From Alphaproteobacteria bacterium (GTDB taxonomy: Bacteria; Pseudomonadota; Alphaproteobacteria; Reyranellales; Reyranellaceae): a stretch of DNA of 64,000 nt. The translations under genes and the position numbers were made by a program. Below are positions 1 to 64,000 of the stretch, piece after piece (positions within the stretch are counted from its first letter, which is position 1; each line of letters opens with the position of its first letter). Below the pieces are notes generated by a model. The model worked only from the letters and a program-made list of their open reading frames with translations, ran no database searches and was not told where the DNA came from. Location of the stretch: NCBI GenBank assembly GCA_016870115.1, contig VGCH01000001.1:124001-188000 (forward strand), read 5' to 3'.

Positions 1-1
1 G

Positions 2-214
2 ATCCTAGTGGCGGCGCGCGCCGCCGGACTGAATCCGCTGTCGTCCTGTGAGGAAGGCTTCTGCGCGTCCTGCGCGGCCAAGCGGGTCAAGGGCAAGGTG
101 GTTCTCGCGAAGAACGATATCTACACCGCCGAGGATCTGGCCAACGACTGGATCCTCACCTGCCAGGGCCACTGCTTCGGCGCCGAGGTCGAGATCACCT
201 ACGACGTGGTGTAG
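2..214 (+). CDS. C-terminal 2Fe-2S ferredoxin domain of an oxidoreductase (5' truncated)
   Basis: The frame is open from the left edge, so only the last 70 residues are present. They form a plant-type 2Fe-2S domain: three clustered cysteines in the order C-x4-C-x2-C (SCEEGFCASC) and a fourth about 30 residues later (ILTCQG), followed by a typical acidic tail. In this family the domain usually sits at the C-terminus of FAD/NAD(P)H reductases that feed electrons to oxygenases (PaaE-like or phthalate dioxygenase reductase-like). The reductase part lies outside the window, so the partner is unknown. The nearby diiron protein at 1610-2677 is a possible electron acceptor, but that is inference. Confidence 0.85.
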   Translation: MLVAARAAGLNPLSSCEEGFCASCAAKRVKGKVVLAKNDIYTAEDLANDWILTCQGHCFGAEVEITYDVV

Positions 215-218
215 AGCA

Positions 219-1085
219 TCAGGTCACGTCATCGGCGATCGGGTTGGCGAGCGTGCCGATGCCCTCGACCTCCACTTCGAGGCGATCGCCGGGGACGAGC
301 CATTTCGGCGGATCGAAACGCGCACCGGCGCCGGTCGGCGTGCCGGTGGCGATGACATCGCCCGGTTCGAGCGTCGTCCAGGTCGAGATGTATTCGATCA
401 GATAGTCGAACGGGAACATCAGTCGCGCCGTCGTGTCGTTCTGGCGCTCCTCGCCATTCACGCGCGTGCGCACGCGGAGATTCGCGAGATCAAGCCCCTC
501 CGGCGTCTGCAGCCACGGCCCCATCGAGCCGGTCCGGTCGAAGTTCTTGCCTTGCGTGACGTTGAACTTGCCGTGACGCAGCCAGTCGCGGATCGTGCCT
601 TCATTGAGCGGCATCAGACCGCCGATATGGGCCAGCGCGCGCGCCCGCGGGATGCGCCGCCCGGCACTCCCGATCACGATCGCGATCTCGCCCTCATAGT
701 CGAGCTGCGCCGACTCGGGCGGCCGCAGGATCGGCTCCCCATGGGCCACGAACGAGCCTGGCGTCCGCATGAAGATACTGGGCCATTTCGGCCGGTCGGA
801 GTTGTCGCGGTATTCCTCGTTGCGCTCGGCGTAGTTCACGCCCACGCAGATGATCTTGCTGGGCCGCGGCACCGGCTTCAGCAGCCGTACCGACGAAAGC
901 GCGCGATCAGGCGACGTCCGCGCCGCAAGCTCCCCCGCTTGCGCGATCCCGCCGACCGCGAACATCGTTGCGAGATCGGCAAATCCGGTACGCGTCGCGA
1001 GATCGATCAGCCCGGCGCCAGACCCCTCGCCCGTCACCGCGCCCCAGGTCGCGCGCCCGTCGACCACATAGCTCGCCAACCGCAT
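219..1085 (-). CDS. Fumarylacetoacetate hydrolase (FAH) family protein
   Basis: A 288-residue protein of the FAH/HpaG fold, whose members hydrolyse, isomerise or decarboxylate 2-oxo acids late in aromatic degradation. Visible family marks are the metal-binding DYEGEIAIVIG segment with its E-x-E pair, the GKNFDRTGSMGPW segment, and the C-terminal EPGDVIATGTPTG turn. Length is normal for the single-domain form. The ATG is preceded by GGGGAG at good spacing. It is divergent from a CHMI-family gene 81 bp away, a pairing seen in homoprotocatechuate-type pathways. The exact substrate cannot be read from sequence. Confidence 0.85.
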   Translation of the reverse strand: MRLASYVVDGRATWGAVTGEGSGAGLIDLATRTGFADLATMFAVGGIAQAGELAARTSPDRALSSVRLLKPVPRPSKIICVGVNYAERNEEYRDNSDRPKWPSIFMRTPGSFVAHGEPILRPPESAQLDYEGEIAIVIGSAGRRIPRARALAHIGGLMPLNEGTIRDWLRHGKFNVTQGKNFDRTGSMGPWLQTPEGLDLANLRVRTRVNGEERQNDTTARLMFPFDYLIEYISTWTTLEPGDVIATGTPTGAGARFDPPKWLVPGDRLEVEVEGIGTLANPIADDVT

Positions 1086-1166
1086 CGCGCTCTCCCCCGC
1101 TCGACTGCGGCTCGCCTTGACAGGGCTGCGACGGACCTGTCAAGCCGCGCCGCACGGGAGGGGCCC

Positions 1167-1574
1167 ATGCCGCATCTCTATGTCGAGTATTCCGCGAACA
1201 TCGAGAGCGAGATCGATCCGCCGCGCCTGTTCGACGCGCTGTTCGATGCGGCGGTCGCGACCGGCGTGTTTGAACCCGGCGGCATCCGCGTGCGCGGTCT
1301 GCGCATCGACCGCTATCGCGTGGCCGACGGCCATCCCGACAACGGCTTCGTGCACCTGATCGCCAAGATCGGCCATGGCCGCGACGAGGCCACAAAGAAG
1401 CGGATGGGCGAGGCGCTGTTCGCGGCCCTGACCGCGTACCTTCAGCCGCTCTATGACCGGCGTCCGCTCGGCATCTCGTTCGAGGTGCATGAGCTGCACC
1501 CGGTGCTGAACTTCAAGAAGAACAACCTGCACGACCATGTGAAGCGCCGCGCGGCGGCACGGGCCGCGGAATAG
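1167..1574 (+). CDS. 5-carboxymethyl-2-hydroxymuconate isomerase family protein
   Basis: A 135-residue tautomerase-superfamily protein similar to HpaF (CHMI). Pro follows the initiator Met (MPHLYVEYS), placing the proline at the mature N-terminus, where it is the catalytic base in this superfamily. The C-terminal SFEVHELHP segment and overall length match CHMI. It would ketonise a muconate semialdehyde-derived acid during aromatic ring catabolism. The ATG at 1167 was chosen because only this start exposes the proline; the frame is open far upstream without family similarity. It diverges from the FAH-family gene, which probably acts in the same pathway. Confidence 0.85.
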   Translation: MPHLYVEYSANIESEIDPPRLFDALFDAAVATGVFEPGGIRVRGLRIDRYRVADGHPDNGFVHLIAKIGHGRDEATKKRMGEALFAALTAYLQPLYDRRPLGISFEVHELHPVLNFKKNNLHDHVKRRAAARAAE

Positions 1575-1609
1575 CCTCTTCTCGACTCGGTCGTCGGCTC
1601 TCGCCGCGC

Positions 1610-2677
1610 TCACTCCGCCGCGAGCGTCTTGTCCACGAAGCGGCGGGCGTCGAATTCCTCGGCGACCCGGCCATCATTGGCGAGCTGCTCGACGACATCG
1701 ATCTCGGCGTACTCCATGACGCCCATTTCGGCGAAGGCTTTGCGCACGCGCGGCCCCCACAGGCCGATATCCTTGACCGTCGGCACGATGCGGCTGAACA
1801 GCCGGCCGCGGAAACTCTGCATCTGCTTGGAGCGGAAATGGATGGCGTTGAGCTCGTCCACCGGCAGGCCGGAGCGCTCCCAGACCTCGGTCTGGTCGAA
1901 GCGGTCACGCATGAAGTAGAGCGCCTCGACCACAAACTCCTCGCGCTCATCGCGCTCGGCGTCGGAGAGCTGGGGATAGGTCTCACGCAGCGCCAGTCGG
2001 CCGAACGAGACGTGGCGCGCCTCGTCTTGCATCACATAGGCATTCACCGCGCCCGCCAGCGAGCTGCCGGCCTTGTCACGGATCGACTGGAAGGCTGCCA
2101 GCGCCAACCCCTCGATCAGCACCTGCATGCCGAGATAGGTCATGTCCCAGCGGCGGTCGGTCAGCGTCTGCTCCAGGAGCGTCTGCAGCGCGCGATTGAT
2201 CGGATAGGCGAGCTCGAACTTCTCGTGCAGCAGCCGCGTGTAGGCCTCGACGTGTCGCGCCTCGTCGATCACCTGCGTGGCGGCGTAGAACTTGGCGTTC
2301 ATGTCGGGCACGGTCGCCACGATCTTGGAGGTCGCGATCAGCGCGCCCTGCTCGCCATGCATGAACTGGGAAACCGAACTGGCCTGCAGGTTGCGCCGCA
2401 GCCAGACGCGCTCCTTCTCGGTCATGCGCCGCCACCAGTCGGTGTCGTGGATCGAGATCGACTCGTCCTTCAGCTGCATGGGGTTGTCGTGTTCGAGCGA
2501 CTGGCTCCAGTCGATGCGCGTCGTGGCGTCCCACTGCTGCTTCTTGCCCTTTTCGTAGAGCTCGAGCAGCGAGTCCGACCCGTCTTCGTACTCCCAATTG
2601 AACATGATCTCGGTGGCGCCATCGAACTTCCAGTTCGTGGTCTCCACCGGCAGGGCGTAGATGCGCTGCGTCGTCAT
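1610..2677 (-). CDS. R2-like / ferritin-fold diiron protein
   Basis: A 355-residue helical protein with two diiron ligand sets typical of ribonucleotide reductase R2, R2lox and AurF-type oxygenases. The first set is Glu in QFMHGEQGAL plus DEARHVEAY; the second is Glu in VLIEGLALAAF plus DEARHVSFG, giving two E-x-x-H pairs. It is probably an oxidase or oxygenase using O2 at a carboxylate-bridged diiron site; substrate unknown. It lacks clear features of class I RNR R2, so a reductase role is unlikely. GAGGAG precedes the ATG. It lies 61 bp downstream of a response regulator gene on the same strand. A 2Fe-2S oxidoreductase ends nearby and could supply electrons (inference). Confidence 0.75.
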   Translation of the reverse strand: MTTQRIYALPVETTNWKFDGATEIMFNWEYEDGSDSLLELYEKGKKQQWDATTRIDWSQSLEHDNPMQLKDESISIHDTDWWRRMTEKERVWLRRNLQASSVSQFMHGEQGALIATSKIVATVPDMNAKFYAATQVIDEARHVEAYTRLLHEKFELAYPINRALQTLLEQTLTDRRWDMTYLGMQVLIEGLALAAFQSIRDKAGSSLAGAVNAYVMQDEARHVSFGRLALRETYPQLSDAERDEREEFVVEALYFMRDRFDQTEVWERSGLPVDELNAIHFRSKQMQSFRGRLFSRIVPTVKDIGLWGPRVRKAFAEMGVMEYAEIDVVEQLANDGRVAEEFDARRFVDKTLAAE

Positions 2678-2738
2678 GCGGGCTCTCCTCGGGACGGGGG
2701 CCGCACCATGACGGAGGTCCGGCCCGGCCGCAACGGGC

Positions 2739-3437
2739 TCAGGGCTGCAGGCGATAGCAGCCGCGGTCGGTCACCAGCAGCGCCGCGTTGGCCGGGTCCT
2801 TTTCGATCTTCTGGCGCAGCCGGTAGATGTGGGTTTCCAGCGTATGGGTCGTGACGCCGGCGTTGTAGCCCCACACCTCATTCAGCAGGATCTCGCGCGC
2901 CACCGGCCGATCACCCGCCCGGAACAAGAACTTCAGGATCGAGGCTTCCTTGTCGGTGAGCCTCACCTTGCGCTTGCCCGCCTTCTCCTGAAGCATTTTT
3001 GCAGCGGGATGGAACTCATAGGGGCCGATGGTCATCACCGCGTCTTCACTGCGCTCATGCTGGCGCAGATGGGCACGCAGGCGGGCCAGCAGCACATTGA
3101 TGCGGAACGGTTTGGTCACATAGTCGTTGGCGCCCGACTCCAGACCCAGGATCGTGTCGGCGTCCGAATCGGCGGCCGTCAGCATGATCACCGGCGCCCG
3201 CACGCCGGCGCGGCGCACCAGCTTGCAGAGCTCGCGCCCGTCCATGTCGGGCAGGCCGACATCCAACAGAATGGCGTCGTAGTGCCCGACCTTGGCCTTC
3301 TCGAGCCCCTCCACCGCGGTGGCAACCTGGATGGTGGCGAAGCCGTCAAACAGGTCGAGCTGTTCGGCGAGCACGGTGCGGAGCGCCTGATCGTCGTCGA
3401 CCAACAGGATTTTCTTGCCGCGAAGGTTTGTGGTCAT
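2739..3437 (-). CDS. OmpR-family response regulator (orphan)
   Basis: A 232-residue two-component response regulator. The receiver domain occupies about residues 8-120, with the acidic pocket in LLVDDD, phospho-acceptor Asp59 in ILLDVGLPDMDG and Lys109 in YVTKPF. The C-terminal 100 residues are a winged-helix OmpR/PhoB DNA-binding domain (TLETHIYRLRQKIEKD, GCYRLQP). The frame extends 17 residues upstream, but the ATG at 3437 begins just before the receiver fold and is preferred. No histidine kinase is present in the window, so its sensor is elsewhere. Adjacent same-strand genes are a hydrolase upstream and the diiron protein downstream; co-regulation is only possible. Confidence 0.9.
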   Translation of the reverse strand: MTTNLRGKKILLVDDDQALRTVLAEQLDLFDGFATIQVATAVEGLEKAKVGHYDAILLDVGLPDMDGRELCKLVRRAGVRAPVIMLTAADSDADTILGLESGANDYVTKPFRINVLLARLRAHLRQHERSEDAVMTIGPYEFHPAAKMLQEKAGKRKVRLTDKEASILKFLFRAGDRPVAREILLNEVWGYNAGVTTHTLETHIYRLRQKIEKDPANAALLVTDRGCYRLQP

Positions 3438-3494
3438 GGGCTCATCCGGAGGCGCGCATAGCACTCTATCACGCTTTATACGCGCCAAATCGGC

Positions 3495-4355
3495 TCACGG
3501 ACGCGTGAGCGCCAGGAGAGCCGGCAGAATCGGCGCCGCCGGATCGACCAACCGGTCCAGCACGCTGAAATGATCGTCGCCGGCCGTGACGATCGTCGCG
3601 CGCGGCGGCGTCCCGGCGGCCCGGAGCGCCCCGTCGAAATCGCCCTGCTGGTCGTGGAATCCCGGCAGTTCGGCGGCACCCATGGCGAGGACCAGCGGCG
3701 GGCCGCCGCTTGCGACCTGGTGCTGGGGGGAGAGCACGCGTGCCTCGTCGGAGCCGAGCCGCAGGGCATCGTTCAGATAGGAAAGCCGGATGGGCTCAAG
3801 ATCGAACAGCCCGGAGAGCGCGAGCGCGCCGGCGAGCTTCGGGCGCCGGGCGGGATCGTCGCCCGCCAACAGCGCCGCCAGATGGCCGCCGGCCGAGTGC
3901 CCCGCCACAACCAGGCGATCGGGATCGAGATCGAGTCCGCGGGCGGCGCCGACCAGGAACGCAAGAGCGCTGCGTGCCTGATCGGCCAGCGCGGTCATCG
4001 TGACGTCGGGACAGAGATCGTAGGTCGCGACCGCGAGCGCCACGCCGCGCGCCGTGATCGGCGGGGCGAGAAACGAAAACGAATCCTTGTGCAGGGACTG
4101 CCAATAGCCGCCATGGAAGAAGAGGACCGTCGGCCAGCCCCCTTGCGGCGCGCGGTCCGCCGGGCGGAAGAGGTCGAGTCGTTGCCGCGCGGTGGGACCA
4201 TAGGTGATGTCGAGCGTCGCACCGGGCGCGGATCGCACCTCCGCGCTGCGCGCCTGCCAGCGGGCGAGCGTCGTTGGGTGCGACGGCACGGCAGCGCGGT
4301 TGTTGTAGGCGGAATCGAGGGCCGCCCGGTCGTAGTGTCGATAGAGCACAACCAT
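3495..4355 (-). CDS. Alpha/beta hydrolase, kynurenine formamidase-like
   Basis: A 286-residue alpha/beta hydrolase. The oxyanion motif HGGYW is characteristic of the AFMID-type arylformamidase/esterase group, and the nucleophile elbow is GHSAGGHLAALL. A C-terminal Asp and the His of DDHFSVLD complete a plausible triad. Known relatives hydrolyse N-formylkynurenine in tryptophan catabolism or act as carboxylesterases; no other kynurenine-pathway gene is nearby, so substrate is uncertain. The start at 4355 has CAGGA eight bases upstream. Only 15 bp separate it from the divergent ribA start, which forces the two promoters to overlap the opposing genes. Confidence 0.8.
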   Translation of the reverse strand: MVVLYRHYDRAALDSAYNNRAAVPSHPTTLARWQARSAEVRSAPGATLDITYGPTARQRLDLFRPADRAPQGGWPTVLFFHGGYWQSLHKDSFSFLAPPITARGVALAVATYDLCPDVTMTALADQARSALAFLVGAARGLDLDPDRLVVAGHSAGGHLAALLAGDDPARRPKLAGALALSGLFDLEPIRLSYLNDALRLGSDEARVLSPQHQVASGGPPLVLAMGAAELPGFHDQQGDFDGALRAAGTPPRATIVTAGDDHFSVLDRLVDPAAPILPALLALTRP

Positions 4356-4370
4356 GCTAGAATCCTGCCC

Positions 4371-5525
4371 ATGAGCGAGGCTCAAGTCCAATCCCCGGCG
4401 GCGCAGTCGATGGCCGCGGTCGAACGCGCTCTGGGCGAGCTGCGGCGGGGCGGAATCATCGTGCTGCGCGATCGCGCGGGCCAGGGTGCGCTGGTGATCG
4501 CCGCCGAAGCCTGCGGACCGCGCGCGCTGCAGCATCTGCAGGGACTGGCCCAGGCCGCGCCCCTGCTGGTGACGACGCGTCGCCGCGCCGAGGCGATCGG
4601 CATGGAGATCCCGCCGCATATCGCCCGCGCGCTGGGCGAATCGAACCTTCCGATCACGCTCGACCTGCCCGAAGGCGTGCCGGTCGACATCATCCTGCGG
4701 CCGCACGGCAAGGGCCGGCATGCGGCCCTCAACCATCTGTCGCGCCCGGTGGCAAGCCATGCGCCGGAAGTGACGCGCGCGGCGATCGAACTCGCCAAGC
4801 TCGCCCGGTTGTTGCCGGCGGTGGTGCTGGGGCCGCTCACCGCCGATCCGGGCAACAAGCGACGCGACTGGGCGCGCGAGAACGATCTGCTGTTCGTCGA
4901 GGTCGAGCAGGTTTTCGCCTACGAAGATGTCGCCGCGCGCAACTTGCGCCAGGTAGCCCAGGCGAGTGTGCCGCTCGAGGGCGCGGAGAACGCGCGCATC
5001 CTCGCCTGGCGGCCGAGCGACGGCGGCAAGGAGCATCTCGCCATCGCCGTCGGCGAGATCGACCCGACCGAGCCGGTGTTGATCCGTCTGCATTCGGAGT
5101 GCTTCACCGGCGACCTGCTGGGCAGCCTGCGCTGCGACTGCGGCGTGCAATTGCGCGGCGCCATCGCCGAGATCGCCCGCGAAGGCTCGGGTGTTCTGCT
5201 CTACCTCGCCCAGGAAGGCCGCGGCATCGGTCTCGTGAACAAGCTGCGCGCCTACCAGCTGCAGGACGACGGCTTCGACACGATCGACGCCAACGAACAG
5301 CTGGGCTTCGACGCCGACGAGCGGATCTATGCGCCAGCCGCGATGATCCTTGCGCGCATGGGCATCAAGCGGGTGCGGTTGATGACCAACAATCCCGAAA
5401 AGATCAGCGCACTGGAGCGACACGGGATCGAGGTCGCCAACCGCGTGCCGCACGCCTTTCCCGCGAACGGCCACAACGAGAACTATCTGCGCACCAAAGC
5501 GGAGCGCGCCGGACACATGCTTTAG
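4371..5525 (+). CDS. ribA: GTP cyclohydrolase II (riboflavin biosynthesis)
   Basis: A 384-residue protein whose C-terminal half (about residues 185-384) is GTP cyclohydrolase II, which opens GTP to the pyrimidine precursor of riboflavin. The zinc site is visible as Cys in ECFTGDLLGS plus LRCDCGVQL, followed by EGRGIGLVNKLRAY, LGFDADERIY and the GTP-binding NNPEK segment. The N-terminal half resembles a degenerate 3,4-dihydroxybutanone-phosphate synthase domain without its catalytic acidic motifs, a known alphaproteobacterial arrangement. The ATG at 4371 lacks a clear Shine-Dalgarno sequence. A TAGAAT hexamer lies 9-14 bases upstream, so a near-leaderless mRNA is conceivable. It runs convergent to the dehydratase with 10 bp between stops. 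Confidence 0.9.
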   Translation: MSEAQVQSPAAQSMAAVERALGELRRGGIIVLRDRAGQGALVIAAEACGPRALQHLQGLAQAAPLLVTTRRRAEAIGMEIPPHIARALGESNLPITLDLPEGVPVDIILRPHGKGRHAALNHLSRPVASHAPEVTRAAIELAKLARLLPAVVLGPLTADPGNKRRDWARENDLLFVEVEQVFAYEDVAARNLRQVAQASVPLEGAENARILAWRPSDGGKEHLAIAVGEIDPTEPVLIRLHSECFTGDLLGSLRCDCGVQLRGAIAEIAREGSGVLLYLAQEGRGIGLVNKLRAYQLQDDGFDTIDANEQLGFDADERIYAPAAMILARMGIKRVRLMTNNPEKISALERHGIEVANRVPHAFPANGHNENYLRTKAERAGHML

Positions 5526-5535
5526 CGGCGGCGGC

Positions 5536-6459
5536 CTAGGCCGCCGACACAGGGTCCGTATTGGCGCCGCACAGGATCGCGGCGACCCGTTCGTTGGGAG
5601 CGGGCCGGTAGGCCCCGACCATCAGTGCGGCGAGGCCGGCAGCACCGGCAGGTTCAGCAATCAGACGCAGCTCGCGCCACAGCGCACGCTGGGCCTCGCG
5701 CACGGCGTCGTCGGTGACGAGAACGCTCCCGGCGACAAGACGACGGGCGATCTCCCAGTTGGGTGTGCCGATGCGGGTCGCCCCCAGCGCGTCGGCAGCC
5801 AGCCCGGAAATCGCGACATCGACCGGCTGTCCCGCGGCGCGCGCGGCGTGCAGCGTGGGCGTTCCCTCGGTCTCGACGGCGATCACCCGCGCGCGATGCC
5901 CTACCGCGAGGGCGGACCCCGCGATCAGACCACCGCCGCCCACCGCGACCAGCAGCGTCTCGAAGGCGGCCTGACCCTCGAACTCCAGCGCGAGCGTGCC
6001 CGCGCCGTGGAACACCTCAGGGTCCTCATAGGCGTGAATCGACAGCGCGCCCGTCTCGGCGGCGCGGGCCTCGCAGGCCAGTCGCGCCTCCGCGTAGACC
6101 GCACCGACCTGACGTACCACCGCACCGTAGCTGCGCAGCCGCTCGACCTTGGCCGACGCCGAACTGGTGGGCACGAAGATCTCGGCGCGATGGCCCAGAG
6201 CGCGGGCGGCGTAGGCGACGGCCGCGCCGTGGTTGCCACCGGACGCCGCGATCACGCCGGCGGCGGGCACGCGCGAGACCGAGAGCTTGTGGAATGCGCC
6301 GCGCCCCTTGAAGGTGCCGCTCACCTGCATCTGCTCAAGTTTGAGCGCGAGCGGAAACGCCAAGCCCAGAGCGCCGGCGGGCAACTCGAGCACGGGGGTA
6401 CGGCGCACTCGGCCCGAGATGCGGGCGTAGGCGGCCTCGATGGCGGCGCGATCGCTCAT
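5536..6459 (-). CDS. Threonine/serine dehydratase family PLP enzyme
   Basis: A 307-residue fold-type II PLP enzyme. The cofactor lysine lies in SGTFKGRGAF, the substrate loop is SGGNHGAAVAYAA, and the phosphate-binding glycine stretch is VGGGGLIAGS. These match catabolic threonine/serine dehydratases, which deaminate hydroxy-amino acids to 2-oxo acids. The regulatory ACT domain of biosynthetic IlvA is absent. Racemase members share these motifs and cannot be excluded. It starts one base after the stop of the upstream exported hydrolase gene, so it is the last gene of a tight minus-strand block beginning with the methyltransferase at 11006. Confidence 0.85.
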   Translation of the reverse strand: MSDRAAIEAAYARISGRVRRTPVLELPAGALGLAFPLALKLEQMQVSGTFKGRGAFHKLSVSRVPAAGVIAASGGNHGAAVAYAARALGHRAEIFVPTSSASAKVERLRSYGAVVRQVGAVYAEARLACEARAAETGALSIHAYEDPEVFHGAGTLALEFEGQAAFETLLVAVGGGGLIAGSALAVGHRARVIAVETEGTPTLHAARAAGQPVDVAISGLAADALGATRIGTPNWEIARRLVAGSVLVTDDAVREAQRALWRELRLIAEPAGAAGLAALMVGAYRPAPNERVAAILCGANTDPVSAA

Positions 6460-6460
6460 G

Positions 6461-7423
6461 TCAGCGAACCTTGTAGCCCGGAATGGCGGCGAACGCCGCG
6501 CGCAGCGGATTGGCCGTCCAGGCCTGGGTCGCGAAATCGGCGTGACGCTCGATCCCACCGGCGGCGATGAAACTGGCCGTGCCGGGCGAGAGCGCCGCCG
6601 GCATCGCGCTCGTCGGCGCGATGCCGCGCGCCGCAAGCAATTCGCGCAGCGTCGCCTGGTAATCGCGCGTCGAGTCGGTAAAGGCGCTCAGCAGGAAGAC
6701 CTGACGCCGCCGAGCGCCAAACCAGGCGGCAAACTTCGCCTCCTCGCCATAGAGCGCATCCATCAGGATGGTGCCGCGCACGCGATGGCCCGCGCCGCCG
6801 TCCGCCAGCGCGAAGGCCGCCGGCAGATAGCCGCCGCTGTAGGCGACCAGCACCACCGGCGCGGCGTTGAGCGCAGGGCCCGCGCGTCGGTCGCCATGCA
6901 GCCGCATCAGCCGCTCCGCCGCCTCGTCGATCATGCGGGCGAAGTAGCCGGGTCGCCAGAGATTGCCGGCACTCGAATCGGCGGCATCGACCGCGAGCTG
7001 CGGCGCCACAAGGGCGGCGTTGAGCCCGCTCTCCTCAAGCTGGCGCGGCACGGCCTGGCGATCGCGCACATCGCGCTCCAGCGTGGCGCCGTTGCCGTGA
7101 AGATAGAAGACGATCAGCGCGGGTCGCGCCGCGTCGAAGCCCTTGGGCAGGAACAGAAGCGACCGCCGATCGCTGTAGGTCGGGTCCTCCCACAGGACGT
7201 CGCCGCGGCCCGTGCGGTGGCCGCGCCGGGCGCCCTCGCGCACGTCAAGGAAGGGCTTGCCGGTGTCGGGGACCCGGCCGCGATAGGGAAAGACGGGCGC
7301 GTCGAACGCGACGAGCTGGCTGCGCGCTTCGGCGAGCGGCCGCATCGGCGGTGGCGGGCGGTTTTGCCCCTGGGCGGCCGCGGGCATGGCGATCAGCCCT
7401 CCCAGCAGCGCCCGACGGATCAC
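6461..7423 (-). CDS. Exported alpha/beta hydrolase-like protein
   Basis: A 320-residue protein with a short cleavable signal peptide (VIRRALLGGLIAMPAAAQ). The body has an alpha/beta hydrolase look: an oxyanion-type FYLHGNGATLERD strand-turn near residue 110 and an elbow VLVAYSGGYLPAAFAL, where the usual G-x-S-x-G is A-Y-S-G-G. A late Asp/His pair (FTDSTRDY, ERHADF) could finish a triad. The GTG start at 7423 is supported by a GTGA overlap with the stop of the upstream membrane protein gene and by the signal peptide it creates. Function unknown; the coupling suggests it works outside the membrane with the two upstream products. Confidence 0.7.
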   Translation of the reverse strand: MIRRALLGGLIAMPAAAQGQNRPPPPMRPLAEARSQLVAFDAPVFPYRGRVPDTGKPFLDVREGARRGHRTGRGDVLWEDPTYSDRRSLLFLPKGFDAARPALIVFYLHGNGATLERDVRDRQAVPRQLEESGLNAALVAPQLAVDAADSSAGNLWRPGYFARMIDEAAERLMRLHGDRRAGPALNAAPVVLVAYSGGYLPAAFALADGGAGHRVRGTILMDALYGEEAKFAAWFGARRRQVFLLSAFTDSTRDYQATLRELLAARGIAPTSAMPAALSPGTASFIAAGGIERHADFATQAWTANPLRAAFAAIPGYKVR

Positions 7424-10056
7424 GCCGCCGCGGGCCGTCCGCCCGCGAGCGGCATCACCACGGAGCGGAACATCGGCCAGGCGAGCAGATAGGCGAAGGC
7501 GCCGACCAGCACGACCGCCGGCAGGCCGAAGCTGGTCGAGACGATCGGCACCAGCGCCGCCCCGATGACAGAGAAGCAGCCATTGATGCCCCACGCCCAG
7601 AGGAACATGTGGTCCTTGCCCAGCCGTCCCAGCATCGTCATCGCGGTCGGCATGGGGAAGCCCATCAGGAAGGCCGGCGGGAAGATCAGCGCGAGGCAGA
7701 GCACGATGCGCAACCAGTACGGCAGGGTGCCGATCGCATCGAGCACGTGATCGATCGCGAACGCGTAGACCACGAGGATCGCGAAGATCGCGAGGAACAG
7801 CCGCGGCATGAAGGTGTGCGAGCGATCGAGGAAGCGCTCGGAGAAGTAACTGCCGATGCCGGAGAAGACGAGCATGCCGGTGATCAGCACGGAGGCCGAG
7901 ACCGTGGCGTTGGAGAGCGCCAGCATGAAGTGGGAGATCATGCCCACCTCGACGATGATGTAACCGAGGCCGAGGCAGAGGAAGTACACCATCGCCCCCC
8001 ACTTGCCGGGCAGGTGGCTGAAGATGGTGCGCCACCCGAAGATCACCGGCAGCAGCACCAACGTGAAGGCGAAGATCGCCGCCACGCCCAGCGTCGCCCA
8101 GATCAGCAGGAAGCCCCACTCGTCCTGTACCGTCTCCAGCCGGTCGCTGAAGGCGAGCAAGTCCTTCACCTTGATGTAGGCCGCGAAGTAGGGCTGGTGG
8201 TTGGTGAGGATACGCGTGTCGAAAACATACTGGTCGGCGACTTTGTCCCAGCCGCCATTGACATGGTGGTGCCAGGCGAGACGGCCCAGCACCGTGGCAG
8301 GCACACGCGGCACCGAAGCTTCGCCACCCGAGGCCGGCGCGCCGCTCACACCGGGAGGCGGTTTGTCGGCGGGCGCCTTCTCGGACGGCGCCGTCGGATC
8401 GGCGGCCGGGCCTTCGTAGAAGAACTGGTCGCGATAGTCGGACAGGATCTGCGGCAGCTCGGCGAGATCGACCTTGAGGCCGGGATAGTAGATCTCGTCG
8501 AACGACATCGCCTTAGTGTGGGCGCGCAGCTTCTGGACTTCCTCGGGCGTGAATCCGCCGCGCTTGTAGAGGACGGTCGAGGTCGAAAGATACGCCGCCG
8601 CCACGAAGAAGCGGTTCGCGATGTCCGGCCCGTCGAGATCGCGCGCCGCCGCCGCCATCGTGGCGTAGAGCTTGAGCACCGACTTAGGGGGCTCTTCCTT
8701 GTTCCAGAGCGTGACCGACAGGATGCCGCCATCCTTCAGGGCGCCCATGTAGGCGCGCATCGCCTCGCGCGTGTAGGAGAACTTCTCGACAATCGCGAAA
8801 CCGCCGGGGCTCGACAGCCCGGCGGAGTCCGCGAGCGCAAGATCGATCACGTCGTAGCGGTTCTTCGTGTGGCGCACATAGAGGCGGCCATCGTAGTCGA
8901 TCACGTTGAGCCGCTTGTCGTTCAGGATGTCGCCGGTGAAGTCGCGCAGCGTCTTGTCTTCGCGGAACGCCGTCAGCACCGCCGGATTGCCCTCGGCCAC
9001 GGTGACCCGACGGGAGCCCGAGCGCAGCGCGACCGCCGTCGAAAGGCCGCCGCCGAACTGCACGACGAAGGTCTCCGGCTCCTGCTTCAGGACGTAGGGG
9101 TAGTACATCGACAAGAAGCGGAAGTACGCGGTCTGGTCGGCCGGCAGATCCTTGATGATGCCCGACGGCCCTTCGGAGTCGATGTAGAGGCCGAGATAGG
9201 CGCGGCTCGGCATGCGCTCGAGATTGAAGGCGGCGTTGTCGCTGAGGCCGGGCGCGAAATGGAGGTAGGAGCTCGAATAGACCTCAAGATAGCCGAACGG
9301 CGTCGCGCGTTCGTAGACGCGCTGGTTGTCCGGAAACTTGCGAGCGTAGGAGACACCCTTGTAGTCGGACACCGCGAGCTTGGGGATGCCCAACGCCGCC
9401 GGCGCGCCGAAATGCATCGCAACGGACGCCACCGCAGCGGCGACGATCGCGAAGATTCCGCGCCGATCCGACAGCGCCACGAACCACAGGACGCCGCCCG
9501 CCAGCCATAGCGCGAGCGGCGCCATGATCAGGTCCTCGGGCTTGAAGACGTACATGGCGAGCAGCACCGACAGGCCGCACAGGCCCGAACCCACCAGGTC
9601 GGCGAAATAGACGCGGCTGAAGGTCTTCTGCGCCTTCAGGAAGACCACGCCGAGATAGAGCGCACCGGCGAGGAACGGCAGGAAGTAGAGCACGAAGTTG
9701 GCGAACAGACGCCACTTCTGCATCGGATCGGAGACGAGGAAGATCGCGTTGAACGGCACCTGCTGGGCGAGCAGGTTCGAGATCACCATCAGCGGACCGA
9801 AGGCGAGCAGCGACAGCTTGACCGCGCCGACCCACCGCTTCTCGAACCAGCCCTTGCCCACGCACATCACGGCGCTGGTGAGGCCGAAGCCGAACATCGC
9901 GAGGCTGACGACCAGCGAGCCGAAATGCGCCCAGCTTCCGACTTGGAAGACGCGCATGATGCCGATCTGCAGCGCGATGATGCTGCCGGCGACGAGGCCG
10001 ACGGACAGGTAGAACGAAAGCGGCGGACGGTTGTCGAGATCGACCGAAACGGTCAC
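7420..10056 (-). CDS. Polytopic membrane protein with embedded spermidine synthase-like domain
   Basis: An 878-residue protein. Residues 14-217 contain about seven hydrophobic helices, residues 221-640 are a soluble domain, and residues 640-870 contain about seven more helices. The soluble domain carries a Rossmann-type glycine loop, VVQFGGGLSTAVAL (331-344), with acidic Glu355 eleven residues past the last conserved residue of the loop, as in SAM- or decarboxylated-SAM-binding spermidine synthases. Such fused transporter/spermidine synthase proteins are known but uncharacterised. Seven N-terminal helices would put the enzyme domain on the side opposite the N-terminus. GTG start with GGGGAG upstream. 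It lies 83 bp downstream of an exported methyltransferase homologue and overlaps the next gene by GTGA. Confidence 0.8.
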   Translation of the reverse strand: MTVSVDLDNRPPLSFYLSVGLVAGSIIALQIGIMRVFQVGSWAHFGSLVVSLAMFGFGLTSAVMCVGKGWFEKRWVGAVKLSLLAFGPLMVISNLLAQQVPFNAIFLVSDPMQKWRLFANFVLYFLPFLAGALYLGVVFLKAQKTFSRVYFADLVGSGLCGLSVLLAMYVFKPEDLIMAPLALWLAGGVLWFVALSDRRGIFAIVAAAVASVAMHFGAPAALGIPKLAVSDYKGVSYARKFPDNQRVYERATPFGYLEVYSSSYLHFAPGLSDNAAFNLERMPSRAYLGLYIDSEGPSGIIKDLPADQTAYFRFLSMYYPYVLKQEPETFVVQFGGGLSTAVALRSGSRRVTVAEGNPAVLTAFREDKTLRDFTGDILNDKRLNVIDYDGRLYVRHTKNRYDVIDLALADSAGLSSPGGFAIVEKFSYTREAMRAYMGALKDGGILSVTLWNKEEPPKSVLKLYATMAAAARDLDGPDIANRFFVAAAYLSTSTVLYKRGGFTPEEVQKLRAHTKAMSFDEIYYPGLKVDLAELPQILSDYRDQFFYEGPAADPTAPSEKAPADKPPPGVSGAPASGGEASVPRVPATVLGRLAWHHHVNGGWDKVADQYVFDTRILTNHQPYFAAYIKVKDLLAFSDRLETVQDEWGFLLIWATLGVAAIFAFTLVLLPVIFGWRTIFSHLPGKWGAMVYFLCLGLGYIIVEVGMISHFMLALSNATVSASVLITGMLVFSGIGSYFSERFLDRSHTFMPRLFLAIFAILVVYAFAIDHVLDAIGTLPYWLRIVLCLALIFPPAFLMGFPMPTAMTMLGRLGKDHMFLWAWGINGCFSVIGAALVPIVSTSFGLPAVVLVGAFAYLLAWPMFRSVVMPLAGGRPAAA

Positions 10057-10139
10057 GCGAGACTCCCCGGAACGCGCCGCTCGCGCAGCGCCGTCAATAC
10101 TCGCAGGCCGCGCGCCGCCGGAGCGGCGCGCGTCGGCGA

Positions 10140-11006
10140 TCAGCGATTGTGCGTGCCGGTGATCTTGCCGTCGACCAGCTTGGTGAAGGGCACGAACGGC
10201 ACGATCTTGCCGCCGTAGATGTCCTCGCGGGTCGTGGTGATAGCGCCATCGGCGCCCTGGATCTTGGCGACCTTGAGCACGCGCTGCGCGCCCGGCGGGC
10301 CGACCGGGATGACCATCACGCCGCCGGCCTTGAGCTGCTGCAGGAGCGGCGGCGGCACGTGGTCGATGCCGCAGGTCACGATGATCTTGTCGAAGGGCGC
10401 GGCCGACTCCCAACCGTAGTAGCCGTCAGAGGCCTGCGTCTTGATGTGCTGGAACTCGGTATAGCCCTTGGCGATCAGCCGGTCGTAGAGCTGGCGGGTG
10501 CGCTGCGCGAGCGGCGCGATGATCTCGATGGTGTAGGTGTTCTCGGTGAGGTTCGCGAGATAGGCGGCCTGAACACCCGAGCCGGTCCCGATCTCGAGTA
10601 CCTTCTCGCCGAGCTTGACGTCGATCACGTTGGTCATGCGGCCCTGCAGATGCGGGCCCGACATGGTCACGCCAAAGCCAATGTCGAGGAAGTTGTGTTC
10701 ATAGGCCCGCTTGTGGATCGCCTGGTTCACCGAGGCGAACTCCTCGCGCGGCGTCAGCAGGAACGAACGACTGGTCTTGGCGTCCCACACGTCCTTGTTT
10801 CTCACCAGCGCCTGGAACCGGTCCCAGCGTTGGCCCAGGAACGTCACGTCCTCGCCGCGGGCACGACCCCAGGCGATGAAATTGTCGCGCGTGTCGGTGG
10901 GCGGGTTCAGTTCCCAGCTATAGGGCTTGATCGTGCTGGCATGGGCCGGCGCGGCACCGGCAGCGGCGAGCGCGGCGGTCCCGGCGATGAAGTGGCGACG
11001 ATTCAC
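10140..11006 (-). CDS. Protein-L-isoaspartate O-methyltransferase homologue with Tat-type signal peptide
   Basis: A 288-residue protein. Residues 1-23 form a twin-arginine-like signal (NRRHFIAGTAALAAAGAAPAHA) with an AHA cleavage site. The remainder aligns with PIMT: PREEFASV, FLDIGFGVTMSGPHLQGRM, SAM motif EIGTGSG (138-144), APFDKIIVTCGIDHVPPPLLQQL and GGVMVIPVG. Normal PIMT is cytoplasmic and repairs damaged aspartyl residues; a signal-bearing copy is unusual because SAM is not expected in the periplasm. GTG start with GAGGAG eight bases upstream. It is the first gene of a block continuing into the membrane-embedded spermidine synthase-like protein. Periplasmic location is inferred from the signal only. 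Confidence 0.8.
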   Translation of the reverse strand: MNRRHFIAGTAALAAAGAAPAHASTIKPYSWELNPPTDTRDNFIAWGRARGEDVTFLGQRWDRFQALVRNKDVWDAKTSRSFLLTPREEFASVNQAIHKRAYEHNFLDIGFGVTMSGPHLQGRMTNVIDVKLGEKVLEIGTGSGVQAAYLANLTENTYTIEIIAPLAQRTRQLYDRLIAKGYTEFQHIKTQASDGYYGWESAAPFDKIIVTCGIDHVPPPLLQQLKAGGVMVIPVGPPGAQRVLKVAKIQGADGAITTTREDIYGGKIVPFVPFTKLVDGKITGTHNR

Positions 11007-11167
11007 GGTGTTTCTCCTCGCGCGCCCGGCACGCGCCCCGGGGATCGGGCGTGTTATCCAAGCCGCGTCAGTAGATAGGCCAAATGCGGCGAATTTTCAC
11101 GCGATTTCGGGGCCGACACGGCGCGGCAAACTACGAAACGTGCCCGTGGAAAGGCCGGGTGCCCGCC

Positions 11168-12403
11168 TCAGGTGTACTTGCGGATGTCGTCCACGACCTT
11201 CCCGTCGTTGGGAAGACTCCCCGGGGCCACGAAGGCAACCTTGCCGCCGACCTTGCAGACGTTGCGGATCGTGGCTTCCAGCGCCTTGGCAAGATCGGGG
11301 GAGCCTGAGGCGGTTTCGGCCTGGAGGGTCATGGTGTCGGCCTGGTCGACCCAGTCGATCACCAGCCGCAACCGGCCAAGCCCGGGATGCTGGCGGGCAA
11401 TGTCGGCCACCTGGACGGGGTCGACGAACATGCCGCGCACCTTGGTCCGCTGATCGGCGCGGCCCATCCAGCCCTTGATCCGCATGTTGGTCCGGCCGCA
11501 GGGGCTGGGGCCTGCCAGCACCGCCGACATGTCGCCCGTACCGAAGCGGATCAGCGGATAGGCGCGATTGAAGGTCGTCACCACGACCTCGCCGACCTCG
11601 ACATCCGGCACCGGATCGCCGGTACCCGGCCGCACGATCTCGACCACCACGCCTTCGTCGACGATCATGCCCTCCAGCGCAGGCGACTCGTAGGCGATAG
11701 TGCCGAGATCGGCCGTGCCGTAGCTCTGAAGACAGGAGATCCCGCGATCGCGGAACATCTGGCGCAACGAGGGGGGCAGCGCCTCGCCGCCCACGAACGC
11801 CTTCACGATCGAGCCGGTGTCCTTGCCGAGCTCCTGCCCCTTCTCCAGCAAGATCTTCAGGAACGAGGGCGTCCCGACATAGCCCGTGGGCCGGATCGCG
11901 GCGATCGCGTCGAGCTGCAGCTCGGTGTTGCCGACGCCCCCGGGCACGACGGGGCATCCGAGCGCCCGCAGCGCCGACTCCATCATCATGCCGGCAGGCG
12001 TCAGGTGATACGAGAAGGTGTTGTAGACCACGTCGCCAGCGCGAAAGCCGCCGGCATACATCGCGCGCGCGCCACGGAAATAGTCGGGCTCGTCGGTGTC
12101 GATCTCGAAGATCGGTCCCGGCGACATGAAAATGTGCCGCGCCTTTTGCAGCGGAATCGCGATCAGCCCGCCCATCGGCGGATTCTTCTTCTGGACCTCG
12201 CCCAGGGTGGACTTGCGCAACACCGGCAGCTTCGCAAGCGCGGCCCGCGAGGTCACTGCGGCGGGATCGATGTCCTTGAGCCAGTCGGCGAAGAACGGCG
12301 CGTTGGCCTTGGCGTGCGCGATCTGCGCGGGCAGCGCCTGGGCGAGTGCGCGCGAGCGCTCGTCGGCGCCGCGGGTTTCGAGCGTGTCGTAGTGCTGGGA
12401 CAT
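11168..12403 (-). CDS. Phenylacetate-CoA ligase-like AMP-forming enzyme
   Basis: A 411-residue member of the PaaK-like adenylate-forming group. Family marks include the SYGTADLGTIAYESP segment, which corresponds to the Y-G-x-T/S-E region, the FGTGDMSAVLAGPSPCGRTNMRIKGWMGRADQ region with the conserved Asp and the glycine hinge, and KVRGMFVDPVQVADI preceding a C-terminal lid of about 80 residues. These enzymes activate aryl or alkyl carboxylic acids as CoA thioesters. GGAGG lies before the ATG. It follows, with one small opposite-strand gene and a metallopeptidase between, the liv-type cluster, and homologues often travel with such clusters. The likely job is activating the imported acid (inference). 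Confidence 0.8.
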   Translation of the reverse strand: MSQHYDTLETRGADERSRALAQALPAQIAHAKANAPFFADWLKDIDPAAVTSRAALAKLPVLRKSTLGEVQKKNPPMGGLIAIPLQKARHIFMSPGPIFEIDTDEPDYFRGARAMYAGGFRAGDVVYNTFSYHLTPAGMMMESALRALGCPVVPGGVGNTELQLDAIAAIRPTGYVGTPSFLKILLEKGQELGKDTGSIVKAFVGGEALPPSLRQMFRDRGISCLQSYGTADLGTIAYESPALEGMIVDEGVVVEIVRPGTGDPVPDVEVGEVVVTTFNRAYPLIRFGTGDMSAVLAGPSPCGRTNMRIKGWMGRADQRTKVRGMFVDPVQVADIARQHPGLGRLRLVIDWVDQADTMTLQAETASGSPDLAKALEATIRNVCKVGGKVAFVAPGSLPNDGKVVDDIRKYT

Positions 12404-12510
12404 CGTTTCCTCCGGATCAGGCGAGCGTAGAACCGACGTCCGGTGCCCGCAACGCCGGCGATTACCTGCCGGGTCGTTGCGCGGAAACCGGTGTCGCGCG
12501 AGACCGGGCC

Positions 12511-12876
12511 ATGCTGATCGCGTTCGCCTTCGCCCTTGTGGGCGTCATCCATCTCCTGCCTATCGGTCCGGTGTTCGCGCCCGGCTTGCTGGGTGATCTC
12601 TACGGAATCGAACCTCAGGACACGACGCTTCTGGTGCTGATGCGCCACCGGGCGCTGCTGCTGGGCGGCGTCGGCGCGCTCTGCCTCGCAGCGGCGGCGC
12701 TCCCCGCGCTGCGACTGGCCGCGCTGGGGGTGGCTGGCATCAATGTCGCGGGGTTCCTGGCCTTCTACGCCCTCTACGACTTGCCGACGGGGTCGCTGCG
12801 CCGCATCGCCATCGCCGATCTGGTCGCGGTGCCGCCGCTCGTCTTCGCGGCGTGGCAGCTCGCCCTCAGCCGCTAG
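12511..12876 (+). CDS. Small membrane protein, about four helices
   Basis: A 121-residue hydrophobic protein with four predicted membrane segments (about residues 1-25, 44-66, 68-87 and 98-118) joined by short loops; the HLLPIGPVFAPGLLGDLYGIEP loop carries the only notable polar region. I do not recognise a family with a known function. It lies alone on the plus strand between the divergent ligase gene (106 bp away) and the convergent metallopeptidase gene. Its stop codon is inside a palindrome-containing junction shared with that neighbour. The ATG at 12511 opens directly into the first hydrophobic segment. Confidence 0.6.
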   Translation: MLIAFAFALVGVIHLLPIGPVFAPGLLGDLYGIEPQDTTLLVLMRHRALLLGGVGALCLAAAALPALRLAALGVAGINVAGFLAFYALYDLPTGSLRRIAIADLVAVPPLVFAAWQLALSR

Positions 12877-12921
12877 AGTCATTCCGATCCGGCTGGTTCC
12901 ACCCGGATCAGATAGGCGCTA
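12873..12921. terminator. Palindromic element at convergent junction
   Basis: CTAGAGTC is followed by ATTCC, then an inverted repeat GATCCGG (12886-12892) / CCGGATC (12903-12909) with a 10-base loop, and a closing GCGCTAG. It lies exactly between two convergent genes and contains both their stop codons. There is no U-run, so a bidirectional terminator or stabilising role is inferred. Related sequences occur at 26064, 49711 and 61426, all at convergent junctions. Confidence 0.5.
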
Positions 12922-13602
12922 GCGCAGGATGCGAACCCAACGCAGCACGTCGAGCAGGCTCGCCAGGCCCGCCGCGACATAGGTGAGTGCCGCCGCACGC
13001 AGAACCTGCCGCGCCGCCGGCATGTCACGCTGTGCGAGGTAGCCGCCGGCGTCCAGCGCGGGTAGCGCGCGGCGGAACGAGGCGTCGAGCTCCATCGGCA
13101 GGGTGAGCGCATGCACCACGATGCGGCTCGACATCATCAGCAACCCGATCCCGATCTCCAGCGCCAGCAGAAGCGGCGAGCGCAGCACGATCCCGACCAG
13201 CGGCGTGGCGAGCAGCACGACGCTGCCCAGCCGCTCGATCTGCCCCGCGGCGCCGGCCAGCTGGGTGCGCCAGGCGAGCTTGGGGTCGCCATCGCGATGC
13301 TGGATGGCGTGCGCGACCTCGTGCGCGGCGACCGCGACCGCCGTGATGGAGCGGCCGTCATGGTTCGAGGGTGAGAGACGCACGACGCGCTCCAGCGGCG
13401 AATAGTGATCGCCCCCCTCCTCGCACTGCTCGACCCCGACCGTCTGCAGGCCGGCCTCGTCCAGCAAGTGGCGCGCGAGCTCGCCGCCGGTTCCGGGCAG
13501 GTCCGGGCGATCGGCGGCGTGCCGCCGCATGACGCGCTTCACCCAGAGATTGGGCGCGTATACCAGGGCCAGCAGCAGCAGGAACGGGACGATCCAGATC
13601 AC
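12919..13602 (-). CDS. YugP-like membrane zinc metallopeptidase
   Basis: A 227-residue protein of the Zn_peptidase_2 (YugP) family. It has an N-terminal membrane helix, the zinc motif HEVAHAIQH (H-E-x-x-H) at about residues 93-101, two hydrophobic segments at about 124-162, the SSRIVVHALTLPMELDASFRRAL segment typical of the family, and a last helix. Size equals the family norm. Members are membrane-bound proteases of poorly known role. It starts with GTG at 13602, 22 bp after the stop of the livF-like gene, so it may be the tail of the liv operon without functional connection. Confidence 0.85.
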   Translation of the reverse strand: MIWIVPFLLLLALVYAPNLWVKRVMRRHAADRPDLPGTGGELARHLLDEAGLQTVGVEQCEEGGDHYSPLERVVRLSPSNHDGRSITAVAVAAHEVAHAIQHRDGDPKLAWRTQLAGAAGQIERLGSVVLLATPLVGIVLRSPLLLALEIGIGLLMMSSRIVVHALTLPMELDASFRRALPALDAGGYLAQRDMPAARQVLRAAALTYVAAGLASLLDVLRWVRILR

Positions 13603-13624
13603 GCAGCGGACCGGATCGCGCGCC

Positions 13625-14455
13625 TCACAGCCAGCGCTTGCGGCGCCGGTAGTGCTTCACATCGCGGAAAGAGCGCCGGCCCTCGCCGCCAACCCCGAGG
13701 TAGAACTCCTTCACATCGGCGTTCTCGCGCAGCGCCGACGCCGCGCCATCGAGCACGACGCGGCCATTCTCAAGAATGTAGCCGTAGTGGGCGTAGCGCA
13801 GCGCCACGTTGGTGTTCTGCTCGGCCAGCAGGATCGAGACGCCCTCTTTCTCGTTAAGGTTCTTCACGATCTCGAAAATCTCTTCGACGAGCTGCGGCGC
13901 CAGACCCATCGACGGCTCGTCGAGCAGCACCGTGTTGGGCCGGCTCATCAGCGCGCGCCCGATCGCGGTCATCTGCTGTTCGCCGCCCGAGGTGTAACCC
14001 GCCTGGCTTTGGCGGCGTTCCTTCAGGCGCGGGAAATAGTGGTAGACCTTCTCGAGATCTTCGGCGATCTGCCGCTTCGCGCCGCCATGGATGAAGGCGC
14101 CGGTGAGGAGATTCTCCTCGACGGTCAGATGGCCAAAGCAGTGGCGGCCTTCCATGACCTGGATGACGCCGCGCCGCACAAGATCGTTGGGTGTCAGGCC
14201 ATCGACGCGCTCGCCGCGGTACATCACCTGTCCCTTGGTGACTTCGCCGCGCTCGGCGATCAGCAGGTTCGAGATCGCCTTCAGCGTCGTCGACTTGCCC
14301 GCACCGTTGGCGCCCAGCAGCGCCACGATCCCGCGATCGGGCAGCGACAGCGACACGCCCTTCAGCACCAGAATGACGTGATTGTAGATCACCTCGACAT
14401 TCTGGACGTCGAGCACATTGGGAGCGGCGGAAGGCGCGGCGGCGGGAGCGGTCAT
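13625..14455 (-). CDS. Branched-chain amino acid-type ABC transporter ATPase (LivF-like)
   Basis: A 276-residue ABC ATPase of the LivF type. Walker A is GANGAGKST, the signature is the slightly altered YTSGGEQQM, Walker B is TVLLDEPS and the H-loop region reads LLAEQNTNVAL, where Glu-Gln replaces the usual His pair as in LivF relatives. The N-terminus is an Ala/Pro-rich extension of about 13 residues, and the C-terminus has a basic tail (KHYRRRKRWL). It energises the HMCAAT transporter encoded by the upstream genes. It is separated from the binding-protein gene by a strong hairpin at 14477-14503. Confidence 0.9.
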   Translation of the reverse strand: MTAPAAAPSAAPNVLDVQNVEVIYNHVILVLKGVSLSLPDRGIVALLGANGAGKSTTLKAISNLLIAERGEVTKGQVMYRGERVDGLTPNDLVRRGVIQVMEGRHCFGHLTVEENLLTGAFIHGGAKRQIAEDLEKVYHYFPRLKERRQSQAGYTSGGEQQMTAIGRALMSRPNTVLLDEPSMGLAPQLVEEIFEIVKNLNEKEGVSILLAEQNTNVALRYAHYGYILENGRVVLDGAASALRENADVKEFYLGVGGEGRRSFRDVKHYRRRKRWL

Positions 14456-14476
14456 GCGAGTTTCCGGAAAGAAGAA

Positions 14477-14503
14477 GCCCCCCGGCCACGAGGACCGGGG
14501 GGC
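14477..14503 (-). terminator. Hairpin between binding-protein gene and livF-like gene
   Basis: A perfect 9-bp stem, GCCCCCCGG (14477-14485) with CCGGGGGGC (14495-14503), closes a 9-base loop. On the transcribed minus strand it is followed by TTCTTCTTTCC, a pyrimidine-rich but broken U-tract. It sits 14 bp after the stop of the substrate-binding protein gene and 21 bp before the next start. It probably acts as a partial terminator or 3' stabiliser, keeping binding protein expressed above the ATPase. Confidence 0.7.
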
Positions 14504-14517
14504 GGTGACGATCGCGA

Positions 14518-15849
14518 TCAGCTCTCCTTGGAGCAGTCGCGGGCGGTGATCTTCTTCTCCTCGGCGTACTTGGCCGAGGTATCGCGGACCATCGGGACGA
14601 GCAGCTTGTCGTCGCCTTCATACCAGTCCGAAATCACCTTCCACTCCTTGCCGGTCCACTGGTGGACGCGGCCGGACCGCGTGCCTTCGTGGTCGCCGCA
14701 GCTGATCTTGAGCGGCTTGAGCGCGCCCTCGAAGCCCAGCTCCTTGATGCGCGCGGCGCTGAGGTCGAGATTCTCGAGGCCCCAGCGGATCTGCTCGCCG
14801 GTCAGCGGCTTGTTGCCGAAGCGCTTCTGGGCGGTGCGGATCGCCTCGACGCCCAGCATGGCGTTCACCATGCCGCGGTTGTAGAGCACATCGTCGATGT
14901 CGTCCGGCTTGGACTGCGAGCCGTCCTTGCCGAGCGCGTGCTTCGTGATGTCGGCGTGGACCGGGAACTTGCCCGAGCCATGCTGCAGCATGAGCGCCTT
15001 ATAGCCGGTCGACTGGTCGCCGGCCGGCAGCACGTCGGGCTCCGCGCCCGACCACCACACGCCCACCATCTTGTCGCGCGGATAGTTCACCGCGGCGGCT
15101 TCCTTGACCGAGGTCGAGTTCATGACGCCCCAGCCCCAGAGCAGCGTGTAGTCGGGACGCTGCTGGCGGATCTGCAGCCACTGCGACTTCTGCTCGACGC
15201 CCGGATGGGTGACCGGCAGCAGCACCAGTTCGAAGCCATGCGCCTTGCTCATCTCGGTGAGCATCGGGATCGGCTCCTTGCCGTAGGGCGAGTCGTGGAA
15301 GACCAGCGCGATCTTCTTGCCCTTGAGCTTGTCGAAGCCGCCCATCTCCTTGGCGATGTGCTGCATGGCGATGTTCGCGGCGGTCCAGTAGGTGCCGAGC
15401 AGCGGGAAGTTCCAGGTGAAGACCGCGCCGTTGCGCGACTCCGACCGGCCGTAGCCCATGGTGATGATCGGAATCTTGTCGATCGGCGCCTTCTCGGTCA
15501 GCGCGAAGGTGATGCCGGTAGACAGCGGGTTGAAGAACGCCGCGCCGGTCGGGCCCTTGGCCTTCAGGCGCTCGTAGCACTCCACGCCCTTGTCGGTGGC
15601 GTAGCCGGTTTCGCACTCCTCGAAGGCGATCTTGACGCCGTTGATGCCGCCATCGCGGTTGTTGATGAGGCGATAGTAGTCGCTCATGCCGTTGGCGAAC
15701 GGAATGCCGTTCGGGGCATAGGCGCCGGTACGGTAGCTCAGGATCGGGATGAACTGCTCGTTCTGGGCGAAGGCCGGCGCGGCGACGCCCGTCAGGCCGA
15801 TCGCGCCCGCCAGAGCCAGCGCGGCCAGGCGATTGGTTATCTTGTCCAT
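14518..15849 (-). CDS. ABC transporter substrate-binding protein (Leu/Ile/Val-type)
   Basis: A 443-residue periplasmic binding protein of the LivJ/LivK fold (Peripla_BP_6). Residues 1-28 are a Sec signal ending in the AFA-Q cleavage site. The mature start has the family's FIPILSYRTGAYAPNG strand and the DGGINGVKIAFEECETGY region. It captures the ligand of the liv-type transporter. Homologues linked to acyl-CoA ligases are often annotated for amino acids but may bind aromatic or other organic acids. The ATG at 15849 has a strong AGAGGAGG site; an in-frame extension upstream is rejected because it would bury the signal peptide. Confidence 0.9.
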   Translation of the reverse strand: MDKITNRLAALALAGAIGLTGVAAPAFAQNEQFIPILSYRTGAYAPNGIPFANGMSDYYRLINNRDGGINGVKIAFEECETGYATDKGVECYERLKAKGPTGAAFFNPLSTGITFALTEKAPIDKIPIITMGYGRSESRNGAVFTWNFPLLGTYWTAANIAMQHIAKEMGGFDKLKGKKIALVFHDSPYGKEPIPMLTEMSKAHGFELVLLPVTHPGVEQKSQWLQIRQQRPDYTLLWGWGVMNSTSVKEAAAVNYPRDKMVGVWWSGAEPDVLPAGDQSTGYKALMLQHGSGKFPVHADITKHALGKDGSQSKPDDIDDVLYNRGMVNAMLGVEAIRTAQKRFGNKPLTGEQIRWGLENLDLSAARIKELGFEGALKPLKISCGDHEGTRSGRVHQWTGKEWKVISDWYEGDDKLLVPMVRDTSAKYAEEKKITARDCSKES

Positions 15850-15961
15850 TAGTCTAGACCTCCTCTTGTATTGCGTTTCCGTCTTGCGTTTATTCATCCG
15901 GCAGCGAACCTGCCGTTCTGCCTTGCAATCTAGGGTGTCGGACGGCCGCCCGCCAGCCCGC

Positions 15962-17038
15962 TCAGTACGGGAACGGCCATAGACGCAGCTTTTCCTTCAT
16001 GATGGACCACAGGCGCGCGAGCCCGTGCGGTTCGACGATGAGGAAGAACACGATCAGCGCGCCAAAGATCATGAACCCGAAGTGCGAGACCGTGGCCTTG
16101 TCCATCTTCCAGCCCACCAGCTCGCCCAGCGGCGGCAGGGCGATATCGAGGAAGATCGGCAGGATCCACATGAAGGCCGCGCCCATGAAGCAGCCCGCGA
16201 TCGAGCCCAGCCCGCCGATGATAACGGCGAACAGCAGCTGGAAGCTGCGGTCGATGTTGAAGGCCAGCGGCTCCCAGGAGCCGAGATGCACGAAGGCCCA
16301 AAGCGAGCCCGCGACGCCGACAAAGAACGAGCTGACCGCGAAGGCCGTGAGCTTGGCGTACATCGGCCGGATGCCGATGATCTCGGCGGCGATGTCCATG
16401 TCGCGGATCGCCATCCACTGGCGCCCGACATGGCCGCGAACCAGATTCTTGGCGAGCACCGCGAGGACGCAGACCACGCCCAGCACGAACAGATACTTCT
16501 CGGTGGGCGTGTTCACGATCCAGCCGAACACGTTCAGCTGCGGCGCGTTCACCGAGCCCGACGGCGTGTAGTTGGTGAACCAGCCCACGCGCAGGAACAG
16601 CCAATCGAAGAAGAATTGCGCGGCCAACGTGGCGACCGCCAGATAGAAGCCCTTGATCCGCAGCGAGGGAATGCCGAAGGCGATGCCGACCATCGCCGAG
16701 ACCACACCGCCCAGCAGGATCGTCACCAGCAGCGGCAACTCGGGCACGCGGATGGCGAAGTTGTAGGCGGCATAAGCCCCGATCGCCATGAAGGCGCCGG
16801 AGCCGAGCGACACCTGCCCGCAATAGCCGACCAGGATGTTCAGGCCGATCGCGGCGAGCGCCAGGATCAGCGTCGGCACCATGATCGAGCTCAGGAAATA
16901 CTCGGTCGCCATGAACGGCACGGCAAGAAAGGCGATCGCCACGATCAGACCGATGGCGATGCGATCCTGGGCGATCGGGAAGACCGCCATGTCGCGGCCA
17001 TACGACGTCTTGAACTGGCCGGCCTCGCGGTAGAACAC
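15962..17038 (-). CDS. Branched-chain amino acid-type ABC permease (LivM-like)
   Basis: A 358-residue inner-membrane permease of the LivM type with about nine hydrophobic helices. The family block ALAAIGLNILVGYCGQVSLG (helix 2-3) and the cytoplasmic RDMDIAAEIIGIRPMYAKLTAF coupling motif are clear. It pairs with the LivH-like permease to form the channel. GTG start with GGGGAGG seven bases upstream, only 12 bp from the preceding stop. The 112 bp between this gene and the downstream binding-protein gene hold no recognisable feature other than the latter's ribosome binding site. Confidence 0.9.
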   Translation of the reverse strand: MFYREAGQFKTSYGRDMAVFPIAQDRIAIGLIVAIAFLAVPFMATEYFLSSIMVPTLILALAAIGLNILVGYCGQVSLGSGAFMAIGAYAAYNFAIRVPELPLLVTILLGGVVSAMVGIAFGIPSLRIKGFYLAVATLAAQFFFDWLFLRVGWFTNYTPSGSVNAPQLNVFGWIVNTPTEKYLFVLGVVCVLAVLAKNLVRGHVGRQWMAIRDMDIAAEIIGIRPMYAKLTAFAVSSFFVGVAGSLWAFVHLGSWEPLAFNIDRSFQLLFAVIIGGLGSIAGCFMGAAFMWILPIFLDIALPPLGELVGWKMDKATVSHFGFMIFGALIVFFLIVEPHGLARLWSIMKEKLRLWPFPY

Positions 17039-17050
17039 GGTGCGCCTCCC

Positions 17051-18169
17051 CTAGACCCGCTCGATGATGCGTTCGCCGAACAGGCCCTGCGGACGGAACA
17101 GCAGGAACAGGAGCGCCAGCACGTAGGCGAACCAGTACTCGACGCCGCCCGGCATGGCGGTGCCGGTCAGAAACTTGGTGACGACCGGAAAATAGACCTC
17201 GGCCACCTTTTCGCCGGCGCCGATCAGCAGACCGCCGACGATGGCGCCCGGCACTGACGTGAAGCCGCCCAGGATCAGCACCGGCAGCGCCTTCAGCGCG
17301 AGGAAGGTGAGCGAGAACTGGATGCCGAGCTTGCTGCCCCAGACGATCGCCGCGACCAGGGCGACGACGCCCGCCACCGACCACACGATGAACCAGATCC
17401 AGTTGAGCGGAATGCCGACCGACTGGGCGGCGGCGTGGTCATCGGCCACCGCGCGCAGCGCGCGGCCGATCCGGGTCTTCTGGAAGAACACGGCGAGGCC
17501 CGCCACCAGCACGCCGGCAATCACGCCGCCGGAGATATCGAGCTTGTTCACCAGGATGCCGCCCTCGAACACACCCTCCAGCAGGAACATCGGATCCTTT
17601 GAGAGCCCGATATTCAGGGGATAGACGTTGGAGCCGAACAGCGTCTGGCTGAAGCCGTCGATGAAGAAGGTGACGCCGAGCGTCGCCATGAAGAGGATGA
17701 TGCCTTCCTGGTTCACCAGCGGGCGCAGCACCCAGCGCTCGACGACCCAGGCGACGGCCACCATCACGGCGATCGCCGCGGGAATGGCGAGCCACAGCGG
17801 CCAGCCCTTGGCGCCGCCGGCGAGCGCCAGAACGCCGCCTAGCAGACCCGCGCCGACCGCCACGATCTTGGGCAGGTGGATGCGCCAGTCGCCCTTGGCG
17901 GCGGCGAAGGTTCCGCCGCGCACGGTGCGCAACACCAAGAGGCCCACCACCGCCGCCGACAGCGCGCCGACGCCGACGAAGTGCCAGAGGCCGATATAGG
18001 TCGGCTCGAACAGCTGGACGAGCGCCAGCCCGGCCATCAGCACCATCGCGCCCTGCGCGAAGTTGAAGACGCCGGAGGCTTTGAAGATCAGCACGAAACC
18101 CAGCGCCACCAGCGAGTAGAGCACGCCGGTCAGCAGGCCACCGATCAGGACTTCGAGGAAGAATGCCAT
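17051..18169 (-). CDS. Branched-chain amino acid-type ABC permease (LivH-like, enlarged)
   Basis: A 372-residue permease. The N-terminal GVLYSLVALGFVLIFKASGVFNFAQGAMV block and the RIGRALRAVADDHAAAQSVGI coupling helix identify LivH. Typical LivH is about 290-310 residues; the surplus is mainly an insert at about residues 75-135, between the first helices and ERWVLRPL, with two extra hydrophobic stretches. GAGG lies just before the ATG at 18169, overlapping the stop of the upstream ATPase gene region. It forms a heterodimer with the LivM-like permease. Confidence 0.9.
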   Translation of the reverse strand: MAFFLEVLIGGLLTGVLYSLVALGFVLIFKASGVFNFAQGAMVLMAGLALVQLFEPTYIGLWHFVGVGALSAAVVGLLVLRTVRGGTFAAAKGDWRIHLPKIVAVGAGLLGGVLALAGGAKGWPLWLAIPAAIAVMVAVAWVVERWVLRPLVNQEGIILFMATLGVTFFIDGFSQTLFGSNVYPLNIGLSKDPMFLLEGVFEGGILVNKLDISGGVIAGVLVAGLAVFFQKTRIGRALRAVADDHAAAQSVGIPLNWIWFIVWSVAGVVALVAAIVWGSKLGIQFSLTFLALKALPVLILGGFTSVPGAIVGGLLIGAGEKVAEVYFPVVTKFLTGTAMPGGVEYWFAYVLALLFLLFRPQGLFGERIIERV

Positions 18170-18177
18170 CGTCGACC

Positions 18178-18972
18178 TCAGTGGCTGACGCCGAGATAGG
18201 CGTCGATGACCGTCTGGTTGCGCTTGATCTCGTCGGGCACGCCGTCGCCGATCTTCTTGCCGTAGTCGAGCACGACGACGCGGTCGGAGATATCCATGAC
18301 CACGCCCATGTCGTGTTCGATCAGGCAGATCGTCGTGCCGAACTCGTCGTTCACGTCGAGAATGAAGCGGCACATGTCCTGCTTCTCCTCGATGTTCATG
18401 CCGGCCATCGGCTCGTCGAGCAGCAGCAGCTCGGGCTCCGCGGCGAGCGCGCGACCGAGCTCGACGCGCTTCTGCAGGCCATAGGGCAGCCGGCCGACCG
18501 GTGTCTTGCGAATGTGTTCGATCTCGAGGAACTCGATGATCCGCTCGACCGCGAGCCGGTGTTCGATCTCCTCGGCACGGGCCGGACCGAAATGCAGCGC
18601 CTGGGCCAGGATCCCGGTCTTCATGCGCAGGTTGCGGCCGGTCATGATGTTGTCGAGCGTGGACATGCCCTTGAACAGCGCGATGTTCTGGAAGGTCCGC
18701 GCGATGCCCTGCGCCGCCGCCTCGTGCGGCCGCATCTGGCTGCGCTTGACGCTCTTGTAGGTAATGCTGCCCTGCTGCGGGTGGTAGAAGCCGTTGATGC
18801 AGTTCAGCATCGAGGACTTGCCCGCGCCGTTCGGACCGATGATGGCGCGCACCTCGCCCTTGGCGATGTCGAAGCTGACATCGGTGAGCGCCTTCACGCC
18901 GCCGAACGAGAGGCTGATCCGGTCGACCGTCAGCAGCGTGTCGCCGATGGTCCGGGTCCGCGGCGCGCTCAT
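18178..18972 (-). CDS. Branched-chain amino acid-type ABC transporter ATPase (LivG-like)
   Basis: A 264-residue ATPase. Walker A is GPNGAGKSS, Q-loop is RTFQNIALF, the signature region reads LPYGLQKRVELGRAL (a LivG-type degenerate signature), Walker B is LLLLDEPMAGM and the H-loop is LIEHDMGVVM, all as in LivG. It couples ATP hydrolysis to solute uptake with the LivF-like subunit. Its ATG overlaps the stop of the upstream AMP-dependent ligase gene (ATGA), so ligase and transporter are translationally coupled, a strong hint that the ligase acts on the imported compound. Confidence 0.9.
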   Translation of the reverse strand: MSAPRTRTIGDTLLTVDRISLSFGGVKALTDVSFDIAKGEVRAIIGPNGAGKSSMLNCINGFYHPQQGSITYKSVKRSQMRPHEAAAQGIARTFQNIALFKGMSTLDNIMTGRNLRMKTGILAQALHFGPARAEEIEHRLAVERIIEFLEIEHIRKTPVGRLPYGLQKRVELGRALAAEPELLLLDEPMAGMNIEEKQDMCRFILDVNDEFGTTICLIEHDMGVVMDISDRVVVLDYGKKIGDGVPDEIKRNQTVIDAYLGVSH

Positions 18973-20924
18973 GCCGCCCTCCGCGCCGGCTGGACGGTCG
19001 CGGCATCGCGGATGGCGACCGTGCCCTCGATCAGGCCCTTGCGGCCGTCCTCGAAGGTGACCTCGGCCGACATGCGCACGCTCGTCGCCGAGCCGTTCAG
19101 CGCGTCGACCAGGCTCTTGTAGCGATCGCCGATGAAGCCGCGGCGCACCTTGTTCGTTCGCGTGAGTTCGCCGTCGTCAGCGTCGAGCGCCTTCGGCAGG
19201 ACGAGGAACCGGCGGATTTGGGCGCCGGCCATACGCGGGTCGTCGGCGAGATCGCGATTCACCTCTTCGATCTCCGACTGGATCAGGTCGTAGACCTCCG
19301 GTCGCGCGGCCAGCTCCTGATAGCTTGCATAGGAGATGTTGCGCCGCTCCGCCCAGTCGCCGACCGCCGTCATGTCGATATTGACGAACGCGCTGACGAA
19401 GTCGCCGTCCTGGCCGAACGCCACGGCCTCGTTGATGTGCGGGAAGAACTTCAGCTTGTTCTCGATGTACTTGGGCGCGAACAGCGTCCCGTCCTTGAGC
19501 TTCCCGACGTCTTTGGCACGGTCGATGATGCGCAGGTGCCCGCGCTGATCGAGATAGCCGGCGTCGCCGGTGTGGACCCAGCCATCGGCCGTCTTGGTGT
19601 CGGCCGTCGCCGTCGGGTTCTTGAAGTACTCGCGGAACACGCCGGGGCTTCGATAGAGGACCTCGCCGTTGTCGGCGATCTTGAGTTCGACGTCGGGCAC
19701 AGGCTTGCCGACCGTGTCCTGGAAGACTTCACCGTCGGGATGGATGGTGACGAACACGCTCGCTTCGGTCTGGCCGTAGAGCTGCTTCATGTTGACGCCA
19801 AGCGCCCGGAAGAAATTGAAAATCTCCGGGCCCACCGCTTCGCCCGCCGTGTAGGCGACGCGCACCCGGCTCATGCCCAGCTGGTTCTTGAGCGGTCCAT
19901 AGACGAACCATTCGCCGAGCCGATAGAGCAGCCGGTCGGCCGCCGATACCGGCGCGCCGTCGAGCAGCGCCGACCCGACGCGGCGCGCATGGGCCATGAA
20001 GTAGCGGAACATACGACGCTGCAGGGCGCCGGCATCCTCCATGCGAATGGTGACCTGGGTGATCAGATTCTCGAGCACGCGCGGCGGTGCGAAGTAGTAG
20101 GTCGGACCGATCTCGCGCAGATCCGTCATCACCGTGGCCGCCGACTCCGGACAGTTCACGACGAGCCCGATCGTGTGGCCCTGGGCATAGGAGAAGATGT
20201 GATCGCCTACCCAGGCCATGGGGAGGTAGGACAAAAGCTCGTCGCCTGCCCGCAGCCCGTCGACACGGCCGCCGGCCCGCGCCGCCCAGGCGAGATTGTC
20301 ATGGCTCAGAACCACGCCCTTGGGCCGGCCGGTCGTGCCCGACGTATAGAGCATGATGGCAGCGTCGGCGCCTTTTCCGACCGCGGTTTCGCGCGAGACC
20401 AGCTCGGCATCGCGCGCCAACGCCTCGTCGCCCCGCGTCTGGACATCGGCGTAGGCGTGAACGCCCTCGTAGTGCCGCAGACCGCGGGGGTCGTCATAGA
20501 CGATGGTCTTGAGGGAGGGCACGCTGCGCTGGATCTCCAGGAGCTTGTCGACCTGCTCCTGGTTCTCGGCCACCGCGAAGCGCGCTTCGGCGTTCTCGAT
20601 GACATAGGCCAATTCCGCCGCAACCGAGTCCTGGTAGACCGGGACTGGGACCCCGCCGATCGCCTGCGCGGCGCCCATCGCCCAATAGAGGCGCGGACGA
20701 TTGTCGCCCACGATCACCAGCTTGTCGCCGCGGCGAAAGCCGAGCGTATGCAGGCCCGCCGCCAGCCGGCGCGTCTCCGCCGCCGAGCGGGTCCAGTCGT
20801 AGGTCTGCCAGATGCCGTGTTCTTTTTCCCGATAGGCCGGCGCCGCGCCGCGGCTGCGCGCCATCTCCACCAACATCTTGGGAAACGTGTCGTTCGATCC
20901 GGCGTTGGCCGGGACGCTCGTCAT
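18969..20924 (-). CDS. Long-chain fatty-acid-CoA ligase-like AMP-binding protein
   Basis: A 651-residue ANL-superfamily ligase close to the long-chain acyl-CoA synthetase/bubblegum type. P-loop MLYTSGTTGRPKGVVLSHDN, A5 motif QLYGQTEAS, A7 WVHTGDAGYLD, A8 IIDRAKDVGKLKDG and A10 lysine region LTRTNKVRRGF are all present. It converts a carboxylic acid to its CoA thioester using ATP. The ATG at 20924 is chosen; a GTG nine bases upstream is the alternative. It is the first gene of the liv-type operon and overlaps the LivG-like gene by 4 bp. Upstream, 20925-21115 holds no clear gene or motif. Confidence 0.88.
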   Translation of the reverse strand: MTSVPANAGSNDTFPKMLVEMARSRGAAPAYREKEHGIWQTYDWTRSAAETRRLAAGLHTLGFRRGDKLVIVGDNRPRLYWAMGAAQAIGGVPVPVYQDSVAAELAYVIENAEARFAVAENQEQVDKLLEIQRSVPSLKTIVYDDPRGLRHYEGVHAYADVQTRGDEALARDAELVSRETAVGKGADAAIMLYTSGTTGRPKGVVLSHDNLAWAARAGGRVDGLRAGDELLSYLPMAWVGDHIFSYAQGHTIGLVVNCPESAATVMTDLREIGPTYYFAPPRVLENLITQVTIRMEDAGALQRRMFRYFMAHARRVGSALLDGAPVSAADRLLYRLGEWFVYGPLKNQLGMSRVRVAYTAGEAVGPEIFNFFRALGVNMKQLYGQTEASVFVTIHPDGEVFQDTVGKPVPDVELKIADNGEVLYRSPGVFREYFKNPTATADTKTADGWVHTGDAGYLDQRGHLRIIDRAKDVGKLKDGTLFAPKYIENKLKFFPHINEAVAFGQDGDFVSAFVNIDMTAVGDWAERRNISYASYQELAARPEVYDLIQSEIEEVNRDLADDPRMAGAQIRRFLVLPKALDADDGELTRTNKVRRGFIGDRYKSLVDALNGSATSVRMSAEVTFEDGRKGLIEGTVAIRDAATVQPARRAA

Positions 20925-21115
20925 GCGGTCCACCCTGGTTTGCGGCCGCCTGTTTTCCAGGATGGCGGCTTCTTGTTGCGGGTCGGGGGATAGCCACCGA
21001 GCCGCGGCCGGTCAAGCCAGACCTTGGACGCGGGACCGCGCACAGGCCACGAGCGGCATGATCCGCCTCAGCAAGGCCGCACCGGCCGGGCGAATTTCGA
21101 CGCGATGTCGCGGTT

Positions 21116-21835
21116 TCAGAAGGACAGGCGGAGGCCCAGAATGAAGGCGACGTTGGCCGTGCGGTCGCCGGCGTCAGAGACGAGATCGCCGGAACCACCG
21201 AGCAGGTGGTTCCACGTCACGCCCACATAGGGTGCGATCTCGGGCAGAATCTCGTAGCGAACCCGCACACCCGCCTCGACTCTCCCCAATCCGGAGCGCT
21301 GGCCGATCGGCAGATCCTCGCCCGTCGAAACGCCGAGCTCGACGAACGGCAACACGGCCAACCGCTCTAGCGGCTGCCACTCGTAGCCGAGCGAGAGCTC
21401 GAACGAGGCGACACCGCGTTCGCTGACCAGCATCGAGGCCTCAAGCCCGGTGTCGAACATCAAGGTCGTCTCGAGGCCAGCCACGAAATAGAGGCGGTGC
21501 AGCTCGGGCCCGAAGGCGGTCCCGCGAATGCCGGCGCGTCCGCGCAGCTTGTCAAAGAGGCGAAGCTCCAGCGCGCCTTCGGTCTGGATGCCCTTGTAGC
21601 CGGCGTCGATCGCCACGGTACCGCGGTCGTCGACGGACCCCTGGTTCTTGAAGCGCAGCCCGCCTTGCTCCCGGGCGACCCGCGCGACGCCAACCCAGTC
21701 CCAGTTGCCAAGGCCGGTCCCGTGCTGGAACTGCCGCTCGACCTGACCTTCGAAGCTGACCGTGACCGGATCGGTCGCGCCGGCCGAACCGATGGAGAGG
21801 GCGAGCGCGACGCCCGCGGCGAAAACTCTTCTCAT
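21116..21835 (-). CDS. CopB-like outer-membrane beta-barrel protein
   Basis: A 239-residue exported protein with a signal peptide (MRRVFAAGVALALSIGSAGA). It consists of alternating beta strands with features of the CopB/PcoB copper-resistance barrel: AIDAGYKGIQTEGALELRL, VAGLETTLMFDTGLEASMLVSERG, EWQPLERLAVLPFVEL and a terminal aromatic Phe (LRLSF) expected for BAM-dependent outer membrane insertion. The Met/His-rich N-terminal region of true CopB is missing and no copA is nearby, so a role in copper handling is uncertain. GTG one codon upstream is an alternative start. Confidence 0.7.
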   Translation of the reverse strand: MRRVFAAGVALALSIGSAGATDPVTVSFEGQVERQFQHGTGLGNWDWVGVARVAREQGGLRFKNQGSVDDRGTVAIDAGYKGIQTEGALELRLFDKLRGRAGIRGTAFGPELHRLYFVAGLETTLMFDTGLEASMLVSERGVASFELSLGYEWQPLERLAVLPFVELGVSTGEDLPIGQRSGLGRVEAGVRVRYEILPEIAPYVGVTWNHLLGGSGDLVSDAGDRTANVAFILGLRLSF

Positions 21836-21899
21836 CACCTGTTTCTAGCCCTGTCTCGTTCACTTGACACGACACTTCCCGCGACCGGAGAACGGCCGC

Positions 21900-22706
21900 A
21901 TGGTCGCGCCGACTCTCCCCGACACCCTGATCGATCTCGGCGACCGGCGCCTGCGGGTCCGGCGGGTGGCCCCGGCGCGGCGCGACGGCCTCGATCGCAC
22001 GACGCTGGTGTTCCTGCATGAGGGACTGGGCTGCATCGAGATGTGGCGGGATTTCCCGCAGCGTCTTTGTGATGCGACGCAGTGCGACGGGCTGGTTTAC
22101 GACCGCACCGGCTATGGCGGCTCCTCGCCCTGGCCCGCGCCGCCGGGCACGGCCTACATGGATATCGAGGCGGATTTGGTGCTGCCCCGCCTGCTGGCCG
22201 CGACCGGCATCGAGGATTGCGTCCTGGTCGGGCACAGCGACGGCGGCACGATTGCGCTCAGCTATGCCGGCAGCGACCCCGAACCGTTGCGGGCGGTGGT
22301 GACGCTGGCGGCGCACGTGGTGAACGAGCCCGTCTGCACCGAGAGCATCCGTGGCGCCGAGACCCAGTTCGCCGGCGGTGACCTGCGCGCCCGGCTCGAG
22401 CGGTACCATGGGCGGAACACCGACGGGGCGTTCGCCTTGTGGTCCCGGGCCTGGCTCGCGCCCGGCTTCGAGCCGATGGATGCCGCCCGCCGCCTGCCCG
22501 GCGTCCAGGTCCCGGTCCAGGCCATCCAGGGCGAGGAGGACGAATATGGCAGCGAGCTGCAGCTCGGCCTGATCGCGGGCAAGGTCGGGGGCTATTGCGA
22601 GACCCGCCTCCTGCCCGATTGCGGGCATAGCCCCCACCTGCAGCAGCCCGCCCGGACACTGGCCGAAATCGTGCGATTCGTGGCCCCGCTGTCGCTGGCC
22701 GGCTGA
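21900..22706 (+). CDS. Alpha/beta hydrolase
   Basis: A 268-residue classical alpha/beta hydrolase: oxyanion region [16 protein letters not shown], strand-turn [13 protein letters not shown], nucleophile elbow [13 protein letters not shown], late acid in QGEEDEYGS and catalytic His in [11 protein letters not shown]. This HEGLG variant is common in a group of uncharacterised hydrolases. Substrate is not predictable. The ATG at 21900 has GGAG upstream; a TTG 12 codons earlier is also in frame. It is divergent from the CopB-like gene (64 bp) and lies 86 bp before acnA on the same strand. Confidence 0.8.
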
Positions 22707-22792
22707 CCCCGCCAAAGCGCCGATTGCGCGGGCGCAAGGCCCCCCCTATTTTGCGCGCCGCCTCAGTCCGACCCCGTCAGGAGCACCTGCCC

Positions 22793-25473
<2,681 letters not shown>

Positions 25474-25477
<4 letters not shown>

Positions 25478-26037
25478 GCGGGGCGGTGTCGGAGCGCCTC
25501 GCTCGGCACCTCTCGGCGCTCGCCCGCAACAATTGCTGGGCGAACCATCGTCTGCTCGGCGCCTGCGCGGCGCTGAGCGAGGCGGAGTTCGCGCTGCCGC
25601 GCACCAGCTTCTTTCCCTCGCTGCGCGCCACGCTGAACCACATCCTCTGGGTCGATCTCTACTACATCGACGCGCTGGAGGGGGCGGATGCGCTGCGCCA
25701 CTACAGCCAACCGGCGCCCGACTTCGCCCATGCAACGCCACTGCGCGCCGCGCAGCTCGCGAGCGACCGACGCCTGATCGCCTTCTGCGAGCGCCAGACC
25801 GACGCGACACTCGCCGCCGACTGCCATCTGCCACGACCCAACCGCAAGCCGCCGCCATCCAGCGTCGAGGCGGTGGTGACGCATCTGTTGCAGCACCAGA
25901 TCCACCATCGTGGCCAGGCGCACGCCATGCTGGCGGGCACGCGGGTGAAGCCGCCGCAGCTCGACGAGTTCTACCTCAAGGGCGAAGAGGTGCTGCGGCG
26001 CGACGAGCTTCTCGAGCTCGGACTGCCCCTCTCGTAA
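25474..26037 (+). CDS. DinB family protein
   Basis: A 187-residue four-helix-bundle protein of the DinB superfamily (metal-dependent thiol-transferase-like fold). The likely metal-binding histidines appear as [11 protein letters not shown] (about residue 54) and [16 protein letters not shown] (about 140-150), with the family's start [15 protein letters not shown]. Biochemical role of most members is unknown; some use small thiols. GTG at 25474 overlaps the aconitase stop as GTGA; GTG at 25486 is the alternative. Coupling to acnA is unusual and may only reflect compact packing. Confidence 0.85.
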
Positions 26038-26063
26038 GAGGGCTTGGCGTGCTGTCGCTCGTC

Positions 26064-26103
26064 GACACTCCGATCCGGCTGATGCTAGCCGGGTCGAAAA
26101 GTC
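26064..26103. terminator. Palindromic element at convergent junction
   Basis: An imperfect dyad: CGATCCGGCT (26071-26080) pairs with AGCCGGGTCG (26087-26096) through one G-U pair, and outer GAC/GTC arms (26064-26066 and 26101-26103) pair again. It separates the convergent DinB gene and the chimeric dehydrogenase/hydrolase gene and shares the TCCGATCCGG core of the element at 12873. Likely a bidirectional terminator or dispersed repeat. Confidence 0.5.
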
Positions 26104-26104
26104 C

Positions 26105-26611
26105 CTAGGCGGCGCGGCGCAGCGGCACCGGTGCGGCGACCCAGTCGGCAAGAAATGCATCAAGCAGGACCGTCAGCCGGTCGCGCGCGGCGCGCTCGGC
26201 GAAGGTGTGGCTCGCGCCCTCGACGATCTCGAATCTCAGCCCCTTGTGACGCCGCAACAGTTGGAGACCGGGGCCGAATTGTTGCACCGTCTCGCCGAGG
26301 CCCGGGTCACCGGCATGCCAGGCGCTGCCCGACCCGTGCCGCACCAGGCACGCGACCTGGATCTGGTGCATGGCATAGATCATCGCGGTCGAAGCACAAT
26401 GCTGGCCGAGCGCGTGGCAGACCGCCACGACGTCGGCCATCGAACCGCCCAACCCACCCCGCTCGGACGGCACCAGCAGGCCGAGCAACCGCTCGGCCTT
26501 CAGAGCGTCGAACGACTCGACGGGAAAGCGGGCACCGGCATCGACATCGGCGGCGTGACGCGCCGCGACCTCGCTCCCGACCCGCCGCGCGGCGGCGAGC
26601 GCGGCGCTCAC
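26105..26611 (-). pseudogene. Chimeric remnant: acyl-CoA dehydrogenase N-terminus joined to hydrolase C-terminus
   Basis: An open frame of 168 residues made of two unrelated halves. Residues 1-100 match the N-terminal helical domain of acyl-CoA dehydrogenases (FDALKAERLLGLLVPSERGG, STAMIYAMHQIQVACLVRHG, SAWH), stopping where the FAD-binding beta domain should begin. Residues 101-168 look like the last part of an alpha/beta hydrolase (GDPGLGETVQQFGPGLQLLR, FEIVEGASHTFAERAARDRL) including its catalytic-His strand, with the common ADHTF changed to ASHTF. A deletion that happened to stay in frame is the simplest explanation. GTG start overlaps the acyl carrier protein stop (GTGA). Neither half can be catalytic alone. 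Confidence 0.7.
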
Positions 26612-26871
26612 GCCGCTTCCCGCGCGACGCCGATTTCGACCAGGGCCTCCACGATGGCGTTCAGGCTCTCGAAGGTCCGGCGCTTCAGCAGCCGGTCGGG
26701 GAACTCGACATCGAAGGCCTCTTCCAGCGCGAGCATCAGGTTCACGGTCGCGTGCGAGGTGAGGCCGGCGGCGTAGAGGTCGTCGCCGTCGCCCAGAGCG
26801 GTCACATCGCCCTGCAGCCAACCGGTTTCCTGGATGATCTTGCGCACGCGCGCATGGACGGCACTGGACAC
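26608..26871 (-). CDS. Acyl carrier protein (aminoacyl-carrier-protein type)
   Basis: An 87-residue carrier protein. The phosphopantetheine site is Ser39 in DLYAAGLTSHATVNLML, followed by the acidic helix ALEEAFDVEFPDRLLKRRTF. The G-L-T-S site instead of D-S-L, and the neighbouring dehydrogenase fragment, match the small carrier proteins of Bradyrhizobium and Agrobacterium that are charged by aminoacyl-tRNA-synthetase-like ligases. No such ligase is present here. GTG at 26871 has GGAG six bases upstream and is preferred; GTG at 26883 and TTG at 26901 are in-frame alternatives. With partner genes apparently deleted, it may be an orphan. Confidence 0.8.
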   Translation of the reverse strand: MSSAVHARVRKIIQETGWLQGDVTALGDGDDLYAAGLTSHATVNLMLALEEAFDVEFPDRLLKRRTFESLNAIVEALVEIGVAREAA

Positions 26872-26883
26872 GAGCAACTCCAC

Positions 26884-26975
26884 TGAAACGACTTGTATCA
26901 AAATTTTCTAAGCAATTACTGACACTTAGGATATCCTAGCTCAGGTCTAAGTTTAACAAGGCTGAAACGAGTCCC
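26884..26975. promoter_or_regulatory. AT-rich divergent promoter region with dyads
   Basis: This 92-bp gap between the divergent carrier-protein and VOC-hydrolase genes is strikingly AT-rich for the window. It contains CTAAG...CTTAG with a 12-base spacer (26911-26932), an overlapping palindrome TAGGATATCCTA (26930-26941) and a further CTAAG (about 26947-26951). On the minus strand TTGTTA is spaced 17 bp from GGATAT, a plausible promoter. The repeated CTTAG half-sites suggest an operator for an unidentified regulator. Confidence 0.4.
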
Positions 26976-28097
26976 ATGCGGCCGCCCCCCTCCTTTGCCG
27001 GCGCGGCGATCGAAGTGAGCGATCTCGCGCGCTCGGTGGCGTTCCACCGCCAGTGGCTGCCGCTGCTGGGGTTTCGCCGCGTTTGGGCCGGGCCTGACCG
27101 GGTCATGTGGGCGCGCGGCTACGACCATTTCGTCATGCGCCAGGCCAAGCCGGATGCCGCGACCGGCCCCGGCGCGCTGTGGCTGGCGGTGAGTGCCGAG
27201 AGTCGTGCCCAGGTGGACGAGGTGCACGAGGTCTTGCGCGACGCCGGCACGGAGATCCTCCAGCCGCCCTCCGAACTCGACTACTTCGCCCCCGGCTACT
27301 ACTCGGTAGGCTTCCGTGACCCGGACGGCGTTCCGATCGAGGTGGCGCATCGCTGGGAGGAGCTACCGGATCTCGCCGATGCGGATCAGGTCCGCGTGCC
27401 TGGCCATGGGGTGACGCTGGGCGGTTATCTCTTCAAGCCGCAGGCGGGAGTGCCTCCTCATCCGGCGGTGATCCTGCTGCATGGCTTCGCCGGTCACGCG
27501 CAGAAGATGGCGGGTCTCGCGCGCGCCGCCGCCGCCAGCGGCTATGTCGCGCTGGCCCTCTCCTTACGCGGCTGGCTGGGCTCGGAGGGCGAGAGCGATC
27601 AGGGCCTGCGCCAGCCGCTCGACGTGCTGGCGGCGATCGACTGGCTTGCCAAACGTCCGATGGTCGATTCCAGGCGGATCGCGCTGGTCGGCGCGTCGAT
27701 GGGCGGACAGGTGGCGCTGCTGGCGGCGGCGCATCGTCCGCCGATACGCGCGGTCGCCTCGTTCTTCGCGCCGACCGACCTGGTGCGCTGGCGCGAGGCC
27801 AATCCCTATGTCCGCGACTATCTCGACGATCTCTGCGGGCCCGAGGGCCTGCCGGTGCGCTCGCCGTTGCTGCGCACCGCCCAGATCGAGGCTCCCGTGC
27901 TGCTGATCCATGGCGACGCCGACGAGAATGTGCCTGTCGCGCAAAGCCTCGACATGGCCGAAGCGCTGCGCCGTCACGGCAAGGACGTCGAGACGCTGGT
28001 GATCGCGGGCGCCACGCACTACTTCAGCGAGACCCAGAACGCGCTCGCCCGCCGCAAGCTCTTCGAATTCCTGCGCCAGCACCTGGCCAAGCGCTAG
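26976..28097 (+). CDS. VOC domain fused to alpha/beta hydrolase
   Basis: A 373-residue two-domain protein. Residues 8-125 form a vicinal oxygen chelate (glyoxalase/dioxygenase-like) domain: FAGAAIEVSDLARSVAFHRQ, GYDHFVMRQ, PGYYSVGFRDPDGVPIEVAHR. Residues 138-373 form a prolyl-oligopeptidase-like hydrolase with oxyanion LLHGFAGH, nucleophile Ser241 in GASMGG, Asp316 in HGDADENVP and His348 in GATHYF. Both active sites look intact, although the VOC part has few certain metal ligands. The ATG at 26976 is the first in frame after the AT-rich gap. Such a fusion implies that product of one domain feeds the other; substrate unknown. Confidence 0.85.
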   Translation: MRPPPSFAGAAIEVSDLARSVAFHRQWLPLLGFRRVWAGPDRVMWARGYDHFVMRQAKPDAATGPGALWLAVSAESRAQVDEVHEVLRDAGTEILQPPSELDYFAPGYYSVGFRDPDGVPIEVAHRWEELPDLADADQVRVPGHGVTLGGYLFKPQAGVPPHPAVILLHGFAGHAQKMAGLARAAAASGYVALALSLRGWLGSEGESDQGLRQPLDVLAAIDWLAKRPMVDSRRIALVGASMGGQVALLAAAHRPPIRAVASFFAPTDLVRWREANPYVRDYLDDLCGPEGLPVRSPLLRTAQIEAPVLLIHGDADENVPVAQSLDMAEALRRHGKDVETLVIAGATHYFSETQNALARRKLFEFLRQHLAKR

Positions 28098-28186
28098 CGC
28101 GTTTCGCAGGTCGTGGGGCCCCTCTGGTCGGGTGGACCGGGCATCGGTAACGTCCGGCGCCTTTCACTGTCAGCGGACCCGATCCC

Positions 28187-28858
28187 ATGCGCGTTTCCGA
28201 AGCCATCGCCAGCCGCCGCTCGATGCGGATGTTCAAGTCCAACCCGGTGCCGCGCGCCGATCTCGAGTGGATGATCTCGACGGCGAGCCGTGCGGCCTCG
28301 AACGGCAACCTGCAGCCCTGGCGGCTGAACGTGACGTCGGGCAAGGCGCGTGAGCGGCTGTCGGCGGCGATCCAGAAGGCGATCGACGGCAACGATCATG
28401 GACCGGGCGCCGAGTACGACGTCTATCCGCGCAAGTTCACCGAGCCCTACGATTCGCGCCGCAAGACGGTCGGCAAGCAGCTCTATGGAATCCTGGGAAT
28501 CGGCAAGGGCGACGCCGCCGGCATGGCCCGCCAGATGCGCAAGAACTACGATTTCTTCGACGCGCCGGTGGGCATGATCCTGAGCGTCGATCGGGGCATG
28601 GGTAACGGCCAATGGGTCGATTGCGGCATCTTCCTCGATCAGCTGATGCTGCTGGCCCGCGAGAAGGGGCTGCACACCTGCCCGCAGGCCGCGTTCAGCC
28701 GTTTCCAGCACGTGGTGCGGCGCGAGCTCGGCATCCCCGACAACGAGGTAGTCATCTGCGGGTTGGCGGTGGGCTATGCCGACCCCGACGCGGTGCCGAA
28801 CAACCTGATCACCGAGCGGGCACCGATCGGCGATTTCACGCATTGGCACGAGGGCTAG
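28187..28858 (+). CDS. Nitroreductase family protein
   Basis: A 223-residue FMN-dependent oxidoreductase of the nitroreductase family. The N-terminal [17 protein letters not shown] block (FMN phosphate-binding arginines), [15 protein letters not shown] (FMN contact) and the late [18 protein letters not shown] segment are diagnostic. Members reduce nitroaromatics, quinones or enoates with NAD(P)H; physiological substrate unknown. It stands 89 bp downstream of the VOC-hydrolase gene and 160 bp upstream of the acetyl-CoA synthetase gene on the same strand. The latter gap holds only that gene's ribosome site and an AT-rich TAGAAAAT stretch. Confidence 0.9.
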
Positions 28859-29018
28859 TCGGCGGAGGGTTCTCAGCCCGCCCGATCCCAGCCGAAGCGG
28901 GAAGTCTCGGGCCGCGACCGCCGACCACGCCCGAAAGTCGGATTGCCGGGGTCGCCGGGCGCGGGCTAGAAAATCCCCAAATTCGCCGCGTCCAGCGCGG
29001 CGCCGGAGGGAACTGCCG

Positions 29019-30956
<1,938 letters not shown>

Positions 30957-30960
30957 CCCC

Positions 30961-32319
30961 ATGACCCGCCCGACCATTTCCGGCCTGGCGGCCGACCTCG
31001 CGTCCGGCCGCACCACCTCGCGCGCGCTGGTCGAACAGGCGCTTGCGCGCATCGCCGATCCGGCCGGCGAAGGCAGTCGGGCGTTCATCAAGGTGTGGCA
31101 GGCAGCGTCTCTCGCCCAAGCCGATGCCAGCGATGCGCTGCGCAAGCACGGCATCGTGCCCTCGCCGCTTGCGGGTCTGCCGGTCTCGATCAAGAACCTG
31201 TGCGACGTGCGCGGCGAGACGACGCTCGCCGGATCACGCGCGCTCGACGATGCCGCGCCTGCCCGCGAGGACGCGCCCGTGGTCGCCCGCTTGCGGGCCG
31301 CCGGCGCCGTCATCGTCGGCAGCACCAACATGAGCGAGTTCGCCTTCTCGGGCATCGGCTTCAATCCGCACTACGGCACCCCCGGCAATCCCGCCGATCG
31401 CGCGCGCGTGCCGGGCGGCTCCTCGGCGGGCGCGGCGGTGTCCGTGGCCGACGGCATGGCGGTCGCCGCCCTGGGAACCGACACTGGCGGTTCGGTGCGC
31501 ATTCCGGCCGCGGTGTGTGGCCTGGTCGGCTTCAAGCCGACCGCGCGGCGCGTGCCGCTCGATGGCGTTGTGCCGCTGTCGCTCGCCCTCGACTCGATCG
31601 GCCCGATCGCCAATTCGGTCGAGTGCTGCGCGATCGTGGATGCCATTTTCGCAGGCCTTCCGATCTCGATCCCGTCGGCGCGCCCGGCCGCGGGGCTCCG
31701 GCTCGCCGTGCCGAAGCAGTTTGTCATGGCCGACCTCGATGCCGCGGTCGCCACGTCTTTCGAGCGATCGCTAAAGGCACTGGCAGCGGCGGGCGCGCGG
31801 ATCGAGCATGTCGAGCTCGCCGAGCTCGACGCGTACCCCGCGATCAATGCGACCGGCGGCTATGCCGCCGCCGACGCCTGGGCGTGGCACAAGGAGCTGA
31901 TCGGACGTCGCGGCAACGACTACGACCCGCTGGTCGCGACCCGGATCCGGCGCGGCGCGGCGATGACCGCTGCCGATCTGATCGAACTCGGCGAGAAGCG
32001 CGCGGACTTCCAACGTCGCGTCTGGGCCGCCGTCGAAGCCTACGACGCGGTCGTGATGCCGACTTGCGCCATCGTCGCGCCGAAGTTGAGCGACGTTCAG
32101 ACGGCCGAGGGATTCACGCGCAACAACATGCTGCTGCTGCGCAACACCGCGCTTGGCAATTTCCTCGATTGCACCGCGATCAGCCTGCCGAACCACGCCG
32201 CGGGCGACCTGCCCACCGGCTTCATGCTGATGGCACCGCCGATGGCAGATCGCGCTGTGCTTGCGATGGCGCGGTCCGTGGCGCCCGTCGTGGCGGGCTC
32301 GGCGTCTCCCGGACGGTGA
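30961..32319 (+). CDS. Amidase signature family protein
   Basis: A 452-residue amidase with the complete Ser-cisSer-Lys triad: Lys in VSIKNLCDV, cis-Ser in PGGSSAGAAVSVADG and the nucleophilic Ser in DTGGSVRIPAA. The GFKPTARRVPLDGVVPLS segment is typical of the GatA/AtzF-like group. Length matches stand-alone amidases rather than GatA, and no gatB or gatC is nearby. It hydrolyses an amide or related bond; substrate unknown. It begins four bases after acs. Confidence 0.9.
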   Translation: MTRPTISGLAADLASGRTTSRALVEQALARIADPAGEGSRAFIKVWQAASLAQADASDALRKHGIVPSPLAGLPVSIKNLCDVRGETTLAGSRALDDAAPAREDAPVVARLRAAGAVIVGSTNMSEFAFSGIGFNPHYGTPGNPADRARVPGGSSAGAAVSVADGMAVAALGTDTGGSVRIPAAVCGLVGFKPTARRVPLDGVVPLSLALDSIGPIANSVECCAIVDAIFAGLPISIPSARPAAGLRLAVPKQFVMADLDAAVATSFERSLKALAAAGARIEHVELAELDAYPAINATGGYAAADAWAWHKELIGRRGNDYDPLVATRIRRGAAMTAADLIELGEKRADFQRRVWAAVEAYDAVVMPTCAIVAPKLSDVQTAEGFTRNNMLLLRNTALGNFLDCTAISLPNHAAGDLPTGFMLMAPPMADRAVLAMARSVAPVVAGSASPGR

Positions 32320-32350
32320 TCCGGCCGCGCGCACGCCGCGTAACCGGATC

Positions 32351-32773
32351 GTGCGCGCGCTCATCCTCAGCCTCGCGATTGCGATTCTTGCAGCCCAGCC
32401 GGTCGTTGCCGGGACGTTGACTGTCACGGTCTCTGGTCTGCGAAGCGCGTCGGGCGCCGTGATCGCCGCGCTCCATCGCGACCCGGAGCGGTTCCCTGCC
32501 GATTGGCAAGGCGCGGTCGCGCGAGTCGCGGTACCTGCGAGTGGCGAGGTCATCACCCTCGAACTGCCGTCGGTCGCGAGCGGCCGGTACGCGCTGATCG
32601 TCGTCCACGACGAAGATGGCAACGGAGAAATGTCCAAAACCTTCCTCGGGTTGCCGAAGGAAGGTTTCGGAACGTCCAACAACCCGACCTTCCTCGGGCC
32701 ACCGCGCTTCGGACCCGCGCTGTTCGAGCTCGCGGGCGACCGCTCCATGGCGGTGCGGATGGTCTACTTCTGA
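32351..32773 (+). CDS. DUF2141 family exported protein
   Basis: A 140-residue protein with a signal peptide (VRALILSLAIAILAAQPVVA) and a single beta-rich DUF2141 domain: LTVTVSGLRSASGAVIAAL, GRYALIVVHDEDGNGEMSKT, LGLPKEGFGTSNNP. The DEDGNG acidic turn and GxPxEGxGxSN segment are the family hallmarks. Function unknown. GTG start at 32351. Its stop shares a base with the next start (TGATG), so it is translationally coupled to a membrane protein gene and through it to an ABA4-like gene. Confidence 0.85.
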   Translation: MRALILSLAIAILAAQPVVAGTLTVTVSGLRSASGAVIAALHRDPERFPADWQGAVARVAVPASGEVITLELPSVASGRYALIVVHDEDGNGEMSKTFLGLPKEGFGTSNNPTFLGPPRFGPALFELAGDRSMAVRMVYF

Positions 32774-33531
32774 TGCTGCGCGGGGCTTTCATTTCCGGCG
32801 GGCTCGCCCTGGCGTTCGCCGTGGCCTCGCTGCTGGATCCGCGCGTCCTGCCAACCGGCGAGGATGTCTGGTTGAAGCCGCTGCGCTTTGCATTGGCGTT
32901 TGCCGTGCACGCCCTCACGCTCGCCTGGCTCTGGCGCCTGGCCGACCGCCACCCCGAGAGCGACCGACTCTTCGATCTCGCCTGCCGGCTGCAACTCGCG
33001 GTGATGGTCGTGGAGCTGGCCTGCGTCGCGCTCCAGGGCGCCCGAGGCGTGCCGAGCCATTTCAACGTCGCCGATCCGTTCGATGCCGCGGTGTTCACGA
33101 TCATGGGCATCGGAACTTACGGGCTCTTCATCGGGTACGCTGGCATGGCGCTGAACCTGCTGCTCCGGCCCGGGCCGTCGCGGTTGATCGACCTCGGCAT
33201 CCTCTGCGGGCTGGCGCTGTCGGTGGCCGGCGGTCTGGTCGACGTTGCCATGGTCGCGGTCTTCAATGGTCATGGCGTCGGCCCCGGCGGCGGAGAGCTT
33301 GCTTTCTTCGGCTGGCGCATTTCCGGCGGCGACCTTCGTGTGCCGCACTTCGTCGGCATCCACGCGCTCCAGGCGCTGCCCGCGATCGCATGGCTGCTGT
33401 CCCGCACGACGGCCCTCGCATCGATCCGATGGATCGGCTTCGCCGGCGGGTCCAGCGCCTACCTCGCCGCCTTCGCCGCCATACTCGCGCTCGCCCTGGA
33501 GGGCCGCTCCGTGTTCGAGATCGTCCGATGA
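32773..33531 (+). CDS. Conserved multi-helix membrane protein of unknown function
   Basis: A 252-residue protein with about seven hydrophobic helices. Conserved-looking polar motifs sit at helix ends: VWLKPLRFALAFAVHALTL, QGARGVPSHFNVADPFDAAVF and VPHFVGIHALQALP. The histidines facing the membrane in these motifs might bind heme or metal, but that is inference. I recognise the pattern from uncharacterised bacterial proteins only. It overlaps DUF2141 upstream (TGATG) and the ABA4-like gene downstream (ATGA). Confidence 0.65.
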   Translation: MLRGAFISGGLALAFAVASLLDPRVLPTGEDVWLKPLRFALAFAVHALTLAWLWRLADRHPESDRLFDLACRLQLAVMVVELACVALQGARGVPSHFNVADPFDAAVFTIMGIGTYGLFIGYAGMALNLLLRPGPSRLIDLGILCGLALSVAGGLVDVAMVAVFNGHGVGPGGGELAFFGWRISGGDLRVPHFVGIHALQALPAIAWLLSRTTALASIRWIGFAGGSSAYLAAFAAILALALEGRSVFEIVR

Positions 33532-33959
33532 CTCTCGACACGGCGTTCAGCGCCTACAATGCTCTGGCGGTAGTCGGCTGGGCGATCTTGATCCTCGCAC
33601 CAAGCTGGCGCTTCGGGCGAAACGTGATCAGCGGCCGCGCTCTCCCGGCGCTGTTCTCGCTGTCCTACGCGATCATCTTTCTGCCAGCGCTGATCGGCTC
33701 GGAGGGCGGGTTCGTTTCCATCGAGGCGCTGCGAACTCTACTGACCGCCGATCCCCGGATCGTGCTCGGGGCCTGGCTGCACTACCTCGCCTTCGACATG
33801 TTCATCGGGGCCTGGATGGCCGGCGAGGCCGAGCAGCGCGGCATCCCGCATGCCTGGATGGTGCCCGTGCTGCTCGCCACGTTCCTCGCCGGGCCGGTCG
33901 GCTGGCTGGCTTTCTTCGCGTTGCGCCGTCGCTATCCGACCAAGATCGCTCAGCCGTAA
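33528..33959 (+). CDS. ABA4-like family membrane protein
   Basis: A 143-residue protein with four membrane helices, similar to the ABA4/DUF4281 family (plant relatives act in neoxanthin formation). Characteristic features are HYLAFDMFIGAWMAGEAEQRGIPH and the LATFLAGPVGWLAFFALRRR end. Bacterial roles are unknown. It starts inside the stop of the upstream membrane protein gene (ATGA) and its own stop overlaps the convergent flavin-reductase gene by 10 bp. Confidence 0.8.
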   Translation: MTLDTAFSAYNALAVVGWAILILAPSWRFGRNVISGRALPALFSLSYAIIFLPALIGSEGGFVSIEALRTLLTADPRIVLGAWLHYLAFDMFIGAWMAGEAEQRGIPHAWMVPVLLATFLAGPVGWLAFFALRRRYPTKIAQP

Positions 33960-34585
33960 CGCGGATCGTCGGGCCGGCGCATACGCCAGACATTTTCGGT
34001 CGTGGTGTATTCGCTGTAGCCCAAGCGTGCGACCGGCTTGAAGGCGAGCGTGTCGATGCGGCCATCCTTGATGATTCGATCGTCGATGTGGACGCCCAGC
34101 ACGTGACCGAAGACGACGGAGGCGCGCATCGCCTCGTGGCCGGGCTCGACGGGCAGCTCCAGTGTCTTCCAGTAGCGGCATTCCAGCGCCACCGGCGATT
34201 CGGCGACGCGGGGCGGCTTCACGAACCGGCACGGCGCCGGAGTGAGACCCGCGAGCTTCATCTCATCCACGCCATACGCCACCATCGCGGTGGTGACGTT
34301 CATCTTTTCGGCGAGTTCGGCGCTCACCATGTTGACCACGAATTCGCCGGTCTCCTCGGCGTTCATGCGGCTGTGCTTGGTCGGGGTGTCGCCGTAGGTG
34401 CCGGTGATGGCGAAGTACACCATCGGCGGATACTCGCTCACACCGTTGTAGAAACTGTAGGGCGCGAGATTGACCCGGCCCTGCCCGTCCAGCGTGGAGA
34501 CCCAGCCGATCGGGCGCGGCACGATCAGCGCCTTCAGCGGATCGAGCGGCAGGCCGTGGTCGCGTTTGGCGGCGTCATAGAACAT
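33950..34585 (-). CDS. Flavin reductase-like (DIM6/NTAB) family protein
   Basis: A 211-residue FMN-binding split-barrel protein. The RPIGWVSTLDGQGRVNLAPYSFYNGVS block and SRMNAEETGEFVVNM segment are typical of the family; late RYWKTLELPVEPG and VLGVHIDD strands complete the barrel. Such proteins reduce flavin or act as FMN-dependent enzymes of aromatic metabolism. GGGGAG precedes the ATG at 34585. It starts two bases after the stop of the HD-domain gene, so the pair forms an operon. Confidence 0.88.
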   Translation of the reverse strand: MFYDAAKRDHGLPLDPLKALIVPRPIGWVSTLDGQGRVNLAPYSFYNGVSEYPPMVYFAITGTYGDTPTKHSRMNAEETGEFVVNMVSAELAEKMNVTTAMVAYGVDEMKLAGLTPAPCRFVKPPRVAESPVALECRYWKTLELPVEPGHEAMRASVVFGHVLGVHIDDRIIKDGRIDTLAFKPVARLGYSEYTTTENVWRMRRPDDPRYG

Positions 34586-34587
34586 CG

Positions 34588-35142
34588 TCAGTTCTCCCCG
34601 GATCCATAGTGAGCGCGCGCCTCGGCATGGGCCGCGTCGAAAGCAATTTCCAGCGTCGCGTTCAGGCCGCGGCACGACGCGACCACCGCTTCGGCCCAGC
34701 CGACATAGTCCCGCAGCCGCTCGCGCGACCAGCCGGCGGGCGGGCTGCGGACGAGGCCGCGCAGATTGCTGGTCTTGTCGGCGAGCTTCAGCAGCTTGGC
34801 GCGCCGCGACTTGGCCGGCGTCTTCTCGATCTGCAGGCGCTTGCGCATTTCCTTGGGCAGCGACTTGTCATCAGTGACCTCGGCGACCAACGCCGCGACC
34901 TCCGGTCCGAACCGTTCCGCGAGATCCTCGTAGGTGGTGTCGGTGTCCTCCAGCGTGTCGTGCAAGAGACCGCCCAGCAGCAGCACGATGTCGACGCCAT
35001 CCGTCGCGCCGGCCAGCAACGCCGCGACTTCGGTCAGATGGTTGACATAGGGTTCGGCCGCCTCGCCCTTGCGCCGCTGCGCCACATGCCGGCGCGCGGC
35101 GAAATCGGCAGCGTCAGCTAGCAGCACCAGATCCCGGCTCAT
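34588..35142 (-). CDS. HD-domain hydrolase, MESH1/SpoT-hydrolase-like
   Basis: A 184-residue HD-fold hydrolase. Metal-binding residues are complete: His in YVNHLTEV, HD and ED in LLHDTLEDTDTTYEDL, and the later Asp in KLLKLADKTSNLRG. This pattern matches small alarmone hydrolases of the MESH1 type, which dephosphorylate (p)ppGpp; no synthetase domain is attached. ATG at 35142 chosen; upstream in-frame residues do not resemble the family. Overlap-free operon with the flavin reductase-like gene. Confidence 0.8.
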   Translation of the reverse strand: MSRDLVLLADAADFAARRHVAQRRKGEAAEPYVNHLTEVAALLAGATDGVDIVLLLGGLLHDTLEDTDTTYEDLAERFGPEVAALVAEVTDDKSLPKEMRKRLQIEKTPAKSRRAKLLKLADKTSNLRGLVRSPPAGWSRERLRDYVGWAEAVVASCRGLNATLEIAFDAAHAEARAHYGSGEN

Positions 35143-35207
35143 CGCCGGCCCTTGTGCGACGCCCGGTCCCGCTTGTCGAGGCCGGGCCGAAGCGCCAGTT
35201 TCGCGAT

Positions 35208-35786
35208 ATGTCCCGCGCAATGAAGGCCCTGCTCGGCGTCTGGATCGCCACGCTCGCCGTCGCGGCGGGCTGGATCGCGTGGGATGCGCTGAGCGGCAAG
35301 CGCCCCACGATCGGTGGGCCCTATGCCCTGCATGATCACAATGGCCGCGCCGTCACCGATGCCACCTTCCGCGGCAAGCCGACGCTGATCTATTTCGGGT
35401 TCACCTACTGCCCCGATGTCTGCCCGACCTCGCTGCTGCTCGCCGCAACCGCGCTGGAGAAGCTGGGCCCCGGCACCGAAAGCAAGGTGAACGTGCTCTT
35501 CATCACAGTCGATCCGGAGCGCGATACCCCGCAGCTTCTGAAGGAGTATGTCACCAACTTCGGGGCGACCTTCCTCGGCCTGACCGGCAGCACCGCCGAC
35601 GTGGCCTCGGCTGCACGGGCGTTCCGGGTCTATTTCCAGAAAGTGCCCGGCAGGGACGGCGGCCCCTATCTGATGGACCATTCCTCCATCCTCTATGTGC
35701 TCGACCGCAATGGCCGGTTCGTCACCCACTTCACCCACGAAGCCAAGGCCGAGGCGATTGCCCAGGCCGTGGGTCGCCTCCTCTAA
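35208..35786 (+). CDS. SCO1/SenC family copper chaperone
   Basis: A 192-residue thioredoxin-fold protein anchored by an N-terminal helix (about residues 5-24). Copper ligands are the CxxxC pair in FTYCPDVCPTS and His in LMDHSSILYVLD. Members deliver copper to the CuA site of cytochrome c oxidase or act as redox sensors. No oxidase gene is in the window. ATG at 35208 used; ATG at 35220 is also possible. The 65 bp to the divergent HD gene carry the promoter region of both. Confidence 0.92.
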   Translation: MSRAMKALLGVWIATLAVAAGWIAWDALSGKRPTIGGPYALHDHNGRAVTDATFRGKPTLIYFGFTYCPDVCPTSLLLAATALEKLGPGTESKVNVLFITVDPERDTPQLLKEYVTNFGATFLGLTGSTADVASAARAFRVYFQKVPGRDGGPYLMDHSSILYVLDRNGRFVTHFTHEAKAEAIAQAVGRLL

Positions 35787-35860
35787 GCCCTTGAATTTGC
35801 ACGATTGCTGCGGCGCAATATCAGCGTGACAGGCGCGAATGCGCCGCTACACTGACGGCG

Positions 35861-37081
35861 ATGCTGTACCACGCCTACGAGTTCCAGCGGCAGCTGGCCC
35901 AGCCCGTCCGCTTCTGGGCCGATGCCATCGAGCAAGCCTGGTCCACCCCCTACAATCCGCTGGCGGAAACTTGGCTTGGCCGGTCCATGTCTGCGGGCGC
36001 CGAGATCCTGAGCCGGCTGACGCGCAGCTACGGCAAGCCCGCCTTCGGGCTCGCCACGACGCGCATCGACGGGGTCGAGGTCGAGGTGAACGAGGAGATC
36101 CTGCTACGCCGTCCGTTTGGACAGCTGCTGAGGTTCCGTCGCGACACCGCCCGGCAGTCGCCCAAGGTTCTGGTTGTCGCGCCGATGAGCGGCCATTTCG
36201 CCACGCTGCTGCGCGGGACGGTCGAGGCCCTGCTGCCCGATCACGACGTCCACATCACTGATTGGCTGGATGCGCGTGATGTTCCGTTGCAGGCGGGCAA
36301 TTTCGACCTCGACGACTACATCGACACTCTCATCGAGTTCTTCCGCTATCTCGGGCCGGACCTGCACGTGATCGCGGTCTGCCAGCCATCGCCCGCGACC
36401 ATGGCGGCCGCCGCGGTGATGGCCGAGGCGAAGGATCCGCGACAGCCGAGGTCGCTCACCATGATGGGCGGGCCGATCGACACGCGCATCAATCCGACCG
36501 TGCCGAACGATCTGGCGATGCGGAACTCGATGATGTGGTTCCGCCAGAGCGTCATCTCGACCGTGCCGATGGGCTATCCCGGCGCGATGCGGCGCGTCTA
36601 TCCGGGCTTCCTCCAGCTCACCTCCTTCATCACCATGAATCTCGACCGGCATGTGAACGCGCACATGCGCCAGTTCGAGCATCTGATCCGGGGTGACGGC
36701 GATTCGGCCGACGGGCATCGGAGCTTCTACGACGAGTATCTCGCGGTGATGGACCTCACCGCCGAGTTCTACCTGCAAACCATCCAGGTCGTGTTCAAGG
36801 AGCATTCGCTGCCGCGCGGGCAATGGATCAGCCGCGGCCGGCGGATCGACCCCGCCGCGATCGAGACCGCGCTTATGACCGTTGAGGGCGAGCTCGATGA
36901 CATCTCCGGTGTCGGCCAAACCAAAGCGGCGCACGCGCTGACGCCCAACATTCCGGGCGCCCGCCACAGTCACTGGGAACAGCCGCGCGTCGGACACTAC
37001 GGCATTTTCAACGGCCGCCGGTGGCGCGAGCAGATCATGCCGCGCGTGCGGGCTTTCATTCTGGAGAACGAGCGGACGTAG
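35861..37081 (+). CDS. phaZ: Intracellular polyhydroxyalkanoate depolymerase
   Basis: A 406-residue PhaZ (short-chain PHB depolymerase, intracellular type). The start MLYHAYEFQRQLAQPVR, the PMSGHFATLLRGTVEALLPDHDV block and the lipase-box analogue VCQPSPATMAA with a Cys nucleophile are diagnostic, as is the late GVGQTKAAHAL. It mobilises stored PHB granules to hydroxyacids. Its 3' end overlaps the convergent recQ gene by 26 bp. No other pha gene is present here. Confidence 0.93.
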   Translation: MLYHAYEFQRQLAQPVRFWADAIEQAWSTPYNPLAETWLGRSMSAGAEILSRLTRSYGKPAFGLATTRIDGVEVEVNEEILLRRPFGQLLRFRRDTARQSPKVLVVAPMSGHFATLLRGTVEALLPDHDVHITDWLDARDVPLQAGNFDLDDYIDTLIEFFRYLGPDLHVIAVCQPSPATMAAAAVMAEAKDPRQPRSLTMMGGPIDTRINPTVPNDLAMRNSMMWFRQSVISTVPMGYPGAMRRVYPGFLQLTSFITMNLDRHVNAHMRQFEHLIRGDGDSADGHRSFYDEYLAVMDLTAEFYLQTIQVVFKEHSLPRGQWISRGRRIDPAAIETALMTVEGELDDISGVGQTKAAHALTPNIPGARHSHWEQPRVGHYGIFNGRRWREQIMPRVRAFILENERT

Positions 37082-38885
37082 TGGTCGCGATCAGTTCGAC
37101 GATCGCCGCGCCATAGCGGGCGATCTTGGCATCGCCCAACCCATGAACGCCGCGTAGCGCCCCGACCGAGGCGGGCCGCATCGCAACCAACTCGTAGAGC
37201 GTGCGGTCCGAGCACACCACATAGGCCGGCGCGCTCAGCTCACGCGCACGGGCCAGTCGCCAGGTCTTGAGCGTCGCCAGCAGCCCGGAGTCGCTGCCCG
37301 ACAACTCCGGCGGCGCCGTCTTGCTGCCGCGACGCACCGACTTGCCCGGCAGGACGGCCTCGGCGCGGAACTCGATGCGTTCCTCGCCGCGCAGCACGCG
37401 CCGGCCCGCCTCAGTGACCATCCAGCGACCGTAGCCCTCGAGGTCCTGTTCGATCAGGCCTGCCGCCGACATCTGGCGAAACAGGGCGTGCCACTCTCCG
37501 GCCGCCCGATCCTTGCCGACGCCGAAGGTGGGCAGCCGTTCGTGGCCGAACTTCAGGACGTTCTCGGTGCTGTCGCCGGTCAGGATCGCGATCAGATGCG
37601 CGACGCCGAATCGCTCGCCCGTCCGCAAGATGGCCGACATCGCCTTCTGCGCCTCGACCGTGCCATCAAAACGTGCGGTGCCCTCGGTGCAGAGATCGCA
37701 GTTGCCGCAGGGCGGCGTCGTCTCGCCGAAGTAGGCGAGCAAGGTCTGTCGTCGACAGTGCGGCGCCTCGGCGAGTGACAGGAGCGCCGCCAGCCGCTGG
37801 CGGTCCAGCCGCTTGCGGTCATCCGGCGCGGCGCTGTTGGCGATGAACATCCGGCGCAGCCTGATGTCGTCTGTACCGTAGAGCGTGAGTGTGTCGGCAG
37901 GCAGCCCATCGCGGCCGGCGCGTCCAATCTCCTGGTAGTAGGCCTCGACGCTCGATGGCAGATCGGCGTGGCAGACGAAGCGCACATCCGGCTTGTCGAT
38001 GCCCAGCCCAAACGCGACGGTCGCCACCATCACCACACCGTCCTCCTTCTGGAAGACGTCCTGGTTGGCCTCACGCACCTCTTTTTCGAGACCGGCATGG
38101 TAAGGCAGGGCGCGCACGCCCTGTTTGACCAGCGCGTCGGCCATCTCGTCGGTCTTGCGACGGGTCGAGCAATAGACGATGCCGCTTTCTCCGGTGTGCC
38201 GACGCACGAAGTCGAGCACCTGTTTGGCCGGGCCCTTCTTGGGCGCGAAGGCGAGCCGCAGATTGGGCCGGTCGAAACTGCGGAGGAATTCGCGCGGGCT
38301 GCGCCCCTCGAACAGACGCCGCGCGATTTCTGCGCGGGTCGGCCCGTCCGCGGTGGCGGTGAGCGCCAGCGTCTGAAGGCGCCCGCCGATCGCGCGCGCG
38401 GCGTTCGCGATGCCAAGATAGTCGGGCCGGAAGTCATGCCCCCATTGCGAGACGCAATGCGCCTCGTCGATCGCTAGCAGCGCCACGTTGGCGCCGGCCA
38501 GCCGTTCCAGCGTGTCGGGACGCACCAGTCGCTCGGGCGCGATGTAGAGGAGCTTCAACTTGCCGAGCTCGATGTCGCGCTCGACTTGCGCGTTCTCCGC
38601 TGCCGGGTTGGCCGAGTTGAGCGCGGCCGCGGCGATGGCGGCCGCGCGCAAGGCCTGGACCTGGTCGCGCATCAAGGCGATCAGCGGCGACACGACCATC
38701 GTCAGACCCGGCCGCAACAACGCCGGCAACTGGTAGCAGAGCGACTTGCCCGACCCGGTGGGCATGATCGCGATCGCGTCCTCGCCGGCCAGCACGGCGC
38801 GAACGATCTCCTCCTGCCCCGGGCGGAAGTCGTCGAAGCCGAAAACCGAGCGCAGCAGAGCGCGGGGATCCTCGCTCCCGGCCAC
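37056..38885 (-). CDS. recQ: ATP-dependent DNA helicase RecQ
   Basis: A 609-residue superfamily 2 helicase. Motif I is MPTGSGKSLCYQLPAL, motif II is AIDEAHCVSQWGHDFRPDY (DEAH) and motif VI is QEIGRAGRDG. The zinc-binding RecQ-Ct region has its cysteines in CRRQTLLAY and TTPPCGNCDLC. A C-terminal HRDC domain ends the protein (about residues 530-605). It unwinds recombination intermediates. GTG start at 38885. The gene is 8 bp downstream of the SDR gene and overlaps convergently with phaZ. Confidence 0.95.
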   Translation of the reverse strand: MAGSEDPRALLRSVFGFDDFRPGQEEIVRAVLAGEDAIAIMPTGSGKSLCYQLPALLRPGLTMVVSPLIALMRDQVQALRAAAIAAAALNSANPAAENAQVERDIELGKLKLLYIAPERLVRPDTLERLAGANVALLAIDEAHCVSQWGHDFRPDYLGIANAARAIGGRLQTLALTATADGPTRAEIARRLFEGRSPREFLRSFDRPNLRLAFAPKKGPAKQVLDFVRRHTGESGIVYCSTRRKTDEMADALVKQGVRALPYHAGLEKEVREANQDVFQKEDGVVMVATVAFGLGIDKPDVRFVCHADLPSSVEAYYQEIGRAGRDGLPADTLTLYGTDDIRLRRMFIANSAAPDDRKRLDRQRLAALLSLAEAPHCRRQTLLAYFGETTPPCGNCDLCTEGTARFDGTVEAQKAMSAILRTGERFGVAHLIAILTGDSTENVLKFGHERLPTFGVGKDRAAGEWHALFRQMSAAGLIEQDLEGYGRWMVTEAGRRVLRGEERIEFRAEAVLPGKSVRRGSKTAPPELSGSDSGLLATLKTWRLARARELSAPAYVVCSDRTLYELVAMRPASVGALRGVHGLGDAKIARYGAAIVELIATTTSARSPE

Positions 38886-38893
38886 GGCGCGGA

Positions 38894-39667
38894 TCAGTGC
38901 CGCGCGGCCTGGCCGCCGTCCAGCGTCACCACGACGCCACTGATGTAGCTCGCCCGGTCGGAGGCGAGGAACACCGCGAGGTCGGCGACCTCTTCAGGCT
39001 CGGCGGCGCGGCCAAAGGGCAGGTTCTTCGTGAGCTCGGGCCAGCGCTCGGGATCGCCGAACTGTTCCTGCGCACGCGCGCGCAGGCGAACCAGCATCCG
39101 ATCGGTGCGCGTGGCGGGCGGGTTGATGCCGACCACCCGCACGCCGTGATCGACACTCTTGCTGCCGACGGCGCGGGTAAAGGCCATCAGGCCGGCATTG
39201 CCGACGCTGCCCGCGACATAGTCGTAGTTGAACGACTCGCCCGCGAGCCCGATCACGTTGACCACCACGCCGCGCTCGCGGGCGTACATGCGTTCAAGCA
39301 TCGCGCGCGTGGCGTTGATGTAGCCGAACACCTTGAGCTCCCACGCCTCACGCCATTTCGGCTCGGTCATGGCGAGCAGGTCGCCCCGGGGGATGGCGCC
39401 GGCGTTGTTCACCAGGATGTCCGCATCGCCCGCCGCCGCGACAAGGCCACGCGCGGTGTCGCCGTTCGTCAGGTCGGCGACATGGATCTCCACCGGTACA
39501 TTGTGTCGCGCTCGGATGCGCTCGCGCGCCGCCTCGAGCGGCTCGCGCGAGCGCGAGGCGATGTGAACGCTACAGCCCTCGGCCGCGAAGCCCATGGCGC
39601 AGGCATAGCCGATGCCGCGACTGCCGCCGGTGACAAGCACGGTCTTGCCCGCCAGTTTCAGGTCCAT
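38894..39667 (-). CDS. SDR-family protein lacking the usual catalytic lysine
   Basis: A 257-residue short-chain dehydrogenase/reductase fold. The NAD(P)-binding TGGSRGIG (13-20) and NNAG (87-90) motifs are intact. The catalytic stretch reads ESFNYDYVAGSVGNAGLMAF: Tyr150 is present, but the expected Lys four residues later is Ser154 and Asn157 sits nearby. This Y-x-x-G-S-x-G-N-A pattern occurs in an SDR subgroup that I believe is widespread, so it is not a random defect. Oxidoreductase activity is therefore uncertain. It ends 8 bp before recQ and starts 15 bp after the DUF3859 gene. Confidence 0.85.
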   Translation of the reverse strand: MDLKLAGKTVLVTGGSRGIGYACAMGFAAEGCSVHIASRSREPLEAARERIRARHNVPVEIHVADLTNGDTARGLVAAAGDADILVNNAGAIPRGDLLAMTEPKWREAWELKVFGYINATRAMLERMYARERGVVVNVIGLAGESFNYDYVAGSVGNAGLMAFTRAVGSKSVDHGVRVVGINPPATRTDRMLVRLRARAQEQFGDPERWPELTKNLPFGRAAEPEEVADLAVFLASDRASYISGVVVTLDGGQAARH

Positions 39668-39682
39668 GGCGAACGACGCTCC

Positions 39683-40219
39683 CTAGGGGCGGAAGAGGGT
39701 GAAGCTATGCGACAGCAAGAGTGCGCCAGCGTGCCGAATCTCGATCGTCCACTCGCCCGGCAGGACCTCCCACAAGCTGTCGAAGCCATAGCCGCGGAAG
39801 CGGGCTTCGCCGATACGCGCGGTAAAGTCGTAGGTGCTCTCGGTGAAGTGCTGGTTATCGCGGGCCGGATCCCGCAGGCCCGGCGGTGGCAGGCGCCAAG
39901 TCTCGGTCAGTGTCACTGTCGCGCCCGCCGGCTCGCCGACAAGCCGGAAGCGGATCCCGAAATTGACCCCGAGTCGGGCCGGGACGCGCGGCGCCGGATC
40001 GAAGAATTCGACATCGGCGACGCGAATGTTGCGGCCGGTCGGTGAGTTCGGGGCGACGCCCTGACCCGTCTTGGTCGCGCGAAACTGCCCGGACTCGATC
40101 AGCTCCGCCCGATCGACGCGCACGGTCTGCGCGGCGACCGGCGCGACCAGCAGCCCGGCCAACGCGCCGCCAAGGCCCGCCCGGCGCCCGATCGTCGCGA
40201 CGGGGCGGCCAACGTCCAT
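39683..40219 (-). CDS. DUF3859-like exported protein
   Basis: A 178-residue protein with a long N-region and hydrophobic signal (about residues 12-31, ending VAAQ). The mature part is beta-rich: FGIRFRLVGEPAGATVTLTETWRLPPPGL, a central NQHFTESTYDF region, and LWEVLPGEWTIEIRHAGALLLSHSFTLF. This agrees with the DUF3859 pattern, whose function is unknown. Its ATG overlaps the stop of the upstream metallo-hydrolase gene (TGATG), so the two are coupled. Confidence 0.65.
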   Translation of the reverse strand: MDVGRPVATIGRRAGLGGALAGLLVAPVAAQTVRVDRAELIESGQFRATKTGQGVAPNSPTGRNIRVADVEFFDPAPRVPARLGVNFGIRFRLVGEPAGATVTLTETWRLPPPGLRDPARDNQHFTESTYDFTARIGEARFRGYGFDSLWEVLPGEWTIEIRHAGALLLSHSFTLFRP

Positions 40220-41112
40220 CAGAGTCGGTACAGGCTATCGATGCCGGCGCGTCCGTCCTCGGTCCGCACGCGGCCATCTTTCACCATCTGCACCAGATGG
40301 GCCAACATCGATCGTCCGGCCGCCTTGTGCAGATGGACGGGCGTATCGGCGTAGTTCTTGGCGACCATCTGCGGAATCGTCTGGGCGCCCTCCTTGAGGC
40401 GGGCGAGAATCTGCGCCTCGCGTCCGAGGCGGTGCTCGATATAGGCGTGCACAAACGGAACGGGATTGCGGATCTCCGCGCCATGCGTGGGGATGTAGAG
40501 CTGCTCATCGCGCGGCAGGAGTTTGCGCAGCGACGCGAAATAGTCGGCCATGTTGCCGTCGGGTGGCGAAATCACCGCCGTCGACCAGCCCATCACATGA
40601 TCGCCCGACAGCAGGGCCTTGTCCTCGCGCACCGCGAAGCAAAGATGGTTCGAGATGTGGCCCGGCGTGTGCAGCGCCTCGACGTTCCAGCCATCGCCCT
40701 GGACCACGTCGCCATCCGCCAGCCGAATATCCGGCGCGAAATCGAGATCACCGGCTTCTTCCGGCTTCTCGTCGCCCGGCGGCCGTGGATGCGGTCCAAA
40801 GGAATAGACCTTGGCCCCCGTCGCCTTGGCGAGCGCGGGCGTGGCCGGCACATGGTCGATGTGAGTGTGGGTCACGAAAATGTGGGTGACGGTCTCACCC
40901 CGCACCGCGCGCAGCACCGCCTCGATATGGTCGGGCTGATCGGGACCCGGATCGACGATCGCGACCTTGCCGCGACCCACGATGTAAGTGCCGGTGCCCT
41001 TGAAGGTGAAGGGACTGGGATTGCGCGCGACGACACGGCGGATCAGCGGCGTCACCGCCATCGCCGTACCGTAGTCGAAGTCGAATTCCTTGATGAAGGG
41101 AATGCCGGCCAT
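40219..41112 (-). CDS. MBL-fold metallo-hydrolase (LACTB2-like)
   Basis: A 297-residue metallo-beta-lactamase-fold hydrolase. The dinuclear zinc motif is HTHIDH (residues 82-87, H-x-H-x-D-H), with further ligands His in HTPGHISNH, Asp in LLSGDHVMGW and a late His in IPTHGAEI. A C-terminal winged-helix-like segment (residues 220-297) matches the LACTB2 subgroup, which includes endoribonuclease- and thioesterase-like members. Substrate unknown. ATG at 41112 preferred. It starts 7 bp after the stop of the NHL-repeat gene. Confidence 0.88.
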   Translation of the reverse strand: MAGIPFIKEFDFDYGTAMAVTPLIRRVVARNPSPFTFKGTGTYIVGRGKVAIVDPGPDQPDHIEAVLRAVRGETVTHIFVTHTHIDHVPATPALAKATGAKVYSFGPHPRPPGDEKPEEAGDLDFAPDIRLADGDVVQGDGWNVEALHTPGHISNHLCFAVREDKALLSGDHVMGWSTAVISPPDGNMADYFASLRKLLPRDEQLYIPTHGAEIRNPVPFVHAYIEHRLGREAQILARLKEGAQTIPQMVAKNYADTPVHLHKAAGRSMLAHLVQMVKDGRVRTEDGRAGIDSLYRL

Positions 41113-41119
41113 GGTGTCC

Positions 41120-42799
41120 TCAACGCGCCGGAGGGAGCAGCTTGTAGATCGCGTTGCGGATGTCGGAGCTGACATAGACCGCACCGGACCGTCCGACGGC
41201 GACGCCGGTGGTCACGAGCTGCGGCGGTCCGCCCGGATAGCCCGGCAACCCGATATCGAGGTTGGAGGCGATCACGCGGCGCTCCCCGTTGGCGGGATCG
41301 ATCGCCAGGACCCGCTTACGACCGACCTCGGCGACATAGATCCGACCGTCCGGTCCGACATCCAGACCCTCGGGTCCCGCGAGCCCGTCGGCCAGAACGC
41401 GGCGTTGCCCGGTCGCGACATCGACCTGGCTCACCGCGCCGGCGGCCAGTTCGCTGACATAGACCAGAGACCCCGGCCCGGCGGCGATCGAAACCGGCGC
41501 GCGCAGCTCCTTGACCGCGGTGCCATGCTGCTTCCCGTCGGCGCTCACCCGCACGAGGTTGCCGGTCGCAAGTTCGGCCACCAGCAGGGAGCCATCGGCA
41601 GTCTCAAGCGCCCGCACCGGCGCCGAGAACTCGCCCAACGTGGCGACCAGCTTGCCGGTCTTGCGATCGATCTTCTCGACCGTCCCGCTGAACCAGCTGG
41701 TGAGCAGGACATGGCGGGGGCCGATGGACACGCCCAGCGGATAGGAGTGCGTATCGCCATGCGTGCGCAGCTGATCCTGCACCTGACCGGACGCACCATC
41801 GATGGTGCGGTAGCTGAAGGTGTCGGCGAGGTGCAGCGTCTCCTTGCCGCCCTCCGACACGACCGCGAGGTCGCCCGGCATGGCGAGCTTGCCCTCGACA
41901 ACGACCCGCCACGACCCTGTTCGCTTGTCCACCTGGTAGATGCCATTGTCGGTCATCGAGGTGACGAACAGGCGGCCACGCGAATCGAAGGCGAGATTGT
42001 CGAGCCCGGGCTTCAGCGTCGCCACGAGCCGCTTGGCCTTGGTGGTGAGGCTGACGCTCCAGATCTGACCCAGACCGGTATCGATCACGTAGAGATCGTC
42101 GCGCGTCTGCGGATCGATGTTGGCAGCCGCCGGAATCTTGAAGCCGTCGGCGATCACTTCGATCTCGCCCGACTCGAGATTCACCTTGGCGACCTGTCCC
42201 TTGAACCAGAGTGGTCCGTAGAGATGCCCGTCCTCGCGGCGGATCTCGAAGCCGTTGAGCCCGCCCAACTTCTCGGCGACGCGGCGCAGCTCACCGCGGT
42301 TCCACGTCTTGAACTCGGGTCGATCGACATTGCGCAGGTCGATCTCGTAGAGCGCATCGCCCAGGAACACTTCGGTGACGAACAGCCGGCCGTCGCGCGT
42401 GAAGGCAAGAGAGTTCGGCCCCTGCATGCCGGTCGCGACCTCGATCACCTGCCCCTGCGGTCGGCGCAGGAAAACCTTGCCGGTGAGGAACCCCGTCCAA
42501 GCCATGCTGCCATCGTCGGCAAAGGCGATGTCATCGGCCATGCCGCGACCGGGCCCCTCGACGAGATCGACCTCGCCCGTGTCGATCTGTACGCGGTAGA
42601 TCGATTGGCCGATGACGCTGCCGGCGAAGAGCTGGTCGTCCTTGTTGAAGGCGAGCCCGTGAATGCCGTGGAACCACGAGCCTGGAACCAGGAACTGCGG
42701 CTGATACTCCTTTTCACCCGACTGTTGCGCGCCCGCACTCGCGCAGAGTGCCGCGACAACGGCCACGCCGGCCACGGCCCGGCGGAATAGCTTCAGCAT
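41120..42799 (-). CDS. Exported NHL/SMP-30-like beta-propeller protein
   Basis: A 559-residue secreted protein with a signal peptide (MLKLFRRAVAGVAVVAALCASAGA). The body consists of about ten repeated propeller units of the form hydrophobic-DxxGRLFV, for example LAFTRDGRLFVTEVF, LAFDSRGRLFVTSMT, LDVGPDGRIYVAEVG and VAVGRSGAVYVSS. The repeats resemble SMP-30/gluconolactonase and NHL proteins. A catalytic lactonase site cannot be assigned. The role is probably extracytoplasmic binding or sugar-acid lactone hydrolysis. It heads a minus-strand run of five genes to recQ. Confidence 0.75.
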   Translation of the reverse strand: MLKLFRRAVAGVAVVAALCASAGAQQSGEKEYQPQFLVPGSWFHGIHGLAFNKDDQLFAGSVIGQSIYRVQIDTGEVDLVEGPGRGMADDIAFADDGSMAWTGFLTGKVFLRRPQGQVIEVATGMQGPNSLAFTRDGRLFVTEVFLGDALYEIDLRNVDRPEFKTWNRGELRRVAEKLGGLNGFEIRREDGHLYGPLWFKGQVAKVNLESGEIEVIADGFKIPAAANIDPQTRDDLYVIDTGLGQIWSVSLTTKAKRLVATLKPGLDNLAFDSRGRLFVTSMTDNGIYQVDKRTGSWRVVVEGKLAMPGDLAVVSEGGKETLHLADTFSYRTIDGASGQVQDQLRTHGDTHSYPLGVSIGPRHVLLTSWFSGTVEKIDRKTGKLVATLGEFSAPVRALETADGSLLVAELATGNLVRVSADGKQHGTAVKELRAPVSIAAGPGSLVYVSELAAGAVSQVDVATGQRRVLADGLAGPEGLDVGPDGRIYVAEVGRKRVLAIDPANGERRVIASNLDIGLPGYPGGPPQLVTTGVAVGRSGAVYVSSDIRNAIYKLLPPAR

Positions 42800-42903
42800 G
42801 CGATCGAACTCCCGTCGGCCGGGACTCTAGACGCGCGCCCGAAGTCTGTCATGCTGCCGCGACGCCGTGCCGCCCGACGGCCGGTCCCACGAGGTCCCGC
42901 ACC

Positions 42904-44271
42904 GTGAACCGTCCCACCTCCCGCCTCGGCCAGGTCAGCTGGGCGATGTTCGACTGGGCCAACCAGCCGTTTTTCACCGTCGTCACGACCTTCATCTTCG
43001 CGCCCTACTTCGCCAACGTCATGGTGGGCGATCCGGTCGCGGGCCAGTCGGCCTGGGCCTTCACCCAGGCGGCCTCGGGCGTGATCATCGCGCTCCTGAG
43101 CCCGTTCCTCGGCGCCATGGCCGACGCCGGCGGTCCCCGCAAACCCTACATTTTCACCTTTCAGGTCGTCCTGGCGCTGGGCTGCGCGGCACTGTGGTTC
43201 GCCTATCCCGGTCGGCCCGATCTGGTGGGCCCGATCGCCTGGGCGGTGGTCGTGGCGACCATTGGCGCCGAAATCTCAATCGTCCTGAACAACGCGCAGC
43301 TGCCCTCCATCGTGCCCAGGGACCGGATGGGTCGCCTCAGCGGGCTGGGTTGGGGGCTCGGCTATGTCGGCGGGCTGGTGGCGCTCTTAACCGTGCTGGC
43401 CGTGAGCAAGCCGTCGATGTTCGGGCTGGCGGCCGACGATTCACGGCCGCTGTTCGGACTCGACCCCGCGACCAACGAGTTGGAGCGTCTTGTTGGGCCA
43501 GCCTCGGCGCTCTGGCTCGCGCTCTTCGTGTTGCCGATGTTCCTGTTCACGCCCGACGCGCCGCGCGGGAAGATCTCGATCATGGCGGCGGCACGCGAAG
43601 GCGGCGCGAAGCTGGTCGGCACGCTGCGGCAACTCGGCAAGCACCGCAACGCCGCGACCTATCTCGTGGCCTTCATGCTCTACAATGACGGCCTTGCCGC
43701 CATCATTGCCTTCGGCGGCGTCTATGCCTCGGCGACGTTCGGCTGGAGCACAGTGACGCTCGGCATTTTCGGGATCGTGCTCACCCTGTTCGCGATTCCC
43801 GGCGCGTTTCTCGGCGGTTGGTTGGACGACAGGCTGGGCTCCAAACGCACGGTCCAGTTCGCGATCGCTGGCGTGATCGTGGCGACCGTCGGCATCGTGG
43901 GAGTCACTGCGAACGCGGTCTTCTACGTGGTGGACGCCAAACCGCTCGCAGCCAACCGCGCGCTCTTCGGCTCGACGCAGGAGCTGGTGTTCATGGCGTT
44001 CGCGCTGTTGCTAGGCTTCTGCATGGGGCCGATGCAGGCCGCCAGTCGCACACTCGTCGGACGCCTGGCACCGTCCAGCATGACCGGCGAATTCTTCGGA
44101 CTATTCGCCCTCTCCGGTCGGGCGACCGCGTGGATGGCACCGCTCTCGATCGGCATCCTCACCGCCACCACCGGCTCCAACCGTGTCGGCGTCGCGGTGG
44201 TTCTGGTGTTCCTGGTAGCGGGCTTCCTGGTGCTGATGCGCGTGCGCGAACCGGAACGCGACGGCGTCTAG
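42904..44271 (+). CDS. MFS transporter, UMF1/Atg22-like
   Basis: A 455-residue major-facilitator protein with about twelve helices. The N-terminal QVSWAMFDWANQPFFTVVTTFIFAPYF segment and PFLGAMADAGGPRKPYI loop (the MFS A-like motif) define the UMF1 (DUF894/Atg22-like) subgroup. A loop at about residues 165-185 with SRPLFGLDPATNELERL is extracytoplasmic or cytoplasmic by prediction only. Substrate unknown. GTG start at 42904; it is divergent from the NHL-repeat gene with 104 bp between, in which I see no clear promoter. Confidence 0.85.
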   Translation: MNRPTSRLGQVSWAMFDWANQPFFTVVTTFIFAPYFANVMVGDPVAGQSAWAFTQAASGVIIALLSPFLGAMADAGGPRKPYIFTFQVVLALGCAALWFAYPGRPDLVGPIAWAVVVATIGAEISIVLNNAQLPSIVPRDRMGRLSGLGWGLGYVGGLVALLTVLAVSKPSMFGLAADDSRPLFGLDPATNELERLVGPASALWLALFVLPMFLFTPDAPRGKISIMAAAREGGAKLVGTLRQLGKHRNAATYLVAFMLYNDGLAAIIAFGGVYASATFGWSTVTLGIFGIVLTLFAIPGAFLGGWLDDRLGSKRTVQFAIAGVIVATVGIVGVTANAVFYVVDAKPLAANRALFGSTQELVFMAFALLLGFCMGPMQAASRTLVGRLAPSSMTGEFFGLFALSGRATAWMAPLSIGILTATTGSNRVGVAVVLVFLVAGFLVLMRVREPERDGV

Positions 44272-44346
44272 AGTCTCTCCGCTCTGGCTCGGAGCAGTCG
44301 GATCGATGAGCCGACAACCGATGCAGCGCGAATGGAAGCGCTCTAG
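44268..44346. terminator. Palindrome-bounded convergent junction
   Basis: The junction is bracketed by TCTAGAG and CTCTAGA at its two ends, each containing the stop codon of the facing gene. Inside are two short dyads: CTCCG/CGGAG (44277-44281/44290-44294) and GTCGG/CCGAC further right. It shares the outer CTAGAGTC theme with the element at 12873, but not its GATCCGG core. Possible bidirectional terminator. Confidence 0.35.
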
Positions 44347-44990
44347 ACCGCCGTCGTCTTGCCCTTGAAGGTGCAGAGGTCGGCGACGCGGCAGGACGGG
44401 CAATCCGGCTTGCGGGCTTTGCAGGTGTAGCGGCCGTGCAGGATCAGCCAATGGTGGGCGTGCAGGCCGAACTCGGTCGGCACGCGCTTCAACAGTTTCA
44501 GCTCGACCTGCAGCGGATTCTTGCCTGGCGCGAGGCCGGTGCGGTTGGAGACGCGGAAGATATGCGTGTCGACCGCCATCGTCGGCTCGCCGAACGCCAC
44601 GTTCAGCACGACGTTCGCCGTCTTGCGGCCGACCCCCGGCAGTGCCTCCAGTGCGTCGCGGTCCGACGGCACCGTGCCACCGTGTCGCTCGAGCAGCAGC
44701 CGCGACAGCGCGATCACGTTCTTCGCCTTGTTGCGAAAGAGCCCGATCGTCTTGATGTGCTGGACCAGCTTCGCTTCGCCCAGGGCCACCATGGCGGCGG
44801 GAGTCCGGATTTCCGAGAACAACGCTCGTGTGGCGCGATTGACGCCGGCATCCGTCGCCTGTGCCGACAGCACGACCGCAACAAGAAGCTGATAGGGGTT
44901 GCCGTACTCAAGCTCGCTTTGCGGCGCCGGATCGGCGGACCGCAGGCGCTCAAAGAACGTCTGGATCGCGGGCGGTTTCATCAAGGCCAT
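44343..44990 (-). CDS. nth: Endonuclease III
   Basis: A 215-residue DNA glycosylase/AP lyase for oxidised pyrimidines. The helix-hairpin-helix LPGVGRKTANVV contains the catalytic Lys, the catalytic Asp lies in AVDTHIFRVSNR, and the 4Fe-4S loop has the spacing C-x6-C-x2-C-x5-C near the C-terminus. Complete and typical. ATG at 44990 or at 44981 three codons in. It diverges from the DUF2244 gene, with 34 bp between starts. Confidence 0.97.
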   Translation of the reverse strand: MALMKPPAIQTFFERLRSADPAPQSELEYGNPYQLLVAVVLSAQATDAGVNRATRALFSEIRTPAAMVALGEAKLVQHIKTIGLFRNKAKNVIALSRLLLERHGGTVPSDRDALEALPGVGRKTANVVLNVAFGEPTMAVDTHIFRVSNRTGLAPGKNPLQVELKLLKRVPTEFGLHAHHWLILHGRYTCKARKPDCPSCRVADLCTFKGKTTAV

Positions 44991-45024
44991 GGCACGACGC
45001 TAGCGGAGGCCGTAGGCTACCGCC

Positions 45025-45513
45025 ATGGCTCCCGTCGCGACGCCCAGCGCCTCCCCACCGTTCGAGACGGTGCTCGTGCCGCATCGCAGCCTCTCGCCGG
45101 AGGGCTTCAAGTGGCTGATCCGGGGTGCGATCGCCGCCAACGTTGCCATCGCGCTCCCCATGCTCGTCTGGGGCGCCTGGCCGGTGTTCGGCTTCATGGG
45201 CCTCGATGTCTGGCTGCTCTGGTTCCTCTTCCGCCGCAGCTATGCCACTGCGGATCGCAGCGAGACGATCTTCCTCGGTGAAGCAGTCCTGACCGTCCGC
45301 CAGACGGGGCGGACCGGAAGCGTGGAAGAGACCTGCCTCGATCTCGCGTGGCTGCGCGTCGAGGCGGGCGCGCGGCTCGAACTTGTCAGCCGCGACCGGC
45401 GGATCGAGATCGGCCGTTTCCTGGCGCCGGAGCAGCGCGCCCGCGTCGCCGACGATCTCGCCCGGGCCATTGCCGCGGCGCGTCGGCCGCGCTTCGATCA
45501 CCGCTGGGACTGA
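45025..45513 (+). CDS. DUF2244 family membrane protein
   Basis: A 162-residue protein with two adjacent membrane helices (about residues 34-72) flanked by soluble parts: HRSLSPEGFKWLIRG before and a beta-rich domain RQTGRTGSVEETCLDLAWLRVEA after. This is the DUF2244 layout, common in alphaproteobacteria and of unknown function, sometimes near cytochrome oxidase genes. It is convergent with dnaJ, with 7 bp between stops. Confidence 0.88.
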   Translation: MAPVATPSASPPFETVLVPHRSLSPEGFKWLIRGAIAANVAIALPMLVWGAWPVFGFMGLDVWLLWFLFRRSYATADRSETIFLGEAVLTVRQTGRTGSVEETCLDLAWLRVEAGARLELVSRDRRIEIGRFLAPEQRARVADDLARAIAAARRPRFDHRWD

Positions 45514-45520
45514 CCGCGGC

Positions 45521-46639
45521 TCAACCGCCGAACATGTCCTTCACCTTGGCGAAGAAGCCTTCGCTTTCGGGACTGGTCTTGTTGCCCGCCTTGGCGAACT
45601 CCTGCAGGAGCTCCTTCTGCCGGGCGGTGAGGTTGGTCGGCGTTTCGACCACGACCTCGATATAGAGGTCGCCCTTCTGGGTCGACCGCACGATCGGCAT
45701 GCCCTTGCCGCGCAGCCGGAACTGGTGGCCGCTCTGCACGCCGGCCGGCACGTTGATTCGCGCCGCTTTGCCGTCCAGCGTCGGGACATCGACATTGCCA
45801 CCAAGCGTCGCCTGAACCATCGAGATCGGCACACGACAGTGAATGTCGGTGCCCTCGCGCTCGAACAGATCGTGGCGACGCACCGCGAGAAACACGTAGA
45901 GATCGCCGGTGGGACCGCCCCGTGTGCCGGCTTCGCCCTCGCCGGTCAGGCGGATGCGCGTGCCGTCCTCGACACCGGGCGGGATCGCGACCTTCAAGGT
46001 CTTCTCGCGCCGGACGCGGCCCTGGCCGCCGCAGGCACGGCAGGGTTTGTCGATCACCTGACCGTTGCCCTGGCAGGTCGGACAGGTGCGTTCCACGGTG
46101 AAGAAGCCCTGCTGCATGCGCAGCCGCCCGCGGCCCTGGCAGGTGGGACAGGTCTGCGGCTTCGAGCCGGCCTCCGCGCCAGAACCATTGCAGGCTTCGC
46201 ACGACACCGAGCTCGGCACGCGTACGGTCGCCTCGGTACCGGCATAGGCCTGCTCGAGCGAGATCTCGAGATTGAAGCGGAGATCCTGCCCGCGCGTATC
46301 GGGACGCCCCCGCCCGCGCTGGCCGCCGAACATGTCCTCGAAGATGTCGCCGAACACCGAGCCGAAATCGAAGCCCTGACCATGCGGACCGCCCGGCCCG
46401 CCGCCCGGTTGGCCGCCCTCGAAAGCGGCCGCGCCGAAGCGATCGTACTGCGCGCGCTTGTCGGGGTCCTTCAGGACGTCATAGGCGCGATTAATGTCTT
46501 TGAACTTGCGCTCAGCATCCTTGTTCCCCTGATTGCGGTCGGGGTGATGCTGCATGGCGAGCTTGCGGAACGCCTTCTTGATGTCGTCGGCGCTGGCGCC
46601 ACGCTCGACGCCCAAAAGCTCGTAGTAGTCGGTCGCCAT
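45521..46639 (-). CDS. dnaJ: Chaperone DnaJ
   Basis: A 372-residue full-length J protein. The J-domain has the HPD tripeptide in QHHPDRNQG, followed by a Gly-rich linker (about 75-110), four CxxCxGxG zinc repeats ([32 protein letters not shown]) and the C-terminal substrate-binding domain. It delivers clients to DnaK and stimulates its ATPase. It lies 59 bp downstream of dnaK with a stem-loop in between. Confidence 0.97.
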
Positions 46640-46654
46640 CGCGCCTTACCCCCG

Positions 46655-46676
46655 CCTCCCGACATCGGTCGGGAGG
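46655..46676 (-). promoter_or_regulatory. dnaK-dnaJ intergenic stem-loop
   Basis: A perfect 9-bp stem CCTCCCGAC (46655-46663) / GTCGGGAGG (46668-46676) with a 4-base loop lies between dnaK and dnaJ. It is not followed by a U-run on the minus strand but by the purine-rich ribosome site of dnaJ (GGGGGTAAGG). A processing or stability role that lowers DnaJ relative to DnaK is likely. Confidence 0.65.
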
Positions 46677-46698
46677 TTTCGCGATCGGTCGGTCGGGC

Positions 46699-48642
<1,944 letters not shown>

Positions 48643-48704
48643 GTCTCGTCTCTCTGGTTGGGCGGACCGGTCCGGCCCTGGCGGCACCGGGGCGGCCCCC
48701 GTTC

Positions 48705-48776
48705 AAAAAAAGCGTCCTGCCGGAAAACCCGGCGCAACACAGGGTTATATAGGGCCGCGAATCCCGCCCGCAATGG
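48705..48776 (-). promoter_or_regulatory. dnaK promoter region with 5' leader hairpin
   Basis: On the minus strand CCATTG (48776-48771) lies 16 bp before CCCTATATA (48754-48746), resembling the alphaproteobacterial sigma-32 promoter pattern, though the -35 is imperfect. Just downstream come a 5-bp GC stem GCCGG/CCGGC (48719-48733) and, seven bases later, seven T residues (48711-48705), a terminator-like arrangement in the untranslated leader. Assignment is by eye. Confidence 0.45.
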
Positions 48777-48851
48777 CACGGAACCTGCGGACGCGAAGAT
48801 TCTGGGCACGGCCGGATACCGCACGACGCCGGGCGTCCCTAAAGTCGCACC

Positions 48852-49709
48852 GTGATCCTTTCAGCCTCCTGGCGGACCGACATTCCGGCCTTCTACGGGC
48901 GCTGGTTCCTCGCCCGGCTGGCGGCAGGCTGGGTGGAGGTCGCGAACCCATATGGCGGGCCGACGAGCCGGATCGATCTCAACCCGGCCTCGATCCGGGC
49001 CGTGGTGTTCTGGACCCGAAATCCGGCCCCGTTCGACGCCGGCCTCGCCGCCTGCCGGGCCCGTACCTGGCCGTTCGTGGTTCAGATGTCGGTGACCGGC
49101 CTGCCCCGGGCGATCGAGCGCTCCGCACCCGCGCCCGAGAGTGCGGTGCAGATGCTGCGCGATCTCGCACGGCAATACGGGCCGAAGGCCGCGGTCTGGC
49201 GCTTCGACCCGATCCTGGTCTCGACCGCGACGCCACCCGCCGAACGCCGGGAGACGTTTGCCCGACTCGCGAAGTCGCTTGCCGGTGCGGTGGACGAAGT
49301 CGTCGTGTCCTTCGCCCAGCCCTACGCCAAGACCCGTCGCAACCTTGCTGGGCTGGACTGGCGCGATCCCCCGATCGACGAAAAGCAGACGCTCTTGCGC
49401 GACCTCGCAAGCATCGCCGCCGAACAAGGCATGTCCCTGACGCTCTGCACGCAGCCTTCGCTGGTCGATGACACGGCCGACCAGGTGGCCGCGCGATGCA
49501 TCGACACCGCGCGCCTGAGCGAGGTTGCCGGACGTGCGATCGAAGCGCCGGAGCGCGGAAATCGGCCGGGATGCCGCTGTGCCGCCAGCCGCGATATCGG
49601 CGCCTACGACAGCTGCGCCATGGGCTGCGGCTACTGCTACGCGGTGCGAACGCGCGAGCGGGCGCAGGCACGCCTTGCCGCGCACGACCCCGACTCGCCC
49701 CGGCGCTAG
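48852..49709 (+). CDS. DUF1848 family protein
   Basis: A 285-residue protein. The N-terminus ILSASWRTDIPAFYGRWF and the middle VWRFDPILVS and EVVVSFAQPYAKTRRNL segments are DUF1848 hallmarks. Near the C-terminus a cysteine cluster, C241-x-C243 and C255-x3-C259-x2-C262 (SCAMGCGYCYA), recalls a radical-SAM iron-sulfur motif placed at the wrong end. Function unknown. GTG start at 48852. It lies opposite to and between grpE and dnaK. Confidence 0.85.
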   Translation: MILSASWRTDIPAFYGRWFLARLAAGWVEVANPYGGPTSRIDLNPASIRAVVFWTRNPAPFDAGLAACRARTWPFVVQMSVTGLPRAIERSAPAPESAVQMLRDLARQYGPKAAVWRFDPILVSTATPPAERRETFARLAKSLAGAVDEVVVSFAQPYAKTRRNLAGLDWRDPPIDEKQTLLRDLASIAAEQGMSLTLCTQPSLVDDTADQVAARCIDTARLSEVAGRAIEAPERGNRPGCRCAASRDIGAYDSCAMGCGYCYAVRTRERAQARLAAHDPDSPRR

Positions 49710-49710
49710 C

Positions 49711-49742
49711 GTGTTTTCGGCCGCGATCTCGGAAAAACTCTA
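49711..49742. terminator. Palindromic element at convergent junction
   Basis: GTGTTTTCGG at the left and TCGGAAAAACTCTAG at the right form an imperfect inverted repeat (bulged A) around a GATC-containing centre, between the convergent DUF1848 and grpE genes. It closely resembles 61426-61459 in sequence. Probably a bidirectional terminator with U-rich ends on both strands. Confidence 0.5.
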
Positions 49743-50396
49743 GGCTGTGCCTTCCGCCGGAGGCTCGGACGGCGGCGCTGCCGCACGCGGCGGTCCACCC
49801 TTGGAAACCGCAACCATGGCGGCTCGCAGCAATCGACCGGCGATGAGATAGCCCGGGATCAGCTCCTGCACGACCGTTCCGGCCGGCTTCGACGGGTCCT
49901 CCAGCTCCAGCATCGCCTGATGCAGCTCGGCGTTGAAAGGTTGATCGAGGGCCGCGATCCGCGTCACGCCATGCCGCTCAAGTGCGGCCTGCAATTCGCG
50001 CGCGGTCGCCTCAACGCCGGCCACGACATTGCGCACGCCGGCGTCCATCGTCTCGCGATCGGCGGGCAGCGCCTGAAGCGCGCGGCCGAGATTGTCGGCG
50101 ACCGTCAGAATGTCGCGCGCGAAGCGCTCGATGCCGAACTTGCGTTCCTTCTCGACATCCTGCTGCGCCCGACGACGGATGTTCTGCACCTCGGCGGCGG
50201 CGCGGAGGAACTTGTCCTGTAGTTCAAGCTTTTCGGCCTGGAACTGTTCCAGCCGGCGCTCGACATCGGCGAGCACGCGCGCGGCGTCGTTCGCCGGCTG
50301 TGCCTCTGGCTTGGCCGGAATGTCGAGGCTGGTGTCGGGCGCGTCGGGAGCCGGGTCTTGGGCCGGGCCACCCGTCGCGTTGGCATCGCTGACCAT
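49740..50396 (-). CDS. grpE: Nucleotide exchange factor GrpE
   Basis: A 218-residue GrpE. A disordered Pro/Ala-rich N-terminus (1-40) precedes the long coiled-coil (about 42-100; RRLEQFQAEKLELQDKFLRAAAEVQN), then the RDILTVADNLGRAL and beta-domain segments FNAELHQAML and GYLIAGRLLRAAMV. It releases ADP from DnaK. ATG at 50396 chosen because upstream in-frame residues are not family-like. Confidence 0.95.
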   Translation of the reverse strand: MVSDANATGGPAQDPAPDAPDTSLDIPAKPEAQPANDAARVLADVERRLEQFQAEKLELQDKFLRAAAEVQNIRRRAQQDVEKERKFGIERFARDILTVADNLGRALQALPADRETMDAGVRNVVAGVEATARELQAALERHGVTRIAALDQPFNAELHQAMLELEDPSKPAGTVVQELIPGYLIAGRLLRAAMVAVSKGGPPRAAAPPSEPPAEGTA

Positions 50397-50471
50397 GCGG
50401 TGTCCTGGGCGCTGGGAACGGAAAGAGGCGCCTGACTTAGGGATACGGGCCGCGACGGTCAACCGTCCGCG

Positions 50472-51530
50472 TCACACCGCCTCAAGCGGCGCTTGCAGAC
50501 GCGTGCCGCGCACGATCACGCCCCCACGGTCACCCGGCACGATCGAGCCGTAGCGCTGGGCGTAGACCGGTGGCAGCGGTCGCGCATTGGGAGCCGCGAG
50601 CCAGAGCCGCAGGAGATGCCGGCGGCGCTCCGGTTCGGGCCAATCCACGAAACCGGTGCGATCGTGCAAGAGCGTGTGATTGTGCACGAGCTGGATGTCG
50701 CCGGGCCGGAACTCCATGAACATGTTGAGGGCAGGATCCTCGGCCAGCCGGTCGAACATATCGAGCGCCTCGATCCGCGCCGCATCCAGACGTGGCGCGT
50801 CCGCGAAGCGCTGCGCGGAGTCAATGTACTGTCGCTGATAGATCGCCGACAGGTGACCGTTGTGCCAGTTGAAGACCGGGATCTCGAAATAGGGCTTCAT
50901 GCCGTCCGGCACCTCGCCCCGCCGGTCGGTGGCGAGCGGTTGGAACAGGAGCGCGAGCAGATCGGGCCGGCGACGGCGCATCTCGTTGAAGATCGTGGTC
51001 GAGCTCACCAGCGCCGAGAGACCGCCGGACTGCGCCGTCTTGAGGCACAAGAGCCCCACGATATCGCAGGAGTCGGTGTGATAGGTCTGGCGCTCGTTGG
51101 TCTGGTAGATGCGCACATTGGGATCGTGCACATCGAGGCCGAGGTCCTTCACATGGCCGAGCACATGACCCTTGCCGTTCTGCGAGCGCGCGCTGCCGAG
51201 ATGCGCGCCGATGCCGTAGTAGGCCGTCGCCGATTGCCGCACGCTCCAACGCTCGACCGGCAACCCGCGCAGCATCAGGAATCCGCGACCCCCCAGCACG
51301 TCGCGCGCCACGCGCTCGCGCAGGCGCGGTCCCAGGGTCGGCAGCGGAAACGCCTCCGCGCCGATCGCTGCGATGTCCGCTTCGCGTGCGGCGAGCGGCA
51401 GCGTCGCCGCCTCGATCTCGGCCACGTCGGCGGGCGAGAGCGGCATCAACCACTCGTCGCGCTTCACCATGTCGGGGCCGTACCAGGCCGCCGCGCCGGT
51501 CTGTTCGGGAGGAAGCTCGAAGCCGCTCAT
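50472..51530 (-). CDS. TauD/TfdA-type Fe(II)/2-oxoglutarate dioxygenase
   Basis: A 352-residue dioxygenase. The iron facial triad is visible: His-x-Asp in QTYHTDSCDI and the distal His in QLVHNHTLLHDRTGF, with a following Arg in ERRRHLLRLW for 2-oxoglutarate. The GFLMLRGLPVERWS start block is typical of the TauD superfamily. Longer than TauD (about 280), like other gamma-butyrobetaine-hydroxylase-type relatives. Substrate unknown. It begins two bases after the stop of the prolyl aminopeptidase gene. Confidence 0.88.
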   Translation of the reverse strand: MSGFELPPEQTGAAAWYGPDMVKRDEWLMPLSPADVAEIEAATLPLAAREADIAAIGAEAFPLPTLGPRLRERVARDVLGGRGFLMLRGLPVERWSVRQSATAYYGIGAHLGSARSQNGKGHVLGHVKDLGLDVHDPNVRIYQTNERQTYHTDSCDIVGLLCLKTAQSGGLSALVSSTTIFNEMRRRRPDLLALLFQPLATDRRGEVPDGMKPYFEIPVFNWHNGHLSAIYQRQYIDSAQRFADAPRLDAARIEALDMFDRLAEDPALNMFMEFRPGDIQLVHNHTLLHDRTGFVDWPEPERRRHLLRLWLAAPNARPLPPVYAQRYGSIVPGDRGGVIVRGTRLQAPLEAV

Positions 51531-51532
51531 GA

Positions 51533-52543
51533 TCAGGCCTGCCAGGGAAACCGGGGGGCGAACAAATCCTCTTCGCTGAGCGAGAGGCGGAAACTCTCCG
51601 CCGCACTCACCAGCGCACCGCGAATGCCGGGCTCCAGCGCGCTGTGCCCGGCATCGGGTACGATCACGTAGCGCGCCTCGGGCCAGGCGCGAGCGAGCGC
51701 GTCGGCAGTGACCGGCGGACACACCACGTCGTAGCGCCCCTGCACAATGGTGCAAGGCAGATGCCGCACGCGGTCGAGCTCGGCCCAGGGCCAGGTTTCC
51801 GCGACGAAGGTGCGATGCACGAAGTAGTGCGCCTCGATGCGCGACAGCGCGAGCGCGAAGCCACCATGATCCTGGTCGAACGGCGCGCGTGGCACCGGAA
51901 ACAGCGTCGAGCAGGCCGCCTCGTAGCGGCTCCAGGCGCGCGCCGCCGGCCGATGCTGGTCGGGATCGCGATCGATCAGGCGACGATAGTAGCTCGCCAG
52001 CAAGTCGCCGCGTTCTTCGACTGGCAGGAATTCGACGAAATCCCGCCACGCCTCGGGGAAGATCGTTCGCATGCCATGTAGGAACCAGTCGATCTCGCCA
52101 CGACCGCCGAGGAAGATGCCGCGCAGGATGAAGCCGAGGACCCGCTCGCTGTGGCGCAGGCCATAGGCCAGCGCCAGCGTGCTGCCCCAGGAGCCGCCGA
52201 ACAGCAGCCAGCGGCCGATGCCGAGATGCTCCCGCAGCTTCTCCATGTCGTCGACCAGATGGTCGGTGGTGTTGTCTTGCAGTTCGCCCAACGGCAGCGA
52301 CCGGCCGCAGCCACGCTGGTCGAAAACGATGATCCGGTAAAACTGCGGATCGAAGAAGCGGCGATGGATGGGCGCGGACCCCGCGCCGGGACCCCCATGA
52401 AGGAACACCACCGGCAGCCCCTCGGGATTGCCACTCTGTTCCCAGTAGAGAACATGCCGTCCGTCCACGGCCAGCATGCCGCTGGCATAGGGCGCGATCT
52501 CGGCAAAGAGATCAGTTCGAAGCGGGGTATCGGAACGCGGCAT
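51533..52543 (-). CDS. pip: Prolyl aminopeptidase
   Basis: A 336-residue S33 peptidase. The oxyanion motif HGGPGAGSAP, DQRGCGRS, nucleophile elbow GGSWGSTLALAY, Asp in QGRYDVVCPP and His in DAGHSALEPG are the family's full set, and length is normal. It removes N-terminal proline from peptides. The ATG at 52543 fits the PLRTDLFAEIAPY start block. Divergent from the M48 peptidase gene, with 114 bp between. Confidence 0.93.
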   Translation of the reverse strand: MPRSDTPLRTDLFAEIAPYASGMLAVDGRHVLYWEQSGNPEGLPVVFLHGGPGAGSAPIHRRFFDPQFYRIIVFDQRGCGRSLPLGELQDNTTDHLVDDMEKLREHLGIGRWLLFGGSWGSTLALAYGLRHSERVLGFILRGIFLGGRGEIDWFLHGMRTIFPEAWRDFVEFLPVEERGDLLASYYRRLIDRDPDQHRPAARAWSRYEAACSTLFPVPRAPFDQDHGGFALALSRIEAHYFVHRTFVAETWPWAELDRVRHLPCTIVQGRYDVVCPPVTADALARAWPEARYVIVPDAGHSALEPGIRGALVSAAESFRLSLSEEDLFAPRFPWQA

Positions 52544-52657
52544 CGCGGGCTCGTGGCGCCATCAGTGCCATAGGCCGCGTGCCGGTGCCAGCGCCGGCGC
52601 AGTTGGCGTCGTCGCAGGGGCGGAGATAGAGTCAGCCCCCAGGAGGTCGCCCTGTCC

Positions 52658-54079
52658 TTGTTCCGTCTGGTCGCTGCATTCGCGATGTTGCTCGTCGCGA
52701 GCGCCTGCGCGCCCGAACCGCCGATCCAGACGGCGGCCTCGGCGCCGTCAGCCAGCACGCCGAGCAGCCCGGCCCCCGGCACAGCGGCGCCACAGCCGCC
52801 GCGGCGCGATCCGGCGACGATGCTCTACGCCTCGCCCGCGCTGCAAGCCTATGTCGAGCGGGTCGGCAACCGGCTGGTCACGCGCGCGCGACTCGCGGAC
52901 GGTCCGTTCCGGTTCGGCGTGCTCGACGTCGCCGACGTCAATGCCTGGGTGCTGGCGGACGGAAGGGTCTTCGTGACGCGCGGGCTGCTCGCTCTGCTCG
53001 ACGACGAGGCCGAGCTGGCGGCCACCATCGCGCACGAGCTCGCCCACCTCTCGCGGCGCCATCATGTCGCGACAGCGCAGGCGCGACGCACCGCGATCGA
53101 CAATGCCGTTGCCGCGGCCGAGGCCTCAGGATCGATCAGCGTCGGCCGCTCCGTGCTGCGCGACGGCCTGCTGGCGGCACGTCGCTATTCGCGTGAGCAG
53201 GAGCTGGAGGCCGACCGCGTGGCCCTTCCGACTCTGGCACAGGCGGGCTACCGCACCGACGCGATGGTCACGCTGATCGACAAGCTGTGGCGGCACGCGC
53301 GGCTCGAGGCGATGTTGGTCGATCTGCCGCCGGAGCTGGCCGACCGCCGCCGCTCCGATTCGACGCACCCCGCCTTTTCCGAACGGCTGGCGGCGCTGCG
53401 GGAACTGGGCGGAACCGCCGATGGTGAGGCGGGGCGACAGGCCTATCTCGCTGCGATCGACGGCATGGTGGTCGACGATGCCCGCAACGAAGGGTTCGTG
53501 CGCGGCCGACGCTTTCTGCACCCAACCCTGCGACTGGCCTTCGAGGTTCCCGAAGGCTATCGCATCCTGAACGATTCCTCGGCGGTTCTCGCGATTCGGC
53601 GCGAGCATGGTCTTGTGGTGTTCAGTTGCTATGCCGAGCGTCCATCGGGACCATTGACGGATTGGTTGCGCAGACGGCTGCGACCGACACCGGTCGGTCT
53701 TGAGTCCACGCGGATCGGCGACGCTGAAGCCGCGATCGCCGACCGGCAAGGCGGCGCCGAGCGCGTGCGCTTTGTCGCCGTCCGGCATGGCGAAGGGACC
53801 TGCGCGTTCAACCTCAGGGCCCGTGGCGCCGACCGCGACGCGGAGATCGGGCGTCTGACCGACGCCGCGCGCGGGTTTCGGGCGTTGGGCGATTCCGAGG
53901 TCGCGGGGCTGCGGCCCTTCCGGCTGAAGATCATCCCGATCGCAGGCGTGGACCCCGAACGGGTCGCGTCGCGACTGCCCTACCCAGATCTGCGCATGGA
54001 GCGCCTGACCGCACTGAACGGCGTCGACAGTGCGCTCCAGTTGCCGCGCTTGCGCACCATCAAGACCGTCGTTCCGTAG
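52658..54079 (+). CDS. M48 family metallopeptidase lipoprotein
   Basis: A 473-residue exported zinc peptidase. The lipobox LVASAC at residues 12-17 predicts a lipoprotein. The catalytic motif is IAHELAHLSRRH, with a third ligand Glu in REQELEADRVAL, as in BepA/LoiP-type periplasmic proteases. The C-terminal 200 residues form a second domain with an end (LRPFRLKIIPI, RLTALNGV) reminiscent of other M48 proteins with a LysM-like tail. Start is TTG at 52658, 11 bases after a perfect AGGAGG; CTG two codons earlier is possible. Confidence 0.88.
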   Translation: MFRLVAAFAMLLVASACAPEPPIQTAASAPSASTPSSPAPGTAAPQPPRRDPATMLYASPALQAYVERVGNRLVTRARLADGPFRFGVLDVADVNAWVLADGRVFVTRGLLALLDDEAELAATIAHELAHLSRRHHVATAQARRTAIDNAVAAAEASGSISVGRSVLRDGLLAARRYSREQELEADRVALPTLAQAGYRTDAMVTLIDKLWRHARLEAMLVDLPPELADRRRSDSTHPAFSERLAALRELGGTADGEAGRQAYLAAIDGMVVDDARNEGFVRGRRFLHPTLRLAFEVPEGYRILNDSSAVLAIRREHGLVVFSCYAERPSGPLTDWLRRRLRPTPVGLESTRIGDAEAAIADRQGGAERVRFVAVRHGEGTCAFNLRARGADRDAEIGRLTDAARGFRALGDSEVAGLRPFRLKIIPIAGVDPERVASRLPYPDLRMERLTALNGVDSALQLPRLRTIKTVVP

Positions 54080-54091
54080 GGTCGCTGCGGG

Positions 54092-54916
54092 TCAGGCCAC
54101 GACGCGTTCGAGCACGGCGCCATCTGGCGCGAGCGTCACCAGCGCCGGCCGGGTGTCCGAGACCGTCAGGACGGGCCCACCCGCCCATGCACCCGCCGCG
54201 CGATCTGGCGCGACGCCGCGCACCAGCAGCGACAGCGTCGCCCAGGCCGGGTCGGCACCTGCCCTGAGCGCCTGCGTCAGCGCCGCGTCGTCGCGGGCGT
54301 TCCACCAGAACGCGTCACCCTGCTTGTCCGGCGCGCGCATCGGATCGACGCCGGCCGCCGCAAAGACCAGGGCGCCGTCTTCCGAAAAAGCCGCGCGCCT
54401 CAGCGCCGTCATGAGTTCGGCATGACCGCCGCGGCGCGCCTGGGCCTCGCGCAGCTGCGCGGTCCAGCGCGCGATCGCCGACGGTCCGTTCCGGCAGGCC
54501 ACGCGCCCGTCATTGACAGCGACACCGTACGACTCGATCGCGGCGGCGAGCCCGTTCGACAGCATCCAGTCCAGCACCTCGAGCGGACGCAGCGCGAACG
54601 CCAGCCGAAGCGCGCGCGCCCACATCTCTTCCTGCGCCCCGCGAAGAAACACGACATCGCAGGCCCGCGCGCCGGGCCGGGCCAGCAGGCGGCGGCGCAG
54701 CGCCAGCAGCCAGTCGAGCGTCTGCGCGGAATCGCCGACAGCGCCCAGCATGTTGCCCAGCACCACCAGGCGGTCGCCAACCCGCCAAACGCGATGCAGA
54801 TGCTGACCGAGCGCCGCCACCGCGCCGCTGTCACCCGCCAACGCGCCCACCGCATGGATGCGCCGCGCCGCGCGAAGCGTTGCGAAGGCCGGGTCGGCGA
54901 TCATGGAAGCAAGCAT
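54092..54916 (-). CDS. Degenerate calcineurin-like phosphoesterase (pseudo-enzyme)
   Basis: A 274-residue protein with the layout of bacterial serine/threonine or Ap4A-type phosphoesterases, but with the metal ligands replaced. VGALAGDSG (23-31) stands where VGDIHG is expected, LGNMLGAVGDS (53-63) where LGDYIDRGPDS is expected, and LRGAQEEM (91-98) where LRGNHEEM is expected; the late HAG ligand is AAG in VFAAAGVDP. The flanking hydrophobic and structural residues are preserved, so the fold is probably kept. Loss of catalysis suggests a binding or regulatory role. It lies 70 bp after carD on the same strand. Confidence 0.7.
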   Translation of the reverse strand: MLASMIADPAFATLRAARRIHAVGALAGDSGAVAALGQHLHRVWRVGDRLVVLGNMLGAVGDSAQTLDWLLALRRRLLARPGARACDVVFLRGAQEEMWARALRLAFALRPLEVLDWMLSNGLAAAIESYGVAVNDGRVACRNGPSAIARWTAQLREAQARRGGHAELMTALRRAAFSEDGALVFAAAGVDPMRAPDKQGDAFWWNARDDAALTQALRAGADPAWATLSLLVRGVAPDRAAGAWAGGPVLTVSDTRPALVTLAPDGAVLERVVA

Positions 54917-54986
54917 GCGGACGTGGAAAGGGCGGCACGACGCAGTGCGCCGGCCGCCCGGATTTCCGCCTCGGAGAGGTCGCCGT

Positions 54987-55517
54987 TCAGGCGACCTTCT
55001 GCAGGACGCTGTTCAGCTTCTCGGTGGCGCGGTCCTTGTCGATGCGCTCCACCGCGGCAAGCTCGCGGGCGAGGCGATCGAGTGCCGCCTCGTAGATCTG
55101 CCGCTCGCTGTAGGACTGGTCGGGCTGGCCGGCGTTGCGGTGCAGGTCGCGCACGACCTCCGCGATCGACACCGGATCGCCCGAGTTGATCTTGGCTTCG
55201 TACTCCTGCGCGCGGCGGTTCCACATGGCGCGGCTGATACGGCTACGGCCCTTCAGCGTGACGAGCGCGTTCTCCATGATCTTGCGCGACGACAGGCGAC
55301 GCAGTCCCGAAATCTTCGCCTTGGCGACCGGGACACGCAGCATCATGCGGTCCTGCTCGAAGGAGATCACGAACAGGTCGAGCTTGTGGCCGGCGATTTC
55401 CTTGGCCTCGATGTCGACGACACGACCCACCCCGTGCGTCGGATAGACCACGAAATCGCCCTTCTCGAAGGCGAGCTGCTCCTTCGCCTTGACCGGCGTC
55501 TTCTTCGCCTTGGACAT
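54987..55517 (-). CDS. CarD family transcriptional regulator (CdnL-like)
   Basis: A 176-residue RNA-polymerase-binding regulator. The N-terminal RID domain starts with AFEKGDFVVYPTHGVGRV, and the C-terminal helical DNA-binding part contains RAMWNRRAQEYEAKINSGD, SIAEVVRDLHRN and the SERQIYEAALDRLARELAAV segment. Such proteins stabilise the open complex at rRNA and other promoters. ATG at 55517 used; the upstream frame is open but unlike the family. Part of the conserved helicase - S4 - fdxA - carD order. Confidence 0.93.
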   Translation of the reverse strand: MSKAKKTPVKAKEQLAFEKGDFVVYPTHGVGRVVDIEAKEIAGHKLDLFVISFEQDRMMLRVPVAKAKISGLRRLSSRKIMENALVTLKGRSRISRAMWNRRAQEYEAKINSGDPVSIAEVVRDLHRNAGQPDQSYSERQIYEAALDRLARELAAVERIDKDRATEKLNSVLQKVA

Positions 55518-55816
55518 GTTAGGTCCCTTCACCTTGCACCCCGCTGTTGGCGACACCGCGACCCGCCGCACACGCGCCCCACCGCATGTATGGCTCAATC
55601 GCCCCGGTACCACTGAGTTTCTTTCGGATACCGCCTTGGCGACCGAGCCGGCGACGGTCCGATCCCGGAACCGCTTTCAGCTAGATCCTTATAGCAGGTT
55701 TTTTGAGGCCCGTCCTGCCCAATGTTGCAATTAGGCAACGGTCCAGTCATGCGTCCAGCGCATGATAAGGTCGTTCAATGCAATTTACGGACTGATTCCA
55801 CTGGAATCCAGGTGGG
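55518..55816. other. Intergenic region between fdxA and carD
   Basis: This 299-bp gap is the longest in the window. On the minus strand it should contain the carD promoter; CTGCTATAAGG around 55686-55696 is a possible -10 region, but I find no convincing -35. Two short dyads occur: GTTGC/GCAAC around 55724-55739 and GATTCC/GGAATC (55794-55808), the latter 9 bp after the fdxA stop and a weak terminator candidate. No open frame in it looks coding. Confidence 0.5.
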
Positions 55817-56155
55817 TCAGCGCGCCGCCGGCTTGTCCGAGAAGTACTTCGCGAACTTTTCTTTCTCGTCTTTAAAATCGTCGGCGTCGCCCGGAGCGTC
55901 ACCTTTGCGCGTGATATTCGGCCAGGCATTGGTCGAGTAGGTGCGGTTGAGTTCCAACCACTTCTCCAGGCCCTTCTCCGTGTCGGGCAGGATGGCTTCC
56001 ACGGGGCACTCCGGCTCGCAGACGCCGCAGTCGATGCATTCGTCGGGATTGATGACGAGCATGTTCTCGCCCTCGTAGAAGCAATCGACGGGGCAGACCT
56101 CGACGCAGTCCATGTACTTGCACTTGATGCAAGCCTCGGTCACGACATAGGTCAT
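55817..56155 (-). CDS. fdxA: Ferredoxin FdxA (7Fe type)
   Basis: A 112-residue ferredoxin with the 3Fe-4S/4Fe-4S pattern of Fdx[21 protein letters not shown] and [16 protein letters not shown]. The C-terminal extension [21 protein letters not shown] is typical of proteobacterial FdxA. It is an electron carrier of largely unassigned partner and probably essential in relatives. Situated 65 bp after the S4-domain gene on the same strand. Confidence 0.95.
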
Positions 56156-56220
56156 CGGCAACTCCGCAGGAAGGCGCGCTCCATATCGTGCGAACAAGTG
56201 CGACGCAATGCGTCGCGCGA

Positions 56221-56475
56221 TCACGCCGCGCCGATCTCCTCGTAGAGTGTGCGGGCTTCCGGCGCGGGACCACGACGCTCGCCCAGCGACACCACACGAA
56301 CGACGCGCACGCGCGCGCCCTGCGCGAAGGTCACGACAGATCCCGGCCGCACGATCGCATGCGCCTTCTCGACGACGCGGCCATCCATGCGCGGGCGCTG
56401 GGTCTCGATGAAGCGGCACGCGAGCGAACGCGAGCGGAAGAAACGTGCCTGCCAAAGCCAGGTATCGAGCCGCAT
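56221..56475 (-). CDS. S4 RNA-binding domain protein (Hsp15-like)
   Basis: An 84-residue single S4 domain: [22 protein letters not shown] followed by [21 protein letters not shown] and [15 protein letters not shown]. This is the core of Hsp15/RNA-binding S4 proteins that act on stalled 50S subunits, but it lacks the long basic tail of E. coli Hsp15. It starts 8 bp after the helicase gene, so its translation probably depends on it. Confidence 0.9.
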
Positions 56476-56483
56476 CGGCGGCG

Positions 56484-59400
56484 TCAGGACTTTCCGCCGA
56501 GCTTAAGCTCGAGCAGCTTGGCAAAGGGCGAGTCGGCGGTGTCGCCCTTCTTCTCGGTGCTGGCGTAGAGGCGCAGCGCCGGACCGCCGGTGTCGCGACG
56601 CTGCCCGCGCGGCCGATCATCACGCGGACGATCCTCGCGCTTGCGATCGCCGAACGGCCGATCCTCGCGACGCCTTTCGTCGCGCGGCTTGTCGCGGTCC
56701 GGACGATCGCCGCGCGGCGCCTCGGTGCGCGGCGCGCCGGCGAAGAACTGCCGTTGGTCGGGACGCTTCGGCGCCCGCTCGCGCGCCTGACGCCGCTCGC
56801 GCTCACGTTCGCGCTGGGCGGCGCGCTGTTCCTCGCGCTCGCGGACATAGCGCGGCTTGACCGCGAACACATGCACCGCACCCTCGCCCTCCGGCGGGAA
56901 CACGCGATAGCCGAGGCCGCGCAACACTTCGGCCATCTCGGGCTCGGCGCAACCGACCAGCGACAGCATCTGCGGCGTCGCGTGGAACTGGCCCGGCTGC
57001 AACGGTCTCGGACCGCGCGGGGCCGCGGTTTCCGGCTTCGGATCGCTTGCCGGGGTCGGGGCATCGACCGCCGGCTCTACGGCCGCTGCCTCGATCGGAG
57101 CGACTGGCTCGACGACCGGCGCGGGGGCCTCAGGCGCTGCGACGGGTTCGACCGCGGGCTCCGCCGGGGGAGCCTCCAGCTCACCGAGCGCCGCCGCCGC
57201 GATCATCCATTCGCTGATCTCACCCGCAGCCGCCGGCGCCGCAGCGGGCGGCGCGCCGGCGGACGGCGCGACTTCGGCCGGCCGGGCGGATTCGCGGGCG
57301 CGCTGCGCGGCCTCGCGACTGGAGCGCACCGCCTGTCGGGCCATCGCGCCCAAGCGCTCGACGATATCGGCGCGGATCGCGTGTCCACCGAGCGGCAGAT
57401 AGCCCAGCATGGCGTAGAACCCGCGATCGGCGCCTTTCGGCAAATCCATCGAGGTGCGGCCCTCGGCGGGCAAAGGCGGGATCGCCTCGCGTTCCTTGGA
57501 CACCATCCAGAGGCCGGCGCGCAGACGGATCGGCACCGGCTTCAGCATCGACGGGAAATAGAGGGAGTAGACGCCGGCGCGCACGCCAAGCTTGGCCAGC
57601 GCCTTGCGATCCTCGTCCGAGAGCTGCTGCATCTGCGGCTCGATCCCGGCGCGCTGCAGCACGCCCAGCCCCTCGCAGAGCTGGAAAACGATCCCGCGCG
57701 CGCCCGCCGGCAACTCCGCCGTCGCGCGTGCATCCATCAATTCGGAGAGACCCAGCCGTATGCGCGTCTCGACCCAGGCGGCGGCGCGCTTGCGCACCTC
57801 CTCGCGGGCCGGACCGTCAAGCAGGTCCGACGGCAGCGCCTCGACCTTGGGGGCCAGCATGTCGCCGCTCGCCAGAAGCCGCGCGACCGGCCCACCGCCC
57901 CAGCAAACGCGCAGCTGACCGTCGAAAACCAGCTCGCCATCGGGGCAGGCCGCGAAGGCCTGCAGGCGCGCGGGCAGGTCCTGACGCAGGGCGCGCAACG
58001 CCGCCGCCAGAACCGCCTTGCGGTCGGCCTGGCCGTCGGTCTCGTCCGGCACGAAGCGGAACCCTTCGATGCGGCCGAGGTGCTCGCCCTCGACGGTAAC
58101 TTCACCGGCGGCGGCCACAGAAGTGGTCATTTCCCCCTCATCGCGCAGTCTTTTTACCAGTATTGCCGCGCGCCGATCCACAAACCTTTGGGTGAGGCGC
58201 TGGTGCAACACATCGGACAGCCGGTCCTCCAGCGCCCGCGCCCGCTCCTGCCAGTGGAGCGGCCGTGCCATCCAGTCGGCGCGGTTGGAGATATAGGTCC
58301 AGGTCCGCACATGGGCGATGCGCGCCATCAGCGTGTCGATATCGCCGTCGTAGCGTTCCAGCCGCTTGATCTGGACGTCGATCCAGTCCTCCGGCAGGCG
58401 CTCGCCGCCCTGGGTCAGGTGCTCGAATATCTGCCCCAGGAGCCTGGTGTGCTCCTCGGTCATGGTCTTGCGGAAGTCGGGGATCTGGCAGATTTCCCAG
58501 AGCAGGCGGACGCGCTGGGTCCCGCGCAGGCGCGGCAGGAAATCGCCACGCTGGGCCAGCGCCTGCAGCGCGAGCTGGTCGTCCTGCTCCCTCACCCGCA
58601 GGAGGGCCGGATGCGGCGGCGGGCGATTGAGCGCCGCCAGCAGCGTCTCGACCGACCGGAAGTCGAGATCGGCGTTGCGCCACTCAAGCTCGCGCAGCGG
58701 GTCGAAGCGGTGCTGTTCGATCGCCTCGACGATCTCCGGTTCCAGACCGCCCACGTCAACGGTCGTGCCGAAAGTGCCATCGTTCAGATGGCGGCCGGCG
58801 CGGCCGGCGATCTGCGCTAGCTCGACGGCGCGCAGCGGCCGCACGCTGCGACCGTCGAACTTGCGCAAGCTCGCGAACCAGACATGGTTCACGTCCATGT
58901 TCAGGCCCATGCCGATGGCGTCGGTCGCCACCAGATAGTCGACCTCGCCGGACTGGAAGAGCTCGACCTGCGCATTGCGGGTGCGCGGCGACAGCGCGCC
59001 CATGACGATGGCGGTGCCGCCGCGATGGCGCCGAATCAGCTCGGCGATCTCGTAGATCTCGCCAATGGAGAAGCCGACCACCGCCGAGCGCGGCGGCAGT
59101 CGCGTCGCCTTCTTTGGCCCGGCATAGGTCAGCGTCGAGAAGCGCGGACGCGCGACGACTTCGCAGTCGGGCAGCAGGCGCGCGAGCAGCGGGCGGATCG
59201 TGTCAGCGCCCAACAGCATGGTCTCGTTGAGGCCGCGCGCGTGCAGCAGGCGATCGGTGAAGAAATGCCCGCGCTCTGGGTCGGCCGCCATCTGCACTTC
59301 GTCGATGGCGATGAAAGACACCGGCCGGTCGACCGGCATCGACTCAACGGTGCAAGAGAAGTAGCGGGCGCCCGGCGGCACGATCCGCTCCTCGCCGGTG

Positions 59401-59591
59401 ACCAACGCCACCTGGCGCGGTCCCTTGAGTCGGACCATGCGATCGTAGTTCTCGCGCGCAAGCAGGCGCAGCGGAAAGCCGATCATGCCCGACTCGTGGC
59501 CGAGCAGCCGTTCGATCGCGAGATGCGTCTTGCCGGTGTTGGTCGGGCCGAGGATCGCGGTCAGGCGGCCGGAGCCGGGGGCCGAAGGCAT
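56484..59591 (-). CDS. SUV3-like RNA helicase with long disordered charged tail
   Basis: A 1035-residue superfamily 2 helicase related to the mitochondrial degradosome helicase SUV3. Motif [14 protein letters not shown], motif [20 protein letters not shown], motif V/VI region [15 protein letters not shown] and [14 protein letters not shown] are clear in residues 1-310, followed by helical and SUV3-type C-terminal domains to about 700. Residues 740-860 are Ala/Pro/Glu-rich, and residues 905-1015 are dominated by Arg, Asp and Glu ([20 protein letters not shown]), likely an RNA- or protein-binding disordered tail. First gene of the helicase - S4 - fdxA - carD series, divergent from the glycosyltransferase gene. 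Confidence 0.9.
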
Positions 59592-59701
59592 GGCGGACCA
59601 TCGCCCGCGCCCGCCATACGCGCAAGGCGGGCGCCGGGGAAAGCCCTTGCCGCGCCGGCGCGGTCGCGGCGAAGATGCGCGCCCCTCTCCGGAAAGGCCG
59701 C

Positions 59702-61411
59702 ATGGCGCGCGAACCCAGAAGCGCGGCGATCCTCTACAGCGTCGCGGACTACGATCCTAACCAGCGCATGATGGGACGCCAGGTGGCGTCCGAGGCGCTG
59801 CTGAAGGCGATCGCCCAACACGACCCCTCGCCCGAGATCGGCGTCTACACGGCGCGCGGCGAAGACGTGAAGACCTTCCAGCAGGTGCAGGAACGCATGG
59901 GCGCACCGCGCGGTCGCGGCTATCGTTGGCTGCGGCCCGGCGACCTCGGCGCATTGCAGCGGGCGGGATCCCTCTATCGGCCCGATCCGGTCTTGCAAGA
60001 CGAGGCGTGGGCGCGGCAATCGGGCAACACGCGGGCCTACTCGCTTTGCGGAGTCACTCACACGCTGTCGTCGACCGGCGCGCAACGGGCGATGGCGCAG
60101 TATCTGGTGGCGCCCTACGAGGAGTGGGACGCCGTCATCTGCACCAGCCGCGCGGTGCGTGGCGCGATCGATCATCTGGTGGGCGAGTTCGGCACCTATC
60201 TGGCCGAGCGACTCGGCGCGCCGCAACGGCCGCGACCGCTGCTGCAGCTGCCGGTGATCCCGCTCGGCGTCCATGCCGACGAGTTCGACACGACGACCGC
60301 GGCGATGAAGCGCGCGCGCGTACGTTGGCGCCAGAAGCTCGGCATCGCCGAGAGCGACACCGTCGCGTTGTTCGTCGGTCGCCTCAGCTATCACGCCAAG
60401 GCCAATCCCTATCCGATGTACTGGGCGCTCGAGGAAGCGGCCCGCCGTACCGGCAAGAAGATTCACCTCGTGCAGGTCGGCTGGTTCGCCAACGCCCATA
60501 TCGAGCGCGCCTTCAAGGATCCCGCGCGCCAGCTGTGCCCCTCGATCCGATGCCACTTTCTCGACGGGCGCGAAGCGGCGGTGCGGGCCGACATCTGGGC
60601 GGTGGGCGATTTCTTCACCTCGCTGGTCGACAACATCCAGGAGACGTTCGGGCTCTCGCCGGTGGAGGCCATGGCAGCAGGCTTGCCGGTGGTGGCGACC
60701 GACTGGGACGGTTATCGCGAGACGGCACGCGATGGAGTCGATGGTATGCTGGTGCGGACGCTCCTGAGCCCACCCGGTCTCGGCGAGCCCCTGGCGACGC
60801 GCCACAACACCGGCGTCGACAGCTACGACAACTACCTCTCGGTCGCGGCGCTGAATGTCGCGGTCGACATCAAGCAGGCTGCCGATGCCTATACCGCGCT
60901 GGTGTCCGATCCCGCCAAGCGCGCGGCGATGGGGGAGGCCGGCCGCACGCGCGCCCGCGACACGTTCGAGTGGAAGCGCATCTACGGACAGTATCGCGAG
61001 CTGTGGGGCGAACTCGCCGAGCGGCGCGAACAGGGCGTGCAGCGATCCGTGCGAAAGCAGGGGTCGTCGGCAAACCCCCTGAACCCCGATCCGTTCCGTC
61101 TCTTCCAGCACTACCCCTCGGGCAGCTTCGGCGCGCGCAGCAAGGTGAGACTGGTCGCCGGCTTCGACGCGGCGGCGTGGAAGACGTTGCTTGAGGTGCC
61201 CCTGCTCGTCGCACGCAGTCCGGTTCAGGCGACGACCGAAGACGCGCTGACGTTGCGCGCGCTTCTGCCCGCCGACGGTGCAACGGTCGAGGTCGGCGCG
61301 CTGTTGCAGCAAGTGCCGGCGCCACGCCGCGACGTGTTCGGCCGCGCTCTGACGTGGCTCCTCAAGGCCGGACTGATCGAGATCGAGGATCGAGTCCCGC
61401 CTCGGGTCTAG
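59702..61411 (+). CDS. GT-B glycosyltransferase with C-terminal extension
   Basis: A 569-residue protein. The catalytic part is a GT4-type fold: donor-domain LFVGRLSYHAKANP, E-x7-E motif in ETFGLSPVEAMAAGLPVV and DGYRETARDGVDG. The first half has an acceptor domain with EEWDAVICTSRAVRGAI. Residues after about 440 extend beyond normal GT4 length; the last 90 residues (LRALLPADGATVEVGALLQ, ALTWLLKAGLIEIED) look like a winged-helix-type module. Acceptor unknown. ATG at 59702 chosen. No other cell-surface polysaccharide genes are nearby. Confidence 0.82.
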   Translation: MAREPRSAAILYSVADYDPNQRMMGRQVASEALLKAIAQHDPSPEIGVYTARGEDVKTFQQVQERMGAPRGRGYRWLRPGDLGALQRAGSLYRPDPVLQDEAWARQSGNTRAYSLCGVTHTLSSTGAQRAMAQYLVAPYEEWDAVICTSRAVRGAIDHLVGEFGTYLAERLGAPQRPRPLLQLPVIPLGVHADEFDTTTAAMKRARVRWRQKLGIAESDTVALFVGRLSYHAKANPYPMYWALEEAARRTGKKIHLVQVGWFANAHIERAFKDPARQLCPSIRCHFLDGREAAVRADIWAVGDFFTSLVDNIQETFGLSPVEAMAAGLPVVATDWDGYRETARDGVDGMLVRTLLSPPGLGEPLATRHNTGVDSYDNYLSVAALNVAVDIKQAADAYTALVSDPAKRAAMGEAGRTRARDTFEWKRIYGQYRELWGELAERREQGVQRSVRKQGSSANPLNPDPFRLFQHYPSGSFGARSKVRLVAGFDAAAWKTLLEVPLLVARSPVQATTEDALTLRALLPADGATVEVGALLQQVPAPRRDVFGRALTWLLKAGLIEIEDRVPPRV

Positions 61412-61425
61412 CGGCGTTCAGGGTG

Positions 61426-61459
61426 TTTTCGATCCGACTGACTCCCGCCAGATCGGAAA
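61426..61459. terminator. Palindromic element at convergent junction
   Basis: TTTTCGATC (61426-61434) pairs with GATCGGAAA (61451-61459) over nine positions including one G-U, and GACTCTAG follows. It is located between the convergent glycosyltransferase and DUF1223 genes. U-rich flanks on each strand suit a bidirectional intrinsic terminator. Same family as 12873, 26064 and 49711. Confidence 0.55.
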
Positions 61460-61463
61460 GACT

Positions 61464-62234
61464 CTAGGCGCGTTCGAGTTTGTTGGCCCCGAGGACGGGG
61501 CCGAAATCCGCCTCCTGGACCAGCACCGCGACGCCCTGACCGGCCTCGAGTCGCGGAAGGGGCAACCGGACACGATGGGACGTGCCGTCCCAGGATCCCA
61601 GCGAGCGGAAGCTGCGCACGACGTTGGCGTGAACCAGCGTGCGACCGCCATTCTCGCCGCGCTGGACGCGGGTCTCGCGCCGACGATCATAGAGCGCCAT
61701 CGCGATCTCGGCCGGTGCACCCGCGAGATCGAGCGCATCCAACGCGACCGAGACGCCGCCGTCCTTGTCGAGCGTGATCTGAGGCGTCGCGCGACGCTGC
61801 GCGCGGGCGGCGCTCGTCGCGAGCAGGCTCTGGATCGGCTCGGCTGTCTGACCCGGATTGTGGCCCAGGCCCTCAACGACCATCTCGGGCGTGTAGACCG
61901 AGCGCTGGCGCAGGCGCCGCGCATAGCCGCGCTGGCGTTCGGTGGAGGCGCGGTCCGCGAACGGATCCTTCCAGCCGATATGGTCCCAATAGTCGACGTG
62001 GTACGACAGGGCGACCAGGTTGGGCTGGGCGGAGATGGTCGCGAGGTGGGCGTCCGACGGCGGGCAGGAGCTGCATCCCTGCGAGGTGAAGAGCTCGATC
62101 GTCCAGGGGCCGCCCGGGGGGATCACCGCGACGGGCTCAGCCTCGGCCGAACCGGCCCGCCACAAGCTGTAGGCTGCCAGGGCCGCTGAACCCCCCAAGA
62201 GGGAGCGGCGGACCAAGGTCGGGGGCAGTTTCAT
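61464..62234 (-). CDS. DUF1223 thioredoxin-like exported protein
   Basis: A 256-residue protein. N-terminal VRRSLLGGSAALAAYSLWRAGSAEAE is a Tat/Sec-like signal. The mature part has a thioredoxin-like start ELFTSQGCSSCPPSDAHL with a CSSC motif, then HVDYWDHIGWKDPFA and YTPEMVVEG, the DUF1223 signature. Function unknown; probably periplasmic thiol chemistry. ATG at 62234 preferred. Divergent from the zinc-transport operon with 105 bp between. Confidence 0.88.
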   Translation of the reverse strand: MKLPPTLVRRSLLGGSAALAAYSLWRAGSAEAEPVAVIPPGGPWTIELFTSQGCSSCPPSDAHLATISAQPNLVALSYHVDYWDHIGWKDPFADRASTERQRGYARRLRQRSVYTPEMVVEGLGHNPGQTAEPIQSLLATSAARAQRRATPQITLDKDGGVSVALDALDLAGAPAEIAMALYDRRRETRVQRGENGGRTLVHANVVRSFRSLGSWDGTSHRVRLPLPRLEAGQGVAVLVQEADFGPVLGANKLERA

Positions 62235-62299
62235 GGCGCCATCCTCTCGCATCGGCGCCGCCATCGCCAATCAAGTCGAATCACCGTCGCGTCAGCGGA

Positions 62300-62330
62300 T
62301 TGGACAGGGGCATTGGCAATATTATAACGA
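62300..62330 (+). promoter_or_regulatory. Promoter with Zur-like operator for the zinc-transport operon
   Basis: TTGGAC (62300-62305) and TATAAC (62323-62328) are separated by exactly 17 bp, a near-ideal housekeeping promoter. Overlapping the -10 is GCAATATTATAACGA (62316-62330), which differs little from the GTAATATTATAAC-like dyad expected for the zinc repressor Zur. Transcription would begin about 62335, a few bases before the first ATG. Zur control is inferred. Confidence 0.6.
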
Positions 62331-62339
62331 ACGTCACCA

Positions 62340-62456
62340 ATGCCTGCCTCCGTCTCCTTCGGCACCGTCCTTTTGGCCCTCAGCGCGCCGCGACGGGTGG
62401 CCGGCGCGCTCGCCGTTTCGGCAGCGCTGTGGCTCGCCGTGTGGTGGGCGCTGTGA
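62340..62456 (+). CDS. 38-residue single-helix membrane protein leading the zinc operon
   Basis: A 38-residue ORF (MPASVSFGTVLLALSAPRRV start, then GALAVSAALWLAVWWAL) with one strong membrane helix at about residues 21-38 and a short amphipathic or hydrophobic start. Its ATG lies 9-12 bases after the -10 box with no room for a Shine-Dalgarno site, so translation may be nearly leaderless. Its stop overlaps the GTG of the ATPase gene (GTGA). The tight fit and absence of stop codons argue for a real coupled gene, but I know no family for it. Confidence 0.55.
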   Translation: MPASVSFGTVLLALSAPRRVAGALAVSAALWLAVWWAL

Positions 62457-63214
62457 GCGCTCCCGCCCTGCGATTGACCGACGTGACGGTGAGCTACGAC
62501 CGCCACCCGGCAGTGCACCATGTCTCGGCCGAGATCCCCGCCGCTGAATTGACGGCCGTGGTCGGCCCCAACGGTGCGGGCAAGAGCACCCTCCTGAAAG
62601 CAATGCTGGGGCTGGTGCCGCACCGCGAGGGCCGGATCGAGTGCCGGGCGCGGCGGGTCGCCTATCTGCCTCAGCAAGCCGAGATCGATCGCAGCTTTCC
62701 GATCAGCGTCTTTGACACCGTGCTGCTCGGCCGTTGGTCGCGCTTCGGCGGCTTCGCGCCGGCGGTGAAGGGCGACATGCACGACGCGGCGCATGCGATC
62801 GAGGCGGTCGGACTCGCGGGCTTCGAACAGCGTCCGATCGACACGCTGTCGGTTGGCCAGTTCCAGCGCGTCCTGTTCGCCCGCGTGCTGATCCAGGACG
62901 CGGATCTGGTGTTGCTGGACGAACCGTTCGCGGCGGTCGATTCCGGGACGGTCGCAGACCTGATGGACGTAGTGAAGCGCTGGCGGACGGAGAACCGCAC
63001 GGTCGTCGCGGTCCTGCACGACCTCGACCAAGTGCGACGAGAGTTTCCGCATGCGCTCCTGATGGCGCGCCAGCTGATCGACAGCGGACACACCGAGCGC
63101 GTCTTGTCGGCGCGCAATCTCCTGCGCGCGCGCGCCATGGCCGAGGCGTGGGACGAACGCGCCGGCGCCTGCGAGACCGAGACCGGAGAGCCGGCGCACC
63201 GTCACGCGCACTGA
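62453..63214 (+). CDS. Zinc/manganese-type ABC transporter ATPase (ZnuC-like)
   Basis: A 253-residue ABC ATPase of the metal-uptake (ZnuC/MntB/SitB) group. Walker A GPNGAGKST, Q-loop LPQQAEID, signature LSVGQFQRVLFAR (Val replaces Gly), Walker B LVLLDEPFAAVD and H-loop VLHDLDQVRR are present. A His-rich C-terminus (HRHAH) may sense metal. GTG start overlaps the 38-residue ORF. The metal is not certain; zinc is favoured because of the Zur-like box. Confidence 0.88.
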   Translation: MSAPALRLTDVTVSYDRHPAVHHVSAEIPAAELTAVVGPNGAGKSTLLKAMLGLVPHREGRIECRARRVAYLPQQAEIDRSFPISVFDTVLLGRWSRFGGFAPAVKGDMHDAAHAIEAVGLAGFEQRPIDTLSVGQFQRVLFARVLIQDADLVLLDEPFAAVDSGTVADLMDVVKRWRTENRTVVAVLHDLDQVRREFPHALLMARQLIDSGHTERVLSARNLLRARAMAEAWDERAGACETETGEPAHRHAH

Positions 63215-63225
63215 CGGCCGGGTCC

Positions 63226-64000
63226 ATGCTCTACGACATCGTGATCGAGCCGTTCGTCGAGTTCGGCTTCATGCGCCGCGCGCTCGTCGCCTGCGTTGCG
63301 ATGGCGATGAGCGGCGCCGCGATCGGCGTATTCCTGATCCTGCGGCGCATGAGTCTGATGGGCGATGCCCTCGCTCACGCGCTGCTGCCTGGCGCGGCAC
63401 TGGGCTTCCTGCTGGGCGGGTTGTCGATGCCGGCGATGGGGCTGGGCGGCTTCATCGCCGGCATCCTGACCGCGCTTGCCGCGGGCGCCATCGCCCGGTT
63501 CAGCGAGCTGCGCGAGGATGCGAGTTTCGCGGCGGCCTATCTGACGGCACTGGCTCTCGGGGTGCTGATCGTCTCCCTGCGCGGCTCCAGCGTCGATCTG
63601 ATGCATATCCTGTTCGGCGCGATCCTGGCGGTCGATGATCTGTCGCTGTTCCTGGTCGCCACCACGACCACAGTCACGCTGACCGGACTCGCCGCGATCT
63701 ACCGGCCGCTGGTGGTGGAGTGCTTCAATCCCGGGTTCCTCGCCGCCATGGGCGTGCGCGGTTCGGTCTACCACTATCTGTTCCTCGCGCTCGCGGTGCT
63801 GAACCTGGTGGCGGCCTTTCAGGCGCTGGGCACGCTGATGGCGCTCGGTCTCATGCTGCTGCCGGCGGTGGCCGCCTCATTCTGGAGCCGGGAGGTCTGG
63901 TCGATGGTGGCGATCGCGGCACCGATGGGTCTGGTCTCGGGCTTCGCGGGTCTCTTGTTGTCGTTCCATGCCGACCTGCCATCGGGGCCGACCATCGTGC
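63226..64000 (+). CDS. Zinc/manganese-type ABC permease (ZnuB-like, 3' truncated by window edge)
   Basis: 258 codons are present, and the frame is open at the right edge. It is a membrane permease with about eight helices: MSGAAIGVFLILRRMSLMGD, LAHALLPGAALGFLL (typical His-containing loop of ABC-3 family permeases), MHILFGAILAVDD, and a late ALGTLMALGLMLLPAVAASFW segment. It starts 11 bp after the ATPase gene. The metal-binding protein gene (znuA-type) is not visible and may follow or lie elsewhere. Confidence 0.9.
   Translation, partial: MLYDIVIEPFVEFGFMRRALVACVAMAMSGAAIGVFLILRRMSLMGDALAHALLPGAALGFLLGGLSMPAMGLGGFIAGILTALAAGAIARFSELREDASFAAAYLTALALGVLIVSLRGSSVDLMHILFGAILAVDDLSLFLVATTTTVTLTGLAAIYRPLVVECFNPGFLAAMGVRGSVYHYLFLALAVLNLVAAFQALGTLMALGLMLLPAVAASFWSREVWSMVAIAAPMGLVSGFAGLLLSFHADLPSGPTIV

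Follow-up and report, generated by a model that had tools for sequence, protein, structure and literature searches.

A predicted extracytoplasmic methyltransferase module of proteobacteria: an exported PIMT-like protein linked to a 14-helix membrane protein with a spermidine-synthase-like domain

Can SAM-dependent chemistry take place outside the cytoplasm? We know of no periplasmic SAM pool, and SAM is thought to stay inside cells. The question is raised by three consecutive genes that span positions 6461-11006 on the minus strand of the window, a 64,000-nucleotide stretch of an alphaproteobacterial genome. In their order on that strand, they encode a PIMT-like methyltransferase that matches Pfam PCMT and is predicted to be exported (P0002; 10140..11006, 288 amino acids); a membrane protein of 14 helices with a spermidine-synthase-like Rossmann domain, predicted to be periplasmic (P0001; 7420..10056, 878 amino acids); and an alpha/beta hydrolase that is likewise predicted to be exported (P0003; 6461..7423, 320 amino acids). 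P0002 starts at a GTG with a ribosome-binding-like GAGGAG upstream, and 83 bp separate it from P0001. The start of P0003 overlaps the stop of P0001 in the sequence GTGA; this coupling and the signal peptide on the third product, both described in the first-pass annotation, are borne out. The interval of 7420-11006 originally assigned to the cluster contains P0002 and P0001 and has to be extended to 6461 for P0003. The host genome (3.56 Mb, 100% complete) resembles Reyranella, in that the loci nearest to P0001 (77-83% identity) are mostly from that genus.

A scan of GTDB genomes identified 80 loci homologous to P0001, at 58-83% identity, in alpha-, beta- and gammaproteobacteria. The neighbourhood survey of these loci showed a PIMT gene adjoining the membrane gene in 74 of the 74 that could be assessed; in the remaining six the contig ends at the PIMT position. 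The hydrolase gene was found in 72 of the 80. Among the eight loci without it, four lie on contigs that end too early and four (L060 and L073-L075) truly lack it. Beyond these three genes, no recurrent gene was found among the neighbours. On plasmids of Phyllobacterium, Microvirga and Paraburkholderia annotated by NCBI, the gene after a PIMT is likewise annotated as SAM-dependent methyltransferase. Since the arrangement recurs across these proteobacterial classes and on these plasmids, it is real rather than a product of chance. PIMT adjacency persists where the membrane protein is only 24-30% identical to P0001 (L117-L122 and L127), and the linkage is, as read from sequence, ancient. Two distant homologues of the membrane protein, both Bradyrhizobium-like, have no adjoining PIMT. 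Further relatives occur in Legionella and on plasmids of Paenibacillus, Alkalihalophilus and Nonomuraea, suggesting that the membrane family is broader and does not always require a PIMT. In a draw of 299 Pseudomonadota genomes, 22 encoded the membrane protein.

Several loci depart from the basic layout. Two tandem P0003-like hydrolase genes follow the membrane gene in L045 (8696-10572) and L046 (4453-6388), and an extra class I SAM-dependent methyltransferase gene lies immediately after the pair in Phyllobacterium (L233, 6878-7678) and Microvirga (L234, 7006-7839). The host genome itself carries a second, distant module on contig 22 (L117, G000:C22:28000-42000), in which the PIMT gene (6981-7826), encoding a Sec-type signal, is downstream of the membrane gene (4471-6963).

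P0003 was unmatched in Pfam, NCBIfam and PDB sequence searches and was placed by fold search alone. Its AlphaFold2 model (pLDDT 94.8) has an alpha/beta hydrolase fold, for which Foldseek returned feruloyl and other esterases as the nearest structures (E 5e-8). The candidate Ser-Asp-His triad (S196, D222 and H294) is invariant in homologues, some of which carry lipobox-like signals.

The core of P0002 (residues 64-256) belongs to the PIMT family. It scores 136 bits against Pfam PCMT (PF01135; cut-off 20.3, E=2e-39), and profile searches matched PDB PIMTs with E-values down to 6e-42; scores against the NCBIfam equivalog models fall below their cut-offs (NF001453, 156.2 vs 188; TIGR00080, 128.9 vs 159). 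P0002 contains the SAM motif E138-x-G-T-G-S-G144 together with E161 and D194-G195, and the isoaspartate-contact residues T114 and S116. Among 33 close-family sequences, T114, S116, E138, G140, G144, E161, D194 and G195 are invariant, confirming the intact SAM motif noted earlier. PIMT homologues that are catalytically dead lose the isoAsp-contacting Thr and Ser as well as the SAM-contacting Asp-Gly (PMC11522691). Judged by these residues, the methyl transfer suggested in the first-pass annotation stands as a possibility; their invariance indicates selection for catalysis, and the exported PIMT is probably active outside the cytoplasm. There its targets would be L-isoaspartyl or similar carboxylates of extracytoplasmic proteins, whose repair begins with this methylation. 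Such proteins, secreted or periplasmic, age beyond the reach of a cytoplasmic PIMT.

Alternatively, a catalytic exported PIMT could modify an envelope polymer or peptide instead of aged protein, with the P0001 domain as a second methyltransferase of the route and the hydrolase as a matching esterase. The D-Glu of peptidoglycan, linked through its gamma-carboxyl, has a free alpha carboxylate that resembles L-isoAsp, and in the module both methyltransferase-like domains would face the same side of the membrane as the serine hydrolase. Moreover, exported PIMTs share a conserved N-terminal segment (residues 28-65) that is extra relative to the core, and PIMT homologues of RiPP pathways act on peptides, with TIGR04188 and TIGR04364 scoring below PIMT here. 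We nonetheless consider this explanation unlikely: the isoAsp-contact Thr and Ser are kept, distant exported PIMTs have fully canonical TISQPY sites, and the neighbours include no recurrent peptidoglycan or peptide-precursor gene.

A non-catalytic sensor or chaperone, with no SAM chemistry and with damaged protein, nucleosides or polyamines as ligands of the PIMT and the periplasmic Rossmann domain, also seems rather improbable. It would accord with a compartment in which no SAM is known and with the loss of catalytic residues from the spermidine-synthase-like domain (see below). There is precedent in other PIMT-family proteins with special roles, namely the CI-PIMT of Paracoccus, which is located on the complex I hydrophilic domain (8qby), and RPA2580 (PMC11522691). 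Those proteins have lost catalytic residues, whereas P0002 keeps them and is predicted to be exported; all tested SAM and isoAsp contacts are invariant in the close exported family, as expected under selection for catalysis. The polyamine-contact residues are missing from P0001, and the polyamine sensing proposed earlier is unsupported.

The preferred reading, repair by an active exported PIMT, requires that the protein leave the cytoplasm. P0002 begins with a predicted Tat-type signal peptide (MNRRHFIAG...AHA; residues 1-24, 10935..11006 on the minus strand; MNRRHFIAGTAALAAAGAAPAHAS), which has the RR-x-F motif and n, h and c regions of Tat substrates; TatC is present in the genome. The scores against Pfam TAT_signal (20.9 bits, cut-off 22.7) and the NCBIfam Tat model lie just under threshold. 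A downstream start was considered and rejected, as the next usable in-frame GTG, about 53 residues in, would delete the invariant W46, R50 and E52 and the signal is conserved. Most close-family PIMTs start with the Tat pattern MxRRxF(L/V). Variants include Sec-like signals in L045-L047 and signals missing the second arginine in L056-L059; the apparently signal-less PIMT of L063 has VQRRNFLAG just upstream. The linked PIMTs of distant modules carry either Sec signals or, in L121 and L122, lipobox-containing Tat lipoprotein signals; a signal is retained down to about 25% identity of the membrane protein. Thus, the twin-arginine-like signal first noted in P0002 is conserved in linked relatives, and no linked PIMT was found without a signal.

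Hydropathy and visual inspection were used to assign signal peptides, since the automatic score overlooked a few clear cases and gave positives for a few cytosolic PIMTs on account of improbable frames opening upstream at TTG or ATG. On this basis, all 20 linked PIMTs from 19 genomes with the membrane protein are signal-bearing, and no convincing signal was seen on 30 PIMTs from 17 genomes without it. Two unlinked PIMTs are also signal-bearing, both from the Bradyrhizobium-like genomes in which no PIMT adjoins the gene for the membrane protein. In a maximum-likelihood tree calculated with signals removed, a branch supported at 99/100 sets 26 of 26 exported PIMTs apart, together with a single exception, the long-branched, non-exported L212. 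The exported PIMTs of the Bradyrhizobium-like genomes G200 and G217 (L143, L147, L224 and L225) lie apart from the membrane gene (L123 and L124). On the Paraburkholderia plasmid NZ_AP023183.1 (L235:3197-3880), the PIMT is annotated from a start that excludes the signal, and MLRWLRTLIPAIALVWMSSGVHAAD is encoded in frame upstream; such mis-set starts may hide exported PIMTs in databases.

The AlphaFold2 model of P0001 (pLDDT 81, pTM 0.82) contains seven N-terminal helices (13-37, 42-66, 75-97, 111-141, 146-170, 178-194 and 198-222), a mixed domain (~225-642) between helices 7 and 8, and C-terminal helices (647-866) that were read as seven, with the long helix 717-775 counted as two. This agrees with the arrangement of seven helices, a spermidine-synthase-like domain and seven more helices deduced in the first pass. 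Loops on the N-terminal side carry 18.5 Lys and Arg per protein, compared with 6.1 on the domain side, and the sign of this difference is identical in 33 of 33 close homologues; in 13 distant homologues the corresponding ranges are 11-20 and 2-6. An odd number of helices and a cytoplasmic N-terminus, assigned by the positive-inside rule, put the P0001 domain in the periplasm throughout both sets, and the cytoplasmic placement that would have contradicted the earlier topology was not obtained. The export of both the PIMT and the hydrolase partners agrees independently with a domain outside. Signals and modeled topology together make an extracytoplasmic location of the PIMT, the P0001 domain and the hydrolase highly probable. 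Were the signals false, or the domain facing the cytoplasm, SAM use would be ordinary. The GTG or TTG starts of some PIMTs and the Tat scores just under cut-off would allow such an explanation, which we regard as very unlikely given that Tat, Sec and lipoprotein signals are conserved and interchangeable on linked PIMTs, that hydrolase partners carry lipobox-like signals, and that the positive-inside bias holds in 46 of 46 sequences.

Within the membrane, E/Q30, R35, D/N153, E/Q703, K/R/H709 and N825 are kept in close and distant homologues. Residues of this type are kept by transport cores, and their conservation suggests that the predicted helices do more than anchor the protein. Direct hhalign comparison of the two helix halves of P0001 gave no significant match indicative of an internal repeat.

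The periplasmic domain of P0001 (encoded by 8131..9384, minus strand) is most similar in Foldseek to the spermidine synthase 1inl (E 8e-7, ~293 aligned columns). In sequence, it scores below the family cut-off of PF01564 (18.5 vs 22.9) and far below those of all NCBIfam models. The glycine loop Q333-F-G-G-G337 and the ribose-type acidic residue E355 are kept in the close family, consistent with the intact loop described initially. Among distant homologues, E355 is present in all, and the glycine loop is loosened and not strict in the most distant; nucleoside binding may therefore not be universal. The catalytic Asp of aminopropyltransferases corresponds to A/S407 in P0001, the acidic residue of GGG(D/E) to L/I338, and the polyamine-contact YHE motif is absent; a T/N-x-x-PYF motif lies near residues 618-624. 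A search for AdoMet decarboxylase of the PF02675 type found none in the complete host genome and was positive in 8 of 14 genomes used as a control. With these residues and a PF02675 decarboxylase missing and all family scores under cut-off, aminopropyl transfer by a true spermidine synthase outside the cell, which the first-pass annotation had entertained and which the fold and a weak Pfam match might favor, is largely refuted and has hardly any chance of being correct. A nucleoside-holding or methyltransferase-like role fits the domain better.

Based on these findings, we propose a mechanism with about an even chance of being right: a periplasmic module for SAM-dependent (iso)aspartyl methylation, with a 14-helix, SAM/SAH-linked partner and a hydrolase. 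First, the PIMT would be exported via Tat, or via Sec in some relatives and as a Tat lipoprotein in others, and would then perform the methylation step described above. The 14-helix protein would serve the PIMT as a dedicated membrane partner, whose transmembrane part may move or exchange SAM (and SAH) and whose periplasmic domain, no longer an aminopropyltransferase, may hold the nucleoside cofactor. Finally, the exported serine hydrolase could act on an ester or peptide of the same pathway, finishing or reversing an ester. The role of the membrane protein as supplier or holder of SAM/SAH is plausible, if somewhat short of an even bet. Sec, unlike Tat, passes unfolded chains. Since some linked PIMTs appear to be exported by Sec, and hence unfolded, their cofactor would need to be bound outside. 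We infer, more tentatively still, an ancient proteobacterial extracytoplasmic SAM system: a membrane carrier for SAM/SAH, whose periplasmic domain holds the cofactor, would supply an exported methyltransferase that repairs or modifies proteins of the periplasm. If this is true, SAM chemistry also takes place beyond the cytoplasm; the exported PIMT and its membrane partner would then amount to extracytoplasmic protein repair, for which SAM would have to be available on that side. The pair occurs widely among culturable genera, including Mesorhizobium, Reyranella, Rudaea and Paraburkholderia, and is thus directly testable.

Neither an exported bacterial PIMT nor its pairing with this membrane protein was found described in the open-access literature searched. 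The component families are known, and their combination and compartment appear to be new. P0002 shares the core fold, SAM motifs and isoAsp-contact residues of PIMT/Pcm (PF01135, TIGR00080 and NF001453) and differs from it in its export signal, the extra conserved segment before the core, the fixed membrane partner and its separate lineage. P0001 has the Rossmann fold, glycine loop and E355 in common with SpeE and other polyamine aminopropyltransferases (PF01564); unlike them, it lacks the catalytic Asp, the acid after GGG and YHE, and its domain is set between two seven-helix halves and is predicted to be outside. If the proposal is right, a large group of membrane proteins at present annotated as spermidine synthases or SAM-dependent methyltransferases would also need a new annotation. 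In outline, the module is reminiscent of MsrP/MsrQ, in which a Tat-exported repair enzyme has a dedicated membrane partner that supplies what it needs. No sequence relation is expected, the chemistry is reduction there and methyl transfer here, and the partner's role here is putative; MsrP/MsrQ is the best working analogy and not a relative.

The helix units of P0001 may also be related, weakly, to those of fused MFS/spermidine synthases (NF037959). The C-terminal half of the diverse P0001 family aligns with the first half of a protein of this type encoded on contig 2 of the host genome (L085) by hhalign with E=1e-4 and a probability of 54%. NF037959 matches L085 and does not match P0001, and the synthase domain is C-terminal in the fused proteins rather than between helix halves. 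L085 (1204-3399, minus strand) has 13 helices as read, with 21 Lys and Arg inside and 3 outside. Its C-terminal spermidine-synthase domain may thus also lie outside, and membrane-fused SpeE-like proteins may be extracytoplasmic in general.
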